Below are positions 1 to 64,000 of a stretch of 64,000 nucleotides of DNA, piece by piece (position 1 is the stretch's first letter; each line of letters starts with the position of its first letter). Source of the DNA: Meridianimarinicoccus roseus. Lineage in GTDB: Bacteria > Pseudomonadota > Alphaproteobacteria > Rhodobacterales > Rhodobacteraceae. Location of the stretch: the NCBI RefSeq assembly GCF_003172915.1, contig NZ_QGKU01000029.1:62001-126000 (forward strand). The letters are read 5' to 3'. The translations under genes were made by a program, and so were the position numbers. The notes beneath the pieces were generated by a model, which saw only the letters and a program-made list of their open reading frames with translations, searched no databases and was not told the DNA's origin.

Positions 1-1
1 C

Positions 2-385
2 AGCGGCGCCGACATCTGCGCCCTGCGCATCGGCAACGTGATCGAGCCGCACGAGTACGAAACCCTCTTCCCGTCCTTCTTCGCCGACCCGGACCAGCGC
101 CTGCGCAACGCGTTCTGCTACATCGACGCGCGCGACCTTGGCCAGATCGTCCACCTGTGCCTGACGACACCGGGCCTTGGCTACCAGGTGTTCAACGCCG
201 GAAATGACGGCAACTCGGTCGCGCTCACCACGCCCGAGATCATCGCGCGCTACTACCCGAACGTGCCGCTGACCCGCCCGATGGGCGAGAGCGAGGCGAT
301 CTATTCCAACGCGAAGATCCGCGAGGTGCTCGGCTTTGTGGAAGAGCATCCCTGGACCCGCTACGTCGCGGACCCCCGCGCCTAG
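2..385 (+). CDS. NAD-dependent epimerase/dehydratase family protein, C-terminal part (5' end outside window)
   Basis: An open frame runs from the left edge to a TAG stop and is continuous with the visible C-terminus, so the gene starts outside the window. The reading LRIGNVIEP, a Y-rich segment, DARDLGQIV and GYQVFNAGNDGNSV are typical of the C-terminal substrate-binding half of extended short-chain dehydrogenase/epimerase proteins; the Rossmann motif and the YxxxK catalytic pair would be upstream and are not seen. The substrate (often a nucleotide sugar) cannot be inferred. The stop overlaps the end of the convergent tag gene by 4 bp. Family assignment is fairly secure, specific function is not. 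Confidence 0.75.
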   Translation, partial: SGADICALRIGNVIEPHEYETLFPSFFADPDQRLRNAFCYIDARDLGQIVHLCLTTPGLGYQVFNAGNDGNSVALTTPEIIARYYPNVPLTRPMGESEAIYSNAKIREVLGFVEEHPWTRYVADPRA

Positions 386-996
386 GCCGCCGCGCCCGGC
401 GGCGTGAACGCCGCCCGCGCCGCCGCCGCCACGGGCCTCATCGCGCAGCCCTCCGCGTGCTCGTTCACCAGCCCCATCGCCTGAAGGAAGGCGTGCACCG
501 TCGTCGGCCCGACAAAGCGCCAGCCGCGCCGCTTCAGTTCGGCCGACAGCGCGACCGACGCGGGCGAGGTCGCGCGCACCGGCGCGGCGGGCCGGTCTTC
601 CTGCGGCTCGAAGGACCACACGAACGCCGCGAAAGACCCTTCCTCGGCCACCAGCGCGCGGCAGCGCACGGCATTGTTGATGACCGCGGCGATCTTGCCC
701 CGGTGCCGCACGATGCCCGCATCCGCCATCAGCCGCGCCACGTCGGTATCGTCGAACCGCGCCACCGCGTCGAAGTCGAACCCGGCGAAGGCTGTGCGGA
801 AATTCTCCCGCTTGGCGAGGATCGTGCGCCAGCTCAGCCCGGATTGGAAACTCTCAAGGCAGATCTTCTCGAACAGCCGCCGGTCGTCCGCCACCGGGAA
901 GCCCCACTCGGCGTCGTGATAGGCGAAGAACTCCGGCGCGGCGGCGCACCAGCCGCAGCGCGGTCGGCCGTCCGGGCCGGGCACCGTGCCGTTCAT
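382..996 (-). CDS. tag: DNA-3-methyladenine glycosylase I
   Basis: A 204-residue protein, close to the usual length of Tag. It excises 3-methyladenine from alkylated DNA in the cytoplasm as the first step of base-excision repair. Recognisable are the N-terminal RCGWC and YHDAEWGFP elements, LFEKICLESFQSGLSW (the helix-hairpin-helix region with the catalytic Glu), TILAKRENFRTAF, and the C-terminal VNEHAEGC. The RCGWC Cys residues plus the C-terminal His and Cys match the Tag zinc site. Its ATG overlaps the acylphosphatase TGA (ATGA), which implies translational coupling. Confidence 0.95.
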   Translation of the reverse strand: MNGTVPGPDGRPRCGWCAAAPEFFAYHDAEWGFPVADDRRLFEKICLESFQSGLSWRTILAKRENFRTAFAGFDFDAVARFDDTDVARLMADAGIVRHRGKIAAVINNAVRCRALVAEEGSFAAFVWSFEPQEDRPAAPVRATSPASVALSAELKRRGWRFVGPTTVHAFLQAMGLVNEHAEGCAMRPVAAAARAAFTPPGAAA

Positions 997-1268
997 CCGG
1001 TGATCTCGAACCCGTCCGTGCTGGGCGGCGGGGCGGGGGCGGTGGTCACGCTGTCCACGCGGGCGGCCTGCGGGCCGTCATGCAGCGCGGCGAGCATGGC
1101 CTGAACCGCCGCGCCGGGTCCATGCAGCAGCGCGGTGACCGATCCGTCCGCCTCGTTCCGAACCCAGCCGCTCAGACCCCGCGCGCGCGCCTCCGATTGC
1201 GTCCAGGCGCGGAAGAAAACGCCCTGCACCCTGCCGGTGATCGTTGCTGTCACTGTCATCTCGTCCAT
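993..1268 (-). CDS. acyP: acylphosphatase
   Basis: A 91-residue protein of normal acylphosphatase length that hydrolyses carboxyl-phosphate bonds such as acetyl phosphate. The signature GRVQGVFFRAW carries the catalytic Arg, and GWVRNEADGSV carries the catalytic Asn. The ATG at 1268 gives a product beginning MDEMTVTATITG; a second in-frame ATG three codons on (1259) is also possible. The longer open frame upstream has no family resemblance and is rejected. It forms a two-gene operon with tag through a 4-bp overlap. The 240 bp upstream (1269-1508) show no gene. Confidence 0.92.
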   Translation of the reverse strand: MDEMTVTATITGRVQGVFFRAWTQSEARARGLSGWVRNEADGSVTALLHGPGAAVQAMLAALHDGPQAARVDSVTTAPAPPPSTDGFEITG

Positions 1269-1508
1269 GTACCCAGCCTGCCAGAGCGCCCCGCGCCGGT
1301 CCACCCCACCGCGCGGGGGAAGGTCAGCGCAACCGGCCCCAGATGAACGCTCCGGTGATGCGGTGGTCCAGCGCTTCTGAGAAAGGTGCCAAGTGCGCTG
1401 GCTGCGGTGTTGCACCAAGGGCCGCGACCGGCCCGAGGGTGGGGGCGGTGAAACCGCGCCCGCCCTGGGGGGCGGGTCGGGCGCGGCCCGGCGTATCCGC
1501 CGGGCGGG

Positions 1509-2837
1509 TCATGCTTCGTCAAATGGGTCGGGGAAATGCGGCGGGGGCGGAGGAAATCGCTCCTGGCCAGCTTCGGGCTTGATAATGCTCTCATAGCACG
1601 TGCTCAGCCCGGCTTGGACGTTCTCGACCGATGATCCAAGAAGAACGGTCGCGCCAAGAAGCAGACCACCCCAAAGAGTTTTCGACGTAATCAACTCCGC
1701 GCTGCGCTCGCCCAAGCGACCGTAAAACGCATCGTGGAACAGCCGCCGTTTGTCGGGATCGCCGGTCGCCTTGTCCGCGTGTGCCGCCTGCAACCGACGG
1801 TTCAGGTACGAAATCGTCCTGGCCATCAGCGGCAATATCCGCATCAGTGCGGCTTCCTTCTCGGTCATCGGCGCATCGCCGTCGGCGGTTTCGGCGATCT
1901 GATGCAGGATGACCGGCAGGTTCTCCAGCGGCTGCAGGCAGTCCGGCAACTGGTTGCATACCTCCCGCCGATACTCGTCCACGGCGCGGTCGATCAGTTC
2001 GCGCAAGCCGTTTGCCTGCAGCACCGTGATTTGCGGACGAAGCAAAAGCACCTGCGCCTGCGCGCGCGCCGCTTCGGGCGGAATGGGCGCGAACTGGTTC
2101 TCGATCTCCGCAACCCGCTTGGCCACCTCTGCCGGTCCGGCCTGCCACACACCGTCCGGGATCAGCGCCACATCGCGTTGCAGCGCCCAGTCCATCGGCT
2201 GGCCGTCGAACATGCCGCGATACCAGCGAGCCCAGAAATCCCACTTGGCCGGGTCGGCATCGAGGAACCGCAGCAGCGAGGTGCGGCCCTTGGCCAGTCC
2301 TTCCGGTTCGTCGACGCTGCGCCAGACAGGTTCATTGAACAGGAGTTCCGGCGATTCGGCTGCCTCGACGCTAGCCACTGCATCCTGGTTGAAAGCAGAG
2401 AAGGCGTCGGGGACGGCGCGGGAGCCGACAGAGATGACGGGCGTCGGATTTGGATCAGAGGCCTCCAGGGTCACGGCACTACTGATCGCACGAGTGATGC
2501 TCTTGGTGGGGTTCATTCCTGCTGCGACGCGGGCTGCGTAATGCGAAATGGCTCCGGCGGACATTGCGGGGCGTGCACCAGAGAAATCTGCATTAACGGC
2601 ACGGCGTGCGGCGCTGCGGAGCCTGCTTTCTTGAGCAACCGGCGATGTGGCGCTTGCGCCAGCTACAAGAACCGCGCGGAACACGACCAAGACGAGACGC
2701 TCGCTTGTTTCGCCATCCGCAGCTCCCAATGCGGCGAGGCCGCGCAGCGCAATTCGCGCCGCCATCGCCACGCAGACCTGTTTCGGCTGCATCTCCAGCC
2801 AAGCCCGTGCGCCTTTTTCGTCCGTGATTTCGACCAT
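1509..2837 (-). CDS. unrecognised 442-residue protein with a C-terminal hydrophobic segment
   Basis: I do not recognise a named family. The start at 2837 ([16 protein letters not shown]) is chosen because an AGGG-rich ribosome-binding site precedes it; 64 in-frame codons further upstream read as non-protein-like sequence. The N-terminus forms a short Ala-rich helical module (residues 10-45). The middle has a Trp-rich block, [15 protein letters not shown], followed by [18 protein letters not shown] and a predicted helix. The C-terminal third is helical, then one hydrophobic stretch ([14 protein letters not shown]), then a Pro-rich tail. It resembles a soluble helical protein with one possible membrane anchor. 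It is transcribed divergently from lepA. Confidence 0.65.
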
Positions 2838-3044
2838 CGCCCGCCCTGCCTTCCGCGCCCACGCTAGGCGCAGGGGGCGCGTGGGCGCAAGCTGGCGCAT
2901 CGGTCCCGGCACGGGTCGCGCAGGGTGGGCAAGGTGGGTTTTCCCCGACCGCACCCCTGCCGTGCCTGCCGTCGCACGCCTCGCTCCCCGCGCGGCCCGT
3001 GTCTTCGCCGTCCGGCTTCGGTCAGCCACGGTGCCGCTTCGGAA

Positions 3045-3073
3045 TCATATGAAAGTCATATGGAATTCATATG
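3045..3073 (+). repeat. three TCATATG words on an exact 11-bp period in the lepA upstream region
   Basis: The heptamer TCATATG occurs at 3045-3051, 3056-3062 and 3067-3073, so the palindromic core CATATG repeats every 11 bp, about one helical turn. The 4-bp spacers are A/G/T-rich. This AT-rich cluster stands out in otherwise GC-rich DNA and lies in the 331-bp divergent intergenic region, about 95 bp before the lepA start. The geometry suggests an oligomeric DNA-binding protein site on one helix face; no known regulator is assigned. Confidence 0.6.
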
Positions 3074-3168
3074 CGAGTCCTACGGGCCTCGAGCGGGAGG
3101 CGCCCACCGCCTTTATGCGCTTTGCACGGCCATTGACTGCCCCGCGAAACAGCCGCATATCCCCCTGC

Positions 3169-4971
3169 ATGACCGATCTCGCACATATCCGGAACTTCTC
3201 CATCGTCGCCCATATCGACCACGGGAAATCCACCCTGGCCGACCGGCTGATCCAGCTCACCGGCACCGTCGCCGAACGCGACATGCAGGAGCAACTCCTT
3301 GATTCCATGGATATCGAGCGGGAACGCGGGATCACGATCAAGGCCAACACCGTGCGGATCGAGTATCCGGCGAAGGACGGGCACACCTACGTGCTGAACC
3401 TGATCGACACGCCGGGCCATGTGGATTTCGGCTACGAGGTGTCGCGATCGATGCAGGCCGTGGAAGGCTCGCTTCTGGTGGTGGACGCGTCCCAGGGGGT
3501 GGAGGCGCAGACCCTCGCCAATGTTTACCAAGCCATTGAAGCGGATCATGAAATTGTCCCCGTTCTGAACAAGGTGGACCTGCCGGCCGCCGATCCCGAC
3601 CGCGTCCGCGAACAGATAGAGGACGTCATCGGCATCGAGGCGCATGACGCGGTGGAGATCTCGGCCAAGACCGGCATCGGGATTCCGGACGTTCTGGAAG
3701 CTATCGTCACCCGGCTGCCGCCGCCCCGCACAGGTGACCGCGACGCGCCGCTGAAAGCGATGCTGGTGGATAGCAAGTACGACAGCTATCTCGGGGTCAT
3801 CGTGATCGTCCGGATCATCGACGGCGTTCTGAAGAAGGGCGACCGCATCCGCATGATGAAAACGGGCGGCACCTACGACGTGGACGACGTGGGTATCTAC
3901 CGCCCCGCCATGACCGCCGTGAAGGAGCTTGGCCCGGGCGAGATCGGCTATCTGAACGCGTCGATCAAGCAGGTCCGCGACACCCGCGTCGGCGACACGA
4001 TCACCCACGAAAAGAAGCCCTGCGCCACGGCGCTGCCGGGCTTCAAGCCCTCCGTCCCAGTTGTGTTCTGCGGCCTTTTCCCTGTGGACAGTTCCGAGTT
4101 CGAGGACATGCGTTCGGCCATCGAGAAGCTGGCGCTGAACGACGCCTCCTTCAGTTTCGAGATGGAAACCTCCGCCGCGCTCGGCTTCGGGTTCCGCTGC
4201 GGCTTCCTGGGCCTGCTGCACCTGGAGGTGATCCGTGACCGGATCGAACGGGAATACGATATCGAGCTGATCACCACGGCACCGTCGGTCGTCTACCACC
4301 TTCACATGAAGGATGGCGAGATGAAGGAGTTGCACAACCCCGCCGACATGCCCGACATGACCTATGTCGACCATATCGAAGAGCCACGCATCAAGGCGAC
4401 GATCCTCGTGCCGGACGAATACCTCGGCGACGTGCTGAAGCTCTGCCAGGAACGGCGCGGCATCCAGCTTGACCTGACATATGCCGGCAGCCGCGCGATG
4501 GCGGTGTACGACCTGCCGCTGAACGAGGTGGTGTTCGACTTCTACGACCGGCTGAAATCGGTGACCAAGGGCTATGCGTCCTTCGATTACCAGATGGAAG
4601 GCTACCGCGAGGACGCGCTGGTCAAGATGCAGATCCTCGTCAATGATGAACCCGTGGACGCGCTGTCGATGATGGTGCACCGGGACAGGGCCGAACAGCG
4701 CGGGCGCGCCATGTGCGAGAAGCTGAAGGAGCTGATTCCGCGCCACATGTTCAAGATCCCGATCCAGGCGGCGATCGGCGGGCGGGTGATCGCGCGCGAG
4801 ACGCTGAGCGCGATGCGTAAGGACGTGACGGCCAAGTGCTATGGGGGCGACGCGACCCGCAAGCGCAAGCTGTTGGACAAGCAAAAGGCCGGCAAGAAGA
4901 AGATGCGCCAGTTCGGCAAGGTCGAGATCCCGCAGCAGGCGTTCATCTCGGCACTGAAAATGGACAGCTGA
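3169..4971 (+). CDS. lepA: elongation factor 4 (LepA), ribosome-associated GTPase
   Basis: A 600-residue protein, the normal LepA length. It is a translational GTPase that acts on stalled or misinitiated ribosomes. The GTPase motifs are in order: AHIDHGKST (G1, residues 14-22), RGITIKANT (G2), DTPGH (G3), NKVD (G4) and SAKTG (G5). The C-terminal domain specific to LepA ends with [19 protein letters not shown] and IPQQAFI. The start at 3169 ([13 protein letters not shown]) matches family N-termini, though no strong Shine-Dalgarno precedes it; an in-frame ATG at 3115 is the alternative. A hairpin terminator follows directly. Confidence 0.97.
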
Positions 4972-4977
4972 CAGACA

Positions 4978-5002
4978 GGGCGAACCTTCGGTTCGCCCTT
5001 TA
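4978..5002 (+). terminator. rho-independent terminator after lepA
   Basis: A 9-bp perfect stem (GGGCGAACC at 4978-4986 with GGTTCGCCC at 4990-4998) closes a 3-nt TTC loop and is followed by a short T run (CCCTTTA). It begins 7 bp after the lepA stop codon. Confidence 0.8.
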
Positions 5003-5042
5003 CGTGTCGAATCGCACGGAGCTCGTCGTGCAGCAGGGTTAA

Positions 5043-5063
5043 CTTCCCTTCAGATAAGGGAGG
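5043..5063 (+). promoter_or_regulatory. hairpin sequestering the ribosome-binding site of the following gene
   Basis: CTTCCCTT (5043-5050) can pair with AAGGGAGG (5056-5063) around a 5-nt CAGAT loop, giving an 8-bp stem with a single U-G wobble. The right arm contains the whole Shine-Dalgarno for the ATG at 5069. This is visible base complementarity; a regulatory effect (temperature, protein or upstream translation) is inference. Confidence 0.45.
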
Positions 5064-5068
5064 ACCCC

Positions 5069-5368
5069 ATGCAAGATATCCTCGAAGCGTCCATGCTCAT
5101 CGCCTTCTCGCTTGGCTGGTACATGTCCGTCATCAAGATGCTGCGCACCGGTGTCGCCGCCGGCAAGAGCAAGCTATGCGTCTCTATGGTCTGCTTCGGC
5201 TACTGCGCCGGGGTGGCCGCCAAGCTCTTTGAATGGAGCGTCACCGGCGCTCTGAACCCGCTGATCTGGCTCTATGCCTGGAACTTCGCGGTCACCGGCT
5301 TCGACCTTTTTCTTGTGTTTTACCTCGGCCGCAAGGCCGGTCGGGCGGATTTCTGCGCGGCCACATGA
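5069..5368 (+). CDS. small three-helix membrane protein, SemiSWEET/PQ-loop-like (copy 1)
   Basis: A 99-residue protein with three predicted membrane helices (about residues 5-23, 35-55 and 66-90) and a short polar tail. It has the layout of SemiSWEET-type transporters: a first helix ending in W-(Y)MSVIKMLRTG, a GKS turn, a GYCAGVAAKL helix, then PLIWLYAWN in helix three. I recall unannotated bacterial proteins with the same GKS / GYxxGxxxKL / WLYxxN pattern but cannot verify a named family. A strong AGGGAGGA Shine-Dalgarno lies within a hairpin. It is followed 69 bp on by a paralogue, so the pair may form a hetero-oligomer. Substrate is unknown. Confidence 0.8.
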   Translation: MQDILEASMLIAFSLGWYMSVIKMLRTGVAAGKSKLCVSMVCFGYCAGVAAKLFEWSVTGALNPLIWLYAWNFAVTGFDLFLVFYLGRKAGRADFCAAT

Positions 5369-5437
5369 ACCCGGCGCTCTCCTCGCCGCAGGGGCGGGCG
5401 CCGCGACTGGCCGACCGAGGAACAGGAAGGACACTCC

Positions 5438-5725
5438 ATGCAACAGACCTATGAAGCCGCCATGCTCATCAGCTTTTCCGTCAGCTGGTATTGGTCGATC
5501 GCCAAAATGGTCCGCACCGGGCAGGCAGCGGGAAAAAGCGCCTTCTTCGTGGTGCTGATCTGCTGCGGCTACATCGCAGGTGTCGCCTCCAAGCTGGAGG
5601 TATGGCAGGCGACCGGCATTCTCAGCCCGCTGATATGGCTCTACCTTTGGAACCTGGTCGTAACCGGCATCGACCTTGTTCTCGTGCTGGTTCTGACGCG
5701 CCGCGCACAGGCACGTATCGCCTGA
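5438..5725 (+). CDS. small three-helix membrane protein, SemiSWEET/PQ-loop-like (copy 2)
   Basis: A 95-residue protein clearly paralogous to its upstream neighbour. Both share a YEAAMLI/LEASMLI-type start, a W..SI.KM(V/L)RTG segment, AAGKS, GY(I/C)AGVA(S/A)KL, LxPLIWLYxWN and VTGxDLxLV, at equivalent positions, with the same three predicted helices. An AGGAAGGA Shine-Dalgarno precedes the ATG. The tandem arrangement indicates local duplication followed by divergence. Half-size 3-TM transporters work as dimers, so a heteromer of the two products is a reasonable but unproven idea. Confidence 0.8.
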   Translation: MQQTYEAAMLISFSVSWYWSIAKMVRTGQAAGKSAFFVVLICCGYIAGVASKLEVWQATGILSPLIWLYLWNLVVTGIDLVLVLVLTRRAQARIA

Positions 5726-5904
5726 ACCGCTTGCTCAGCAAACCGGGTCGGGATTTCCACTATTTCGGATCGCGCGTGGGGATTGCCGACTTGGCGCACG
5801 CGATCTCGTCACACTACCTTCGTGACACGCCCTGGCGCCACGAGTCGCGAAGTAGGGCCGCCCGCCGCCGCGCCTTGCGCAGCGCGGCAAAATCCGGAGC
5901 CAAC

Positions 5905-6414
5905 ATGCCTGAACTCATAGTCGAACACTGCCAGCAGATGCGGTCCAACCTGTGCTGGGCCACCTGCGGCGACATGCTGACGGCGCATTACGGTGTGCGC
6001 CAGTCGCAGATTGCCTTCGCCAATGCGGGGGTGGCGCTGCTGGGGCTGGAGAACGCCAACTGCAAGGCAACGGCCCATGATATCGGACGGCTGATCAACC
6101 GGATGGTACCGGGTCTGCGCATGGCTTGGACCGCGGAGAACGCGGCCAGCATGACTTTTGCGCAGGTGCGCGATCATATCGACAACCGCCGCCTGATCAT
6201 CGGGTTCCGCAATGCCCATGCCACGCTGATCGTCGGCTACGACCAGGTGGACGGGAAGCCCGCACTGATCCTGCATGATCCGGCCCATGCTCCGGGTGCG
6301 CACGGAGCGCAAGGGCCGATCTTCTTCGACACCTATCGGCAGGGCTGGGTCGCGTCGGCCTGGGTGACGTCCTGGGCCAACGCGCAGGCGTTGGATCCAC
6401 TGGGCGTGGAGTGA
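5905..6414 (+). CDS. papain-like cysteine peptidase family protein
   Basis: A 169-residue protein starting at the ATG at 5905 after a GGAG site; an in-frame extension upstream is not protein-like. It has the arrangement of compact papain-fold peptidases: N-L-C-W-A-T-C with candidate nucleophile Cys17, NAHATLIVGYD with candidate His105, and LILHDP with candidate Asp125. No signal peptide or membrane helix is visible, so it is probably cytoplasmic, or exported by an unrecognised route. It stands 179 bp after the SemiSWEET-like pair. AvrRpt2-type (C70) and C39-like families share this motif order, and I cannot choose between them. Substrate is unknown. Confidence 0.72.
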   Translation: MPELIVEHCQQMRSNLCWATCGDMLTAHYGVRQSQIAFANAGVALLGLENANCKATAHDIGRLINRMVPGLRMAWTAENAASMTFAQVRDHIDNRRLIIGFRNAHATLIVGYDQVDGKPALILHDPAHAPGAHGAQGPIFFDTYRQGWVASAWVTSWANAQALDPLGVE

Positions 6415-6529
6415 CCCTGCCACACCATCGCGGCGCGGGTATCTGACGGCGGTTCAGGGCCCGGATCAGGTCCGGGTCTGCCCGTGACATGGGCCTGCAC
6501 GCCGACCGCCCATGTGGCGTATGCGTCGT

Positions 6530-7690
6530 CTATTCCGCCGCGAGTCCGTGGAGCGTGTCGAGTCGCAGGAACCGTTGTGCGGCCTCTCCGGCGAGGTAGC
6601 TCAGCCGTCCGCCTGCGATGGTTGCTTCGACCAGCCGCGACTTCGCGTTCACGATGGTCACATCCGCGCGCTTGCCCGGCGCGATAACGCCGCGGTCGGG
6701 CAGGCGCGCGATCCGCGCGGGCAGTTCCGACACCAGCCGCCAGGCGCGTTCCAGTGGAAGCACGCCCTGCTCCACCAGCCGGAACACTGCGGGCACCAGC
6801 GATGCGCCGTGGTGCCCCGACACCAGCGCGTCGCAGAGCCCGGCCTGCACCAGCGCGGCGACGCGCGGCCCGGGCCGACCGGCGGCCGGGTGCAGCACGT
6901 CATCCGCGCAGGCCAGCACCGGGTCGCCCACGGCGCGTGCGGCTGCGGCCACGCGGGCGGTGCCGGGGTTCAGGCACAGGCGCGCCCCGATCATGGAATG
7001 GTGTTCGCGCACCTCTGCCGTAGCGTCGCCATCCGACCCGTAGAGGATGCCCGCCGCGTCGAAGACCTCGGCCAACCGGCACAGGCCGCGCGGCACCGAC
7101 GGTGCGTTGGGCAGCACCGCGTCGAGCGCGGCCGACAGGGAGTCCGCAGTGCCGCCATTGGCCCAGGCCCAGCGTTGGAACGCTTCCGGGTCGCTGGCAC
7201 GCAGGTCACGGATCTGCAGCGCGCGGTTGCTGAAGATCACCTGGCGCACACAGTTGCCCTTCACAAGGTCGAGCAGGGCGTCCTGCGTGTCGGTCATCAG
7301 CGCTTCGCAGGCGATTTGAAGGTGCAGGTCTGTCAGCGCCTCGGTCCGGTGCGCGCTGAGCCGACGGGCGAAGTCGATGGCCGCCTCGGGCGCGACGCCT
7401 TCGCGTTCCCACGACCATGGCACGGCAAGGCTGCGGGTGGTCACGCCATGCGCTGCCGCCTCTCTGTCGATGCGCGGGAGCCCGTTGCCCGTGCTGTCAA
7501 GGTTCTGGCGAAACCCTGCCGAATGCAGATCGACCATCCCCGGCAGCACGTAGTACCCCGGCAGGTCGATCGCCGGATAGGGGCCGGTGGTGAACCTGCC
7601 CTGCGCCAGTGCGATGGACCTCTGCTGCAGCTGGCCATCGCGCAGGCACAGGGCACCGGTCAGGCGCAGAGGGGGCAGGTAGGCTGGCAT
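6530..7690 (-). CDS. PhnM-like amidohydrolase-fold protein with an altered metal site
   Basis: A 386-residue protein. The start at 7690 (MPAYLPPLRLTG) is preceded by GGAG at good spacing. Overall sequence follows PhnM, the alpha-D-ribose 1-methylphosphonate 5-triphosphate diphosphatase of the C-P lyase pathway: an LPGMVDLH strand, HGVTT, a GxSGxxGASLVPAVFRLV-like segment and a final DRGVIAPGKRADVTIV. However, residues that bind metal in the E. coli enzyme look replaced: LHTDNL reads LHSAGF, MDH is absent, and SHDDAT reads SDGDAT. No other phn gene is nearby. It is probably a paralogue with changed activity rather than true PhnM. Confidence 0.7.
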   Translation of the reverse strand: MPAYLPPLRLTGALCLRDGQLQQRSIALAQGRFTTGPYPAIDLPGYYVLPGMVDLHSAGFRQNLDSTGNGLPRIDREAAAHGVTTRSLAVPWSWEREGVAPEAAIDFARRLSAHRTEALTDLHLQIACEALMTDTQDALLDLVKGNCVRQVIFSNRALQIRDLRASDPEAFQRWAWANGGTADSLSAALDAVLPNAPSVPRGLCRLAEVFDAAGILYGSDGDATAEVREHHSMIGARLCLNPGTARVAAAARAVGDPVLACADDVLHPAAGRPGPRVAALVQAGLCDALVSGHHGASLVPAVFRLVEQGVLPLERAWRLVSELPARIARLPDRGVIAPGKRADVTIVNAKSRLVEATIAGGRLSYLAGEAAQRFLRLDTLHGLAAE

Positions 7691-7854
7691 GAACACTCCG
7701 TCTTGCAGGTTTGTTGTGGATAAGTCCCAACTGTGTCCAGCATGTGACACGGGACTATTGAAATCATGAAAGAATGCGGAAACGCCCCGTCATTGGCGCT
7801 GGACCGCGACCGGCCCCGTGCCTAGCGTCGGGGAAGGCAGGAACGGGGGCAGGC

Positions 7855-8490
7855 ATGGCGGGCAGGGCGATCACGGTGGCGCAGCAAAAGGGCGGGTCCG
7901 GCAAGACGACGCTGGCGGTGAACCTTGCGATCGCGCTGCTGGGCCGGGGGCATACGGTGGCGGTGCTGGACACCGATCCGCAAGGCTCGCTCGGGCGCTG
8001 GTTCATGGCGCGCCGCGCCGCGATGGACGATCCGGGGCTGGAGTTCGCCACCGCCAGCGCTTGGGGGGTCGGCTATGAATGCGAGAAGCTGAAGAAACAC
8101 CACGATTTCGTCATCATCGACACGCCGCCGAAGATCGACAGCGACTTGCGCCCGGCGCTGAGAGAGAGCGCCCTTGTGCTGGTGCCTGTGGCGACGAGCC
8201 ATGTGGACCTCTGGGCGACGGAGTCGGTCCTTGAATTGACCCAGCGGGTGGGCTGTCCGGTGCTGATGGTGCTCAACCGCGCGTCGAGCCGGGCCAAGCT
8301 GACGGCGGAGGTGAGTGGCGCGCTGGACGGTCTGGATGCGCCGCGGGCCCGCACCGCACTGTCGAGCCGCGTGATCTATGCCGAGGTGATGGGCGAGGGG
8401 ACCGGCGTGACAGAACGCGCCCCGCGCGGGCCTGCGGCCGTGGAAGTGCAGGCGCTTCTGGACGAGATCGGCGGCGTCTTGGACGGCTGA
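7855..8490 (+). CDS. ParA/Soj-family ATPase
   Basis: A 211-residue protein starting at the ATG after AACGGGGGCAGGC. It has the deviant Walker A motif KGGSGKTT (residues about 12-19), the DTDPQGS switch region and a Walker B-type strand, VIIDTPP. It lacks an N-terminal helix-turn-helix and is therefore of the short ParA type used for partitioning or positioning cellular cargo. No parB follows, so this is an orphan ParA whose cargo is unknown. It converges on the DUF2061 gene with only 6 bp between stops. Confidence 0.88.
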   Translation: MAGRAITVAQQKGGSGKTTLAVNLAIALLGRGHTVAVLDTDPQGSLGRWFMARRAAMDDPGLEFATASAWGVGYECEKLKKHHDFVIIDTPPKIDSDLRPALRESALVLVPVATSHVDLWATESVLELTQRVGCPVLMVLNRASSRAKLTAEVSGALDGLDAPRARTALSSRVIYAEVMGEGTGVTERAPRGPAAVEVQALLDEIGGVLDG

Positions 8491-8502
8491 CTAGCGTCAG
8501 CC
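8485..8502. terminator. hairpin between convergent genes
   Basis: GGCTGAC (8485-8491) and GTCAGCC (8496-8502) form a 7-bp perfect stem with a TAGC loop spanning the stop codons of the ParA-like and DUF2061 genes. There is no T tract, so it is a weak or Rho-assisted terminator candidate at best. Confidence 0.4.
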
Positions 8503-8697
8503 CCGACCCCAACCGATCCGGGCCCAGACCCGCTCGTGCAGCACGTAGAACAACAGCCCGCTCAGCGCGCCGGTCACCGCGATCGACCCGCCCGCACCTA
8601 CCGACCCGGTGACGACGAAGCCAATCGCGGTCATCACGACCAGACCCAGGGCCTGCCATGTCAGGGCTTTCACAACGGTGCGCTTGGGGCTTTCCAT
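8497..8697 (-). CDS. DUF2061 small membrane protein
   Basis: A 66-residue protein starting MESPKRTVVKALTWQ. It carries the DUF2061 pattern: a polar KRTVxKALTWQ start, then two hydrophobic helices (about 15-33 and 38-56) separated by GSVGAGGSIAV, then a short HERVWARIGWG tail. DUF2061 proteins are small inner-membrane proteins of unknown function. It is transcribed divergently from the XRE regulator. Confidence 0.8.
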   Translation of the reverse strand: MESPKRTVVKALTWQALGLVVMTAIGFVVTGSVGAGGSIAVTGALSGLLFYVLHERVWARIGWGRG

Positions 8698-8790
8698 CGG
8701 CGGGCTCGCGCTTGTCAGGGGTGTTCGGTTGCTCGCCTGTCTAGTCCGACTGGTGTTCGGGGGGAATTTCGTATTTGGTCCGCTTTGTGA

Positions 8791-8804
8791 CATCATTGAT
8801 GATG
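8791..8804 (+). promoter_or_regulatory. perfect inverted repeat, candidate operator of the XRE regulator
   Basis: CATCAT and ATGATG form a perfect 6-bp inverted repeat with a TG centre, starting 16 bp before the first ATG of the XRE gene and in the region shared with the divergent DUF2061 gene. XRE-family proteins often bind short inverted repeats at their own promoter, so autoregulation is a reasonable inference. Confidence 0.45.
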
Positions 8805-8806
8805 AA

Positions 8807-9703
8807 ATGCCCCGGATGGTGAGGAAAATGCACAAACAGGATCGGGCAGCGCTGTTCCGCACCAGACTTTCCGACGTCATGCAGCGCGACGGCGTGACGC
8901 GCAGTGCGCTTGCGCGGCGTGTGGGTGCCGACAGATCCACGATCGCGCAGGTGCTTCAGGACGGCGCGGTGCGGCTGCCGGGAGGACAGCTTGTGGCCGA
9001 GTTGGCCGAGGCGCTGGGGGTCAGCGCGGACTGGCTTCTGGGGCTGACGGACCGGCCCGAACGACCGGGCGATGTGCTGGCCGCCGCTCTGACCCTGACC
9101 GGGGCCGAACGCAGCACGGCGGATGCCCAGATCGTCGCATGGCACGCCGAAGCACGAGGCTACAAGATTCGCCACGTGCCTGCCACTCTACCTGACCTTC
9201 TGAAGACCGAAGCGGTGCTGCGGTGGGAATACGCAGCGGCGGATGCGCAGACCGCGGACCGCGCGGTCGAGGTCGCTGCGGGACTGCTGGGCTGGCTGAA
9301 CGAGGCGGGCAGCGATTACGAGATCGCCTTGCCGCTGGGCGAATTGCGGGCCTTCGCGCAAGGCGCCGGGTATTACGAGGGGTTGCCGCTGGAGGTGCGA
9401 CGCGCGCAGCTCGATCACATGGCGGAGCAGTGTGAAGCGCTTTTCCCGGCGCTTCGGCTGTTCCTGTTCGATGCGCGGCAGGTGTTCAGTGCGCCGGTCA
9501 GCGTGTTCGGGCCGCTGCTGGCGGTGATCTATGTCGGGCGGTTCCACATCGCTTTTCGTGAGGGCGTGCGGCTGCGCCGTCTGACCGAACATTTCGACTG
9601 GCTTGTGCGCGAAGCGGTTGTTGATGCCCGTGACGCGGCGCGAACCCTGCGCGAGATGTCCGCCGCTCTGCCGCGGACGACATCGCATGAAAAAGGGGCC
9701 TGA
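8807..9703 (+). CDS. XRE-family helix-turn-helix transcriptional regulator
   Basis: A 298-residue protein. The N-terminal domain (about residues 15-75) is an XRE/Cro helix-turn-helix: LFRTRLSDVMQRDGVTRSALARRVGADRSTIAQVL, read in pieces, followed by LAEALGVSADWLLGL. The remaining 220 residues are helical with no recognised ligand domain, except a hydrophobic strand around SVFGPLLAVIYVG. Starts at 8807, 8816 and 8828 are all in frame; the last has GAGG just upstream at short spacing, so the true start is uncertain by seven residues. An inverted-repeat operator candidate lies directly upstream. Target genes are not evident. Confidence 0.85.
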   Translation: MPRMVRKMHKQDRAALFRTRLSDVMQRDGVTRSALARRVGADRSTIAQVLQDGAVRLPGGQLVAELAEALGVSADWLLGLTDRPERPGDVLAAALTLTGAERSTADAQIVAWHAEARGYKIRHVPATLPDLLKTEAVLRWEYAAADAQTADRAVEVAAGLLGWLNEAGSDYEIALPLGELRAFAQGAGYYEGLPLEVRRAQLDHMAEQCEALFPALRLFLFDARQVFSAPVSVFGPLLAVIYVGRFHIAFREGVRLRRLTEHFDWLVREAVVDARDAARTLREMSAALPRTTSHEKGA

Positions 9704-9713
9704 CCGGCCCCTT
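9690..9713 (-). terminator. rho-independent terminator of the first cspA gene
   Basis: AAGGGGCC (9693-9700) and GGCCCCTT (9706-9713) make an 8-bp stem with a 5-nt loop. Read on the minus strand it ends in five T (complement of 9690-9694), so it suits termination from cspA. It overlaps the last codons of the convergent XRE gene. Confidence 0.75.
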
Positions 9714-9739
9714 GAGTGCTGTCCGGCGTTTGGTGTGGC

Positions 9740-9946
9740 TCAGGCGAGCGACAGGTTTACCGCGCTCGACCGTCCGTCGCGGCCGGCTTCGATGTCGAAG
9801 GTTACTTTCTGGTTGTCAGCGAGACCGGTCAAGCCGGACCGCTCAACAGCAGAGATGTGCACGAACACGTCCTTGCCACCCTCATCGGGTGCAATGAACC
9901 CATAGCCCTTGGTAGTGTTGAACCATTTCACGGTGCCAGTTGCCAT
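9740..9946 (-). CDS. cspA: cold-shock protein, CspA family (copy 1)
   Basis: A 68-residue single cold-shock domain with RNP1 (KGYGFI) and RNP2 (VFVHIS) motifs and the canonical GTVKWFN start. It is an RNA/ssDNA-binding chaperone of the cytoplasm. An AGGAG site precedes the ATG. A sigma70-type promoter about 120 bp upstream would give a long 5' leader, as in regulated cold-shock genes. It is 57/68 identical to the second copy at 10730-10936. Confidence 0.95.
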   Translation of the reverse strand: MATGTVKWFNTTKGYGFIAPDEGGKDVFVHISAVERSGLTGLADNQKVTFDIEAGRDGRSSAVNLSLA

Positions 9947-10071
9947 CGTGAAGTCTCCTGTCAGTTGTCTGCCCGCGGGAGTGCGGCAGCGTGGCGCCTG
10001 TCAGCGGATCGATAGAACTGACGGCACGGGGCGCGAGACAGGGATCGAGAACGGCAACGGTCGCATCCTCA

Positions 10072-10099
10072 AAATTACAGTGATTCCCGTGTTTTTCAA
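10072..10099 (-). promoter_or_regulatory. candidate sigma70 promoter of cspA copy 1
   Basis: On the minus strand, TTGAAA (10099-10094) and TAATTT (10077-10072) are separated by 16 bp. Transcription from it would start near 10065 and leave a leader of roughly 120 nt before the cspA ATG at 9946, consistent with cold-shock mRNA leaders. The -10 match is only moderate. Confidence 0.45.
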
Positions 10100-10225
10100 G
10101 CATTCGGCACAGAAATCACGGGATCGTAGGGGGGCGCGGCGGTTGAAACGGCGTCTCATTGGGCACAGGTCGGTGGCATGCCCGGCGTTTCTGCCGGGTG
10201 TTCCGGAAACCCTGAAGGAGATTTC

Positions 10226-10630
10226 ATGCCCTATTCCAAAGCGTTCGCCGCCGCCGCCGGTCTGTCCCTCGCACTTGCGGGCGGGGTTGCCCCGTTTGCC
10301 GCGCTGGCGCAAGAGAGCGCGCAGGCCGAAGCTGCGGATCGCTACGACGACGCGACGCTCGAACGGTTCGTTCTGGCCGCGCTTGAAGTCGGTGCAGTGC
10401 GCCAAGCCTATGTGCCGCGCGTGCAGGGCGCCGCGAATGAGGAGGAGGCGCGCGCCATCGCGGAAGACGCCCGTTCCGAGATGCAGGCCGCCGTCGAGCA
10501 GGTCGATGGCATGAGCGTCGACACCTACGTGGAAATTGGTGAAGCGGCGACCGACGACGAGGCCCTGGCCGCGCGCATCACCGAGATCGCTCAGCGCGTG
10601 CAGCAAGGCGCGGCACCGCAGAACCGATGA
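10226..10630 (+). CDS. secreted DUF4168 protein
   Basis: A 134-residue protein with an AAGGAG site seven bases before its ATG. Residues 1-28 form a signal peptide with likely cleavage after AALA. The mature part is helical and acidic, with the DUF4168 pattern: DATLERFVLAALEV near the N-terminus, a central EEARAIAEDARSEMQAAVEQVDGMSV-type helix (read in parts), and a C-terminal RITEIAQRVQQ helix. Members are periplasmic or cell-surface proteins of unknown function. It sits on the opposite strand between the two cspA copies. Confidence 0.8.
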   Translation: MPYSKAFAAAAGLSLALAGGVAPFAALAQESAQAEAADRYDDATLERFVLAALEVGAVRQAYVPRVQGAANEEEARAIAEDARSEMQAAVEQVDGMSVDTYVEIGEAATDDEALAARITEIAQRVQQGAAPQNR

Positions 10631-10660
10631 TAGCGCGCCGGTGTTACGACCGGAACATGC

Positions 10661-10692
10661 AAAAGGGGGCGTGCGAAATCGCGCGCCCCCTT
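10661..10692. terminator. bidirectional rho-independent terminator
   Basis: An 11-bp stem (10665-10675 with 10680-10690, one G-U pair) and an AAAT loop. It is flanked by AAAA on the left and TT on the right, so it can end both the DUF4168 gene (plus) and the second cspA (minus, where the tail reads TTTT). Confidence 0.8.
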
Positions 10693-10729
10693 CGTCTGTC
10701 TGGGCTCCGGCAGGGCCGGAGGAACCGGC

Positions 10730-10936
10730 TCAGGCCAGTTCGATGTTCGCTGCGCTTTCGCGGCCGTCACGGCCTGCTTCGACGTCGAACGTCACTTTCT
10801 GGTTGTCGGCGAGGCCGGTGAGACCAGCACGCTCAACTGCCGAAATGTGAACGAAGACGTCCTTGCCACCAGTTTCAGGTGCAATGAAGCCGAAGCCTTT
10901 TGTTGAGTTGAACCACTTTACGGTGCCCTTGGCCAT
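10730..10936 (-). CDS. cspA: cold-shock protein, CspA family (copy 2)
   Basis: A 68-residue cold-shock domain protein with GTVKWFN, KGFGFI (RNP1) and VFVHIS (RNP2). It differs from copy 1 at 11 positions, mostly conservative, clustered at the C-terminus. The ATG at 10936 is chosen because it gives exactly the family length; the long in-frame upstream extension is not protein-like. Both copies are on the minus strand, 800 bp apart. Confidence 0.95.
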   Translation of the reverse strand: MAKGTVKWFNSTKGFGFIAPETGGKDVFVHISAVERAGLTGLADNQKVTFDVEAGRDGRESAANIELA

Positions 10937-11156
10937 ATCCGTAATCTCCAGTCTGGTTGCCACCCGCAGTATGCGATGGCCCGGCGTAGTAGGTCTGAAA
11001 TCGAGACTGAGCGCCGGATGAGGGAGACAGTGGGTCGAGATAGAATAACGTCGCGAGTTCCCTATGACAGGTTTTCGGGCCTGTAGCAAACGCGAATATC
11101 GCGACGGGTGCTTCGGCGCGGGATCCAACGTTCTCAGGGACAGGTTTGCGGGCGAG

Positions 11157-11185
11157 TTGAAACGCGAGTCGCGCGAAACTATATT
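11157..11185 (+). promoter_or_regulatory. sigma70-type promoter of trxC
   Basis: TTGAAA (11157-11162) and TATATT (11180-11185) are separated by exactly 17 bp. The predicted start near 11192 would place the GTG at 11217 about 25 nt into the transcript. Confidence 0.7.
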
Positions 11186-11208
11186 CAAAAAAATGAATAC
11201 CAATATAG
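11179..11208 (+). promoter_or_regulatory. AT-rich inverted repeat overlapping the trxC -10 box
   Basis: CTATATT (11179-11185) is repeated inverted as AATATAG (11202-11208). The left arm covers the -10 element and the right arm ends just before the Shine-Dalgarno. It could be an operator or simply AT-rich promoter DNA. Confidence 0.35.
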
Positions 11209-11216
11209 GTGGTCAC

Positions 11217-11660
11217 GTGACACGCCGTGAACTTCTCTGTCTTGATTGTGGCCAGGTCAACCGGCTCCCGCCCGACCGGCCTACGGCGGTCGCGCAATGC
11301 GGTGGGTGCGGGCAGTTACTGGCGCCGGCCGCGGTGCAGGAGACGACGCCGGACCGGCTTGCCGCCGCTCTGCGCACGGACATGTTGCCGCTGATTGTGG
11401 AGTTCTGGGCTCCGTGGTGCGGGCCTTGTGCCAAAATGGACGCGGAACTGCAGGTCGTGGCCAACCGCTTTCAAGGCGACATGCGCTTCGCAAAACTGAA
11501 TGCCGAGGCGCATCCCGGCGCGTGTGCCCGATATGGCGTGCAGGCGATGCCGACCCTAGTGTTGTTCCGGGATGGGCGCGAACAGGCCCGTCACATCGGC
11601 GTTCAGCCGTCCGTCCTGATCGCCGAATGGGTCGTGGGCAGCGCTGCGCGGAGCACCTGA
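11217..11660 (+). CDS. trxC: thioredoxin 2 (zinc-ribbon thioredoxin)
   Basis: A cytoplasmic disulfide reductase of 147 residues. The N-terminus has two Cys pairs, LCLDC and CGGC, forming the zinc ribbon that separates TrxC from TrxA; the thioredoxin domain has the redox motif FWAPWCGPC and the cis-Pro strand AMPTLVLF. The GTG at 11217 is preferred: AGGTGG lies just upstream and the promoter predicts an mRNA start near 11192. The in-frame ATG at 11193 would be leaderless without a ribosome-binding site. TrxC proteins are often oxidative-stress induced. Confidence 0.9.
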   Translation: MTRRELLCLDCGQVNRLPPDRPTAVAQCGGCGQLLAPAAVQETTPDRLAAALRTDMLPLIVEFWAPWCGPCAKMDAELQVVANRFQGDMRFAKLNAEAHPGACARYGVQAMPTLVLFRDGREQARHIGVQPSVLIAEWVVGSAARST

Positions 11661-11688
11661 TCAAGACGTGGACGAAAGGGAAGAGGCA

Positions 11689-11931
11689 ATGACACTTGCG
11701 GACGTGACCACCTTCTTCGGCTGGATGACCGCCGTGAATATCGCCATCTACCTGCTCGCGGTGCTGGCGATCGTCGGGGCGCGCGGACCGATGGCCGCGA
11801 TGCACGAACGGCTCTTGGGTGTCCCGCGCGCGGACTGGCCGCGCATCTACGTGGACTATCTGGCGCGCTACAAGATCGCCATCGTGATGCTCAACCTCGT
11901 GCCGTGGCTGGCGCTTCTGATGCTGGGCTGA
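11689..11931 (+). CDS. small two-helix membrane protein (DUF6868-like)
   Basis: An 80-residue protein starting MTLADVTTFFGW after a GAGG site, 28 bp behind trxC. Two hydrophobic segments (about residues 12-32 and 61-79) flank a polar loop containing MHERLLGVPRADWPRIYVDYLARYKI. The FGWMTAVN start and YKI..VMLNLVPWLAL end resemble the DUF6868 family as I remember it. Function is unknown. It may be co-transcribed with trxC. Confidence 0.72.
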   Translation: MTLADVTTFFGWMTAVNIAIYLLAVLAIVGARGPMAAMHERLLGVPRADWPRIYVDYLARYKIAIVMLNLVPWLALLMLG

Positions 11932-11993
11932 TCCGCATGGACACTGCGCGCGTCGCCGCCTAGCCTGCCCCGGCATGCAGAGAAGGGGCCGCA

Positions 11994-12470
11994 ATGGGAC
12001 CGATGGCGACGGGGATATTGATGGGCGTGGCGGGCACTGCCGCGATGGATGCCTGGGCGCAGGGCCTGTATCGCCTCGGCCTTCAGGACCGGCCGGACTG
12101 GGCAATGCCCGGCCGCTGGCTGGGCCACCTCGCGCGGGGCCGGGTGTTCCACGATGACATCGCCGCCGCTGGACCCGTCGGCGGCGAGAACGGCCTGGGC
12201 TGGGCGCTCCACTACGGTGTCGGGGTTGCCTATGGCGTGGCCTTTGCGGTTCTGGCCGGGGCTGGCTGGCTGGCTGCGCCGACCTTTCTGCCGGTCTGGG
12301 CCTTTGCGCTGGCCACCATTGCCGCCGGATGGTTCCTGCTGATGCCGGGCATGGGCCTTGGCTGGGCAGGTGCGCGGCTGGACCGGCCCTGGCTGGCGCG
12401 CGGGATGGGCCTTCTTGCGCATACCGCATTCGGGCTTGGCATGTGGGTCGCGGCGCTGGCGGTTGCCTGA
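11994..12470 (+). CDS. DUF2938 family integral membrane protein
   Basis: A 158-residue protein with four hydrophobic segments. It begins with a GILMGVAGTAAMDAW helix, followed by WLGHLARGRV and HYGVGVAYGVAFAVLAG, which fit the DUF2938 family (multi-pass inner-membrane proteins of unknown function). AAGGGG precedes the ATG at good spacing. Its end lies 6 bp from the end of the convergent cupin gene. Confidence 0.78.
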   Translation: MGPMATGILMGVAGTAAMDAWAQGLYRLGLQDRPDWAMPGRWLGHLARGRVFHDDIAAAGPVGGENGLGWALHYGVGVAYGVAFAVLAGAGWLAAPTFLPVWAFALATIAAGWFLLMPGMGLGWAGARLDRPWLARGMGLLAHTAFGLGMWVAALAVA

Positions 12471-12476
12471 ACGCGC

Positions 12477-12914
12477 TCAGCGCGGGATATCGAAGTCCGG
12501 CGGGGCGAGCGTGAAGCCTTCGAAGCGGAACGCGGGCGAGACGGTGCAACCGACAAGGCTCCAGCCGCCGGTGGTTTCCGCCGCCTGCCAGTGATGCGCG
12601 GGGACAATGCCCTGCGGGCGATGCCCCGCCGCGATGTCGGGTCCCAGCATCTGGGAGTCCACCGGCCCGCGTTCGGTCGCGGCGACGTGCAGCTTGAGCG
12701 GCGCGCCGGCGTGGAAATGCCAGATCTCCACCGCGTCGACTGTGTGCCAGTGCGACCGTTCCCCCGCCTTCAGCAAGAAATAGATCGCCGTGCCCGCAGG
12801 GCGTTCACCCGGTGCGGCGTCGGCCACCCAGGTCTGCCGGTAATGCCCGCCCTCGGGATGCGGGGCGAGGTTCAGCGCGGCGATGATGTCGGCGGCGGTC
12901 TGTTTGCTGGTCAT
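12477..12914 (-). CDS. cupin domain protein, Cupin_5 (DUF985) family
   Basis: A 145-residue single cupin domain. The LxPHPEGGHYRQTW start, AIYFLLKAGERSHWH, then DAVEIWHFHAGAPL, VPAHHWQAA, and GCTVSPAF(R)FEGFTL are characteristic of the YML079w-like DUF985 proteins. His residues in SHWH, WHFH and AHHW could form a metal or ligand site. No function is established for the family beyond a jelly-roll fold. Confidence 0.88.
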   Translation of the reverse strand: MTSKQTAADIIAALNLAPHPEGGHYRQTWVADAAPGERPAGTAIYFLLKAGERSHWHTVDAVEIWHFHAGAPLKLHVAATERGPVDSQMLGPDIAAGHRPQGIVPAHHWQAAETTGGWSLVGCTVSPAFRFEGFTLAPPDFDIPR

Positions 12915-13047
12915 GCCGCCACGATGACGCGTGCCCTCGCGGGGCGCAAGGGCAGGTGGGGTGCGCGGAGTTTTCGGGAGGTCCAGGGCGGGCCGGTGGA
13001 GTTTTTCCCCGCCCTAAGCTTGCTCAACTCCTCGGACGAATGAGAGG

Positions 13048-14703
<1,656 letters not shown>

Positions 14704-14907
14704 TGTGCGATCCTCCTGCGGTTTCGCGCAGAGGTAGCCGAGCCGCGCACGAAGGGCAATTGCCAGACCGCCCCGCCGCCACGGTGTTTTTCGCCGTATG
14801 CGCGCTAGCGCACAGAGCAGCCCGAGAATGCCCGCCATCATTTGAATGTGATATCGGGCCAAGGCGCGCGCGAGCCGCCGCCGTAGGCCAGCACGAAGGG
14901 GAAAATC

Positions 14908-16158
14908 GTGTCGCAATTGCTAGATCTTGGCGGTCCGGGCCTGGGCCGCCGCCTCGATGCGCTGAACGCCGGATGGCGCGGTGCGGTCGTTCGGGCGCTG
15001 AACCTGAACGGCGATGACTTCCAGCTTCTCACAGGCGCGCTGGACGCCGGGTTGACTCGTACCGAACGCGGGCTGGCACAGCTGGCCGACCGGGTGCCAC
15101 CTGCAACGGAAGTGGCGGCACTTGCACCTCCCGGGCGAAGCACGCCGCGGTTCTCGCAAGGGTACCGGCGCCTGCTGGACGCGCTGCTGCCGGAAACCGA
15201 AAGTGGCTTGCGCGGGTTCCTGGGCGACGACTATCCGTCCTGGGTGTCCTTCCGCAACGCCGCGCGCACCGGCCCTCCGCAGCGGCTGCTGTTCGGCCTT
15301 TGGGTGCGGGCACAACTGGCGGCCGACCGGCGGCGGCGGGCCACCATGCTTTTCGACGAGGCGGCGCAGGATGCGGTCAGCCTGGCCCGCGACGCATTCG
15401 GGCAGGTTCGGTTCCGCCGCACTGAGGTCAGCCCGCGGGGGGCGGTGCGGCACGTGCCGGGCTATGGTATTGGTCCTGACGTTCTGCAGCGCGCGATGTT
15501 TCCGCTTCAGGGCACCTGTATTTCCTACGACAGCGAAGCCCCGTGCAGTGCGGGTGCAGGAGCATTGCGGGTGGGGGGCGGCACGCCTGGCCGGGCCGGG
15601 CTGCTTGGGCGCGACGCATCTGAGACGGACACGTCCGACATTCTGGATCAGCGGGTCGCCGCTGCGCGGATCACGGTGGTCGGGCGGATCGGCGCGCGCG
15701 GCGTGGTCACGGTCCAGCCCGAAGGGTGGTACGACCCTGCCACCGTGCAGCGCGCCTTCCGGGCCGGACCGTGCCGCGAGGTTTGGGACGACTGGTCCGC
15801 GACCGGGCGCTGGTGCAGCTTCTTCGGGCGGGGCGGTCTGCTGTCGCGCCATGTGAGCCATCTGGTTTTCGTCGCAGGTGCGGACCTAACTCTGTCCTGT
15901 CACGGCTGCTTCGATGCGGCTGAACAGGCGGCGCTTTGCGCGCGGATCGGTCTGCGACCTGACATGCCGACCGCGCTCGGGGCCGGTGAGGCCCGGAGCG
16001 CAGGGATATGGCCATTCACGTTGCCGCGCGGATTTGCGGACATGATTGGGCGTCTGCATTTCGATGCAGCCGGTACGTTGCACCTGTCACTGCGTCAGAC
16101 ACCGGGCAGCCTTCAGTGCTGGGGCGCGCGCGTCGGAACGTTGGCGGAATCGAGCTGA
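14908..16158 (+). CDS. unrecognised 416-residue protein
   Basis: I do not recognise the family. The GTG start follows AAGGGGA at good spacing, and codon usage is like the neighbouring genes. The first 170 residues are mainly helical and Leu/Arg-rich (LADRVPPATEV, YRRLLDALLPETESGL, FRNAARTGPPQRLLFGLWV). The second half looks beta-rich with eight Cys, several in short spacings (LSCHGC, RWCSFFG, GPCREVW). No signal peptide or membrane helix is seen. It stands alone between divergent ettA and the Crp-type regulator. Possibly an unstudied enzyme or structural protein; no function is proposed. Confidence 0.6.
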   Translation: MSQLLDLGGPGLGRRLDALNAGWRGAVVRALNLNGDDFQLLTGALDAGLTRTERGLAQLADRVPPATEVAALAPPGRSTPRFSQGYRRLLDALLPETESGLRGFLGDDYPSWVSFRNAARTGPPQRLLFGLWVRAQLAADRRRRATMLFDEAAQDAVSLARDAFGQVRFRRTEVSPRGAVRHVPGYGIGPDVLQRAMFPLQGTCISYDSEAPCSAGAGALRVGGGTPGRAGLLGRDASETDTSDILDQRVAAARITVVGRIGARGVVTVQPEGWYDPATVQRAFRAGPCREVWDDWSATGRWCSFFGRGGLLSRHVSHLVFVAGADLTLSCHGCFDAAEQAALCARIGLRPDMPTALGAGEARSAGIWPFTLPRGFADMIGRLHFDAAGTLHLSLRQTPGSLQCWGARVGTLAESS

Positions 16159-16331
16159 CGCACCGGTTTTTGCCCGCCTGCAAGCCCGGTCCGGCCGCCC
16201 CGCCATTTCTGGGGAATGTCGCGTGCCGCCGGACAGTGTTAATCTTTTGTAAAGTCCTGGGAACAACCTCGCCGCGCCGCGAGTTGACTGAGCACTTATT
16301 GGACAGAGCTGATTGGACTAATTGATATTTT

Positions 16332-17009
16332 ATGGACTTGCCTGACCTGATACCCCTTCTGTCGGGGCTGGACCCGCACGACGTGATGACATTCGAACAG
16401 ATGCTGGACCTGCGCAAATTGCCGGATCGCAGCGTGGTGTCCCGGCGGGGCACCCCCGGCCATGATGTCTTCGTCCTTCTGACCGGGGCTTGCCTCGGGC
16501 TGGTGCAGTCGCGCAGCGGCAAGGACATCGTGATCGACCGGATCGGCCCGGGCCGGGTGTTCGGCGAACTCGGTGCGCTTGACGGCGGATCGCGTGTACG
16601 CACTGTGCGCGCCGACGGGCCGGTCGAAGTCGGCGCGCTGCCGTTGCAGGACTTCGAGGCGTGGCTGATGAAGACCCCGCAGGCCATGCGGAACCTTCTG
16701 TCCGAACTTGCCGGAAACACCCGTGAGCTTTCCGACCGCTATTTCGAGATGGCGGTGCACGACGTGGAAACGCGGGTGCGGCTGTTCCTGATCCGGTTGC
16801 TGATCGAACATTGCGCACTGCATGATGGCGGTGCGCTGGACCCGGCCCCCAGCCACAGTACCATTGCCGCCAATGTGGGCGCCAACCGCGAGGCGGTCAG
16901 CCGGGTCATTTCGCGCTTTGGGCGGATGGGGTTCCTCGACAGCGGGCGTCGCCGTATCGTGGTGCTGGACGCCGCCGGGCTGGAGGCTGGCCTGAAGGGG
17001 CCTGTTTGA
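16332..17009 (+). CDS. Crp/Fnr family transcriptional regulator
   Basis: A 225-residue protein. Residues 1-115 form a cyclic-nucleotide-binding-type beta roll (GTPGHDVFVLLTGACLGLV, GPGRVFGELGALDGG), followed by a dimerisation helix and a winged helix-turn-helix (HSTIAANVGANREAVSRVISRFGRMGF). No Cys cluster for an FNR-type iron-sulfur site is present. No good Shine-Dalgarno precedes the ATG, and the 173-bp upstream region is AT-rich with several TTGRC/TTGAT words. The aldo/keto reductase gene begins 59 bp downstream, so joint expression or regulation is plausible. Confidence 0.88.
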   Translation: MDLPDLIPLLSGLDPHDVMTFEQMLDLRKLPDRSVVSRRGTPGHDVFVLLTGACLGLVQSRSGKDIVIDRIGPGRVFGELGALDGGSRVRTVRADGPVEVGALPLQDFEAWLMKTPQAMRNLLSELAGNTRELSDRYFEMAVHDVETRVRLFLIRLLIEHCALHDGGALDPAPSHSTIAANVGANREAVSRVISRFGRMGFLDSGRRRIVVLDAAGLEAGLKGPV

Positions 17010-17068
17010 CATCCCGCGCGAACGGCGGAACATGTGCGGAAAACGCAGCAAGAGACAGGGTAGCCCAC

Positions 17069-18100
17069 ATGACCTATTCCCCCGCCGAAGACCGCTACGA
17101 ACAGATGATCTACCGCCGGTGCGGGCGGTCCGGGCTGCAGCTGCCGGTCGTTTCGCTGGGCCTGTGGCACAATTTCGGCGAAGACACCCCGCACCAGACC
17201 AAGCGCGAGATCTGCCGCGCGGCCTTCGACAGGGGTATCACGCATTTCGACCTGGCGAATAATTACGGCCCGCCCGGTGGCAGCGCGGAAACGGCGTTCG
17301 GCGATATCCTGCGCACCGATTTCGCGGGGCACCGGGACGAGCTGATCATCAGTTCCAAGGCGGGCTACGACATGTGGCCCGGCCCCTACGGCGAATGGGG
17401 CAGCCGCAAGTACCTGATCGCGTCGTGCGACCAGTCGCTGAAGCGTATGGGGCTCGACTATGTCGACATCTTCTATTCGCACCGCTTCGACCCTGACACA
17501 CCTCTGGAGGAGACGATGGGCGCGCTCGATCATATCGTTCGGTCCGGCCGCGCGCTCTATGTCGGCATTTCCAGTTACAACAGCCAACGCACCCGAGAGG
17601 CGGTGGCGATCCTGAAGGATCTCGGCACGCCCTGTCTGATCCATCAGCCGAGCTACAACATGCTGAACCGCTGGGTCGAACGGGACGGCCTGAAGGACAC
17701 CTTGAGCGAGCTTGGCATCGGGTCCATTGCCTTCACGCCACTGGCGCAGGGCATGCTGACCAACAAGTACTTGCGCGGGGTGCCCGAAGACAGCCGGGCG
17801 GTGCAGGGCAAGTCGCTGGCGCAGGACCGGATCTCGGACGCCGCGCTGGAGAAGATCCGCGGCCTGAACGCCATCGCGGAGGCGCGCGGTCAGACGCTTG
17901 CACAGATGGCGCTGGCGTGGGTGCTGCGCGATGGCGGGATCACCACCGCGCTGATCGGCGCGTCGCGGGCATCGCAGGTGGTCGATTGCGCCGGTGTGGT
18001 GGCCAACATGGACTTTACGTCAGAGGAACTCGGCAAGATCGACGCGCTGGCCACCGAGGAAGACATCAACCTCTGGGCGCGCTCTTCGGAAGGCGTCTGA
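17069..18100 (+). CDS. aldo/keto reductase, L-glyceraldehyde 3-phosphate reductase type
   Basis: A 343-residue TIM-barrel reductase closely resembling YghZ (Gpr), which reduces L-glyceraldehyde 3-phosphate and methylglyoxal with NADPH. Visible are the family start YxxMxYRRCGRSGLQLPVVSLGLW, FDLANNYGPP with the catalytic Asp and Tyr, SSKAGYDMWPGPYGEWGSRKYL, DYVDIFYSHR, and the NADP-binding GASRASQVVD near the C-terminus. It follows the Crp-type gene closely on the same strand. Exact substrate is inferred from similarity only. Confidence 0.9.
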   Translation: MTYSPAEDRYEQMIYRRCGRSGLQLPVVSLGLWHNFGEDTPHQTKREICRAAFDRGITHFDLANNYGPPGGSAETAFGDILRTDFAGHRDELIISSKAGYDMWPGPYGEWGSRKYLIASCDQSLKRMGLDYVDIFYSHRFDPDTPLEETMGALDHIVRSGRALYVGISSYNSQRTREAVAILKDLGTPCLIHQPSYNMLNRWVERDGLKDTLSELGIGSIAFTPLAQGMLTNKYLRGVPEDSRAVQGKSLAQDRISDAALEKIRGLNAIAEARGQTLAQMALAWVLRDGGITTALIGASRASQVVDCAGVVANMDFTSEELGKIDALATEEDINLWARSSEGV

Positions 18101-18152
18101 GCCGCAGTGCGGCCGGGCCACCGCTGCCCGGCCGGGCACGCCGCGAAGGGCA

Positions 18153-18476
18153 TCACTGGCGCGCGGTTGCGCGGGCCTTTTCGTTGTTGGTCGGGCCGTC
18201 AGGCATCACGTTGTGGGCGTAGGCTGCGGGCAGGCGTCCGCCGCGGCGGGTGACGTTCTGCATGTCACCGGGCATGGGCGGGGTCCGCAGGGCCAACGTC
18301 CCCGTCACGTGGCTTGCGCCGCCTCGATGAGGGGTTGCCTCGGCCGTGTCGCCCTGCAGCCCGGCGCTTCCAAGCGACATCAGGTGCACGGCAGTCAGGC
18401 CAGCGATGAACGCCAAGACCGGGGCGGTGGCCGCGATGGTGGCGGAGATGTTGTTGAACCTCCGAAAGTTGGTCAT
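18153..18476 (-). CDS. small single-helix membrane protein of unknown function
   Basis: A 107-residue protein starting at 18476 behind GAGGAG at good spacing; the 12 in-frame codons upstream are unnecessary. One hydrophobic helix (about residues 11-34, IAATAPVLAFIAGLTAVHLM) is followed by a polar, Gly/Thr-rich tail containing HVTGTL and TRRGGRLPAAYAHNV. A bitopic inner-membrane or periplasm-facing protein is likely. No family recognised. Confidence 0.6.
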   Translation of the reverse strand: MTNFRRFNNISATIAATAPVLAFIAGLTAVHLMSLGSAGLQGDTAEATPHRGGASHVTGTLALRTPPMPGDMQNVTRRGGRLPAAYAHNVMPDGPTNNEKARATARQ

Positions 18477-18616
18477 CTGATGGCTCCTCGGTGATCGTTT
18501 CGATGCGATCACCCTAGTCGCGCTGACCGGCGGATTCTGTGCGGTTAATCACGTTTTGCGGGACAATTGCGGAAGGTCCGGAAAACCGGACCCCCCTGAT
18601 GGACAATAGCTTGGGA

Positions 18617-20386
18617 TTACTGTCCCAATGCGATCCCCTCGCGGCGGGGGTCGGCGCCGCCTCGAAGGCCGTCCGGCATGACGGCGATGGCATGCAGCCC
18701 CGATGTCAAATCGCGGGTGTTCACCTCGAAGCCCAGTTCGGCGAGGGGCCCTGCAAGCGCCTCCGCACCCGTTCCGGCCTCAAGGTCCATCGTGCCGAAC
18801 CGGTTCACCACGTGGCCTGCGCTGACCGCCTGCTGCACGTCCATGCCCCAGTCGAGATGCGCGATGATGGCCTGCGCGACATAGCCGATGATGCGCGACC
18901 CGCCCGGGCTTCCGATCACCAGCACCGGCGCGCCGTCCTTGAGCACGATGGTCGGCGCCATGGAGGACCGCGGCCGCTTGCCGGGCGCGACCGCGTTGGC
19001 GATCGGCACGCCGCCGTCATGGCTGGCGAAGCTGAAATCGGTCAGCTCGTTGTTCAGCAGGAACCCGCCCGGCGCCATCAGCCGGGATCCGAAGCCGTTC
19101 TCGATCGTGGTCGTCATCGAAAGCGCGTTGCCCCGCGCGTCCACGATGGAGATATGCGAGGTGGATGGCAGCGAGATGTCCACGTTGTCGGCCCAGTGCA
19201 GGGCGTGGTCGAATTCGGGGGTGCCGGGGGACACCTCGGGCAGCGCGTCATCGCCTGCCAGCAGTTCCGCCCGGCCCGCAAGGTAGTCCGGGTCCAGCAG
19301 TCCTGCCGTCGGCACTGGCACGAAATCGCTGTCAGCCATGTAGCGGCCCCGGTCCGCGAACGCGAGCCGGGAGGCATCGCCGATCAGGCGCCAGGCTTCC
19401 GCGCTGTCCGGCCCAAGCGCCGCGAGGTCGTAGTGATCCAGCATCCCGAGGATCTGGCCAACGGTCAGCGCCCCGGAGGATGGCGGGCCCATCCCGCAGA
19501 CCTCGTGGGCGCGGTAGGGTGCGCAGACCGCAGGCCGCTCTATCACGGTGTAAAGCGACAGGTCCGTCAGCGACAGAAGGCCTGGGTTGCCCTCGGCGCT
19601 GCGGACGGTGTTGACGATGCCCTCGGCGATCTCGCCGCTATAGATGGCGCGGCTGCCGTCCGTGGCCAGCCTGCGCAACGTTTCGGCATAGGCCGGGTTG
19701 CGCAGCGTGCTGCCTTCCGTGATCGGGGTGTCGCCGGGAAGGAAATACGCGGCCGTTGCAGGGAAGCGTCCCAGCTTTTCGGCATCGTCCGCGACCAGTG
19801 CCGCCAGCCGGGGCGAGACGGCGAACCCGTCCTCGGCAAGCGCGATGGCCTCGTCGAACAGTCCGCCCCAGTTGGCCCGGCCCCAGCGGCGATGGGCGGT
19901 TTCCATCAGCGCGGGCGTGCCGGGTGTGCCCACCGACAGCCCGCCGACCACCGCGTCCCAAAAGCCCAGCGTTTCGCCTGCCGCATCCTGGAACAGCGTC
20001 GGTGTGGCGGCCAGCGGCGCCGTCTCGCGGCCGTCGAGCGTGGTGATCTCGCCCGTGGCGGCGTCGTACCACACCAGGAAGGCGCCGCCGCCCAGCCCGG
20101 AAGATTGCGGCTCCACCAGCCCCAGCACCGCTTGCACGGCGACCATCGCATCAGCGGCGCTGCCGCCTTCGGCCAGCACCCGCGCGCCGGCCTGCACGGC
20201 CAGCGGGTTCGCGGCGGCGACCATCCAGTCGCGTGCTGCGACCGGGCTGCCCTGCGCCTTGCTGTCCCGCGCGGCGGTCGCTGCGGCTTCGGGCGCGACG
20301 GCATCGGCGGCCTGCTGCGCTTGTGCAGGCAGGACCAGCAGCGCCAGCGCCGTGGCCCGGCCGATCAGTCCAGTGACATGTCTCAT
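18617..20386 (-). CDS. ggt: gamma-glutamyltransferase
   Basis: A 589-residue periplasmic enzyme that transfers or hydrolyses the gamma-glutamyl group of glutathione. A signal peptide (residues 1-24, ending AQAQQ) precedes the large subunit with [11 protein letters not shown] and LDGRETAP (substrate Arg). The autocleavage site and Thr nucleophile lie in [12 protein letters not shown], near residue 409, giving the small subunit with [22 protein letters not shown] and GSPGGSRII. Length and all core motifs are normal. Encoded alone. Confidence 0.95.
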
Positions 20387-20581
20387 GGCGATCTCCCTTC
20401 AATCAGAACGTGTTTTTGTCCAGCATGGGGGCGGTGCCGGGTGATGTCCACCCGGTGCTGGCGGGTTGCGAAGGCTTCCCCGTCATGGTCTAGCGGCAGG
20501 GCACGACAAGGAGCAGGCGATGCGGCGCGCATCCCAAACAGCCCGCCGGGGAACCGGCCACACACCAGGCCGGACGGTAGC

Positions 20582-21184
20582 GTGAGACAGGGATTCCCAC
20601 ACGCCCGCGCGGGCCAGCGGATCGGCCTGCTGGGCGGTTCGTTCGACCCGCCCCACGCGGGCCACGTCCATGTCACACGCGCCGCGCTGCGCGGTTTCGG
20701 GCTGGACCGCGTGTGGTGGTTGGTCAGTCCGGGCAACCCTCTCAAGGCCGAGGGGCCCGCGCCGCTGGCGACCCGAATGGCTGCCGCGCGCGCAGTGATG
20801 GACCACCCGCGCGTCACAGTCACCGATGCCGAGGCGCGACTTGGCACCGTGGTGACCGCCGACACGCTTGAGGCGTTGATCGCGCTTTACCCCGGCGTGC
20901 GGTTCAGCTGGCTGATGGGGGCAGATAACCTAGCCACGGTCCATCGCTGGGAACGCTGGCCGACGATCTTCGCGCAGGTGCCGGTGGGCGTGGTGGCGCG
21001 CCCCGGCGACGGGTTGTCCGCGCGCCTGACACGGGCGGCGCGGCTTTTCCGTGGGGCGCGGCTTCGGGCGGGGCAGGCTCATGCCCTTGGCGGCGCGATC
21101 GCCCCGGCGTGGTGCTACCTGCGCGGCCCGCAGGTTGATCTGTCCTCCACCGCGATTCGCGAACGGGGCGACTGGGTCCGCTGA
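20582..21184 (+). CDS. nadD: nicotinate-nucleotide adenylyltransferase
   Basis: A 200-residue enzyme that joins ATP and nicotinate mononucleotide in NAD synthesis. The nucleotidyltransferase motifs [11 protein letters not shown] (residues about 16-26) and SSTAIR near the C-terminus are intact, with [10 protein letters not shown] and LMGADNL between. The GTG at 20582 gives [19 protein letters not shown], matching family N-termini; the very long open frame upstream is antisense to ggt and not coding. Ribosome-binding site is weak. Confidence 0.93.
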
Positions 21185-21286
21185 CCGGCACAGTGGGCGC
21201 GCCCCCGTTCACGGTGCCGTGAACGGCCGCACGGGGCGGCGGAAATCCGCCTTGTCCCGCCATGGTGCCCGTGGCTATGTGACGTC

Positions 21287-22783
21287 ATGATCGTCACCCG
21301 ACGCCTCCTTCTGGCCGGCCTGTCCGGGGCCGCGGCAAATGCCGCTATTGGCCCGGCGCTGGCGAATGTCACCCAATCCCCGCGCCCCAGACTGCGCCCG
21401 CCGCCGCCGCTTCCGCCTGACCTCGGGTCGGTCACGCTGGGCCGCATCGCTGAGGCGGGTCTGAGCGGCGATGTCGCCTGCGTGCTGGCGGATGCCAACA
21501 CCGGAGCGATCCGCTTCGCCTACCAGCAGGACCTCGCCCTGCCGCCCGCCAGCACCGCCAAGGCGATTACCGCGGCCTACGGCTTCGACCTTTTGGGGAT
21601 CGGCCACAGGTTCGAAACGCAGGTGATCGGGACCGCGCCAGTTCGCGACGGGGTGCTGCAGGGCGACCTGATCCTCGCCGGGGGCGGGGCGCCGGGCCTT
21701 GCCACCGGAGATCTGGCCGAGCTGTGCGCGACACTGAAGGCCGCCGGGCTGCGCGCCGTGACCGGGCGGTTCGAGGTCTGGGGCGGCGCGCTGCCCCGCG
21801 TGGAGGAAATCGACCCCGGCCAGCCGGATCACTTGGGCTACAACCCGTCGGTGTCAGGACTCAACCTGAACTACAACCGCGTGCATTTCGAATGGCGCCG
21901 CGCCGGTGCGGATTATTCCGTAAGCATGGACGCGCGCGGGGGCGGGTACACCCCGCAGGTCACCCATTCGCGGATGCAGGTCGCCGGGCGCAGCGCTCCG
22001 CTGTTCGCCTTGTCGATGGATGCCGATACCGGCCGTGAAAGCTGGTCGGTGGCGCGCAGCGGGCTGGGTGGCGGCGGCACGCGCTGGCTGCCGGTCCGCA
22101 ACAGTGCACTTTATGCCGGCGACGTGTTCCGCACGCTTGCCCGGGCGCAGGGCATCGCTTTGCCCGTGGCGCAGGAGCGAAGCGCGCCGCCCCAGGGGCT
22201 GGTGCTTGCCTCGCTTTACGGCCCGCCGCTGTCGGAGGTCGCGGCGGGGATGCTGAAATACTCCACCAACCTGACCGCCGAGGCGATCGGAATGAGCGCG
22301 ACCAAGGCTTTGCTCGGGCGTGCGCCGGGTACGCTTGCCGCTTCGGGCGCGGCGATGTCGGGCTGGGCGTCGGGACCGCAGGCACTTGGCATGACCGAAA
22401 GCCGGTTCGTCGATCATTCCGGACTGGGGGATACCTCGCGCGTCACGGCGAGGGACATGGCCGCGGCGCTGGCCCGCCTCGGCCCGGATGGGGCGCTGCG
22501 CCGCGCGATGAAGGACATTCCGTTGAAGCGCGAGGATGGCACCCGTGCCCCGCTGCAACTGTTCGCAAAGACCGGGACGCTGAACTTCGTCAGCGCGCTG
22601 TGCGGCCACATCCGTCCGGAGGGCGGCCCGCCGCTGGTTTTTGCGATCCTGACCGCCGATCTGGCGCGACGCGCGGCGATCCCGCCTGGCGGGGAGGAGA
22701 ACCCTCCGGGCACGCGCACCTGGACCCGGCGATCGCGCGCGATGCAGTTCGACCTGGTCCAGCTTTGGGCGCGCTATGCCTGA
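21287..22783 (+). CDS. dacB: D-alanyl-D-alanine carboxypeptidase/endopeptidase (PBP4, peptidase S13)
   Basis: A 498-residue periplasmic enzyme that trims peptidoglycan cross-links. The N-terminus MIVTRRLLLAGLSG has an RR-containing signal with cleavage near ALA. The penicillin-binding motifs are present: SxxK as STAK (in PPASTAKAI), SxN as YSTN and KTG as FAKTGTL. The insert domains typical of S13 carry GYNPSVSGLNLNYNRV. It follows nadD after 102 bp. Confidence 0.93.
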   Translation: MIVTRRLLLAGLSGAAANAAIGPALANVTQSPRPRLRPPPPLPPDLGSVTLGRIAEAGLSGDVACVLADANTGAIRFAYQQDLALPPASTAKAITAAYGFDLLGIGHRFETQVIGTAPVRDGVLQGDLILAGGGAPGLATGDLAELCATLKAAGLRAVTGRFEVWGGALPRVEEIDPGQPDHLGYNPSVSGLNLNYNRVHFEWRRAGADYSVSMDARGGGYTPQVTHSRMQVAGRSAPLFALSMDADTGRESWSVARSGLGGGGTRWLPVRNSALYAGDVFRTLARAQGIALPVAQERSAPPQGLVLASLYGPPLSEVAAGMLKYSTNLTAEAIGMSATKALLGRAPGTLAASGAAMSGWASGPQALGMTESRFVDHSGLGDTSRVTARDMAAALARLGPDGALRRAMKDIPLKREDGTRAPLQLFAKTGTLNFVSALCGHIRPEGGPPLVFAILTADLARRAAIPPGGEENPPGTRTWTRRSRAMQFDLVQLWARYA

Positions 22784-22821
22784 CGCAGAGGGGCATCCGC
22801 CGCCCGACCCGCGCCCGCCAT

Positions 22822-24192
22822 TCAACCGGCGATACGCCCCCACAGATCATATTCGCCGGCCTCGTCCACCTCCACGGTGACGACGTCGCCCGGGTGCAGC
22901 GTTGCGTGCCCGTCATCGATGAACAGGTTGCCGTCAATCTCGGGTGCGTCGGCGGTGGTGCGGCAGGTGGCGTCGTCGTCTTCCACCAGGTCGACGATCA
23001 CTTGCATACGCGTGCCGACCTTAGCGGCCAGCTTCGCCTCGGAAATGGCCTGCGCCTTTTCCATGAAGCGGTTCCAGCGGTCCTGCTTGACGTCGTCCGG
23101 CACATGGTCCGGCAGCGCGTTGGCCCGCGCGCCGGTAACGTTTTCGTACTGGAAGCAGCCGACCCGGTCGAGTTGTGCCTCGTCCAGCCAGTCCAACAGG
23201 GTCTGGAACTCCGCCTCCGTTTCGCCGGGATAGCCCACGATGAAAGTGGAGCGCAGGGTGATATCCGGGCAGGCGGCGCGCCAGGCCGCGATCTCGTCCA
23301 GCGTGCGGGCGGCGGCGGCGGGGCGGGCCATGCGCTTGAGCACGTCCGGGTGCGCGTGCTGAAACGGGATGTCGAGATATGGCAGAACGCCGCTTGCGGG
23401 ATCTGCCATGAGCGGGATCAGGTCGCGCACATGGGGGTAGGGATAGACATAGTGCAGCCTTACCCAGGCGCCGAGAGTGCCGAGGTCGCGCGCCAGATCC
23501 AGGATCGGTGCCTTCGACGGGCGGTCCTTCCAGTCGGTTCCATAGGCGGATGTGTCCTGGCTGATGACCAGAAGTTCGCGCACCCCCGCGCCAACCAGCC
23601 GCTCCGCCTCGCGCAGGACCGCGCCGTGCGGGCGGCTGACAAGGCGTCCGCGCATATCGGGGATCACGCAGAACTTGCACTTGTGGTTGCAGCCTTCCGA
23701 AATCTTCAGATAGCTGTAGTGCCGCGGCGTAAGGCTGACCGCCTGCGCTGGAACGAGGTCCATGAACGGGTCTGGCGCGGGCGGCACCGCGGCGTGCACC
23801 GCATCGAGTACCTGTTCGTATTGATGCGGACCGGTCACCGCCAGCACGCGCGGATGCGCTCCTGTGATGTAATCGGGTTCAGCACCGAGGCAGCCGGTGA
23901 CGATCACGCGACCGTTCTCGGCCAGCGCCTCGCCGATCGCGTCGAGGCTTTCCGCCTTCGCACTGTCGAGAAATCCGCAGGTATTGACCACCACCGCATC
24001 CGCACCGGCGTAGTCCGCGCTGATGGCATAGCCTTCGGCGCGCAGCCGGGTCAGGATGCGCTCACTGTCCACAAGCGCCTTGGGACAGCCAAGGCTGACC
24101 ATGCCGATGGTCGGCTGGCCGGGGCGCGATGTATCGCCAATGCGGGGCTTCGGCGCGAGGTCGGGGCGCAGGTCGGGCGGGTTTTGGGTCAT
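22822..24192 (-). CDS. rimO: ribosomal protein uS12 (Asp89) methylthiotransferase
   Basis: A 456-residue radical-SAM enzyme that adds a methylthio group to Asp of ribosomal protein S12. The N-terminal domain with conserved Cys residues ([23 protein letters not shown]) binds one Fe-S cluster; the radical-SAM core has CNHKCKFC (CxxxCxxC). The SEGCN..CKFCVIP and RGRLVSR pattern, and a C-terminal TRAM domain ending with an acidic-aromatic tail, distinguish RimO from MiaB. Confidence 0.95.
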
Positions 24193-24234
24193 GGGGCTGG
24201 CCTTATCCCAGAGCTGGCTGCCGGGGAAGGGGAG

Positions 24235-24597
24235 TCATACGGTCTGAAAAAAGATCAACCGGTTGCCGAAGGGGTCGGTGACAGACACTTCCAGCATGCC
24301 CCAGGGTTGTTCCTCCATGCCGGGGTTCATGCGCCGGTGCCCCCGGGCCTTCAGGTTGCGCAACAGCGCGGAAACATCGTCACAGGCGATTCGTACTGTA
24401 ATGCCGGGAACGCCGTCACCGTGATGCTCGCTGAGATGCAGTTCGCAGCGGTCGCTGCGCAGCCCCATGTAAAGCGGCATTCCGGGGGCAAACCGGTGCT
24501 CGAACTCCACCGAAAACCCAAGATAGCGCACATAGAAATCGCGCGCCTCGGTTTCGTTGAAGCTCCGCAGCACCGGGATCGGTCCGCCGAGAGGCAC
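24235..24597 (-). CDS. VOC-superfamily (glyoxalase/bleomycin-resistance-like) protein
   Basis: A 120-residue protein with a single glyoxalase-type fold: PVLRSFNETEARDFYVRYLGF, then CELHLSEHHGDG, a central ITVRIACDD strand, and VTDPFGNRLIFFQ at the end. The FYxxxLGF start and DPFGNR(L)xF end are typical of bleomycin-resistance-like proteins. Candidate metal ligands include the His residues near HLSEHH and a Glu in the MLEVSV strand. Antibiotic resistance should not be assumed. It is 4 bp downstream of gcrA on the same strand. Confidence 0.85.
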   Translation of the reverse strand: MPLGGPIPVLRSFNETEARDFYVRYLGFSVEFEHRFAPGMPLYMGLRSDRCELHLSEHHGDGVPGITVRIACDDVSALLRNLKARGHRRMNPGMEEQPWGMLEVSVTDPFGNRLIFFQTV

Positions 24598-24601
24598 CGG
24601 A

Positions 24602-25210
24602 TCAGCGTCGCCGGTCGCGCCGTGCGCTCATGGGCTGGAAGGCGACGCCGACATGGGCCTCGCAATAGGGTTTGCCTTGTTCCACGGGCAGACCGCAGAA
24701 CCAGAAATTCGGCGTGGCCGGGTCGCCGATCGGCCATTTGCAGGTTCGCTCGGTCAATTCCATCAGCGACAGCTTGCGCGCCCGCTTCTCCACTTCGCGT
24801 TGCGAGGCCAATGCTTCGGGGCTGATCTCGTTCGCCGAAGGCTGCGGCGGGAGCGGCTGGCCCGCAGGAATGATCTGGCGGCGGCTCGCGGGTGTCGCCT
24901 TTGCCGGGGCGTCGGCCTCTGCCTCGGCGACGGCCGTGTCAGCCGTGCCGGGCTCCGGCTCGGGTCCGGCTTCCGGTGTGGCGGGCGCGGCCTGTGCGGG
25001 CGCTGCGCTGCGCGGGGCGGGGGCCGGCTCCGCAGGCTGCGGTTCTGGCGCGGGGGTTCCTGCGGTCCGGTTCGACAGACCAAGGCGATGCACCTTGCCG
25101 ATCACCGCGTTGCGCGTCACCCCGCCAAGCTCCTTGGCGATCTGGCTCGCGCTCTGGCCTTCCGACCACATCTTCTTCAGCGTCTCGACGCGTTCTTCGG
25201 TCCAGGACAT
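24602..25210 (-). CDS. gcrA: GcrA cell-cycle transcriptional regulator
   Basis: A 202-residue protein. The N-terminal helix-turn-helix begins MSWTEERVETLKKMWSEG and continues SQIAKELGGVTRNAVIGKVHRLGL, the GcrA hallmark. A long Ala/Pro/Glu-rich linker (about residues 50-140) is followed by the C-terminal domain with TCKWPIGDP, FWFCGLP and YCEAH. In Caulobacter GcrA binds methylated GANTC promoters with sigma70 and activates cell-cycle genes, working with CcrM methylation. The start at 25210 is the family N-terminus. Confidence 0.95.
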   Translation of the reverse strand: MSWTEERVETLKKMWSEGQSASQIAKELGGVTRNAVIGKVHRLGLSNRTAGTPAPEPQPAEPAPAPRSAAPAQAAPATPEAGPEPEPGTADTAVAEAEADAPAKATPASRRQIIPAGQPLPPQPSANEISPEALASQREVEKRARKLSLMELTERTCKWPIGDPATPNFWFCGLPVEQGKPYCEAHVGVAFQPMSARRDRRR

Positions 25211-25438
25211 GGGGTGCCTTTTCGTGAATTTCTGTGTGCGGCGGGCCGGGTCGCAGCAAAGCGGCGCGCAGCCCTTGGAGTTTTCGTTCAAACCTCTATT
25301 CTAATCAGCCCGCGCCGGGATACAAGGCACGCGCGTCCGGAACCACCACGGCGCGGGTCCGGGACGGTGCGCGACGGACACAAGCCGACACGACAGGCCC
25401 GGCGGCAGGTCGGGCAAGGGCCAGACGAAAGGCAAGAG

Positions 25439-26242
25439 ATGACGGATTTTCGCGAAATGGGCGTGCGCCGCTTCGGCAGCGTCAACTGGCTGGGGCTGCG
25501 CACGCTGGCCCGGCGCGAGACGCAGCGGTTCCTCGCCGTGTGGTCGCAGACGCTGATGGCGCCCCTGATCACCGCGGGGCTGTTCCTTGCGATCTTCAGC
25601 CTGGCGATCGGCACGCGGCGGGGCGACGTGATGGGCGTGCCCTTCGTCCAGTTCATTGCGCCGGGCATCCTGATGATGACGGTGATCCAGAACGCATTCG
25701 CCAACACCTCGAGCGCGATCATGATCGCCAAGGTGCAAGGCAACATCGTGGACACGCTGATGCCACCGCTCTCGCCGGCCGAACTGGTGGCGGGCTACCT
25801 GTCCGGCTCGGTGTCGCGCGGCATCTTTGTCGCCTCGGCGATCCTGCTGGTGGCGGCGGTGTTCCTTGGGCAAGGTATCGCACACCCGCTTTGGGTTCTT
25901 GTTTACGTGGTGCTGGGCAGCGTGTTCCTGGGCAGCCTTGGGATCGTGGCGGCGATCCTTGCCAACAAATTCGACCAGATGGCGGCGATCACCAATTTCG
26001 TCATCACGCCGCTCAGTTTCCTGTCGGGTACTTTCTATTCGGTGGAGGGGCTGCCGCGTGCGATGCAGATCATCACCCATGTTAACCCGGTGTTCTACCT
26101 GATCGACGGGGTGCGCTATGGCGTGATCGGCACCTCGGACAGTTCGCCCTGGATCGGCCTGCCGATCGTGCTGGTGTTTACCGGCGGCGCCGTGGCGCTG
26201 TGCTTGCGCTGGTTCCGTACCGGCTTTCGACTGAAGGCGTGA
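25439..26242 (+). CDS. ABC-2 type transporter permease
   Basis: A 267-residue inner-membrane protein with six predicted helices and the ABC-2 signature near the C-terminus ([35 protein letters not shown]-like). Members export drugs, polysaccharides or lipids. No ATPase gene lies in the 228 bp upstream or beside it; the next gene, four bases downstream, is queF. The partner ATPase must be elsewhere. The ATG at 25439 follows a GGCAAGAG stretch. Confidence 0.88.
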
Positions 26243-26246
26243 GAGC

Positions 26247-26711
26247 ATGAGCGGGATCTACGATGGCCTGTCGCAACTGGGTGGCCCGGCCGCGCCGCTG
26301 CCCGAAAGCCCTGAGGCCGCGGTTCTGGAACGGGTCGCCAACCCGCAGGCGGACGTGGCCTATTTCGTGCGCTTCACCGCGCCTGAATTCACCTCGCTCT
26401 GCCCGATCACTGGACAGCCCGACTTCGCCCACCTTGTGATCGACTACGTGCCCGGCCCCTGGCTGGTCGAAAGCAAGTCGCTGAAACTTTATCTCGGGGC
26501 TTTCCGGAACCATGGTGCATTCCACGAGGATTGCACGATCTCTATTGCGCGGCGGCTGGTCGACCTGATGGCGCCGGCATGGCTGCGCATCGGCGGGTAC
26601 TGGTATCCGCGGGGTGGAATTCCGATCGATGTGTTCTGGCAAACCGGCACCCCGCCCGAGGGCGTGTGGATCCCTGACCAGGGGGTGCCGTCCTATCGCG
26701 GCCGTGGCTGA
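26247..26711 (+). CDS. queF: NADPH-dependent 7-cyano-7-deazaguanine reductase
   Basis: A 154-residue enzyme of the short (type I) class, which reduces preQ0 to preQ1 in queuosine synthesis. Catalytic Cys52 and Asp59 lie in [11 protein letters not shown], and the NADPH-binding [16 protein letters not shown] motif follows. It begins 4 bp after the permease stop, so the two genes are probably co-transcribed, perhaps with no functional link. No preQ1 riboswitch was recognised upstream. Confidence 0.95.
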
Positions 26712-26872
26712 GCAGGACCGGTGCAGCGGCTCAGCCAGGCGGCTGCGGATCGCGGCGGGCTGGGCGCCTCATGCCACCTGCGTGCCACCGCAGGCGGAGC
26801 CTGCGCGGCCCAACGGGATGAGACACCGCGAGGTGTAGAAGACAGGCGGGAGCCGACCCGCCCCGCAGGGCG

Positions 26873-27664
26873 TCAGGCGCTATGCGCGCCGTCGGCAAGC
26901 CCCTTCACGAAGTCCAGGATCTCGGGCACCGGCCGCCCCTCCTCGACCAGTTTCACGATGGCGGTGCCCACAACCGCCCCGTCGGCAACCGCCGCGATGG
27001 CGCGCGCGCTTTCCGGGCTGCGGATGCCGAAGCCCACGATCACCGGCAGATCGGTCTGCGCCTTGATCCGGGACACTTCCGGGCCAACGTCGCCCGCCTG
27101 CGCTGCGGCGGCCCCGGTGATCCCCGTGATCGACACATAGTAGACGAAGCCGCTTGTGTTCTGCAGCACCTTGGGCAGGCGCCGGTCGTCGGTGGTGGGC
27201 GTCGCCAGCCGGATGAAGTTCAGCCCCGCCGCCTGCGCCGGGATGCACAGCTCGTCATCCTCTTCGGGCGGCAGGTCGACCACGATCAGCCCGTCGATCC
27301 CCGCCTCTTTCGCCTGCTCGAGGAACCGTGCCACCCCGCGCGCGTAGATCGGGTTGTAGTATCCCATCAGTACGATCGGCGTGGTGTCGTCCTCCTCGCG
27401 GAAGGCGCGGGCCATCGCCAGCGTGCGGTCCAGGGTCTGGCCCGCTTCCAGCGCGCGCTGCCCGGCCAGCTGGATCGTCGGCCCGTCCGCCATGGGATCG
27501 GTGAAGGGCAGCCCCATTTCGATGATGTCAACGCCCGCGCCCGGCAGGCCGCGGATCAACTCCAGCGAGGTGTCGAAATCGGGATCGCCCGCCATCACAT
27601 AAGCCACGAAGGCCTTGCGCCCCTGCGCCCTGAGGTCTGCGAACTTCCGGTCGATGCGTGTCAT
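26873..27664 (-). CDS. trpA: tryptophan synthase alpha subunit
   Basis: A 263-residue TIM-barrel enzyme that cleaves indole-3-glycerol phosphate. The catalytic Glu is in [17 protein letters not shown] and the second acid in VVDLPPEE. The phosphate-binding [11 protein letters not shown] loop follows. The start at 27664 ([15 protein letters not shown]) has an AGGGG site; an ATG eight codons earlier does not. trpB is not adjacent in this window. Confidence 0.96.
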
Positions 27665-28286
27665 GTCTGCCCCTGCCTTTGCGTCCACGGGGTGTCGCCC
27701 ATGCGCCGAAAAAAGGCAAGACGGCGCAGGGCGCTGCTGTCCCTGCGACGCGTGATCGGGCCCCGGTAGTGCCGACTATCCGGTCGATCAGAGGGGCCTG
27801 TCGGACCGGGCATGTCGCACGGGGCCGGTCGGCCTGTGTGCAGCAGAAGACAGCCTGGGTAAAGCCCGTGTCATGCATGGCGGGGATAGGTGACGCCCGT
27901 CCACCAGATGTGCGTGGCGACCTTGCATGCACATCATGGGCATTGCGATCGGGCCCTGTCTGCGGCCGCTCGACATAGTGTCGGTACGTGCCGGGTTTTA
28001 GAAAATCCGCCCGGCGCCCCGCCGGGTCAAGGCGCCAGAAACTGCGGTCCGCGCCAACGGTCTGGTCGATCTTGAGAAGCAAGGCGGAAAAAGGATGGAC
28101 ATGATCCGGAGGGTAAGGTCACGTTCGTATTGGGCCATGCGGAACGCTGCGGGTTCGGGAAAACCTTCGGCATGCGTGTCAGCGAAATCCCAGCCAGGAC
28201 ACGGCGGATCACCCCGCTGCCCCTGCGCCGCTTGCGCCTGCCCGCCGCGGGGCCTAGAAGCGGGCCGAGTTTGCAAAGAGGGCGAC
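27665..28286. other. 622-bp region without a supported gene
   Basis: Between trpA (minus) and ychF (plus) I see no convincing gene. A minus-strand frame at 28027-28212 (61 codons) ends just before a hairpin but has no recognisable protein features. The region should contain the ychF promoter and trpA leader. Confidence 0.5.
28010..28026 (-). terminator. GC-rich hairpin with T-rich tail on the minus strand
   Basis: CCCGGCG and CGCCGGG form a 7-bp stem with a 3-nt loop. On the minus strand it is followed by CGGATTTTCTAAAAC. If a terminator, it would serve a minus-strand transcript from within the ychF upstream region. Confidence 0.35.
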
Positions 28287-29384
28287 ATGGGTTTCAAGAT
28301 GGGTATCGTCGGCCTGCCGAATGTCGGCAAGTCGACCCTGTTCAACGCGCTGACGCGGACGGCAGCGGCACAGGCGGCGAATTTCCCGTTCTGCACCATC
28401 GAGCCGAATGTCGGCGACGTCGCGGTGCCCGACCGGCGGCTCGAAACGCTCGCCGCGATCGCGGGCAGCCGACAGATCATTCCCACCCGGATGACCTTCG
28501 TGGACATCGCCGGGCTGGTGAAGGGGGCCAGCAAGGGCGAGGGGCTGGGCAACCAGTTCCTGGCCAACATCCGCGAGGTCGATGCCATCGCCCACGTGCT
28601 GCGCTGCTTCGAGGACGATGACGTCACCCACGTGGATGGCCGCGTCGATCCGGTCGCCGATGCCGAGACGATCGAAACCGAACTGATGCTCGCCGACATC
28701 GAAAGCATTGAAAAGCGGCTCCAGGGCCTGACCCGCAAGGTGCGCGGTGGGGACAAGGACGCTATCCAGCAAGAGCGCCTGCTGAAGGCCGCGCTGTCGG
28801 TGCTGGAGGAGGGCAGGCCCGCGCGCAGCGTTCCGGTCGATGCCGAGGACGCGAAGGCGTGGAAGATGCTCCAGCTTCTGACAACGAAGCCGATCCTTTA
28901 CGTATGCAACGTTGACGAAAGCGCCGCCGCCACCGGCAATGCCCTATCAGAGAAGGTCGCAGCGATGGCCGCCGCGCAGGGGGCTGCCAGCGTCGTGATA
29001 TCGGCCGCGATCGAGGAGGAGATCAGCCAGCTCGACGCAGACGAGGCGGCGGTGTTTCTCGAGGATCTCAGCCTCGACGAGCCGGGCCTCGACCGGCTGA
29101 TCAAGGCGGGGTACGACCTGCTGCATCTCGAGACTTACTTCACCGTTGGCCCGAAGGAAGCGCGCGCCTGGACAATCCGGCAGGGCACGCTTGCGCCGCA
29201 GGCGGCGGGGGTGATCCACGGCGATTTCGAACGCGGTTTCATCCGGGCCGAAACCATTTCCTACGACGACTACGTCGCGCTGAAAGGCGAGGCGGGCGCG
29301 AAGGATGCCGGCAAGATGCGGGTCGAAGGCAAGGCCTACACCGTCAAGGACGGCGACGTGCTTCACTTCCTGTTCAACGCGTAA
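28287..29384 (+). CDS. ychF: redox-regulated ATPase YchF (OLA1 family)
   Basis: A 365-residue protein of the TRAFAC class that prefers ATP over GTP and associates with ribosomes. G1 is GLPNVGKST; the G3-side segment FVDIAGLVKGASKGEGLGNQFL is diagnostic for YchF; a coiled-coil helical domain follows, then the C-terminal TGS domain (LETYFTVGPKEARAWT ... VIHGDFERGFIRAET). The ATG at 28287 is the family start. Confidence 0.96.
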   Translation: MGFKMGIVGLPNVGKSTLFNALTRTAAAQAANFPFCTIEPNVGDVAVPDRRLETLAAIAGSRQIIPTRMTFVDIAGLVKGASKGEGLGNQFLANIREVDAIAHVLRCFEDDDVTHVDGRVDPVADAETIETELMLADIESIEKRLQGLTRKVRGGDKDAIQQERLLKAALSVLEEGRPARSVPVDAEDAKAWKMLQLLTTKPILYVCNVDESAAATGNALSEKVAAMAAAQGAASVVISAAIEEEISQLDADEAAVFLEDLSLDEPGLDRLIKAGYDLLHLETYFTVGPKEARAWTIRQGTLAPQAAGVIHGDFERGFIRAETISYDDYVALKGEAGAKDAGKMRVEGKAYTVKDGDVLHFLFNA

Positions 29385-29587
29385 CGCGGCGCGCAAGGCG
29401 GTCGGCCGGCCTCGCCGGCGCGCTGCGGGAGGTGTCGGCGCGACCCGATCCGGCCTGACCCGGACCCTAGCCGCCGCCGCGTGCGTCGGCCTGCGGACAG
29501 GGGGCGGCAAAGCGCTGACTGAAATCGCTGGACTGGCGCGGCGGCGGCGGACCATGCTGTGTTCAACCCCCGATGCCGGAGGTGGCC

Positions 29588-30286
29588 ATGCTCAAGTCCG
29601 TCTTTACCACGCTGCGCGAACTGCTCTGGACTCTGATAGCCGTTCTGGCGGCGCTCGCGCTGTTCGGCGCCGTGCTCGCACCGGCCGAATTCGCCGGGCG
29701 CCTTGCGGGCATCTTTGACGAGCTTGAAGGCGCGGGCTTCGACATCAAGATCAAGACGCCGGTGGGCGAGGCGTCCTTCGACCGCGCCAAAGCGCAGCAA
29801 CTGGTCAACTCGGACCGGGAAATCCTCGACCTGCGCGCGGAACTTGAGGCCGCCCGGGGTCGCATCGCCCTGCTGGAGGCAACCGCGCCTTCCACTCCTA
29901 CAGTCGTCCTGCCTCCAGCGCCGCTGCCCGAAACCGTGCCGGAATCGCGGCCCGAACTCGTGATCGACCCCTTGATCGACCCCGTGCCGGGGCAGGCGGG
30001 CGAGCCTTGGGTCGTGATCGCCGGGACGGAACGCGATCTGGACAGCCAGCGCAACGAGCTTGACGCCCTCCGTCGCGCGGGCTTCGGCGACGCGGTGATC
30101 CTGAACAGCGGCGGGTGGTACCAGACCGCCGTCATCTACCCGGACCGTGCCGCGGCCGACGCGGCGCTGCCGCGCATCGCCGAGGTCGTCGGCGCTGGGC
30201 GCGGCGCCTATGTGCGCGCGCTCGACGTGATCTGCCGCGACCCTGCCGAGGTCGCGGGCGTTCCGGACCTGCTGGCCTGCGGCTGA
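29588..30286 (+). CDS. membrane-anchored protein with coiled coil and SPOR-like C-terminus
   Basis: A 232-residue protein starting at 29588 behind GGAGGTGG. An N-terminal membrane helix (about residues 8-30, LLWTLIAVLAALALFGAVL) is followed by a small KIKTPVGEASF module, a coiled-coil segment (SDREILDLRAELEAARGRIALLE), a Pro-rich linker, and a globular C-terminus GEPWVVIAGTERDLDSQRNEL ... GGWYQTAVIYPDRAAADAAL (read in parts). The latter resembles a SPOR-type or thermonuclease-associated fold. It would face the periplasm. Function unknown. Confidence 0.65.
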   Translation: MLKSVFTTLRELLWTLIAVLAALALFGAVLAPAEFAGRLAGIFDELEGAGFDIKIKTPVGEASFDRAKAQQLVNSDREILDLRAELEAARGRIALLEATAPSTPTVVLPPAPLPETVPESRPELVIDPLIDPVPGQAGEPWVVIAGTERDLDSQRNELDALRRAGFGDAVILNSGGWYQTAVIYPDRAAADAALPRIAEVVGAGRGAYVRALDVICRDPAEVAGVPDLLACG

Positions 30287-30302
30287 CCCGGCGACGCTTC
30301 GG

Positions 30303-31019
30303 TCAGGCGAGCGCTTCCAGAGCTGCGCGCAGATCGAGTGCGCCGTCATACAGCGCCCGCCCCGAGATTGCTCCGGCCACGACGCCGGTATCACGCAGCG
30401 CTATGAGATCGTCCAGCGACGACACACCGCCCGAGGCGATGACCGGCACCTGCACTGCGCGGGCCAGCGCGGCGGTGGCCGCGATGTTGGGTCCGCCCAT
30501 CGCGCCGTCACGGTCGATGTCGGTATAGATGATTGCGGCGATCCCCGCGTCCTCGAAACTGCGCGCCAATTCGGTGACCAGCACCTCGGTTTCCTCGGCC
30601 CAGCCGCGCGTGGCCACGCGCCCGCCGCGCGCATCCAGCCCCACGGCGACGCGGCCGGGAAAGGCGGCGGCTGCCTCGCGCACCAGCGCCGGGTTCTCCA
30701 CAGCCACCGTGCCGAGGATCACCCGCGCGATCCCCTTGTCGAGCCATGTCTCGATTGTCGCCATGTCGCGGATACCGCCGCCAAGCTGCGCGGGAATGTC
30801 CGTGGCAGCCAGGATCGCCTCTACCGCCGCGCCGTTGACCGGGCTGCCCGCAAAGGCGCCGTTCAGATCGACGAGATGCAGCCAGCCGCAACCGGCGTCC
30901 TGAAAGGCGCGTGCCTGCGCGGCCGGGTCTTCGCCGAACACCGTGGCCTTGTCCATGTCGCCGCGCAGCAGGCGCACGCAGTGGCCGTCCTTCAGATCAA
31001 TGGCGGGGTATAGGATCAT
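30303..31019 (-). CDS. hisA: phosphoribosylformimino-5-aminoimidazole carboxamide ribotide isomerase
   Basis: A 238-residue TIM-barrel isomerase of histidine synthesis (ProFAR to PRFAR). The start [17 protein letters not shown] carries the catalytic Asp8; the opposite Asp is in [12 protein letters not shown]; phosphate loops QLGGGIR and [10 protein letters not shown] are intact. Normally hisF follows; here the downstream neighbour is an unrelated plus-strand gene. Confidence 0.96.
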
Positions 31020-31247
31020 GGGCGGGCCTTTCGCTTTGCGGATGCTGCGGAGATGCTTTGGCACGGGGCGCTAGCGATGCCAAGGGGCCCAGCTGCCGTG
31101 GCGGTCGGTGCCCGGCCCGCCGCGGCGAAGCCCTGCGCAGTCGCCCGATGGCCCCGCCGCAGCGTTACGGCAGGCGCGCCGTGGCGTCACGGTTGCCCGG
31201 CGCGCCCTGCGCGGCAGTGTGACGTCGCAAGCGCAGGGGAGGATACG

Positions 31248-31643
31248 ATGCGTGGATGGAAGTTTCTGATGGCGGCACTGGCGTTGGGCCTTGCCGCAGG
31301 AGTGGCGCAGGCCGATCCGGTGGAGGGCGTCTGGCAGACCCAGCCCGGTGATGACGGAGCGTTCGGGCATGTCCGCATCGCGCCGTGTGGCGGCGCGATC
31401 TGTGGCACGCTGGTGCGGGCCTATGGCGGAGATGGCAAACCCCGCGAGACGGAAACGCTTGGTCGCCGGATCGTCTGGGACATGGCGGCCGAAGGCGGCG
31501 GGGCCTATGGCGGCGGCAAGATCTGGGCACCGGACCGCGACAAGACCTACGCCTCCAAGATGATGCTGGACGGCGACAGGCTGAAGGTGTCGGGATGCGT
31601 CATCGGCATCTGTCGCACGCAGACCTGGGCGCGGGTGGAGTAG
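31248..31643 (+). CDS. secreted DUF2147 protein
   Basis: A 131-residue protein with a signal peptide (residues 1-22, cleavage after AQA) and the DUF2147 pattern: DPVEGVWQT, GHVRIAPCGGAICGTLV, DGDRLKVSGCVIGICRTQTW. Such proteins are small periplasmic beta-rich proteins of unknown function. It sits on the plus strand between hisH and hisA, so it splits the histidine cluster. A strong GGGGAGG site precedes the ATG. Confidence 0.85.
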   Translation: MRGWKFLMAALALGLAAGVAQADPVEGVWQTQPGDDGAFGHVRIAPCGGAICGTLVRAYGGDGKPRETETLGRRIVWDMAAEGGGAYGGGKIWAPDRDKTYASKMMLDGDRLKVSGCVIGICRTQTWARVE

Positions 31644-31685
31644 GCCCTCGGCGGGGCCGACGGCGGCGGGCACGCCCCTATCCTG

Positions 31686-32330
31686 TCAGGGCGCCCAGGA
31701 CAGGAAGTTCGCGATCATCCGCAGCCCGGTGGCCTGGCTCTTCTCGGGGTGGAACTGGAGCCCGATCACGTTCTCGCGTGCCACGATGGCCGTGACATCG
31801 CCGCCGTAGTCCACATGCGCCAGTCGCGCCGCCGGGTCCGCCACGCTGAACTGGTAGGAATGAACGAAATAGGCGTGATCGCCCGTGGCGATGCCGTCGA
31901 GCACCGGATGCGCGCGGTCGATCACCAGGTCGTTCCAGCCCATGTGCGGCACCTTCAGCGCCGGGTCGGATGGGGCGATCGGCACCACCTCACCGCTCAC
32001 GAGGCCGAGCCCGTCAGTCACGGCATATTCATGCCCGCGTGTCGCCAGCATCTGCATGCCGACGCAGATCCCCATGAAGGGCACTGCGCGCCGCGTGACC
32101 GCGTCAACCATCGCCTCGAACAGGCCGGTGCGGGCGCGCAGGCCCGCAAGGCAGGCCGGGAATGCGCCGTCGCCGGGCAGCACGACACGGTCCGCCTGCG
32201 CCACGTCCTCGGCTCGGTCCGACACGATCACCGGGCCCGCGCCCGGGCCCGCTTCCCGCGCCATGCGCTGGAACGCCTTCTCAGCGGAATGCAGGTTGCC
32301 GCTGTCGTAGTCGATCAGAACCGTGCTCAT
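31686..32330 (-). CDS. hisH: imidazole glycerol phosphate synthase, glutaminase subunit
   Basis: A 214-residue class I glutamine amidotransferase that passes ammonia to HisF. The nucleophile is Cys89 in MGICVGMQ, and the His/Glu pair is in FHPEKSQ near the C-terminus. PGDGAFP forms the oxyanion-strand region. It follows hisB by 3 bp on the same strand. Its partner hisF is not in the window. Confidence 0.95.
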   Translation of the reverse strand: MSTVLIDYDSGNLHSAEKAFQRMAREAGPGAGPVIVSDRAEDVAQADRVVLPGDGAFPACLAGLRARTGLFEAMVDAVTRRAVPFMGICVGMQMLATRGHEYAVTDGLGLVSGEVVPIAPSDPALKVPHMGWNDLVIDRAHPVLDGIATGDHAYFVHSYQFSVADPAARLAHVDYGGDVTAIVARENVIGLQFHPEKSQATGLRMIANFLSWAP

Positions 32331-32333
32331 GAC

Positions 32334-32921
32334 TCAGAGGCTGCCCTTGGTGGAAGGGATTGCGTCGCCCTTGCGCGGGTCGGCTTCCAGCGCGTCGCGC
32401 AGCGCCCGCGCCACCGCCTTGAACGCGGCCTCGGCGATGTGGTGGCTGTTGACCCCGTGCAGCGCGTCCACATGCAGCGTGATCCCGCCATGGGTCGCAA
32501 GCGCCTGGAAGAATTCGCGCACCAGTTCGGTGTCGAAGGTGCCGATCTTCGCAGTCGGAAAGTCGATGTTCCAAACGAGATAGGGACGGGCGGACAGGTC
32601 AAGCGCGGCGCGCACCAGCGCGTCGTCCATCGGAAGAAGGCAGGAGCCGTAGCGATGGATCCCGCGCTTGTCGCCGACCGCTTGCACAAGCGCCTGACCC
32701 AGCGCGATGCCGGTGTCCTCAACCGTGTGGTGATCGTCGATATGCAGATCGCCCTCTGCACGTACCGTCATGTCGATCAGCGCGTGGCGCGACAGCTGGT
32801 CGAGCATGTGGTCGAAGAAACCCACGCCGGTCTGGTTGTCGAAGCGCCCGGTGCCGTCCAGATCGACGGTAACGGTGATCCGGGTCTCGGCGGTGGTGCG
32901 GGTGATGGAAGCTGTGCGCAT
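32334..32921 (-). CDS. hisB: imidazoleglycerol-phosphate dehydratase
   Basis: A 195-residue monofunctional enzyme (no phosphatase domain) that dehydrates imidazole glycerol phosphate. It contains two metal-binding HHxxE-type motifs: [13 protein letters not shown] and [12 protein letters not shown], plus [10 protein letters not shown]. Shortest of the his genes here and first of the minus-strand set. Confidence 0.96.
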
Positions 32922-32972
32922 GGGCCCCTCGTTCTGCTCGGTCCCCGCTATAGCGGCGGGCGGCGGGCAGGG

Positions 32973-33000
32973 AAAGGCCTGTCGGGTGTGCTGTCAGGCC
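32973..33000 (-). terminator. weak terminator candidate after the tRNA-Gly pair
   Basis: GGCCTG (32976-32981) and CAGGCC (32995-33000) can pair around a 13-nt loop. On the minus strand the stem is followed by TTTCC. It is in the right place to end the tRNA transcript but is not strong. Confidence 0.4.
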
Positions 33001-33021
33001 GGGACGGGCAGGTCCGGTTTC

Positions 33022-33096
33022 TGGAGCGGGCGAGGCGATTCGAACGCCCGACCCCAACCTTGGCAAGGTTGTGCTCTACCCCTGAGCTACGCCCGC
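33022..33096 (-). tRNA. tRNA-Gly (GCC), copy 1
   Basis: A 75-nt cloverleaf on the minus strand: acceptor stem GCGGGCG/CGCCCGC, D arm GCTC/GAGC, anticodon stem CAACC/GGTTG with loop TTGCCAA (anticodon GCC), and T loop TTCGAAT. CCA is encoded. It is identical to the upstream copy. Confidence 0.95.
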
Positions 33097-33115
33097 CTCC
33101 TTGAACCGGCTCTTC

Positions 33116-33190
33116 TGGAGCGGGCGAGGCGATTCGAACGCCCGACCCCAACCTTGGCAAGGTTGTGCTCTACCCCTGAGCTACGCCCGC
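33116..33190 (-). tRNA. tRNA-Gly (GCC), copy 2
   Basis: A 75-nt cloverleaf identical to the other copy, 94 bp away start to start, with encoded CCA. It is the promoter-proximal copy. Nine bases next to the 5' end (CTCCTTGAA on the plus strand) are also shared, showing the duplication unit was slightly longer than the tRNA. Confidence 0.95.
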
Positions 33191-33209
33191 CTCCTTGAAG
33201 AGTAGCGGT

Positions 33210-33238
33210 TCTCTAACCACCCGCGCGGCGCGGTTCAA
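33210..33238 (-). promoter_or_regulatory. promoter of the tRNA-Gly pair
   Basis: On the minus strand, TTGAAC (33238-33233) and TAGAGA (33215-33210) are separated by 17 bp, placing the start close to 33203, just upstream of copy 2. Confidence 0.6.
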
Positions 33239-33268
33239 GCGGAAAAAGCGTGCGATGGGCAGGCGGGG

Positions 33269-33661
33269 TCAGAAAAGCGCAAGGGCCGCCGCAAGAGCTG
33301 CGGACACCCTGATCTGCGTCACGGTCAGCGGCATGCCGCCCCATGCATTCGACCATCGCTGCGCGCCGGAGCGGCGGTGTTCAGCCTTGTTCCCGCAAGC
33401 AGTGTCGTGCCGCGCCCATGCAGCGACGATGCAGGCCGGCTGCCGATTTCGCCCATCAGAAGCGGCAAACCCACCGGCGGGTCATTGTGCCAGTTTGCCC
33501 TTCGCCCGGATCGCCGACCGAAGCGAACCGAAATGGCTATCGCCCATCGAGTCCCTTTGCTTCATGCGCATACGGATCAGCCGGACCGACAGGCCGATCA
33601 GCAGCACCGCCAGAAGCGCGGAATAGCGCGGGATCACGACCGGCACGGGCGCGCCGGTCAC
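33269..33661 (-). pseudogene. decayed MAPEG-family membrane protein gene (two frameshifts)
   Basis: A GTG at 33661, 11 bp after the nuclease stop, opens a 59-codon frame with IPRYSALLAVLLIGLSVRLI, MGDSHFGSLRSAIRAKGK and a TGA at 33484-33482. The frame two bases over continues with PPVGLPLLMGEIGS, LHGRGTTLLAGTRLN and ARSDGRMHG; a further shift gives GMPLTVTQIRVSAALAAALALF and stops at 33271-33269. Joined, the three pieces match the order and length (about 130 residues) of MAPEG proteins. The conserved RAHxNFxE motif reads RAKGKLAQ, so this looks like true decay and not only sequencing error. Confidence 0.65.
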
Positions 33662-33671
33662 TGCGGCCGAC

Positions 33672-34364
33672 TTACGACCCGCGTGCGGCGCGCCACCCTT
33701 CGGCGCGCGCCTCGCTTTCCGAACAGAACCAGCGCTCGCCGCGGGCGGGACTGATGCGGGTGCGATCGTAGTATTGCGAATAGGGTGTGTGGTAGATGCG
33801 TTCTCCGGTGGCGTTGATGTTGCCCTTGATCGGGCACCCCGGACGCGGCGCGCTTGCGGCGCTACCGGCCCAGCGGCGCGCGCGGAAGTCCCATGGCGGC
33901 GTCGGGTCCACAGCGCGCCAAAGTCCCAGCCGGTCCCGGCGCGCGGCGGTTTCCTCGGCGTCGTAGGTGTCGCCGTAGCGGCGGAACACCATCGCGTGAC
34001 CGTCGGCCACCATGCGCCGTCCCAAGTCGATGCCGTCACGCGTGCAGACGCCAAGCAGGCGGCCATAGGCGTCCGTCGCGCTGGCCTGGCAAGTCACATC
34101 GCCACCTTGCACCAGACGGGCCAGATGGCGCGTCGCTTCGGTGCCGCAGGGCAGGGCGCCGCAGGACTGACCGCTTTCGGGTGCGTCGATATGCAGGAGC
34201 CTGACCTGACGGCCCGCAACCTGCACCGTGTCGCCATCCACCACCTGTGCCGGACCGGTCACGGTCTGAGCGTGCAGCCGAGCCGTAGGCAGTGCACCAA
34301 GGCACAGACCGGCAAGGCACAACGCGGCAACGCGGTACATGGCGAAAAGGCTTGGCGATCGCAT
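33672..34364 (-). CDS. secreted SNase-family (thermonuclease) protein
   Basis: A 230-residue protein. The start at 34364 has CGGAG at good spacing. A signal peptide (about residues 1-32, ending LHAQ) precedes an SNase-like OB fold: AQVVDGDTVQVAGRQVRLLHIDAPE, then GTEATRHLARLV, DAYGRLLGVC and DLGRRMVADGHAMVFRRYG. Catalytic-type residues Asp, Arg, Glu and Arg are at the expected places. The C-terminal 60 residues form a separate motif with GCPIKGNI, ERIYHTPYSQYYDRT and GERWFCSESEARAEGW. Probably a periplasmic nuclease; substrate untested. Confidence 0.88.
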   Translation of the reverse strand: MRSPSLFAMYRVAALCLAGLCLGALPTARLHAQTVTGPAQVVDGDTVQVAGRQVRLLHIDAPESGQSCGALPCGTEATRHLARLVQGGDVTCQASATDAYGRLLGVCTRDGIDLGRRMVADGHAMVFRRYGDTYDAEETAARRDRLGLWRAVDPTPPWDFRARRWAGSAASAPRPGCPIKGNINATGERIYHTPYSQYYDRTRISPARGERWFCSESEARAEGWRAARGS

Positions 34365-34383
34365 TACAGGCGCTCCGTCGGCG

Positions 34384-34413
34384 ATATTATTGGCGAAGTT
34401 TACACTTTGTTAA
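34384..34413 (-). promoter_or_regulatory. candidate promoter of the SNase gene
   Basis: On the minus strand, TTAACA (34413-34408) and TAATAT (34389-34384) are 18 bp apart in an AT-rich patch; the start would be about 13 nt before the ATG at 34364. Confidence 0.5.
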
Positions 34414-34531
34414 CTAATATGGTACGCGCGCGACGGGAATCACAGGGGGTATCGGCCGACTTGGTTAAGCAGGCCGGAGGCCGGGCAAACGCCACCCGTG
34501 CCGTTTTTCGGCCGGTCTGGGTTTTTGCGGC

Positions 34532-34560
34532 TTGACGCCTGTGCGTGCTTTGCCTAGTCA
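34532..34560 (+). promoter_or_regulatory. promoter of tRNA-Met
   Basis: TTGACG (34532-34537) and TAGTCA (34555-34560) are separated by 17 bp and end 12 bp before the tRNA. Confidence 0.6.
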
Positions 34561-34572
34561 GCATCGCACTTC

Positions 34573-34649
34573 GGCGGAGTAGCTCAGTTGGTTAGAGCAG
34601 CGGAATCATAATCCGCGTGTCGGGGGTTCAAGTCCCTCCTCCGCTACCA
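34573..34649 (+). tRNA. tRNA with CAT anticodon, elongator tRNA-Met
   Basis: A 77-nt cloverleaf: acceptor GGCGGAG/CTCCGCT-side pairing, D arm GCTC/GAGC, anticodon stem GCGGA/TCCGC with loop ATCATAA (anticodon CAT), T loop TTCAAGT and encoded CCA. It has a normal first base pair and lacks the three G-C pairs of initiator tRNA. tRNA-Ile2 (lysidine) also has a CAT anticodon, but the overall sequence fits alphaproteobacterial elongator Met as I recall it. Confidence 0.88.
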
Positions 34650-34842
34650 TCCCTCCTTTTTGATCCATCGTCGGCTGTCAGAGCGTGGCACGGCGACCTG
34701 CATACTCATGGCCGGGGGGGCAGACCGTCGGCGGTTTCCGCCGGACGAATGGCCGTATGCGCTAAGCCGAAGGCGGGATTGACCACAGGTCGTGCGATCA
34801 GCACCTAAGAAACAAGGGTCATTTTCTGCACGGAGCCGACTC

Positions 34843-35226
34843 ATGCCATCACTTCGCGTTTTCCTGAGCGTCATCGGCGCTCTCGTGCCTGCGGTGTTCG
34901 TGCTGCTGGCCGTGGGCGGGCGTCTTGGGTGGCAGGGCGATGGCGCGCCGCTGGTTGCGCATGTTACGCTGGACAACCGCTGCGCCGTGCCTGACCGGTA
35001 CTTTGTCGTGCAGGATACCGTGAGCGGCGTGCAGCGCAGCTTTGTAAACGGGTCTGCGCGGATCGACTCGCGCGCGGGCAACCCGTTGACGCTGCAATTG
35101 CAGGACCGCTTTACCGATGTCCGCTACCTCGGGGACAGCGCGCCGGCGCGGGCGGACATGACGCTCGTGGCGCGCTGCAACGGCGGCGGCTCGCGCCTTT
35201 CGGGCATCTCGAGCGCGTTCAAGTAG
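34843..35226 (+). CDS. small exported or membrane-anchored protein of unknown function
   Basis: A 127-residue protein starting at 34843 after CGGAG. A hydrophobic N-terminal segment (residues 5-28, FLSVIGALVPAVFVLLAVGG) is a signal anchor. The rest is a compact beta-rich domain with two Cys (DNRCAVPDRYFVVQD and LVARCNGGG) that could form a disulfide in the periplasm. No family recognised. It lies 193 bp after tRNA-Met and converges with the SAF-domain dehydrogenase. Confidence 0.65.
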   Translation: MPSLRVFLSVIGALVPAVFVLLAVGGRLGWQGDGAPLVAHVTLDNRCAVPDRYFVVQDTVSGVQRSFVNGSARIDSRAGNPLTLQLQDRFTDVRYLGDSAPARADMTLVARCNGGGSRLSGISSAFK

Positions 35227-35240
35227 GTCGCGGTCCCGCC

Positions 35241-36545
35241 TCAGCCGCGCGTCGCAGCCGCCACCTCGGCCCGATACAGCGCAGGCACGGGATCGTCCTT
35301 TGCGAAGCGCACGTCGTCCAGCCCCAGCACCGCGCCTTGCGGAATGTCCCGCAGCAGCGGCACGCCTTGAGCGAGGCCAATGGGCAGCGCGTCTGCCGCT
35401 CGGGCCAGCGGCTGCGCCTTGCCCCAGACCGTGAACCCGCCTTCGCCATCCAGTATCTCGCCCGCCTTCAGCGCGCGCTTGGCGACGGCGACCACGGTGC
35501 CGCGCATCTGGGTCGCGCAGCCCGTCGGCTCACGCCGCAGTGCTGCGCTCAGCACCGAAATGGACAGTTCCATCCCGATCAGGTGAAACGGTTTGTACAT
35601 CGCCGCGAAACGACCCGTGCTGTCCGTCGGTAGCCCGTACTGGCGGAAACAGGCGGCGGCGTAGGCGGTGGGTGCCTCCAGTACCACATACACGCCCCAG
35701 CGCAGGTCACGGAACACCGGCCTTCCGTCGCGTTCCAGCGAGGACACCGTTTCGACCATGCCGCGCCGGTCGAGTTGTCCGCCCAGATCACGCGGGCGCA
35801 GCACATGGGCCAGGTCGTCCACACCGCAGGGCGGGAAGCCCAGCCCGCCATCTGGCACGTCGAGCGCACAGGCATTGGCGATGGCGACCATCTCGATCGC
35901 GCTCTTGGTGCCGTCCAGGAACGAGTTGAACATCTGCGGGTTCATCCCGGCTGCCGCGGCTTCGTGCGCGGTCAGCCCGTAATGGGGCCAAACGTCGTCG
36001 GGCGTGACCGCGTGATAGGCAGGCAGGTATTTCGTGCCTTTGCCGGCGGCGGCGACGTGAAAGCCCGCAGCACGGGCCCAGTCCACAAGTTCGGCCACCA
36101 GCGCGGGTTGATCGCCATAGGCCATCGAACAGACCACGCCCGCGGCGGCGGCTTCGCGGGCCAGCGCGGGGCCCGCCAGCACGTCCGCCTCCACATTCAC
36201 CATGACGACATGCTTTCCCGCGCCGATCGCGGCGCGCGCATGGGCAATGCCCGCGCGCGGATGACCGGTCGCCTCGATCACCACATCCACGTCATCGCGG
36301 GCCGCCAGCGCGGCGCCATCGGCGACGAAGTCGGTGCGCGAGACCGCCGCCTCCGTCCAGCCGGTGCCGCGGCAGGTCGCGCGGGCACGGTCCGGGTCCA
36401 GATCGGCAATGGCGGTGACCTCCAGTCCCGCGATACCCGGCACCTGCGCCAGGAACATCGCGCCGAACTTCCCTGCGCCGATCAGCCCTGCCCTGACGGG
36501 AGCGCCGCGCGCGCCCGCCTCTGCCGCCAGTCTTGCCAGGTTCAT
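35241..36545 (-). CDS. NAD(P)-dependent oxidoreductase with homoserine-dehydrogenase-like fold and SAF domain
   Basis: A 434-residue protein starting at 36545 behind GGGAGG. An N-terminal Rossmann motif, AGLIGAGKFGAMFL (about residues 18-31), is followed by AIADLDPDRAR, DVVIEATGHP and GKHVVMVNVEADVLAGP, as in homoserine-dehydrogenase-like enzymes. The C-terminal part has AVAKRALKAGEILDGEGG and a VLGLDDV end, typical of SAF (antifreeze/FlgA-like) domains. Family members act on small hydroxy or sugar acids, but the substrate here is unknown. Annotation as FlgA would be misleading. Confidence 0.82.
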   Translation of the reverse strand: MNLARLAAEAGARGAPVRAGLIGAGKFGAMFLAQVPGIAGLEVTAIADLDPDRARATCRGTGWTEAAVSRTDFVADGAALAARDDVDVVIEATGHPRAGIAHARAAIGAGKHVVMVNVEADVLAGPALAREAAAAGVVCSMAYGDQPALVAELVDWARAAGFHVAAAGKGTKYLPAYHAVTPDDVWPHYGLTAHEAAAAGMNPQMFNSFLDGTKSAIEMVAIANACALDVPDGGLGFPPCGVDDLAHVLRPRDLGGQLDRRGMVETVSSLERDGRPVFRDLRWGVYVVLEAPTAYAAACFRQYGLPTDSTGRFAAMYKPFHLIGMELSISVLSAALRREPTGCATQMRGTVVAVAKRALKAGEILDGEGGFTVWGKAQPLARAADALPIGLAQGVPLLRDIPQGAVLGLDDVRFAKDDPVPALYRAEVAAATRG

Positions 36546-36977
36546 GCGACCCTCCCGTGCCGTTGCTTCGCTCTGGCGCGCAGATAACCGCAGCGCACCC
36601 ACGAAGAGAAGCGCAAACGGCGCGCCGCTGGTCCATCAAGGCGCTTGCGCGCAACGCGGCTTGGGCCTATCGCGCAAACTGAGATTCGCCTGCCAGCGTT
36701 CGGCCCCACCCCTTGTATCCGCGACAGCCCCTTGCCTTCCGGACTGACCGGCGCGCCCCCTGCGCCGCCGGGCGCAGCGCAGACCGGAAACGGGGGCCGC
36801 GCAGCGCGCCGGTCGGCGACAGGCCGCCTGTATCTGCGCCTGCTGCGCGGCCTTTCGCCGGTTCGTCGCCGCACTGCCCGTTCCGGTTGCAGCCTGCGCA
36901 GCTGCGGCAGAGACCCGAAGCCACCCACCGAAACGCCACCTCCTGCACTTCGCGTGCCCGGCTGGAAAGGCCATGCC
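36546..36977. other. 432-bp divergent intergenic region before the opg genes
   Basis: I find no supported gene here. The open frame running through it into opgG on the plus strand has no protein-like features until MNNPSLLPFG at 36978. The region should contain the promoters for the dehydrogenase (minus) and the opg operon (plus); no clear -35/-10 pair was recognised. Confidence 0.5.
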
Positions 36978-38588
36978 ATGAACAACCCGTCCCTTCTGCC
37001 GTTCGGCCCAAGCCGCCGTGCCGTGCTGCGCACCGGCCTTGCGGGGCTTGTCGCGCTCGCCGCCGGGTCTGCGCGTCCTGATTCCGCAGCGTCCCCGGCC
37101 CGGGTGCGCTTCGACGATCTGGTGGCGCGGGCGCGGGCCGCGGCGGCGCAGCCCTATGTGCCGCCGGTCGTGCCCGCACCCGACCTGATCGCGCAGGTCG
37201 ATTACAGCGCGCATTGGCAGATCAGGTTCCGGCCCGAGGCGGCGCTGCGGCCTGCCGGGCCGGATGCGCCGGTGCAACTGTTCCATCCCGGACGCTACTT
37301 TCCCGAACCCGTGCGCATACATCTGCGCGAACCGGACGGCACCGCGCGTGAGATACCTTTCGGCCGAGGGCTTTTCACCATGCCGCCGGACAGCCCCGCC
37401 CGTGCCCTGCCGGACGGCTTCGGGTTTGCCGGATTCCGCGTGATGCGCCCCGGCGACGGGCCGGACTGGGTGTCGTTCCTCGGCGCCTCGTATTTCCGGA
37501 CCGACGGGCCCTCCGGGCAGTACGGGCTGTCCGCGCGCGGCATCGCCGTGAACACCGGGTTGGACCAGCCAGAAGAGTTCCCCCGCTTCACCGCCTTCTG
37601 GATCGGCCCGCCCGAGGCGCCTGACGAGACGCTGTCGGTCTGGGCGGAACTGGACGGTCCTTCTGTTACCGGCGCATTCCGGTTCGGGCTTGTACGCGGC
37701 ACGGCCGCTGCGGCGGGCGAGGACGAGACCGATGCCGCGCCCGGACATATGACCCGTGTGTCGGCCCGCCTGTTCCTGCGCCGGGACGTGGAGCGGCTGG
37801 GGATCGCGCCGCTGACCAGCATGTACTGGTATTCCGAACGCAACCGGGCGCGCGGCGCGGACTGGCGCCCCGAAATCCACGACAGCGACGGGCTGGCCCT
37901 GCGCACAGGAACCGGCGAACGGGTCTGGCGCCCGCTCGTCAACCCGCCGCGCCTTCATGTGACCAGCTTTGCCGATGCGGCCCCGCGCGGCTTCGGCCTT
38001 ATCCAGCGCGACCGCGACTTCGGCCATTACCAAGATGACGGCGTTTTCTACGACCGGCGTCCATCCGCCTGGGTAATTCCGCGCGGCGATTGGGGGCGGG
38101 GCGCGGTGCAACTGGTCGAGATCCCGACCGGGGACGAGACCTTCGACAACATCGTAGCCTTCTGGGTGCCGGAGCAGCCTGTCCGGGAAGGTGATGAGCT
38201 GCGCTTCGACTATGACATCGGGTGGCGCGCGCGCGATCCGCAGCCCGAGAACGTGGCGCGAGTCGTCGCGACGCGGCAGGGGCAGGGCGGGGTACCCGGC
38301 CAACCGATTCCGCCACACCGCGCCAAGATGGTGGTGGACTTCGCCGGGCCCCCGCTGAACGGGCTGGATACCGGCAGCGGGGTGGAGCCGGTGGTCGAGG
38401 CCACGCAGGGCCGCGTGGTGCCGCCGGTCGCCGCCTATCGCGTTGTCGGAACAGATCGCTGGCGGCTGACGTTCGATTTCGAACAGGACGGTGCCGACCC
38501 GGCAAGCCTGCGCGCCTACCTGCGCCGGAACGGGCAGGCACTGACTGAAACATGGCTGACAGACGCATGGGTGGACATGAATCGATGA
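36978..38588 (+). CDS. opgG: periplasmic glucan biosynthesis protein, OpgG/MdoG family (first copy)
   Basis: A 536-residue periplasmic protein of osmoregulated periplasmic glucan synthesis. The signal has a twin-arginine motif, SRRAVLRTGLAGL, suggesting Tat export. Family landmarks are VRFDDLVARARAAAAQPY, FLGASYFRTDG and YGLSARGIAV, IAPLTSMYWYSE, the acidic HDSDGL, FGHYQDDGVFYDRRPSAWV, and GDWGRGAVQLVEIPT. It is the first of three consecutive opg genes; Rhodobacter sphaeroides has a known opgGIH operon of this form. Confidence 0.92.
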   Translation: MNNPSLLPFGPSRRAVLRTGLAGLVALAAGSARPDSAASPARVRFDDLVARARAAAAQPYVPPVVPAPDLIAQVDYSAHWQIRFRPEAALRPAGPDAPVQLFHPGRYFPEPVRIHLREPDGTAREIPFGRGLFTMPPDSPARALPDGFGFAGFRVMRPGDGPDWVSFLGASYFRTDGPSGQYGLSARGIAVNTGLDQPEEFPRFTAFWIGPPEAPDETLSVWAELDGPSVTGAFRFGLVRGTAAAAGEDETDAAPGHMTRVSARLFLRRDVERLGIAPLTSMYWYSERNRARGADWRPEIHDSDGLALRTGTGERVWRPLVNPPRLHVTSFADAAPRGFGLIQRDRDFGHYQDDGVFYDRRPSAWVIPRGDWGRGAVQLVEIPTGDETFDNIVAFWVPEQPVREGDELRFDYDIGWRARDPQPENVARVVATRQGQGGVPGQPIPPHRAKMVVDFAGPPLNGLDTGSGVEPVVEATQGRVVPPVAAYRVVGTDRWRLTFDFEQDGADPASLRAYLRRNGQALTETWLTDAWVDMNR

Positions 38589-38655
38589 CAAGACCGAGCC
38601 GCGCTTTCGCCACGCTTGTTGCCCCGCGACATGCGCCTTTCAAAGGGGTCGCGCG

Positions 38656-40224
38656 ATGACTGCCAAATTGTCACGGCGCGCCTTCACGGCGTTGATGCTG
38701 GCCGGCCTGCTTCCGCGCGGCCTTGCGGGCCAAGCCGCGGCCGACGCGGCGGCGCAACTCGTGCCGACCGCCGGGGTTCAGGGCAGCTACGCTTCGGTGG
38801 TCATGCTTGCCCGGGCGCGGGCGCAGTCGGAGGCGAAGTTGCGTAGCGGCAGGCTGACCGCGCCTTTCGCCGACCTGTCCTACGACGCCTATCGCGCGAT
38901 CCGGCCTGCGCCGCAGCCTTTGGGGGAAGCGGGCACCGGGCTGATGTTCGATCCGCTGCCGCCGGGGCTGGTCTTCGCGAACCCGGTCGCGCTGTCGGTG
39001 ATCGACGGGGCGCAGACCTTCGATCTGCCGTTCGATCCGGCGCTGTTCGACTTCGATCCAGCGTTCTTCGACGCCGACGACATTGCCCGCCTGAAGGACA
39101 GCGCACCAGAGGGCGATCTGGGTTATTCCGGGGTCCGCCTTCGCGTGCCGCTGAACCGTCCCGACCGGCTGGACGAGGTCGCGGTGTTCCAGGGTGCCAG
39201 TTATTTCAGGGCCGTGGCGCGGGGCATGGTCTATGGGCTGTCGGCACGCGGGTTGGCGATCGGCACCGCCGCGCCCGAGGGCGAGGAGTTCGCCCGATTC
39301 ACGCAGATCTGGATCGAGGTGCCGGAGCGCGGCGTGCAAAGCGTCGTGGTGCGCGCGCTTCTGGAAAGCGCGTCCTGCACCGGCGCCTACGAATTCACCA
39401 TCTCGCCAGGCGAGACGACTGTGATGCAGACCCGATGCACTCTGTTCCCGCGCCGCGAGATCCAGCAGATCGGGATCGCACCACTGACCTCGATGTACTT
39501 CTTCGGCCCGTCGCGCCGCGCCGGTGTAGACGACTTCCGCGACGCGGTGCATGACAGTTCGGGTTTGCAGATGGTGACCGGCGCGGGACGTCGGATCTGG
39601 CGGTCCCTGGCCAACCCTCAGGAGGTGCAGGTGTCGGCCTTTGTGGACGAGAACCCGAAAGGGTTCGGGCTGTCTCAGCGCCAGCGCGAGTTCGCCTACT
39701 ACCAGGATGCGGAGGCGCGGTATGAAAAGCGCCCTACCTGCTGGGTGGAGCCGGTCGGTGGCTGGGGGCGTGGATCTGTGATTCTTGTCGAGATCCCGGT
39801 GAGGTCCGAATTCAACGACAACATCGTTGCGTTCTGGCGGCCGGAGGCGCCGTTGCAGCCCGCCGACCAGGGTCACGAATTCCGCTACCGGCTGCACTGG
39901 GGCGCCGCCCCGCCCGATGCCGCGCCTCTGGGGCGGGTTCAGGCCCTGCGCTCGGGCCGCGCGGTGAATGCTCCGGACCGGCGCGTGCTGGTGGTCGATT
40001 TCCGCAAGGACAGCGCATGGGCCGAAGGGATCACGGTGGAGGCCTTCGCCAACGGCGCGCCGGTCAGCGACGTGTCACTCCACCATCTGCCGGACGAGAA
40101 CGGCCTGCGCGCGGCCTTCGTCCATGACCCGGATGGCGCAGAGGTGACCGAGTTCGAACTGACGCTGATGGGCCCGGACGGGCCCGAGACCGAAACCTGG
40201 CTCTATCGGCTGGACCGGCCATGA
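38656..40224 (+). CDS. second OpgG/OpgD-family periplasmic glucan protein
   Basis: A 522-residue paralogue of the preceding gene. A Tat-type signal (LSRRAFTALMLAGLL) precedes FADLSYDAYRAIRP, GASYFRAVARG, YGLSARGLAIG, IAPLTSMYFFGPS, HDSSGLQM, FAYYQDAEARYEKRPTCWV and GGWGRGSVILVEIPV, so the two proteins align throughout. By position it corresponds to opgI of the R. sphaeroides opgGIH operon, but the symbol is left blank because orthology was not tested. Its stop overlaps opgH by 4 bp. Confidence 0.88.
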   Translation: MTAKLSRRAFTALMLAGLLPRGLAGQAAADAAAQLVPTAGVQGSYASVVMLARARAQSEAKLRSGRLTAPFADLSYDAYRAIRPAPQPLGEAGTGLMFDPLPPGLVFANPVALSVIDGAQTFDLPFDPALFDFDPAFFDADDIARLKDSAPEGDLGYSGVRLRVPLNRPDRLDEVAVFQGASYFRAVARGMVYGLSARGLAIGTAAPEGEEFARFTQIWIEVPERGVQSVVVRALLESASCTGAYEFTISPGETTVMQTRCTLFPRREIQQIGIAPLTSMYFFGPSRRAGVDDFRDAVHDSSGLQMVTGAGRRIWRSLANPQEVQVSAFVDENPKGFGLSQRQREFAYYQDAEARYEKRPTCWVEPVGGWGRGSVILVEIPVRSEFNDNIVAFWRPEAPLQPADQGHEFRYRLHWGAAPPDAAPLGRVQALRSGRAVNAPDRRVLVVDFRKDSAWAEGITVEAFANGAPVSDVSLHHLPDENGLRAAFVHDPDGAEVTEFELTLMGPDGPETETWLYRLDRP

Positions 40225-42365
40225 CGGTGCGCGCGCAGCCCCGCGCGGGGGCCGTTCCGCCGCGCGCGCCGCTGGCGATGCCGACCCGTCCGTTGGCTCC
40301 GTTCGCGCCGCGCCACCGTCTGGCGCAGGGCGGGCGGGTTCATGCTGCCCGTGCAGTGGCCTTCGGCGGTGCCGCAGGTCTGAGCGTGCTTGGTTTCACG
40401 CAGATGAGCCAGGTGTTCGGCAACGAAAGTTCGACCCTGCTCCAGACACTGTTGCTGGCGCTGTTCACGGTGACTTTCGGCTGGATCGCGCTGTCCGCGA
40501 CACAGGCGCTGGCGGCGGCCTTCGCTGCGCCGCCCCCACCCGATGACGGAGGCGCGGCCTCCGGCTGCGGCGCGGGCCGGACCGCGATCCTGATGCCTGT
40601 CTACAACGAGGACCCGGCGGCGACCTGCGCCGCGCTTCAGGCGATGGGAGAGGGGATCGCGCAGCGCGGCCTTGGCGACGCGTTCGAGATCTTCGTGCTG
40701 TCGGACACCACCGATCCGGCGGTCTGGGTGCGCGAGACGGCCTGCCACGCCGCGCTGCGCCGGGCGCTGCACGGCAAAATGCAGGTCTGGTACCGCCGCC
40801 GCAAGCGCAATATCGGGCGCAAGGCCGGCAACCTGCGGGATTTCGTCGAAGGCTGGGGCGCGCGTTACGACCACATGCTCGTGCTCGATGCCGACAGCCT
40901 GATGGACCCGGACACGGTGATCGCGCTTGCGCACCGTATGGCGGTCGCGCCGCGGCTGGGCATCCTTCAGACCGTGCCGGTGCTGGCTGGCGGCCGGACC
41001 GTCTTTGCTCGGCTCCAGGAATTCGCGGGCCGGGTGTACGGGCCGGTGATCGCGCGCGGCGTCTCGGCATGGCAGGGGCGCGACGGAAACTACTGGGGCC
41101 ACAACGCGATCATCCGCACAGCGGCTTTCGCGCAGTGCTGCGGGCTGCCCGAACTTCCGGGGCGCAGCCCGTTCGGCGGGCATGTGCTGAGCCACGACTT
41201 CGTGGAGGCGGCGCTGATCCGGCGCGGCGGTTGGGAGGTCCGGATGGACCCGGATCTGGGTGGAAGCTGGGAAGGCGCGCCGCAGACGCTTCTGGACCTG
41301 GCCGCCCGCGACCGCCGTTGGGCGCAGGGCAACCTTCAGCACGCGGCGGTGCTGGGCGCACCCGGCCTTGCCTGGGCGAACCGGGCGCATTTCCTGATCG
41401 GGATCGGCTCCTACCTGATGTCGTCGGTCTGGCTGGCACTGCTGGTCACCGGCGGGCTGCTGACGGGTCAGAGCCTGATCTACGAAAGGGAGTATTTCAG
41501 CGACGGGCCACAGCTTTTCCCGCACTGGCCCGTGTTCGACGCCGAACGGATGATGTGGCTGCTGGCGCTGTCCATGGCGCTGCTGTTCCTGCCCAAGATC
41601 ACCGGCATCGTTCGCGCGCTGGTGCTGCCCGCGTTGCGGCGATCCTTCGGCGGCGGCTGGCGCATCCTTGGTGGTGCCGCGCTGGAAGTGGTGCTGTCGG
41701 CGCTGATCGCGCCTGTGTTGATGTTGTTCCAGGTGCGCCAGGTGGTCGAAATCCTTGCCGGGCGCGATGGCGGCTGGTCGGCGCAAAGCCGCGATGCCGC
41801 CGACATGCCGTGGCGCCGGGCCATTGCCGCCCACGTCGGGCAGGTGGCGTTGGGTACGGCGGCGCTGGTCGCGGTGGTGATCCTCGCGCCCGCGCAGATC
41901 GTTTGGCTGGCACCCGTGCTCGTCGGCCTCGTTCTGGCGCCGGTCCTGTCGCGGCAAACCGGACGCGTCGCGGACGGGACGCTGGGGCGGCTGCTTTGGA
42001 TCCCCGAGGACCGGAACGTGCCGGAGGTGGCCCGCCGCTGCGCCGCGCTCAAGGCGGCCTACGTGAATGCGGCCGGCGTTTCGCCTGCGGACCTGCTGTC
42101 GGACCAGACGCTGGCGGCAATCCACCTTGACGCGCGGATGGACGACCAGGCGCCCGACATGGTTACGGGCGGAAGCGGGGGCACAGATCTGGATCTCGTC
42201 ACCGGCGCTGCGAAACTTGCCGCAGCATCGCACCCGGACGAAGCGCTGTCTTGGCTCAGCCCTGCGGAAACGCGGGCGGTTCTGGGGGATGGCCCCGCTC
42301 TGCGGCGCGCTTGCGCCCGCTTTTCGGACAGTACGGCCGGCGCGCCAGCACGCCGCGGCGCCTGA
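40221..42365 (+). CDS. opgH: glucans biosynthesis glucosyltransferase
   Basis: A 714-residue inner-membrane GT2 enzyme that polymerises UDP-glucose into the periplasmic glucan backbone. Two N-terminal helices precede the cytoplasmic catalytic domain with LMPVYNEDP, LDADSLMDPDT (DxD-type), GHVLSHDFVEAALI and DRRWAQGNLQH (a QxxRW-like motif). About five more helices follow. The ATG overlaps the upstream stop (ATGA), so it is coupled to the second OpgG-family gene. opgC is not adjacent here. Confidence 0.94.
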   Translation: MTVRAQPRAGAVPPRAPLAMPTRPLAPFAPRHRLAQGGRVHAARAVAFGGAAGLSVLGFTQMSQVFGNESSTLLQTLLLALFTVTFGWIALSATQALAAAFAAPPPPDDGGAASGCGAGRTAILMPVYNEDPAATCAALQAMGEGIAQRGLGDAFEIFVLSDTTDPAVWVRETACHAALRRALHGKMQVWYRRRKRNIGRKAGNLRDFVEGWGARYDHMLVLDADSLMDPDTVIALAHRMAVAPRLGILQTVPVLAGGRTVFARLQEFAGRVYGPVIARGVSAWQGRDGNYWGHNAIIRTAAFAQCCGLPELPGRSPFGGHVLSHDFVEAALIRRGGWEVRMDPDLGGSWEGAPQTLLDLAARDRRWAQGNLQHAAVLGAPGLAWANRAHFLIGIGSYLMSSVWLALLVTGGLLTGQSLIYEREYFSDGPQLFPHWPVFDAERMMWLLALSMALLFLPKITGIVRALVLPALRRSFGGGWRILGGAALEVVLSALIAPVLMLFQVRQVVEILAGRDGGWSAQSRDAADMPWRRAIAAHVGQVALGTAALVAVVILAPAQIVWLAPVLVGLVLAPVLSRQTGRVADGTLGRLLWIPEDRNVPEVARRCAALKAAYVNAAGVSPADLLSDQTLAAIHLDARMDDQAPDMVTGGSGGTDLDLVTGAAKLAAASHPDEALSWLSPAETRAVLGDGPALRRACARFSDSTAGAPARRGA

Positions 42366-42392
42366 GCCGGCACCCCCCGCGCCGACCGCTGA

Positions 42393-42830
42393 TCAGAGGG
42401 TCATGTGCCGCGCCCGCGCACCGCGTTCGATGGCCGCGGCGTGCAGCCTGTCCAGCGACAGTTCGTACCGCATTTCCTCTAGCAGGCGCAGTTCGGCTTC
42501 GTTCAGGGTGCCGTCGGCCGCGGCCACATCGCAGGCCAGCGCATAGGCTGTTTCGAACAGCCGCTCGGGCAGCGCCTCCCGCACGAGGCCGAACAGCGCA
42601 TCCAGCCCGTCCTCTTCCTCGAACAACTCGAACACGAGCGAGCTGACCTGCGTCAGGCGCGACTGTTCGTAGTCGCCGAAGATCGGCAGGTGATTGAGCA
42701 TCGATTGGATGCGCACCAGTTCCGAGGTGCGGATCTGCGCGTCAGATGCGGAGATGGCGATCATCAGCGCCACGAGGCTGTCCTGCGCGGTCAGCGGGTG
42801 AAGGTCGGCGGAGGTGTCTTGCACGGTCAT
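42393..42830 (-). CDS. TerB-like (tellurite resistance TerB family) protein
   Basis: A 145-residue all-helical cytoplasmic protein. The pattern SLVALMIAISASDAQIRTSEL, then a middle VFELFEEEDGLDAL, and ACDVAAADGTLNEAELRLLEEM with two acidic DxxxxxxE-type helices is the TerB-like double EF-hand-like fold. Most such proteins have no role in tellurite resistance. It converges with opgH; no other ter gene is present. Confidence 0.85.
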   Translation of the reverse strand: MTVQDTSADLHPLTAQDSLVALMIAISASDAQIRTSELVRIQSMLNHLPIFGDYEQSRLTQVSSLVFELFEEEDGLDALFGLVREALPERLFETAYALACDVAAADGTLNEAELRLLEEMRYELSLDRLHAAAIERGARARHMTL

Positions 42831-42972
42831 GTTCCTGCGGTTGCTCCTGTGATCTATATCCCCGCGTGGCGGCCGGCAACAGGGACGGCGAATTGACGTT
42901 GACCGCGTGCCGCTTTAGGTCGGGCGCGTCTGCGTGGCATGGGGCCGCGTGGCACACCCCGTGGGATGACCG

Positions 42973-44556
42973 ATGACCGAACTGCGCGCGCTTGCGATGA
43001 GCTCCAAAGCCTGGCCCTTCGAAGAGGCGCGCCGCGTTCTGAAACGCTACGAGAAGGCGCCGCCGGAGAAGGGGCACGTTCTGTTCCAGACCGGCTATGG
43101 GCCTTCGGGGCTGCCGCATCTGGGCACGTTCGGCGAAGTGGCGCGCACCACGATGGTGCGGCGCGCCTTCGAAGTGCTGAGCGACATTCCCACGCGCCTG
43201 ATCTGCTTCTCGGACGACATGGACGGGCTGCGCAAGGTGCCAAGCAACGTGCCAAACCAGGACCGGATGCACGAGGATCTGAATCTGCCGCTGACGCGCG
43301 TGCGCGACCCTTTCGGCACACATGAGGGCTTCGCGCAGCATAACAACGCACGGCTGCGGGCGTTTCTGGACAGTTTCGGGTTCGAGTACGAATTCGCCAG
43401 CGCGACGGAATACTACACGTCGGGCCGGTTCGACGCGATGCTGTTGACCGCGCTGGAACGGTTCGACGACATTCAGGCGATCATGCTGCCGACGCTGGGG
43501 GCGGAGCGTCAGGCGACCTATTCGTGCTTTCTTCCGGTCAGTCCCAAGACCGGCCATGTCCTGCAGGTGCCCACGCTTGAGCGCAACGTGTCGAAGGGCA
43601 CGATCGTTTACCAGGAACCCGATGGCGAGAGGGTTGAGATCCCGGTCACGGGCGGCAACGTGAAGATGCAGTGGAAACCCGACTGGGCGCTGCGCTGGGC
43701 CGCACTTGGTGTCGATTACGAGATGTCGGGCAAGGATCTGATCGACAGCGTCACGCAATCCACCAAGATCTGCAAGGCACTGGGCAAGGCGCCGCCGGTG
43801 TCGCTGTCCTACGAGTTGTTCAACGACGAGGCGGGGCAGAAGATATCCAAGTCCAAGGGCAACGGGCTGAGCATGGAGGAATGGCTGACCTATGCCGCGC
43901 CGGAAAGCCTGTCGTATTTCATGTATCTGAAGCCCAAGACGGCCAAGCGTCTGTATTTCGACGTAATCCCGAAGGCGGTGGACGAGTACCATCAGCAGTT
44001 GCGCGCTTATCCCGGCCAGGACGCGGCGGCGCGGCTGAATAATCCAGTCTATCACATCCACGGCGGCAAGGTGCCGGCATCTGACATGGTGGTACCCTTC
44101 GCCATGCTGCTCAACCTCGCGTCCGCGTCGGGCGCGGAAGACACCGAAACGTTGTGGGGTTTCATCCGCCGCTATGCGCCTGATGCCGCGCCGGACACGC
44201 ATCCGGGCCTCGACTCGGCGGCGGGGTTTGCGGTGCAGTACTACCGTGACTTCGTGAAACCGGCCAAGACGTTCCGGCTGCCCAACGACCGCGAGCGCGC
44301 GGCGCTGACGGACCTTGCCGCCCGTCTGCGCGCGCATGAGGGCACACGCGATGCCGAAGAGCTGCAGAGCGTCGTGTTTGCCGTCGGCAAGGACGCCGGG
44401 TTCGAGCCGCTCCGCGACTGGTTCACGGCGATCTACGAAGTCTGCCTTGGTGCCAGCCAGGGGCCGCGCTTTGGCGGCTTCATCGCGCTTTACGGCCTGG
44501 TGGAAACCGCTGACCTGATCGACAGCGCGCTGCGGGGCGAACTGGCTGCCGCCTGA
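42973..44556 (+). CDS. lysK: lysyl-tRNA synthetase, class I
   Basis: A 527-residue class I LysRS, the archaeal/alphaproteobacterial type, which is unrelated to the common class II enzyme. The HIGH-like motif is [12 protein letters not shown] (about residues 43-54), and KISKSKGN begins at residue 290. [20 protein letters not shown] and [17 protein letters not shown] are typical family segments. It is essential unless a class II enzyme is elsewhere. Confidence 0.95.
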
Positions 44557-44627
44557 CCCGCGCTGCCGCCGTTTGACGCTCTCGGGCCGTCGCCTATCTT
44601 GACAAAGAGTACGAAGGGAGACGGGCG

Positions 44628-45053
44628 ATGCGCAACATGATTTTGGCCGCTATGGCCGCGGTGATGCTGGCCGTTGGGGGTCTGTCCGCCGCCCGGGCGC
44701 AGGACGGCGATGCGGCGGCGATACAGACCGTGATTCAAAGCCAGATCGAAGCGTTCCTGCGCGACGATTTCGCGGCTGCATTCAGTTTCGCATCCCCCGC
44801 GATCCGCGAGATGTTCGGCACCTCCGACCGGTTCGGAATGATGGTCAAGCAGGGCTACCCGATGGTCTGGCGCCCCGAACTGGTCGAATTTCTAGATCTG
44901 CGTGAAATCCGGGGTCAGCCTTGGCAGGTCGTGTTGATGCGCGACGCGAACGGCGCGTACCACACGCTGGGCTACCAGATGCTGCAGGGCCCGGACGGCG
45001 GCTGGAAGATCGACGGCGTGCAGATCCTGCGCGAGGACGAGATGGGCGCCTGA
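44628..45053 (+). CDS. secreted DUF4864 protein
   Basis: A 141-residue protein with a signal peptide (residues 1-24, ending ARAQ) and a cystatin/NTF2-like core: IQTVIQSQIEAFLRDDFAAAFSFASPAIREMFGTSDRF, read in pieces, then MVKQGYPMVWRP and WKIDGVQIL. This is the DUF4864 pattern. Function is unknown. AAGGGAGA precedes the ATG. Confidence 0.82.
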   Translation: MRNMILAAMAAVMLAVGGLSAARAQDGDAAAIQTVIQSQIEAFLRDDFAAAFSFASPAIREMFGTSDRFGMMVKQGYPMVWRPELVEFLDLREIRGQPWQVVLMRDANGAYHTLGYQMLQGPDGGWKIDGVQILREDEMGA

Positions 45054-45122
45054 CGCCCGGATCGCGGCTTGTGCAAGGCGGGTTCGATGCCCACCTCAGG
45101 CGAACAGCAACAGGAGATGCCG

Positions 45123-45377
45123 ATGCAGTGCCCGATTGATGGAACGCAACTTGTGATGACCGACCGCAGCGGGGTCGAGATCGACTATTGCCCACAATGC
45201 CGCGGCGTGTGGCTTGATCGCGGCGAACTGGACAAGATTATAGAGCGTTCAGCCGTGGCTGCGGCTCCGCCCCCGCCGCCGCGTCCGGTGCAATACGACG
45301 ACCGCCCGCGCCACGATTCCAGCGGATATCGCAAGAAGAAGCGCGGCGGCTTTCTGGACGATCTGTTCGATTTCTGA
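45123..45377 (+). CDS. small TFIIB-type zinc-ribbon protein
   Basis: An 84-residue protein. CPIDGTQL and CPQCRGVWLDRGELDKIIERS make a zf-TFIIB zinc ribbon with conserved LDRGELD. A Pro-rich stretch, a Lys/Arg patch (YRKKKRGG) and an acidic-aromatic end (FLDDLFDF) follow. AGGAG lies 6 bp before the chosen ATG; another ATG is two codons upstream. Such proteins are often found attached to membrane or chaperone-linked systems; role unknown. Confidence 0.85.
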   Translation: MQCPIDGTQLVMTDRSGVEIDYCPQCRGVWLDRGELDKIIERSAVAAAPPPPPRPVQYDDRPRHDSSGYRKKKRGGFLDDLFDF

Positions 45378-45404
45378 TCGCGGCCGCCACGTCGGCGCTT
45401 ACAG

Positions 45405-47084
45405 TTAATCCTCGGATACTTCGGGCAGCACCGCCCAGCCAAGCCTGTGCGGATTGATCTCGTTTTTGGGGTGCATCTGTGCACCGGTGACGTTTCGGTT
45501 CGCATGGCGGTAGAGCGACTGCCAGAATGGCTGAATGATCACCCCGTCGGTCTGAAGGATCTGCTGGAGCCGGGCCATCGTGTCGCGCCGCGTGTCGGCG
45601 TCCGCGATGGTCACGGCGCGGTCCAGCAAGCGGTCGAATTCGGGGTTGCTGAAGCCGGTTTCGTTCCAGACGGCGCCGGTCCGGTAAGCCAAGGCCATCA
45701 CTTGTACGCCAAGTTCGCGGTGGTTCCAGTTGGTCGCGCTGAAGGCGTAGCTTTTCCAGTTCATGTCGAAGTCGTCGCGTGGCACGATACGGCGGCGTAT
45801 GCGGAAACCGGCCTCCTGAAGTTGCGCGGCGACCGCGTCAGCGGTCGCGCGGCGCCATGTGTCATCCACCGATACCAGCTCGTGTTCGAACTCCAGCATA
45901 CCGGCCTCGTCCATCAGCCTGCGCGCTTCGGCGGTGTCGGTGCGCAGAGGCGGCAGATGGGCGTAGTCCGGCTGGATCGGCGACACGTGATGGTTTTCCG
46001 CCACAGTTCCGCGACCGTCTATGCCCAGCTCCAGGCAGATGCCATTGTCTACCGCGCGGGCCAGCGCGCGGCGCACCCGCAGATCGGAATAGGGCATCTG
46101 TCCGTCGATCGTGGCTTGCTGGTTCGGCCGGACCACGACTGTCGACGCGGTCTGAACGCTGTAGTTCGTCCAGCCAAGAGCGTCGAACGTGGTGATATAG
46201 CCCGGTTCGGTCCGGGCGGTCATGTCGAACAGGCCGTCTTCGGCGGCGGCACGCCAGCGCAGCGGATCGGCGCCGAAATCAATGTATTCCACCCGATCGA
46301 GGGCGGCCGTGCCCCAGTAGTCGTGATCCTCCGCGCGGTCCAGCACGGCGCGTACCGATGGCTCGAACGCGGTGATGCGATAGGCGCCTGTTCCGATGCC
46401 GTGATCAAGCGGGTTGGTTCCGACCAGGTCTGCCCGCTGCACAGCCGCAGGGTAGTCGGCGACCGACGGGATCAGGGTGATGTCGGGCTGCGACAGCCGA
46501 AGCCGCACCACAAGCGGATCGATCACCTGGATCGCGCCCTCGCGGGCGGTGCGGGTAACAGGGTCGATCAGCGCGGTCAGGCGACTGGCCATCGAATTGC
46601 CGGGCACGGTCGCATCGGCCCATCCGACGAAATTCGCGGCCACGTCTTCGGCGGTGAAAGGCGTGCCGTCGTTCCAGCGCACGCCTGGCCGCAGATAGAG
46701 GTGATATTCGGTCGCTTCGGCGTTGGCCTCCCAATCCTGCAGGAGCATGCTTTCGAAGCGCCCGTCGGGGGTATATTCGACAAGGTATTCCAGAAGCCCG
46801 CGGGTGAGGTTCGCGCTTTCCGAAAAATCGTGCAGCCGTGGGTCGGTCACCGGGCGCACATCCATCTGGATCCGCAGGGTGCCGCCCGGTACGGGGCTCG
46901 GGCCGGTGGTCTGTGCCCGGCCCCGCACACCGATGGCGGACAACGCCGCCGCGCCTGACACTCCCAGCGCCGTGGCGCGGGTCAGGAATTCGCGGCGGGT
47001 CAATTGCCCCGTGCGGCACTCCACCGCCAGAGCGCGCACGGCGTGCAGGGTGCCGTTCGGCAGGGTGCGGCCGGATCTGTGCAT
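45405..47084 (-). CDS. ABC transporter substrate-binding protein, family 5 (peptide/nickel type)
   Basis: A 559-residue periplasmic protein. The twin-arginine signal LTRREFLTRATALGVSGAAAL suggests Tat export. Family 5 binding-protein features are GGTLRIQMDVRPV, RLHDFSESANLTRGLLEYLVEY-type start (read in parts), LRPGVRWNDGTPFTAEDV, VADYPAAVQ, and a C-terminal LLDRAVTIADADTRRDTMARLQQIL region. No permease or ATPase genes are adjacent, so it is an orphan or relies on components elsewhere. Ligand unknown; peptides, opines and metals are all bound by the family. Confidence 0.92.
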   Translation of the reverse strand: MHRSGRTLPNGTLHAVRALAVECRTGQLTRREFLTRATALGVSGAAALSAIGVRGRAQTTGPSPVPGGTLRIQMDVRPVTDPRLHDFSESANLTRGLLEYLVEYTPDGRFESMLLQDWEANAEATEYHLYLRPGVRWNDGTPFTAEDVAANFVGWADATVPGNSMASRLTALIDPVTRTAREGAIQVIDPLVVRLRLSQPDITLIPSVADYPAAVQRADLVGTNPLDHGIGTGAYRITAFEPSVRAVLDRAEDHDYWGTAALDRVEYIDFGADPLRWRAAAEDGLFDMTARTEPGYITTFDALGWTNYSVQTASTVVVRPNQQATIDGQMPYSDLRVRRALARAVDNGICLELGIDGRGTVAENHHVSPIQPDYAHLPPLRTDTAEARRLMDEAGMLEFEHELVSVDDTWRRATADAVAAQLQEAGFRIRRRIVPRDDFDMNWKSYAFSATNWNHRELGVQVMALAYRTGAVWNETGFSNPEFDRLLDRAVTIADADTRRDTMARLQQILQTDGVIIQPFWQSLYRHANRNVTGAQMHPKNEINPHRLGWAVLPEVSED

Positions 47085-47297
47085 TGCAGCGTGCCTGTGC
47101 TTTTGATGCGTTGGTCAGGTGATAACCATCGGTGCGACAATGGCCGTGCACCCGCCCTGTGACAAGGCTTGATCGGGAGGGGGCCGGTCGGAAGGGCCGG
47201 GCGCCGTCCTGGCGACAGAACCTGTCAGGCCGACCATCAGGATATCGGCAGCAATGGTCGGCAATGCGCCGAAGGCCCCGCCAAGAGGCGGATGCGC

Positions 47298-47849
47298 TTA
47301 ACCTTTCTGGTCGGCGCTGCGCCGCAGGGCACCGAACCCGGTGGGCACTTCGCCGACGCCGCGGGCGCGCTGGGCGGTGCCGTTCTGCTGCATGTCGTGG
47401 CGCGTGAGCCATAGCCCGATCAGCGCGGCGCGGTGATAGAGGATCTCGTCCCCCATCGGACCGGCGGTGGCGCAGTCGCGGCGGAATCCTTCGATCAACT
47501 CGTTCAATTCGGTCTGCTGCTGCAGCGACGTCAGTCGAAGGTGCAGCAGATCGCCGGGAACCGGCAGATCGCCGCGTCCGCCGAGGAACAGCGCGGTGCC
47601 CTGCGTGCGGCCGCAAGCCTCGCAGGAATGAGGCGTGTTGGCCGGCAGGAAAATGGCATTGTGAGCGGTGTATCCACGCATCTCGCCATTGACGCTGAGA
47701 CGTCCTTGACCGCAGGTGAACCACAGCAGGACAGGCACAAGATAGCTGCGCGGCGTGTCGATTGCCCATTTCGCTTCACGTGCGAGATGCGAGACGGGAA
47801 CCGCCTTGGGCGGGCGCTGGGTCTGGTCGTTGGTCTGGCTGTCAAACAT
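47298..47849 (-). CDS. AraC-type sensor (cupin) domain protein lacking a DNA-binding domain
   Basis: A 183-residue protein starting at 47849 behind GAGGAC. It has the ligand-binding cupin of AraC-family regulators: SYLVPVLLWFTCGQGRLSV, YTAHNAIFLPANTPHSCEA, QGTALFLGG, and a helical LxxRRDCATAGPMGDEILYHRAALIGLWL part. The expected C-terminal double helix-turn-helix is missing: after LWLTRHDMQQNG come about 30 unrelated residues and a stop, and I see no HTH in any frame up to the next gene. It lies 213 bp upstream of the binding-protein gene on the same strand. Confidence 0.7.
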   Translation of the reverse strand: MFDSQTNDQTQRPPKAVPVSHLAREAKWAIDTPRSYLVPVLLWFTCGQGRLSVNGEMRGYTAHNAIFLPANTPHSCEACGRTQGTALFLGGRGDLPVPGDLLHLRLTSLQQQTELNELIEGFRRDCATAGPMGDEILYHRAALIGLWLTRHDMQQNGTAQRARGVGEVPTGFGALRRSADQKG

Positions 47850-47928
47850 GCGATGTCCTCGTCCTTTTCGCAGCTTATGCGGTGTTGATAGATTCGGCCA
47901 AGGTCGGATTGCCCGTGACTTTCCGGGA

Positions 47929-48873
47929 TTAGGGCCTTTTTCTCGTGTGTTGCCCGGAATCCTCGCACAAGGTCGCGGCATGCAGGGCAGGCCAGTGCTG
48001 CATTCTTCGGCGAAACCAGGTGCGTTGCCGCTTGGCGTATTGCCGTGTCGCGATACAGGCCCGCGCCGCTGCCTCCGATTCGCGGAGTGTGCCGTCGAGC
48101 ACGGCGATCAACTCCCGCGCGCCAATCGCGCGGGACGAAAGGTGCACGGGGTTCCAGGCCGGTCGCATCGCGCGCGCCTCTTCCAGGGCGCCCGCGCGTA
48201 ACATGGCATCGAAACGCGCCGCAATGCGCGGACCGAGCAGGTCGGGCGGGGCGACGATCTGGATCAGGTGCGCACTGTCCGGCGGCAGCAGGGGAAGCCC
48301 GGTATCGTCCTGCCAGCTGGCCAGTCCGCGCCCGGTCTGCCGCAGAACCTCCCAGGCGCGCTGCACGCGCATCGGGTTGCGGGTATCGATCCGACCGCGG
48401 GTTTCGGGGTCCAGATCGGCCACCAGCGCCGCAAGCCCGGCGGTTTCACGGTGGCGGGTGGCTTCGGTGCGCAGGGCGGGATCGGTTTGCGGGATGTCGG
48501 CCAGACCCTCGGTCAGCGCTGTGAGGTAAAGGCCGGTGCCGCCGACGATCACGGGCGCGGGGCGGCGGTGCAGAAGCGGTGCGACCTCGCGCAGCCAGGC
48601 GCCGACGGAATAGTCCGCGTCGAAGGGCAGATGGCCATAAAGCAGATGCTCGGCGCGGGCATGGTCGTCCGCGGCGGGCTGCGCGGTCAGCAGCGGCCAG
48701 CCGCGAAACACCTGCAGCGCATCGGCATTCACAACAGCCCGTCCCTGCGCCTGCGCGATGCGCAGCGCCAACGCGGACTTGCCTGACGCGGTCGGTCCGG
48801 CGATCAGCACGCAGCGGTCGGGCGACAGTACGGCGGGATCGGGAACTGCGTCTGGGGGCGGGTGTGGCGACAT
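47929..48873 (-). CDS. miaA: tRNA dimethylallyltransferase
   Basis: A 314-residue enzyme that prenylates A37 of tRNAs reading UNN codons. The P-loop [15 protein letters not shown] is near the N-terminus; [44 protein letters not shown] and [12 protein letters not shown] follow, all hallmark segments. The start at 48873 is chosen by family alignment; the upstream frame is non-coding. It is divergent from pyrH. Confidence 0.95.
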
Positions 48874-49045
48874 GGGCGAGCGATGCCAGAATCGCGCCGC
48901 ACCGGCAAGCGGCCGACGGTCGGCACGCTGGCCGGGCGGCGGTGCACCGCCGACACGCTGCCCGGCCGCGCCGACAATGGCGATTGAATCCCGCGCGGCA
49001 ATCCGACATTTTCCGGGCGACATTCCCGACAACAGGACCGGTTCC

Positions 49046-49780
49046 ATGAGCGACGACACTGCAGAGCCACGCGCCAAATTCACACGCGTGCTTCTCAAGA
49101 TTTCGGGTGAGGCGCTCATGGGGGATCAGGGGTTCGGGCTGCATCCGCCGACGGTGGAACGCATCGCGGGCGAAGTGAAATCGGTTCACGATCTCGGTGT
49201 CGAGATCTGCATGGTGATCGGTGGCGGCAACGTGTTTCGTGGCCTTCAGGGTTCTGCGCAAGGGATGGAACGGACCACTGCGGACTACATGGGCATGCTG
49301 GCGACGGTGATGAACGCGCTGGCGATGCAGTCCTCGCTGGAACGCATGGGGGTGAACACGCGGGTGATCTCGGCAATCCGGATGGACGAGGTTTGCGAGC
49401 CGTACATCCGCCGCCGCGCGGTTCGCCATCTCGAGAAGAAGCGTGTCTGCATCTTCGCGGCGGGCACCGGAAATCCCTACTTTACAACAGACACCGCAGC
49501 GACGCTTCGTGCCAACGAAATGCGTTGTCAGGCGATCTTCAAGGGCACCAAGGTGGACGGGGTCTATGACAAGGACCCGGTCAAGCATGCCGACGCCAAG
49601 CGGTATGACACGGTGACCTATGACGAGGTTCTGCAAAAGCATCTCGGGGTCATGGACGCCTCGGCGATCGCGCTGGCGCGGGACAACGACGTGCCGATCA
49701 TCGTGTTCTCACTGGACGAGACCGGGGGCTTCCGCGGCATTCTCAACGGCGAGGGCACCTATACAAGAGTGCACGGATAG
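49046..49780 (+). CDS. pyrH: UMP kinase
   Basis: A 244-residue amino-acid-kinase-fold enzyme that phosphorylates UMP to UDP, a step for UDP-sugars and [42 protein letters not shown] and [13 protein letters not shown] are the classical motifs. It starts the long plus-strand cluster and is 99 bp ahead of frr. Confidence 0.97.
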
Positions 49781-49879
49781 CGCTATAGCGGCGCGGTATG
49801 ACGGTCCGGCGGCAGCGGGCGCCGCGCGAAGGCGCGCCGCGAAACGTCGGCAGGGTTCACGAAGAAGGACGCAAGAACG

Positions 49880-50446
49880 ATGTCAGACGAAGACCTCGAG
49901 ATCGACACCGACGATCTGAAACGGCGCATGGAAGGGGCGATGGCATCGCTCAAGCAGGAATTCCTTTCGCTGCGGACAGGCCGCGCCGCTGCGTCGATGC
50001 TCGACCCGGTGACGGTCGATGCCTACGGCACCCAGACCCCGATCAACCAGGTCGGCACGGTGAACGTGCCCGAGCCGCGGATGCTGACCGTGAATATCTG
50101 GGACAAGTCCCTGGTCGGCAAGGTCGAGAAGGCGCTGCGCGAAAGCGGCCTCGGGATCAATCCCGTCGTGGACGGCACGATCATCCGGCTGCCGATCCCC
50201 GAACTGAACGAGGAGCGGCGCAAGGAACTGACCAAGGTCGCGGCACAGTACGCCGAGCATGCCCGCGTGGCGGTGCGCAACGTGCGCCGGGACGGGATGG
50301 ACCAACTCAAGCGGGCCAAGTCGAACGGCATGAGCGAGGACGATCACAAGCTGTGGTCCGCCGAGGTGCAGGAACTGACCGACGCCTACATCGCCAAGAT
50401 CGACGAGGTGCTGGAATCGAAGCAGGCTGAGATCATGCAGGTTTGA
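49880..50446 (+). CDS. frr: ribosome-recycling factor
   Basis: A 188-residue two-domain protein that splits post-termination ribosomes together with [37 protein letters not shown], and the C-terminal helix with [28 protein letters not shown] are family signatures. Order pyrH-frr-uppS is the common bacterial arrangement. Confidence 0.97.
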
Positions 50447-50503
50447 CCTGACTGCGACGTCGACGGCGGTTTGGATGGAACGGGCAGCAGAACGAGGCAC
50501 GGT

Positions 50504-51229
50504 ATGGCGGCAAAGGACAGTCGGCACATAGGGCCGGAACACGTCGCCATCATCATGGATGGCAATGGCCGCTGGGCCACGCGCCGTGGTCTGCCCCGAC
50601 TGCGCGGTCACAAGGTCGGTGCAACTCGCGTCCGCGAGATCGTGCGGGCCTGCCCGGACCAAGGCGTGCGATACCTGACCCTTTTCGCCTTCTCGACCGA
50701 GAACTGGCGCCGCGCCCGTACCGAAGTCGCGGGCCTGATGGCGCTTTTTCGCAGTCACCTGCGCAGCGAGGCGGACGAGTTGACCTCTTCGGGCGTGCGG
50801 GTGCGCTTTATCGGGGAACGTTCGGCACTGAACCGGCGTCTGCAGGATCTCATGTCCGCCCTCGAGCACCGGACGCGCGAGAATGACCGGCTGCACCTGA
50901 CCATCGCGCTGAATTACGGCGCCCGGGACGAGATCGCGCGCGCTGCCGCCCGCATCGCCGCCGCGGTTGCGCGCGGCGAAATGGCGGTCGGCGACGTGTC
51001 GGCCGCCACCATCGGCCGCAACCTCGAAACCGCTGATCTGCCCGACCCAGATCTCGTGATCCGCACGTCCGGCGAGACGCGCATCTCGAACTTCCTGCTG
51101 TGGCAATCGGCTTATGCGGAGTACGAGTTCACCCCGGTCCTTTGGCCGGATTTCAGTGCCGACCATATGGCCGATATCCTGCTGGAATTCGGCGGTCGCG
51201 AACGCCGCTTCGGTGCCGTCCTGACATGA
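50504..51229 (+). CDS. uppS: isoprenyl transferase (undecaprenyl diphosphate synthase)
   Basis: A 241-residue cis-prenyltransferase that makes the C55 carrier lipid for peptidoglycan and other surface polymers. HVAIIMDGNGRWATRRG (catalytic Asp in MDGNGRWA), LTLFAFSTENWRR, NYGARDEI and DLVIRTSGETRISNFLLWQSAYAEYEF are present. The ATG at 50504 has GAGG at good spacing. Its stop overlaps cdsA by 4 bp. Confidence 0.97.
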   Translation: MAAKDSRHIGPEHVAIIMDGNGRWATRRGLPRLRGHKVGATRVREIVRACPDQGVRYLTLFAFSTENWRRARTEVAGLMALFRSHLRSEADELTSSGVRVRFIGERSALNRRLQDLMSALEHRTRENDRLHLTIALNYGARDEIARAAARIAAAVARGEMAVGDVSAATIGRNLETADLPDPDLVIRTSGETRISNFLLWQSAYAEYEFTPVLWPDFSADHMADILLEFGGRERRFGAVLT

Positions 51230-52014
51230 CCTCGGCCGCCGGCGGCAAATGGGCGGACCTTGCCCCGCGCCTTGCGACCTCGGCTGTTCTGATCGCCGTC
51301 GGCGTTGTCGCCATTTATCTTGGTGGGGCGTGGTTCGCCGCGCTTGTCGCCTTGTCCATAGGCCTGATCGCTTGGGAGCTGTCCCGTATGGCGCAGTCGC
51401 CACGTGCTGTGCCGGTTGGCGTTCTCTCCGGGCTGTGCTGCCTTGGCATGCTATGGTTGCCCGACGGCTGGGGCCTGCCGCTTGTGCTGGTGCCGGTGCT
51501 GGCAAGCCAGCCCACGCTGCGCCGGGCGCACTTGGCGCATGCTGTGTTCCTGTCGCTTGCGACCCTTGCCGGCTACGGGTTGGTAGACCTGCGCGGCGCG
51601 GCCAGCCCCGGCTGGCTGGTATGGCTGGTGCTGATCGTGGCCGCCACTGACATCTTCGGCTATTTCGCGGGGCGGTTGCTGGGCGGCCCGAAATTCTGGC
51701 CCCGGATCAGCCCCAAGAAGACGTGGTCGGGCACCGTTGCCGGCTGGATCGGTGCCCTGGCCGTGGGCGCGGTGGTCTGGGCGCAGGGCGCTGCGGGTCC
51801 CGAGATAATGGCCGTGTCCGTGGCCGTGTCCATGGCCTCGCAATTGGGTGACATTGCGCAAAGCGCGCTCAAGCGCCATGTCGGGGTCAAGGACAGTTCC
51901 AACCTTTTGCCGGGGCATGGCGGCGTGTTCGACCGTTTCGATGGCGTGCTGGGCGCTGCGGTGTTCCTGCTGCTGGTCGAGCAGATCATCGATTTTCCCC
52001 CGGTGCCTGCGTGA
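51226..52014 (+). CDS. cdsA: phosphatidate cytidylyltransferase
   Basis: A 262-residue inner-membrane enzyme with about seven helices that forms CDP-diacylglycerol from phosphatidate and CTP. The CDS signature SALKRHVGVKDSSNLLPGHGG and DRFDGV near the C-terminus are intact. Start ATGA overlap with uppS and GTGA overlap with dxr indicate translational coupling. Confidence 0.96.
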   Translation: MTSAAGGKWADLAPRLATSAVLIAVGVVAIYLGGAWFAALVALSIGLIAWELSRMAQSPRAVPVGVLSGLCCLGMLWLPDGWGLPLVLVPVLASQPTLRRAHLAHAVFLSLATLAGYGLVDLRGAASPGWLVWLVLIVAATDIFGYFAGRLLGGPKFWPRISPKKTWSGTVAGWIGALAVGAVVWAQGAAGPEIMAVSVAVSMASQLGDIAQSALKRHVGVKDSSNLLPGHGGVFDRFDGVLGAAVFLLLVEQIIDFPPVPA

Positions 52015-53186
52015 GCGTCCGCAGGGTCAGCATCTTCGGCGCGACCGGATCGATCGGCGAAAACACGGTCGATCTGCTGGCACGCGCACCGGACAGGTTC
52101 CGTGCCGTTGCGCTGACGGGCGGCCGCAACGTGGCGCGACTGGCCCAGCAGGCCTGCGCGTTGAACGCGGAACTGGCGGTGACTGCCTTTCCCGACCTTC
52201 TGGACGATCTGCGATCGGCGCTGGAGGGCAGTGGTATCGCGGCGGCGGCCGGTCCGGCCGCGCTGCTGGAGGCTGCCGACCGGCCCGCCGATCTGATCCT
52301 GTCGGGCATCGTTGGTGCGGCGGGTCTGCCGCCGGGGCTGCGGGCGCTGCGGCAGGGCACCACGCTGGCGCTGGCCAACAAGGAAAGCCTGGTCTGCGCG
52401 GGACCGTTGATGATGGCGGAAGCCGCTGCACACGGGGCGCGCATCCTGCCCGTGGACAGTGAACATTCGGCCGTTTTCCAGGCGCTGGTGGGCGAGGACA
52501 TGGCCGCGGTCGAGCGCATCGTGATCACCGCCTCGGGTGGGGCGTTCCGTGACTGGCCACTGGAAGCGCTGGCCTCGGCCACGCTGGCCGAAGCGTCGAG
52601 CCATCCGAACTGGGATATGGGCCAGCGCATCACCATCGACAGCGCGTCTATGTTCAACAAGGCCTTGGAACTGATCGAAACCCGCGAGTTCTTCGGCATC
52701 GACCCCGCCCGGATCGAGACCATCGTGCATCCCGAAAGCCTGATCCATGCGCTGGTCGGCTTCCGTGACGGCGCGCTGATGGCCCATGTGGGTCCGCCCG
52801 ACATGCGCCACGCCATAGGGTATGCGCTGAACTGGCCGGACCGGCTGGACCTGCCGGTGGCGCGGCTCGATCTTGCGCAGGTCGGCAGCCTGAACTTCCG
52901 CGCGCCCTGCGAGAAACGTTATCCCGCGCTGCGCCTCGCGCGCGAAGTGATGGCGGCGCGCGGGCTGTCCGGCGCGGTGTTCAACGCGGCCAAGGAACGC
53001 GCGCTGGATCACTTTATCGCGGGCCGCATTAGGTTTACCGACATGTCGGCGATGGTGGAGGACGTTCTGACCCGTCTGACCGGCGACAGCGGCTTTCATG
53101 CTGACGTCACCCTTGATAACGTCCACCATGCGGACCAAATGGCACGCAAGGCAGCGGACGGGTGGTTGAGCGCCGAGGCGTCCTGA
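52011..53186 (+). CDS. dxr: 1-deoxy-D-xylulose 5-phosphate reductoisomerase
   Basis: A 391-residue NADPH enzyme, the first committed step of the MEP isoprenoid pathway, which supplies UppS with substrate. Motifs are VSIFGATGSIGENTVDLL, LANKESLVCAG, DSEHSAVFQAL, ASGGAFRDWPLE, and SSHPNWDMGQRITIDSASMFNK (read in parts). It uses a GTG start overlapping the cdsA stop. Confidence 0.97.
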   Translation: MSVRRVSIFGATGSIGENTVDLLARAPDRFRAVALTGGRNVARLAQQACALNAELAVTAFPDLLDDLRSALEGSGIAAAAGPAALLEAADRPADLILSGIVGAAGLPPGLRALRQGTTLALANKESLVCAGPLMMAEAAAHGARILPVDSEHSAVFQALVGEDMAAVERIVITASGGAFRDWPLEALASATLAEASSHPNWDMGQRITIDSASMFNKALELIETREFFGIDPARIETIVHPESLIHALVGFRDGALMAHVGPPDMRHAIGYALNWPDRLDLPVARLDLAQVGSLNFRAPCEKRYPALRLAREVMAARGLSGAVFNAAKERALDHFIAGRIRFTDMSAMVEDVLTRLTGDSGFHADVTLDNVHHADQMARKAADGWLSAEAS

Positions 53187-53237
53187 CGCGCCCGACCGTC
53201 CACACGCACTCAACCGGCCAGAGGGGTACCCGGCGTT

Positions 53238-54575
53238 TTGGAAATTCTCGGTCTGATCCCGTCCTTCGGGGGGCTCGCTTACACGATCGGGGCTTTCGTC
53301 GTCGCCCTGTCCGTCATCGTCGCCATCCATGAATACGGTCACTACATCGTCGGCCGCTGGTGCGGCATCCATGCAGAGGTGTTCTCGCTCGGGTTCGGGC
53401 CGCAGTTGTTCAGCTGGCGCGACCGGCGCGGCACGCTGTGGCAGGTCGCGGCGCTTCCGTTGGGCGGCTATGTGAAATTCCTCGGCGATGCGGACGCGGC
53501 CAGTGCAGCGGATGGGGCGGCCATTGCGCGGATGGATCCGGCGATGCGCCGCCGCACGATGCATGCCGCGCCTTTGTGGGCGCGGGCTGCCACCGTGGCG
53601 GCCGGGCCGGTGTTCAACTTCCTGCTGTCGATTCTCGTCTTCGCGGCGGTGGTGATGTGGCAGGGGCAGGCGCAGGAGCCGCTGACCATCGACGAGATCT
53701 CGCCGATGCCGCAGGCGGTGCAGACGTTGGAGCCCGGCGACCGCATCCTCGAAATCCACGGCCGCACGGTGCCGTCCTTCGATGCCTTCTCGGGCTTCGT
53801 GGAAAACCTGCCGCGCGCGCCCGAGCTTGACTACACCGTGTCGCGCGACGGGCGCGAGATCACTGTTCCGGGTCCCTATCCCTATCCGCCCCTGGTGTCT
53901 GGCGTCGCACCGCAATCGGCGGCAATGGATGCCGGGCTTCAGGAGGGCGACGTGATCACACATGTGGGCGGCACACGGATCTCTTCGTTCGAGGATCTGC
54001 GCAGCGCTGTCATGGTATCGGATGGCGCGCCCATAGACCTGACAGTCTGGCGCGATGGCGACAGCTTCGCGCTGTCGTTGACGCCGCGCAGCGCCGACGT
54101 GCCGCTGCCCGATGGCGGTTTCGAGAAGCGGTTCCTGATCGGGGTGACGGGGGGGCTATTTTTCGCGCCGGTCACCGAAACGCCCGGGCCGTTGGAGGCG
54201 CTGGGGATCGGACTGGACCAGACCGGCTATATCATCACGCAAAGCCTGTCCGGCCTTTACCACATGATCACAGGCGCGATCAGCACCTGCAACCTCTCCG
54301 GTCCGGTTGGCATCGCCGAGACTTCCGGCGCGGCCGCCTCGCAGGGGTTGGCGAGCTTCGTGTGGTTCATCGCCGTGCTGTCCACCGCGGTCGGGCTGAT
54401 GAACCTTTTTCCCGTGCCGGTCCTGGATGGCGGGCATCTGGTGTTCCACGCCTACGAGGCGGTGACCGGCCGCCCGCCAAGCGACCGCGCGCTCCAGGTT
54501 CTGATGGCGGGCGGGCTGGCTCTGATCATCACGCTGATGCTGTTCGCCGTCACCAACGACCTGTTCTGTCCCTGA
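53238..54575 (+). CDS. rseP: site-2 membrane metalloprotease RseP
   Basis: A 445-residue inner-membrane zinc protease that cleaves membrane-bound regulators such as anti-sigma factors, and signal peptides. The zinc site HEYGH is near residue 31, the third ligand is in LFPVPVLDGGH, and two PDZ-like modules lie between (SGVAPQSAAMDAGLQEGDVI). A TTG start at 53238 is inferred because it gives the family N-terminus; the Shine-Dalgarno (AGAGGGG) is somewhat distant. Confidence 0.94.
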   Translation: MEILGLIPSFGGLAYTIGAFVVALSVIVAIHEYGHYIVGRWCGIHAEVFSLGFGPQLFSWRDRRGTLWQVAALPLGGYVKFLGDADAASAADGAAIARMDPAMRRRTMHAAPLWARAATVAAGPVFNFLLSILVFAAVVMWQGQAQEPLTIDEISPMPQAVQTLEPGDRILEIHGRTVPSFDAFSGFVENLPRAPELDYTVSRDGREITVPGPYPYPPLVSGVAPQSAAMDAGLQEGDVITHVGGTRISSFEDLRSAVMVSDGAPIDLTVWRDGDSFALSLTPRSADVPLPDGGFEKRFLIGVTGGLFFAPVTETPGPLEALGIGLDQTGYIITQSLSGLYHMITGAISTCNLSGPVGIAETSGAAASQGLASFVWFIAVLSTAVGLMNLFPVPVLDGGHLVFHAYEAVTGRPPSDRALQVLMAGGLALIITLMLFAVTNDLFCP

Positions 54576-54720
54576 TCGCAGCGTGCGGCGCTGGCGGAGG
54601 GGTCGCACCGCGCGCCAAAATCCGCGCCCGGCCAACAGGCGTTTTGACAAGCCGGCCCGCGCCCCTTAACCGGATGTAAAAGACCGGCCGGGGCCGGGTG
54701 CGGGGCGAAAGGGCAGGCGG

Positions 54721-57066
54721 ATGACGATGCGACGTGCGGAACTGCGGGCAGCGGGACGGAAAGCGGCGGCCAGGTGGGCGCGCCTTGCGGGGCTTGCGCT
54801 GGCAGCGGGCTGCGTGTCTGGCGCGGTCTGGGCGCAGGCGAGCTTCGGGCAGATCGACGTTCGCGGAAACCAGCGGATCGAAACCAGCACCGTGCTGACC
54901 TACGCAGGCATCGAACCGGGCAGCCCGGTGACCGCCGGGCAGATCAACGCGGCCAAGCAGCGGCTGCTTGCGTCGGGGTTGTTCGAAAGCGTGGAGGTGA
55001 CGCCCGCGCGTGGCACCCTGATCATCGAGGTCCAGGAATTTCCCACGATCAACCGCATCAGCATCGAAGGCAACCGCCGCCTGAACGACGAGGTGCTGGA
55101 AGGGCTCGTGACCTCGCAACCCCGCCGGGTTTACAGCCCGTCCACCGCCACCGCCGACGCGCGCGCCATCGCGGACGCTTATTTCCAGGCCGGGCGGCTG
55201 GCAGCCACGGTGACGCCGAAGATCATCGTGCGCGACCAGAACCGCGTCGATCTGGTGTTCGAGGTGACCGAGGCCGCCGTCGTCGAGGTCGAACGCATCG
55301 GGTTTGTCGGTAACCGAAGCTTTTCGGACCGCCGCCTGCGGCAGGCGCTTGGCACCAAGCAGGCCGGCATCTTCCGGCAGATCATCCGCCGCGATACCTT
55401 TCTTGAAGACCGCGTGCAGTTCGACCGGCAGGTCCTGACGGACTTCTATCGCTCTCGCGGGTTCGTGGATTTCGAGGTTCTGTCGGTCACGCCCGAATTC
55501 TCGCGCGAACGCGACGCGTTCTTTCTGACCTTCAACATCCGCGAAGGGCAGCGCTTTGAACTTGGCGAGATCTCGGTCACGACGGACGTGCCCGACCTTG
55601 ACGTAGCGGCGTTCGAACGGGTGGTGCGGGCGCGCACGGGCCAGACCTATTCGCCGACGCGCATCGAGGACACCGTCGCGCGGCTGGAGCGCGAGGCGAT
55701 CGAACTGGGGCTGGACTTCATCCGGGCCGATCCCGTGATCACCAGAAACGACCGCGAGCTGACGCTGGATGTCGCCTTCAACCTGACGCGGGGGCCGCGT
55801 ATCCTGGTCGAACGCATCGACATCGAGGGCAATTCCACCACGCTGGACCGGGTGATCCGGCGCCAGTTCCGCGTCGTCGAGGGCGACCCGTTCAACCCGC
55901 GCGAGATCCGCGACAGTGCCGAACGCATCCGCGCTTTGGGGTACTTCGCCAATTCCGACGTGACCACCCGGGAAGGCACGGCACCCGACCGCGTCATCGT
56001 TGACGTGAACGTGGAGGAACAGCCGACCGGGTCGCTGACGCTGGGCGGCAGTTATTCGCTGGACGAGGGGTTCGGCTTCGCCATCGGCCTTTCCGAACGC
56101 AACTTCCTAGGCCGCGGCCAGTTCCTGAACGTGTCCATCGCCGCGGGGATCGACAACAACAATTCGTCCCTGACCTTGGCCGAGCCGTCGCTTCTGGGCC
56201 GCGACCTGAACGGGTCGGTCAGCATCTATTACCGCTCTACCGACAGTTTCAATGCGGACTTCAACACCGACGAGTTGGGCTTCCGGCCGACGCTTGGATT
56301 TCCGGTCAGCGACAACGGACGACTGGAACTTAACTACCGTCTGTCGCGCGACACGATCAGCGATGTCCAGAGCGGAGATCCGACCATTCTGGGCGACAAT
56401 GGATCCTCTGCCATCATCCAGCGCGAGGAAGGGCGGCTTGTCACCTCGTCCATCGGCTACAATTACAGCTACAATTCGGCGCGCACCGGCCTTGATCCGA
56501 ACACGCGCTACCGGTTCGAGTTCGGGCAGAATTTCGGTGGCGTCGGCGGCGATACCCAGTTCGTGGAAACGCTGGCGCTGGCCGGCTACGAGACCAAGGT
56601 CATGAACGAGGATGTGGGACTTTCCGCGACGGTGCGCGGGGCCGCGCTGAACTTTACCGAAGGCAATAGCCGTGTGATCGACCGCTACCGGGGCCGCAAT
56701 TACGCGCGCGGCTTCACGGCGAACGGCATCGGCCCGCGCGATCTGACCGCGACGAACCAGGACGCGCTGGGGGGCAATTATGCCGTCGGCGTCGCGTTCG
56801 AGGCGGATTTTCCCGTCGGCCTGCCCGAGGAATACGGCATTCGGGGCGGTGTGTTCTATGATATCGGGTCGATCTGGGGGCTAGACGACACGGCCGGTAC
56901 CGGCGGCGAGGTGGACGATGATTTCCACCTGCGACAGGTCATCGGCGCGACGATCTTCTGGACGACTCCGATCGGGCCGTTGCGCTTCGACTTCACGCGC
57001 GCGCTGGAAAAGGAAGACTATGACGACGAGCGCACCTTCGATTTCCGGGTATCGACCCGGTTCTGA
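54721..57066 (+). CDS. bamA: outer membrane protein assembly factor BamA
   Basis: A 781-residue outer-membrane protein that inserts beta-barrel proteins. A signal sequence (residues about 1-39, ending WAQA) is followed by five POTRA domains (IDVRGNQRIE, ISIEGNRRLN, IGFVGNRSFS, ISVTTDVPD, IDIEGNSTT) and a 16-strand barrel ending with RVSTRF, a C-terminal Phe. Barrel start SLDEGFGFAIGLSERNFLGRG is typical. An ATG two codons downstream is an alternative start. Confidence 0.97.
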   Translation: MTMRRAELRAAGRKAAARWARLAGLALAAGCVSGAVWAQASFGQIDVRGNQRIETSTVLTYAGIEPGSPVTAGQINAAKQRLLASGLFESVEVTPARGTLIIEVQEFPTINRISIEGNRRLNDEVLEGLVTSQPRRVYSPSTATADARAIADAYFQAGRLAATVTPKIIVRDQNRVDLVFEVTEAAVVEVERIGFVGNRSFSDRRLRQALGTKQAGIFRQIIRRDTFLEDRVQFDRQVLTDFYRSRGFVDFEVLSVTPEFSRERDAFFLTFNIREGQRFELGEISVTTDVPDLDVAAFERVVRARTGQTYSPTRIEDTVARLEREAIELGLDFIRADPVITRNDRELTLDVAFNLTRGPRILVERIDIEGNSTTLDRVIRRQFRVVEGDPFNPREIRDSAERIRALGYFANSDVTTREGTAPDRVIVDVNVEEQPTGSLTLGGSYSLDEGFGFAIGLSERNFLGRGQFLNVSIAAGIDNNNSSLTLAEPSLLGRDLNGSVSIYYRSTDSFNADFNTDELGFRPTLGFPVSDNGRLELNYRLSRDTISDVQSGDPTILGDNGSSAIIQREEGRLVTSSIGYNYSYNSARTGLDPNTRYRFEFGQNFGGVGGDTQFVETLALAGYETKVMNEDVGLSATVRGAALNFTEGNSRVIDRYRGRNYARGFTANGIGPRDLTATNQDALGGNYAVGVAFEADFPVGLPEEYGIRGGVFYDIGSIWGLDDTAGTGGEVDDDFHLRQVIGATIFWTTPIGPLRFDFTRALEKEDYDDERTFDFRVSTRF

Positions 57067-57706
57067 CGCCCTTCGGCGGGCGCTGCTGCGTCTGGCTGCA
57101 CTGTTTGTTCTTCTCTGCGGACTTGGCATGGCCGGTCTGCCAGCCGCGGCGCAGGGAGGGGGCGGGCCGCGCCTCAGCGTGGTGACGCTGGACCAGGAGG
57201 CGCTGTTCCTGCAATCGGCCTTCGGGCGGCGCGTCACCCGCGAGTTGGAACGCGACCGCGACGCGTTGGCCGCCGAAAACCGCCGGATCGAGTCCGAGCT
57301 GATCGCCGAAGAACGAGCGCTCATCGATCAGCGCGCTGCTCTGCCGGCTTCCGATTTCGCACCCCTTGCCGATGCGTTTGACCGGAAGGTCCAGCAGATC
57401 CGCGAAGAACAGGACCGCAAGGGCCGCGCGCTTCAGATCCAGCTTGACCGTCATCGCCAGAGGTTCCTTGCCGAGATCGGCCCGGTCCTGACCGACCTAC
57501 TGAGCGAACGTGGCGCGCAGGTCTTGCTGGACCGCGCCGCGGTTCTGATTTCTGTCGAGGGGATCGATATCACCGGTGCCGCGATCGCCGCGATCGATGC
57601 GCGGCTTGGTGACGGGACCTCGGCGAACTCCCCGCTGCCATCACCCGGCGCGGAACTTCCGGCCGGCGATGATGGCGTGGCGGACCCCGGTGTGGCGCGG
57701 CAGTAA
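57020..57706 (+). CDS. OmpH/Skp-family periplasmic chaperone
   Basis: A 228-residue protein with a signal peptide (hydrophobic LLRLAALFVLLCGLGMAG, cleavage near AAAQ) and a long coiled coil of the Skp type (RVTRELERDRDALAAENRRIESEL, read in parts). It chaperones outer-membrane proteins on the way to BamA. The ATG at 57020 follows AGGAAG and puts the first 47 bp inside the bamA coding sequence in another frame; no later ATG leaves a complete signal peptide. A Pro/Ser-rich C-terminal tail is unusual for Skp. Confidence 0.85.
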   Translation: MTTSAPSISGYRPGSDALRRALLRLAALFVLLCGLGMAGLPAAAQGGGGPRLSVVTLDQEALFLQSAFGRRVTRELERDRDALAAENRRIESELIAEERALIDQRAALPASDFAPLADAFDRKVQQIREEQDRKGRALQIQLDRHRQRFLAEIGPVLTDLLSERGAQVLLDRAAVLISVEGIDITGAAIAAIDARLGDGTSANSPLPSPGAELPAGDDGVADPGVARQ

Positions 57707-57799
57707 GCGGCGGGTGGCCGGGGCCGGGCGACGGGTGGCTTGTGCCTTCTGGTCCGGGTTGCTACGCAGTGGCGAGCGACAAAACAAGCCGGGACACCC

Positions 57800-58264
57800 A
57801 TGACCGACATCCCCACCTGCGCCGATATCGGCCTGATCCAGCGCGCGATCCCCCATCGCTTTCCGTTCCTGATGATCGATCGCGTGCGCGACATCGTGCC
57901 GTCGAAAAGCGCCGTGGGCATCAAGAACGTGTCGATCAACGAGCCGCAATTCGCAGGTCATTTCCCCGGCCTTCCGGTGCTCCCGGGTGTGCTGATCGTG
58001 GAGGCATTGGCCCAGACCTCGGCGGTGATGGTATCTCTGTCGCTGGACCTGATCGACAGCGGGGCGGTGGTCTATTTCATGGGCATCGACAAGTGCCGCT
58101 TCCGCCGCAAGGTAGAACCGGGCGACGTGCTGGAGTTGCGGGTCGATGCGCTGCGCGGTGGCGGCAAGGTGTGGAAATTCAAGGGGCTTGCGACCGTCGG
58201 GGACGAAGTCGCCTGCGAATGCGAATTCATGGCCATGATCGACCGCGAGGGCGCCGGGGCATGA
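57800..58264 (+). CDS. fabZ: 3-hydroxyacyl-ACP dehydratase FabZ
   Basis: A 154-residue hot-dog fold enzyme of fatty acid synthesis that dehydrates 3-hydroxyacyl-ACP. [33 protein letters not shown] (catalytic His and Glu) and [17 protein letters not shown] are diagnostic. The ATG at 57800 is chosen. It competes with LpxA for the 3-hydroxyacyl-ACP pool, and the two genes overlap by 4 bp. Confidence 0.96.
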
Positions 58265-59058
58265 GTATCGCGCCCACCGCCGAGATCCATCCCAGCGCCG
58301 TTGTCGAACCGGGCGCCGTGATCGGCGACCGGGTGCGCATCGGACCGTTCAGCCTGATCGGCCCAGAGGTTGCGCTTGGCGCGGATGTGGAGGTCAAGAG
58401 CCATGCCGTGATCACCGGTCGCACCGACATGGGCGAAGGCTGCGTGGTGTTTCCCGGCGCGGTGGTGGGCGAGATCCCGCAGGACCTGAAGTTCAAGGGC
58501 GAGAAGACACGCCTGATCGTGGGGAAGCGAAACCGCATCCGCGAAGGCGCGACGATGAACACCGGCACCGAAGGCGGTGGAGGCGTGACCCGCGTTGGCG
58601 ATGACGGGCTGTTCATGACCGGCAGCCATGTCGGCCACGACGTACAGGTCGGGAACCGTGTGATCCTTGCCAACCAGGCCGCGCTTGCAGGGCATTGCGA
58701 GATTGCGGACGATGTGATCATCGGCGGCCTGTCGGGGATACATCAGTTCGTGCGCATCGGGCGCGGCGCGATCATCGGTGCGGTGACGATGGTGACAAAC
58801 GACGTGATGCCCTACGGGCTGGTGCAGGCCCCGCGCGGGGAACTGGACGGGCTGAACCTTGTCGGACTCAAGCGCAAGGGCGTGAAACGGTCTGACATCA
58901 CCGCGCTGCGCGCCGCGTTCCAGATGCTGGCGCAGGGCGAGGGCCCGTTTCTGGACCGCGCGCGGCGGCTTGGTGAAGAGACCGAAAGCCCCTATGTGCG
59001 CGAGATCGTCGATTTCCTGCTGGCCGATACGGGCCGCCATTTTCTGACCCCGCGCTAG
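58261..59058 (+). CDS. lpxA: UDP-N-acetylglucosamine acyltransferase
   Basis: A 265-residue left-handed beta-helix enzyme, the first step of lipid A synthesis. Hexapeptide repeats run through the first two thirds ([20 protein letters not shown]), with the catalytic His in GSHVGHD and [13 protein letters not shown]. The C-terminal helical domain ends [13 protein letters not shown] overlap with fabZ. Confidence 0.96.
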
Positions 59059-59062
59059 GGCC

Positions 59063-59908
59063 TTGACAGGGCCTGTTGGCATCATGGCAGGGCGCGGCGT
59101 GTTGCCGGCCCACCTTGCGCGCGCGCTGGCCGGTCAGGGGCGCGACGTTGTGCTGGCCGAGATGGCCGGGCATGGCGCGGACAACCCCGAAGGCCTGCCG
59201 GTCATCGGCTACCGGGTGGAAAAGCTGGGCGCGCTGTTCAAGGCGCTGCGCGCCGCCGGGGTTCAGGAGCTTGTTTTCGCCGGCGCCGTGGCGCGGCCGA
59301 AGCTTGACCCCGCAAGTTTCGATCTCAAGACGATGCGGCTTGCGCCGCGGATTCTGTCCGCGATGAAGGGCGGCGACGACGCCACGCTGCGCGCCGTGCT
59401 CGACATCTTCGAGGGCGAAGGGTTCGCCATCCGCGCCGCGCACGAGGTCGCCCCCGACCTGCTGCCCGCGCCCGGTGTCCTGACGCTGGCGAAACCGGGC
59501 ACGCGGGACGAAAAGGATGCGGCACGCGCCGCGCGGATCGTGAAGGCGCTGGCCGGGGCCGATGTGGGGCAGGGCGCCGTTGTCGCGCAGGGCGTCGCCC
59601 TCGCGGTGGAGGCGCTGCCGGGGACCGACGCGATGCTGGCCCATGTGGCGGATGTGGCCGGAGCCTGCAGGCCCGATCCTGCGGGCGCGCGAGGCGTGCT
59701 GTTCAAGGGGCCGAAGCCGGGGCAGGACCGGCGCGTGGACCTGCCGGTGATCGGTCCGGGCACTGTCGCGGGGGCGGTTCGCGCGGGCCTGTCGGGCATC
59801 GCGATCGCCGCAGGTGGGGTGATGATGCTGGACCGGACCCGTACGCTTGCCGATGCCGATGCCGCCGGGCTTTTCATCTGGGTCCGGTCCGACGGCGGCG
59901 TGTCGTGA
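59063..59908 (+). CDS. lpxI: UDP-2,3-diacylglucosamine pyrophosphatase LpxI
   Basis: A 281-residue enzyme that cleaves UDP-2,3-diacylglucosamine to lipid X, replacing LpxH in many alphaproteobacteria. The start reads GIMAGRGVLPAHLARALAGQG; FAGAVARPKL and GVLTLAKPG follow, with a C-terminal IAIAAGGVMMLDR strand. TTG start, 4 bp after lpxA stop. It overlaps lpxB by 4 bp. Confidence 0.94.
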   Translation: MTGPVGIMAGRGVLPAHLARALAGQGRDVVLAEMAGHGADNPEGLPVIGYRVEKLGALFKALRAAGVQELVFAGAVARPKLDPASFDLKTMRLAPRILSAMKGGDDATLRAVLDIFEGEGFAIRAAHEVAPDLLPAPGVLTLAKPGTRDEKDAARAARIVKALAGADVGQGAVVAQGVALAVEALPGTDAMLAHVADVAGACRPDPAGARGVLFKGPKPGQDRRVDLPVIGPGTVAGAVRAGLSGIAIAAGGVMMLDRTRTLADADAAGLFIWVRSDGGVS

Positions 59909-61059
59909 CCGGCCCTCGCGTGTTCCTGATCGCCGGGGAAGCCTCGGGCGATGCGCTTGGCGCGGCCTTGCTGGGCGGGTTGCGGCAGCTTGCGCCAGGC
60001 ACGCAGGCGCAGGGGATCGCCGGGCCGCAGATGCAGGCGCTGGGAATGGAAAGCCTTTTCCCGATGCACGAGTTGTCGGTGATGGGCCTGGCCGAGATCG
60101 TTCCGAAATACCGGCATCTGAAACGGCGGATCGCGCAGACTGCGCAAGCGGTTCTGGACGCCGGACCCGATGTTCTGATCGGCATCGACAGCCCGGATTT
60201 CTGTCTGCGGGTGGCGAAGATCGTGCGGGCCGCCGACCCGTCGATCCGCACCGTGCATTACGTTGCCCCGTCAGTTTGGGCGTGGCGACCCGGGCGCGCC
60301 GTGAAGATGGCGCGAATGATCGACCAGGTGCTGGCGCTGCTGCCGTTCGAACCGCCGCTGATGCAGGCTGCCGGGATGCGCTGCGATTTCGTGGGCCATC
60401 CGGTCGTCGCAGCCCCGCAGGCGGATACCGAGGCTGCGGCGGCACTGCGCGCGTCACTGGGTATCGCCGGGCCCGCTCCTCTTGTGCTGGCGCTGCCGGG
60501 TTCGCGCCGGTCCGAGATCGAACGGCTCGCGCCGGTGTTCGGTCCTGCGCTGGCGCAACTGGCACGAGAGTGTCCGGGCACGCAGGTCGTGCTACCTGCC
60601 GCTCCCGGCGTTCTCGGTCTGGTGCGCGAAAAGGTGGCAGGTTGGAACGTGCCGGTGCATGTCATCCCCCCCGATGCGCCGGATGCCAAGCGTGCCGCCT
60701 TCCGCGCCGCGGACGTGGCGCTGGCGGCGTCCGGCACAGTGTCGCTCGAACTCGCGGCGGCGGGGACGCCGATGGTGATCGGCTACCGGATGGCGTGGCT
60801 GACCATGCAGATCATGCGGCGGATGGCGCTGATCGACACGGTCACGCTCGTCAACCTGGTCACGGACACGCGGGTTGTGCCCGAATTCCTCGGCGACGCC
60901 TGTACGCCCGATGCGCTGTGCGATGCGCTTCGGAAGGTGCTCGCCGACCCCGGTCCACAGCTTGCGGCCTGCGCGCTGACGATGGACCGGCTTGGTCGTG
61001 GCGGCGAATCGCCTGGTCTTCGCGCCGCGCGGGCGGTTCTGGACGGTCTGGGCCGCTAA
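59905..61059 (+). CDS. lpxB: lipid-A-disaccharide synthase
   Basis: A 384-residue glycosyltransferase that joins UDP-diacylglucosamine with lipid X. RVFLIAGEASGDALGAAL, GIDSPDFCLRVAK, HYVAPSVWAWRPGRA, FVGHPV, LPGSRRSEIERLAP and ASGTVSLELA are family motifs. GTG start overlapping lpxI. It ends the lipid A block; lpxC, lpxD and lpxK are not in this window. Confidence 0.96.
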   Translation: MTGPRVFLIAGEASGDALGAALLGGLRQLAPGTQAQGIAGPQMQALGMESLFPMHELSVMGLAEIVPKYRHLKRRIAQTAQAVLDAGPDVLIGIDSPDFCLRVAKIVRAADPSIRTVHYVAPSVWAWRPGRAVKMARMIDQVLALLPFEPPLMQAAGMRCDFVGHPVVAAPQADTEAAAALRASLGIAGPAPLVLALPGSRRSEIERLAPVFGPALAQLARECPGTQVVLPAAPGVLGLVREKVAGWNVPVHVIPPDAPDAKRAAFRAADVALAASGTVSLELAAAGTPMVIGYRMAWLTMQIMRRMALIDTVTLVNLVTDTRVVPEFLGDACTPDALCDALRKVLADPGPQLAACALTMDRLGRGGESPGLRAARAVLDGLGR

Positions 61060-61183
61060 TCCGGGGCGGTTTTGGGCTGGGTGGATCGGATCAAGCTAAA
61101 ATGCGCCACGCTTTCTTCGCCGTGCGGACCCATGCTGGAATGGAGACGCTGCCGCCGTTCGGACGGGGCAGGTCAGGCCTCGC

Positions 61184-62317
61184 TCAGCCGCGCCCGCCCG
61201 CGATCCAGCCGCCGCCGAGGATGCGGCTGCTGCCATCTTCATAGAAGACGCAGGCCTGGCCGGGGCTGACCCCTTCCTCGGGTGTCAACAATTCGACCTC
61301 GGCGGTATGGGGGCCGGTCGGGCGCAGGATCGCCGCACGCGGCGGCCGGGTGGAGCGGACCTTGACCGCGATCTCGCGCACCGAACCTTCGAAAGCGCCG
61401 TCGCCCAGCCAGTTGATTTCCTTGACGGAAACGACGCGTGTGGCGAGGGCGTCTTTCGGGCCGACAACCACTTGCCGCGCCTCCGGGTCCAGCTTGACGA
61501 CGTAAAGCGGCGTGTCGAGCCCGCCGATTCCCAGCCCCCGGCGCTGACCGACGGTGTAGTGAATCACCCCGTCATGGTAGCCCAGCACTGTCCCGGACTG
61601 GTCAACGATTTCGCCCGGGTCTGCTGCGCCGGGGCGCAACTTTTTGATAACGCTTGCATAATCGCCATTGGGCACGAAGCATATATCCTGGCTGTCGGGC
61701 TTGTCGGCGACGCTGAGTCCATAGCGCGCGGCCAACTCCCGCGTGGCCTGCTTGGACGGCAGGTGGCCCAGCGGAAACCGCAGGTAGGACAGTTGTTCCG
61801 GTGTGGTCGAGAACAGGAAATAGCTCTGGTCGCGGGCGGCATCGGCGGCGCAGTGCAGCTCCGGCCCGCGCGGCCCGACCTTGCGCTGGATATAGTGACC
61901 CGTCGCCATGCAGTCAGCGTCAAGATCCTTAGCGGTTTCAAGCAGATCGCGGAATTTCACCCGTTCGTTGCAGCGGATGCAGGGCACCGGAGTGGCGCCC
62001 CCGAGATAGCTGTCGGCAAATTCGTCGATCACCGCTTCGCGGAACGTGTTCTCGTAGTCCAGAACGTAGTGCGGAAAGCCCATTTCCTCGGCCACGCGGC
62101 GCGCGTCATGGATGTCGCGCCCGGCGCAGCACGCCCCTTTCTTCGCAAGCGCCGCACCGTGGTCGTACAACTGCAACGTCACGCCGACCACGTCGTAGCC
62201 TTCCTCGGCCAGTTGCGCGGCCACCACCGAACTGTCCACGCCGCCGGACATGGCTACGACCACGCGGGTGTCCTGCGGCGGCTTCGGAAAGCCGAGCGAG
62301 TTAAGGGGCTGGGTCAT
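61184..62317 (-). CDS. mnmA: tRNA-specific 2-thiouridylase MnmA
   Basis: A 377-residue enzyme that thiolates U34 of tRNA-Lys, -Glu and -Gln. PP-loop [29 protein letters not shown] with the first catalytic Cys, and [13 protein letters not shown] with the second, are present; [10 protein letters not shown] and the C-terminal barrel follow. Convergent with lpxB, divergent from sciP. Confidence 0.96.
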
Positions 62318-62452
62318 GCGACAAGGGTCTCTAGCGTCGAGGGGAATTTGCAGAAATATAAGAAAATCATAGGCATTAACAAGGGGTGTGTTTCAGGCCC
62401 CGTTAAGCGTGCTCCCGCCATCCCTGACTTCGGTGAAGTGAGGAGTGTGGTG

Positions 62453-62731
62453 ATGTACCTGAAAAAAGTGGATGGCCCGAGAATTGTGACCCTGCCCGAT
62501 GGAACGTGCCTGTCGCGCGCGGACCTGCCCCCCGACACGACGGTGCGCTGGGTGGCAAGCCGCAAGGCGGTTGTGGTGCAGGCGGTGAAATACGGATTGC
62601 TGGCCGAGGACGAGGCACTGTCGCGCTACAACCTGTCCGAGGACGAATTCGCAAGTTGGTGTTCGGCGGTGGACCGTTTCGGGGAAGAGGCCCTGAAAAC
62701 AACGACTTTGCAAAAGTACCGTCAACTATAG
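62453..62731 (+). CDS. sciP: CtrA inhibitor SciP (DUF1153 family)
   Basis: A 92-residue helix-turn-helix protein starting [17 protein letters not shown] after AGGAG. The DUF1153 pattern continues with [26 protein letters not shown] and a C-terminal [10 protein letters not shown] helix. In Caulobacter SciP binds CtrA and blocks its recruitment of RNA polymerase in G1. Here its gene lies 92 bp upstream of ctrA on the same strand. Confidence 0.92.
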
Positions 62732-62758
62732 ATTGTTTTTTTCGCGGTCCCGTTCATA

Positions 62759-62793
62759 GTAACCGAAGGTTAACACCTCTTGGTCACGTTAAC
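62759..62793 (+). promoter_or_regulatory. candidate CtrA-binding region upstream of ctrA
   Basis: GTAA-N7-TTAAC at 62759-62774 matches the CtrA box TTAA-N7-TTAAC at all but one base. A second GTTAAC palindrome lies at 62788-62793, 19 bp from the first GTTAAC (62769-62774). These sit 31-65 bp before the ctrA ATG, so autoregulation is inferred. Confidence 0.5.
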
Positions 62794-62823
62794 TGTGAAC
62801 CAAGGACCTTGCGGAGAACTGCC

Positions 62824-63537
62824 ATGCGAGTGCTGCTGATTGAGGATGATCCGACGATCTCCAAGAGCATCGAGTTGATGCTGACCCACGCCAATCTCAA
62901 CGTCTATTGCACGGACCTTGGAGAGGAAGGCGTGGATCTTGCGAAGCTCTATGACTACGATCTGATCCTGCTCGATCTGAACCTGCCGGACATGAGCGGT
63001 CATGAAGTATTGCGGCAACTGCGGGTGGCGCGGATCGAGACGCCGGTGTTGATTTTGACCGGCGAGGACGACACGGAAAGCAAGGTCAAGGGCTTCGGAT
63101 CCGGTGCGGACGACTACCTGACCAAGCCTTTCCATCGCGAGGAACTGATCGCGAGGATACACGCGATCATCCGGCGGTCGAAGGGGCACTCGCAGTCGCT
63201 CATCCGGACCGGCAAGATCGTGGTCAATCTCGACACCAAGACGGTCAGCGTCGGTGGAAGCCCTGTGCACCTGACCGGCAAGGAATACCAGATGCTCGAA
63301 CTGCTGTCCTTGCGCAAGGGCACCACCCTCACCAAGGAGATGTTTCTGAACCATCTCTACGGCGGCATGGACGAGCCTGAACTGAAGATCATCGACGTGT
63401 TCATCTGCAAGCTGCGCAAGAAACTCAGCCAGGCCACCGAGGGGGACAATTACATCGAAACGGTCTGGGGACGCGGCTACGTGCTGCGCGACCCCGAGGT
63501 GGATGCCGCCGCGGCCCCGATCGCCCTGCAGGCCTGA
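62824..63537 (+). CDS. ctrA: cell-cycle response regulator CtrA
   Basis: A 237-residue OmpR-type response regulator. The receiver domain has the phospho-acceptor Asp51 in [13 protein letters not shown], acidic pocket EDDP, Thr in ILTGEDD and Lys in YLTKPF. The winged helix has [19 protein letters not shown] and [10 protein letters not shown], the recognition helix seen in CtrA orthologues. CtrA controls motility, gene-transfer-agent and cell-cycle genes in this group. C-terminal residues are Ala-rich, as in many orthologues. Confidence 0.96.
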
Positions 63538-63616
63538 GCCGCGCGGCGCGGGGGACTGGACCCCGCTGCACTGCCCCCCTATCACGCCTGTATGAGGGCG
63601 AATTCTGGGGGCGCTG

Positions 63617-64000
63617 GTGAGCGGGACCGATACCGAAATCGAGCAGCTGGACGAGGCCGCAGCAGCGGCCGAGCTTGAACACCTGGCGGCGGCCCTTGCG
63701 GGGGCCGATGCGGCCTATCACACCGAGGATGCGCCGGTCATGGACGATGCGTCCTACGACCGGCTCAAGGCTCGCAATGCCGCCATCGAGGCGCGTTTTC
63801 CCCATCTCAAGCGGTCGGACAGCCCGTCGGACCGCGTCGGCGCCGCCGCATCCGATGGGTTCGCGAAGGTTACACATGCGCGACGGATGATGTCGCTGGG
63901 CAATGCCTTCTCGGATGAGGACGTCGCCGATTTCACGGCAACGATCCGGCGCTTCCTCGGGCTGGACGCCGAGGCACCGCTGCACGTCACGGCCGAACCC
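63617..64000 (+). CDS. ligA: NAD-dependent DNA ligase, N-terminal part (3' end outside window)
   Basis: 128 codons from a GTG at 63617 to the right edge. The Ia domain reads AAYHTEDAPVMDDASYDRLKARNAAIEARFP (read in parts) with PSDRVGAAASDGF and THARRMMSLGNAFSDEDV, which bind NAD. The last residues AEP are just before the expected catalytic Lys of the KxDG motif, which lies outside the window. It begins 79 bp after ctrA. Confidence 0.92.
   Translation, partial: MSGTDTEIEQLDEAAAAAELEHLAAALAGADAAYHTEDAPVMDDASYDRLKARNAAIEARFPHLKRSDSPSDRVGAAASDGFAKVTHARRMMSLGNAFSDEDVADFTATIRRFLGLDAEAPLHVTAEP

Follow-up and report, generated by a model that had tools for sequence, protein, structure and literature searches.

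Polar 11-bp repeat arrays at inherited chromosomal places point to an undescribed DNA-marking system in the Rhodobacteraceae

The stretch of Meridianimarinicoccus roseus DNA analysed here, hereafter the window, is 64,000 nucleotides long and carries, between lepA and a divergent gene for a 442-residue protein, a short head-to-tail array of 11-bp units (Table 1). An earlier sequence-only reading of this DNA had pointed to three TCATATG words at an exact 11-bp step before lepA, and the word scan bore this out; a degenerate fourth unit, TCCTACG, follows them in register. TCATATG on its own is no great rarity in the window (5 matches, 1.96 expected, about 2.5-fold), such that the signal lies in the phasing and not in the word count. 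The stretch matching the probable lepA promoter is partly conserved in Rhodovulum marinum, where the left neighbour of the array (L132) encodes a protein that appears, by eye, similar to the 442-aa protein of the window. The Rfam search returned no family at the window array, its sole match falling inside lepA and far under its gathering score.

Table 1. Features at the lepA locus, in window coordinates.
Feature	Position	Strand	Remark
Four-unit head-to-tail 11-bp array TCATATGAAAG TCATATGGAAT TCATATGCGAG TCCTACGGGCC	3045..3088	+	44 bp; four is the modal length in the window genome
Unit 1 core, TCATATG	3045..3051	+	word scan
Unit 2 core, TCATATG	3056..3062	+	word scan
Unit 3 core, TCATATG	3067..3073	+	word scan
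Unit 4, degenerate core, TCCTACG	3078..3084	+	same form at array edges genome-wide
Probable lepA promoter, TTGACT-17 bp-CATATC	3133..3161	+	by eye; 3' of the array and outside it
lepA (elongation factor 4), 600 aa	3169..4971	+	Pfam LepA_C 2.7e-50; start 92 bp past the three-word core
Divergent gene, 442 aa	1509..2837	-	no Pfam match
Window share of the 5'-side strand-composition footprint	1..3044	.	array-strand GC skew slightly negative left, positive right

The array at lepA is one of about 25 in the window genome (G000; 4.29 Mb in 69 contigs), where TCATATG-N4-TCATATG is found at 28 places and its reversed control at none. When any gap of 0-30 bp is allowed, 31 of 31 TCATATG pairs stand in the 11-bp register, the step being 11 bp in 28 of them and 22 bp, enclosing a degenerate unit, in the other 3, with no pair at another spacing and no match to the reversed pattern; the degenerate units that flank the pairs are TCCTACG, TCATACG, and TCCGACA. 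The arrays are therefore not at random frequency across the genome; a random frequency had been named in advance as an outcome that would refute a binding array. Sixteen of the 24 arrays measured have four units, four have three, and four have five; in one of the 25 loci fetched, L160, the regular expression matched no array. Four units is also the modal length in 9 of the 12 groups tabulated, with three in G101 and G103 and five in G135. The unit is directional, TCATATG-n-G-A-n (positions 1-7 of this consensus are biased by the patterns used for array finding), so the palindromic core is not essential. The perfect CATATG palindrome noted in the first reading is indeed present at lepA, but it is incidental, since the same arrays in other genera are built of non-palindromic units such as TCATACA and CCATACG.

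Among 60 relatives scanned, the TCATATG pair occurs 40 times in G002, of the same genus, and 21 times in G025, and in none of the other 58; the same-genus genomes G003-G006 (near-complete) and G001 (incomplete) lack it. G006 nevertheless carries, at a shared site, a variant array of TCCTACA: in its photolyase-like gene TCCTACAAGACTCCTACAAAAATCATACA occupies the place of the array; TCCTACA pairs recur across this genome (8 against 0 reversed). Searching named genomes for three units in a row gave at least 112 loci, and among the matches listed were Rhodovulum marinum, R. steppense, Actibacterium pelagium, Maritimibacter, Marinosulfonomonas, and Phycocomes; the carriers thus include the named isolates R. 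marinum, R. steppense, A. pelagium, and Phycocomes zhengii. The same scan also matched other phyla, in which the matches resemble local tandem repeats. Before contexts were counted, 29 of the 112 named-genome loci and 4 viral loci were dropped as non-Rhodobacteraceae on the strength of their titles or of how the array looked, including one titled Rhodospirillaceae and all of the MAG CALZTP; L096, titled Pseudodesulfovibrio, was retained, as its array and neighbours look rhodobacterial.

The scan for 11-bp-phased arrays that had been proposed, genome-wide and in relatives, turned up many copies in the window genome and, among 149 Rhodobacteraceae genera, arrays in at least 18 (three wider patterns, one genome per genus, a genus being counted positive at three or more matches and at least 5× the reversed control). 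The positive genera are represented by G000, G017, G025, G078, G079, G097, G101, G103, G104, G121, G125, G135, G146, G160, G161, G165, G175, and G176. The units are lineage-specific and include TCATATG, TCATACA, CCATACG, CCATATGGATT, CCATACCCGAA, GTGCACG, ATGTACG, and ACATACG. A pattern specific to G103 gave 20 matches against 0 in the control; for GTGCACG the reversed control is not independent, as the same arrays can match it (G024, 11 against 10; also G136). With the three patterns used, the remaining 131 genera gave no clear array, and either the system was lost often or their dialect falls outside these patterns. In G101, the arrays (L270-L289, for example L275 near 4036) often have inverted units upstream and a conserved tail (...CCCACTTTTCAGAGGCTTAG), such that the element of this genome is longer than the array.

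The places of the arrays were compared through 8-kb contexts of 100 arrays sampled from eight more genomes, whose nearest genes were clustered with those of the earlier loci; gene order rests on our own composition-based gene calls and is approximate. Counting duplicates, there are 222 array loci, of which 74 have a neighbour gene in common with an array of another genus. As some sharing of neighbours is expected by chance, the arrangement was used as the test: in 69 of 85 cross-genus shared-neighbour pairs the gene lies on the same side and strand, in 1 it is mirrored, and in 15 it is placed otherwise, against one quarter expected by chance for the same arrangement (p about 2e-27). Place and polarity are thus conserved across genera despite differing units. 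At gltD, the array lies 8-40 bp off the 3' end in seven of eight genomes and at 0 bp in the eighth, is written in several dialects, and points into the gene, antisense to it, in all eight. Inside valS it sits 823-846 bp ahead of the stop codon in four genomes; upstream of serS it is found at 84-93 bp in three, and upstream of lpd at 31-47 bp in four genomes, a fifth having it across the predicted start. For lepA, the distance is 92 bp in the window genome and 101 bp in R. marinum, with the array kept and the flanks diverged. The argG arrays are an exception, with opposite polarity in G000 and G175.

Within coding sequence, the array appears as an insertion. In the photolyase-like gene it amounts to 7-8 aa, and it is present, in variant spelling, in the sister species G006. 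In an alignment of the valS loop from 30 genomes (plus the named locus L120, a second copy of the G025 gene record), the G000 array stands out as an insertion that G025 shares, while the loops of G007, G016, and G024 hold different 11-bp tandem repeats. By context, the arrays of G000 are tandem-sense in 13 cases, inside genes in sense in 3, divergent in 5, convergent in 2, and tandem-antisense in 1, a strong sense orientation (16 against 1). Those of R. marinum (tandem-sense 5, inside 1, tandem-antisense 5, convergent 9, divergent 3, contig end 1) have no such bias (6 against 5).

The arrays also mark a step in strand composition. In 188 of 212 loci the array strand has less G than C, and the general pattern is a GC skew that is negative for several kb 5' of the array and gone within about 3 kb on its 3' side. 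The mean profile runs at about -0.07 to -0.08 from -4 to -1.5 kb and at -0.05 to -0.06 in the last kb, is still -0.08 just past the array, and comes near zero from +2.5 kb. At third codon positions the shift, estimated from figures, is about -0.15 on the left for genes on both strands and, more than 3 kb to the right, about -0.01. The one-sided footprint is present in all 14 groups tabulated; the left is more negative than the right in 112 of 142 loci with sufficient flank and in 22 of 24 in G000 (in the skew counts, ten named Phycocomes loci were left out as duplicates of G002 loci). Array-free 8-kb segments oriented by their own skew lack the effect (81 of 153 and 37 of 88). Over ±20 kb around ten G000 arrays, the skew is near -0.04 over the 7.5 kb left of the array, near -0.01 between -7.5 and -15 kb, and close to zero beyond +2.5 kb on the 3' side; one of the ten (C43) has positive skew on both sides. 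Around the window array, the skew is slightly below zero over 10 kb on the left and slightly above it over 10 kb on the right. GC content has no overall difference between left and right, and the k-mer asymmetry is broad and does not come from one motif. When valS loci with and without arrays were compared, the skew followed as a trend (p = 0.075), with G007 as a clear exception.

On long contigs, array polarity appears to go with the skew of the contig: on contig C5 of G175 (1.04 Mb) the skew reverses near 400 kb and the polarity of the arrays reverses with it (10 of 10), and on contig C1 of G103 (2.8 Mb) polarity agrees with contig skew in six of seven arrays. Replichore polarity as a full account of the skew was rejected, because the profile is asymmetric about the array and in G000 the skew has no polarity beyond about 10 kb. 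A polar fork barrier of the Tus-Ter kind was rejected as well, because the skew rises from negative values left of the array to about zero right of it, a sign opposite to that of termination. The step at the arrays has instead the sign of an origin, but it is mainly one-sided and several kb long in G000; a fork, or single-strand exposure, leaving the array on its 5' side would give this sign, which suggests a polar, fork-like process.

The arrays are dispersed, polar, and strict in register, they stand at inherited places, and their unit has been rewritten in concert in each lineage. The strict register, the genome-wide copies, and the conserved place and polarity together support well the idea of an evolved binding array, and with it the suggestion, made from the lepA sequence, of one-turn phasing for a cooperative or oligomeric protein; the companion suggestion of an operator or bent promoter for lepA or its divergent neighbour did not survive, as arrays in convergent gaps, in coding sequence, and genome-wide are not lepA operators. 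We favour, at a little better than even confidence, a set of oriented chromosomal sites of about four units each, with a predicted dedicated head-to-tail DNA-binding protein and a chromosome-wide job, a reading built on the register, copy number, dialects, place and polarity, and composition footprint observed. Most likely, the arrays are read by a protein that forms a head-to-tail filament and serves chromosome maintenance. One subunit of this candidate protein would bind each 11-bp unit, head to tail along one face of the helix, building a short polar filament, and its orthologues would drift in specificity, giving one unit dialect per lineage while the sites stay put. Its job would probably be related to replication, segregation, or repair across the chromosome and not to regulation of the adjacent gene, and the composition step suggests that a strand-asymmetric process may leave the array toward its 5' side. 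An effect on neighbouring promoters may exist, but it cannot be the main role given the places of the arrays. Some observations stand against this chromosome-wide reading: the 15 of 85 pairs in which side and strand are not kept and the argG polarity, the sense bias of G000, which a purely chromosome-level role does not require, the genera without a clear array with the patterns used, and the valS comparison that reaches only a trend. A search for the reader among gene clusters common to at least three genomes did not find it: judged by eye, a cold-shock protein gene is the single one there likely to bind nucleic acid, and nothing ties it to the arrays.

A more specific form of the idea, which we consider quite unlikely, is that tens of polar, initiator-like arrays launch replication or restart forks toward the 5' side of the array. 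A dedicated head-to-tail initiator or loader protein would then read the arrays, its specificity drifting between lineages such that each has its own dialect at inherited sites, and the one-sided, origin-type skew step would be the mutational trace of the forks. DnaA boxes in oriC and the iterons of plasmids and phages resemble the arrays in being head-to-tail, with a period near 11 bp, and perhaps in an origin-like composition step; they differ in being confined to one locus per replicon, with a conserved or replicon-specific box, whereas the arrays have many chromosomal copies.

Direct repeats of the form 6-N5-6 at 11 bp are typical of the OmpR/PhoB class, and the array period fits its tandem 6-bp half-sites with 5-bp spacers. 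The arrays might accordingly be operators of a large regulon, on whose adjacent promoters a response regulator of this type acts, and many do lie 20-200 bp before a start codon, as at lepA (92-101 bp) and serS (84-93 bp). We hold this to be unlikely, as arrays also occupy convergent gaps, the 3' end of gltD, and the interiors of valS and the photolyase-like gene, the neighbours are mixed housekeeping genes, and a regulator leaves unexplained a composition footprint of several kb that is independent of gene strand. The operators of PhoB, PmrA, PhoP, and CtrA share with the arrays the 11-bp head-to-tail direct repeats and directional recognition, but operators of this family usually consist of two half-sites at promoters of a coherent regulon; we know of no lineage-wide dialect change at conserved non-promoter places and of no composition footprint for them. 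PhoP, PmrA, and AgrA are named as regulators binding direct repeats in PMC5859096. That both polarities to genes occur, convergent gaps included, argues against a promoter role and equally against an element acting on the transcript, in a leader or 3' UTR. The latter would suit the 16 to 1 sense bias of G000, but R. marinum has none, the gltD array is antisense in all eight genomes, and no Rfam family matched at the array; an RNA-level role is extremely improbable and was rejected on the antisense and convergent copies outside G000. A chance repeat or intrinsically bent lepA promoter DNA without wider meaning, for which the modest excess of the single word in the window could be invoked, is practically negligible in probability: the counts across the genome and the family and the lepA copy of R. 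marinum refute chance, and the genome-wide copies and non-promoter places rule out the lepA operator or bent promoter.

Two further explanations take the arrays as traces of DNA transfer or of repeat mobility. As pac-like packaging-initiation sites of the gene transfer agent (GTA) that is common among the Rhodobacteraceae, their polarity and one-sidedness would be natural, and one-sided headful packaging followed by single-strand uptake could leave a 5' footprint of about two 4-kb headfuls; the GTA marker PF13547 is found in 129 of 149 genera, and GTA DNA of Dinoroseobacter has, according to a review, discrete packaging peaks (PMC11841831). However, array-rich G101 and G125, both 99% complete, have no PF13547 match, which disfavours a packaging role, the PF13547 gene copy of G024 carries two stops, the GTA small terminase of R. 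capsulatus is reported to be without a specific DNA-binding domain (PMC6854486), and the coverage peaks are described as symmetrical (PMC11841831), such that we regard this explanation as very improbable. As a separate observation, G070, G123, G131, G140, and G173 have three to seven PF13547 (GTA_TIM) matches each. The remaining explanation is a dispersed repeat, passive or selfish, comparable to REP or the Rickettsia palindromic element and settled in intergenic gaps and tolerant loops. The arrays are indeed insertions when the photolyase-like gene and valS are set against those of array-free relatives, and the G101 copies have extended flanks in common. Yet the places are not unrelated between lineages, side and polarity being held in 69 of the 85 cross-genus pairs; a neutral insertion would decay and not be rewritten in register, whereas here the unit changes and the place stays; the arrays are short, direct, and fixed near four units; and plasmids and phages gave chance-level matches only (two plasmid queries, one phage query). 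We rate a mobile or selfish repeat as distinctly improbable.

The chromosome-wide reading favoured here has partial counterparts in known systems. KOPS, Chi, AIMS, and DNA uptake sequences are likewise oriented chromosomal motifs in many copies, and uptake sequences are also dialectal, but these are single short motifs in hundreds to thousands of copies, whereas the arrays number 10-100 with four units each at conserved places. The nucleoid-occlusion and anchoring sites of Noc (NBS), SlmA (SBS), RacA (RAM), and MatP (matS) are similar in that tens of dispersed sites serve one chromosome-management protein; they differ in being palindromic single sites of conserved sequence, and to our knowledge they have no one-sided strand footprint. 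BldC and RdfS are winged-helix proteins that form head-to-tail filaments on direct repeats (PMC5859096, PMC11963761), and by analogy they indicate that filaments of the kind predicted here can exist: an asymmetric head-to-tail oligomer on tandem sites, polar, would be shared with the arrays. BldC differs in binding 9-bp repeats at promoters (PMC5859096), against the 11-bp arrays here, and RdfS in acting at the attP of an ICE (PMC11963761), and in the parts of these two papers drawn on here neither protein is described as having a chromosome-wide dispersed set of sites.

A description of these arrays was not found in the open-access full-text literature, which is weak evidence of novelty, and the arrays point to an undescribed chromosome-wide DNA-marking system in the Rhodobacteraceae. 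Polar sites that keep their position and change their dialect imply a protein system at the scale of the chromosome in a family that is abundant in the sea. Through the local shift in strand composition at every site, a DNA element can be linked, directly and testably, to a strand-asymmetric process away from oriC, such as replication restart, translocation, or transfer, and the dialects provide a natural series for the co-change of a DNA-binding protein and its dozens of sites.

Arrays with the same period were also seen beyond the Rhodobacteraceae chromosomes counted above. The MAG CALZTP holds many 11-bp arrays, often longer, of TCATATGTAAG and TCATATGCTGG (L040, L042, L055, L060, L064, L079, L081, L115, L117, and L137), possibly an independent case beyond the family. 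Exact-pattern scans of viral contigs found such arrays in 4, 7, 15, and 17 contigs, and they look unrelated to the host arrays. In the phage contigs L448, L451, L452, L454, L457, L459, L460, and L461, 11-bp arrays of GTGCACG stand next to ggttattggttaggtgacc-type repeats; the array of L460 falls within a gene for 260 aa (3280-4062, reverse strand) near a gene that by eye is DnaC-like (2481-3305, reverse strand), an arrangement that looks like the iterons of a phage replication origin within the initiator gene. The AT-rich phage contigs L464, L466, L468, L470, L474, and L478 have TCATACGCTTT-type 11-bp arrays in common, and these end in a TCAAAAGGTGT-like stretch located 5' of a structural-looking gene region.
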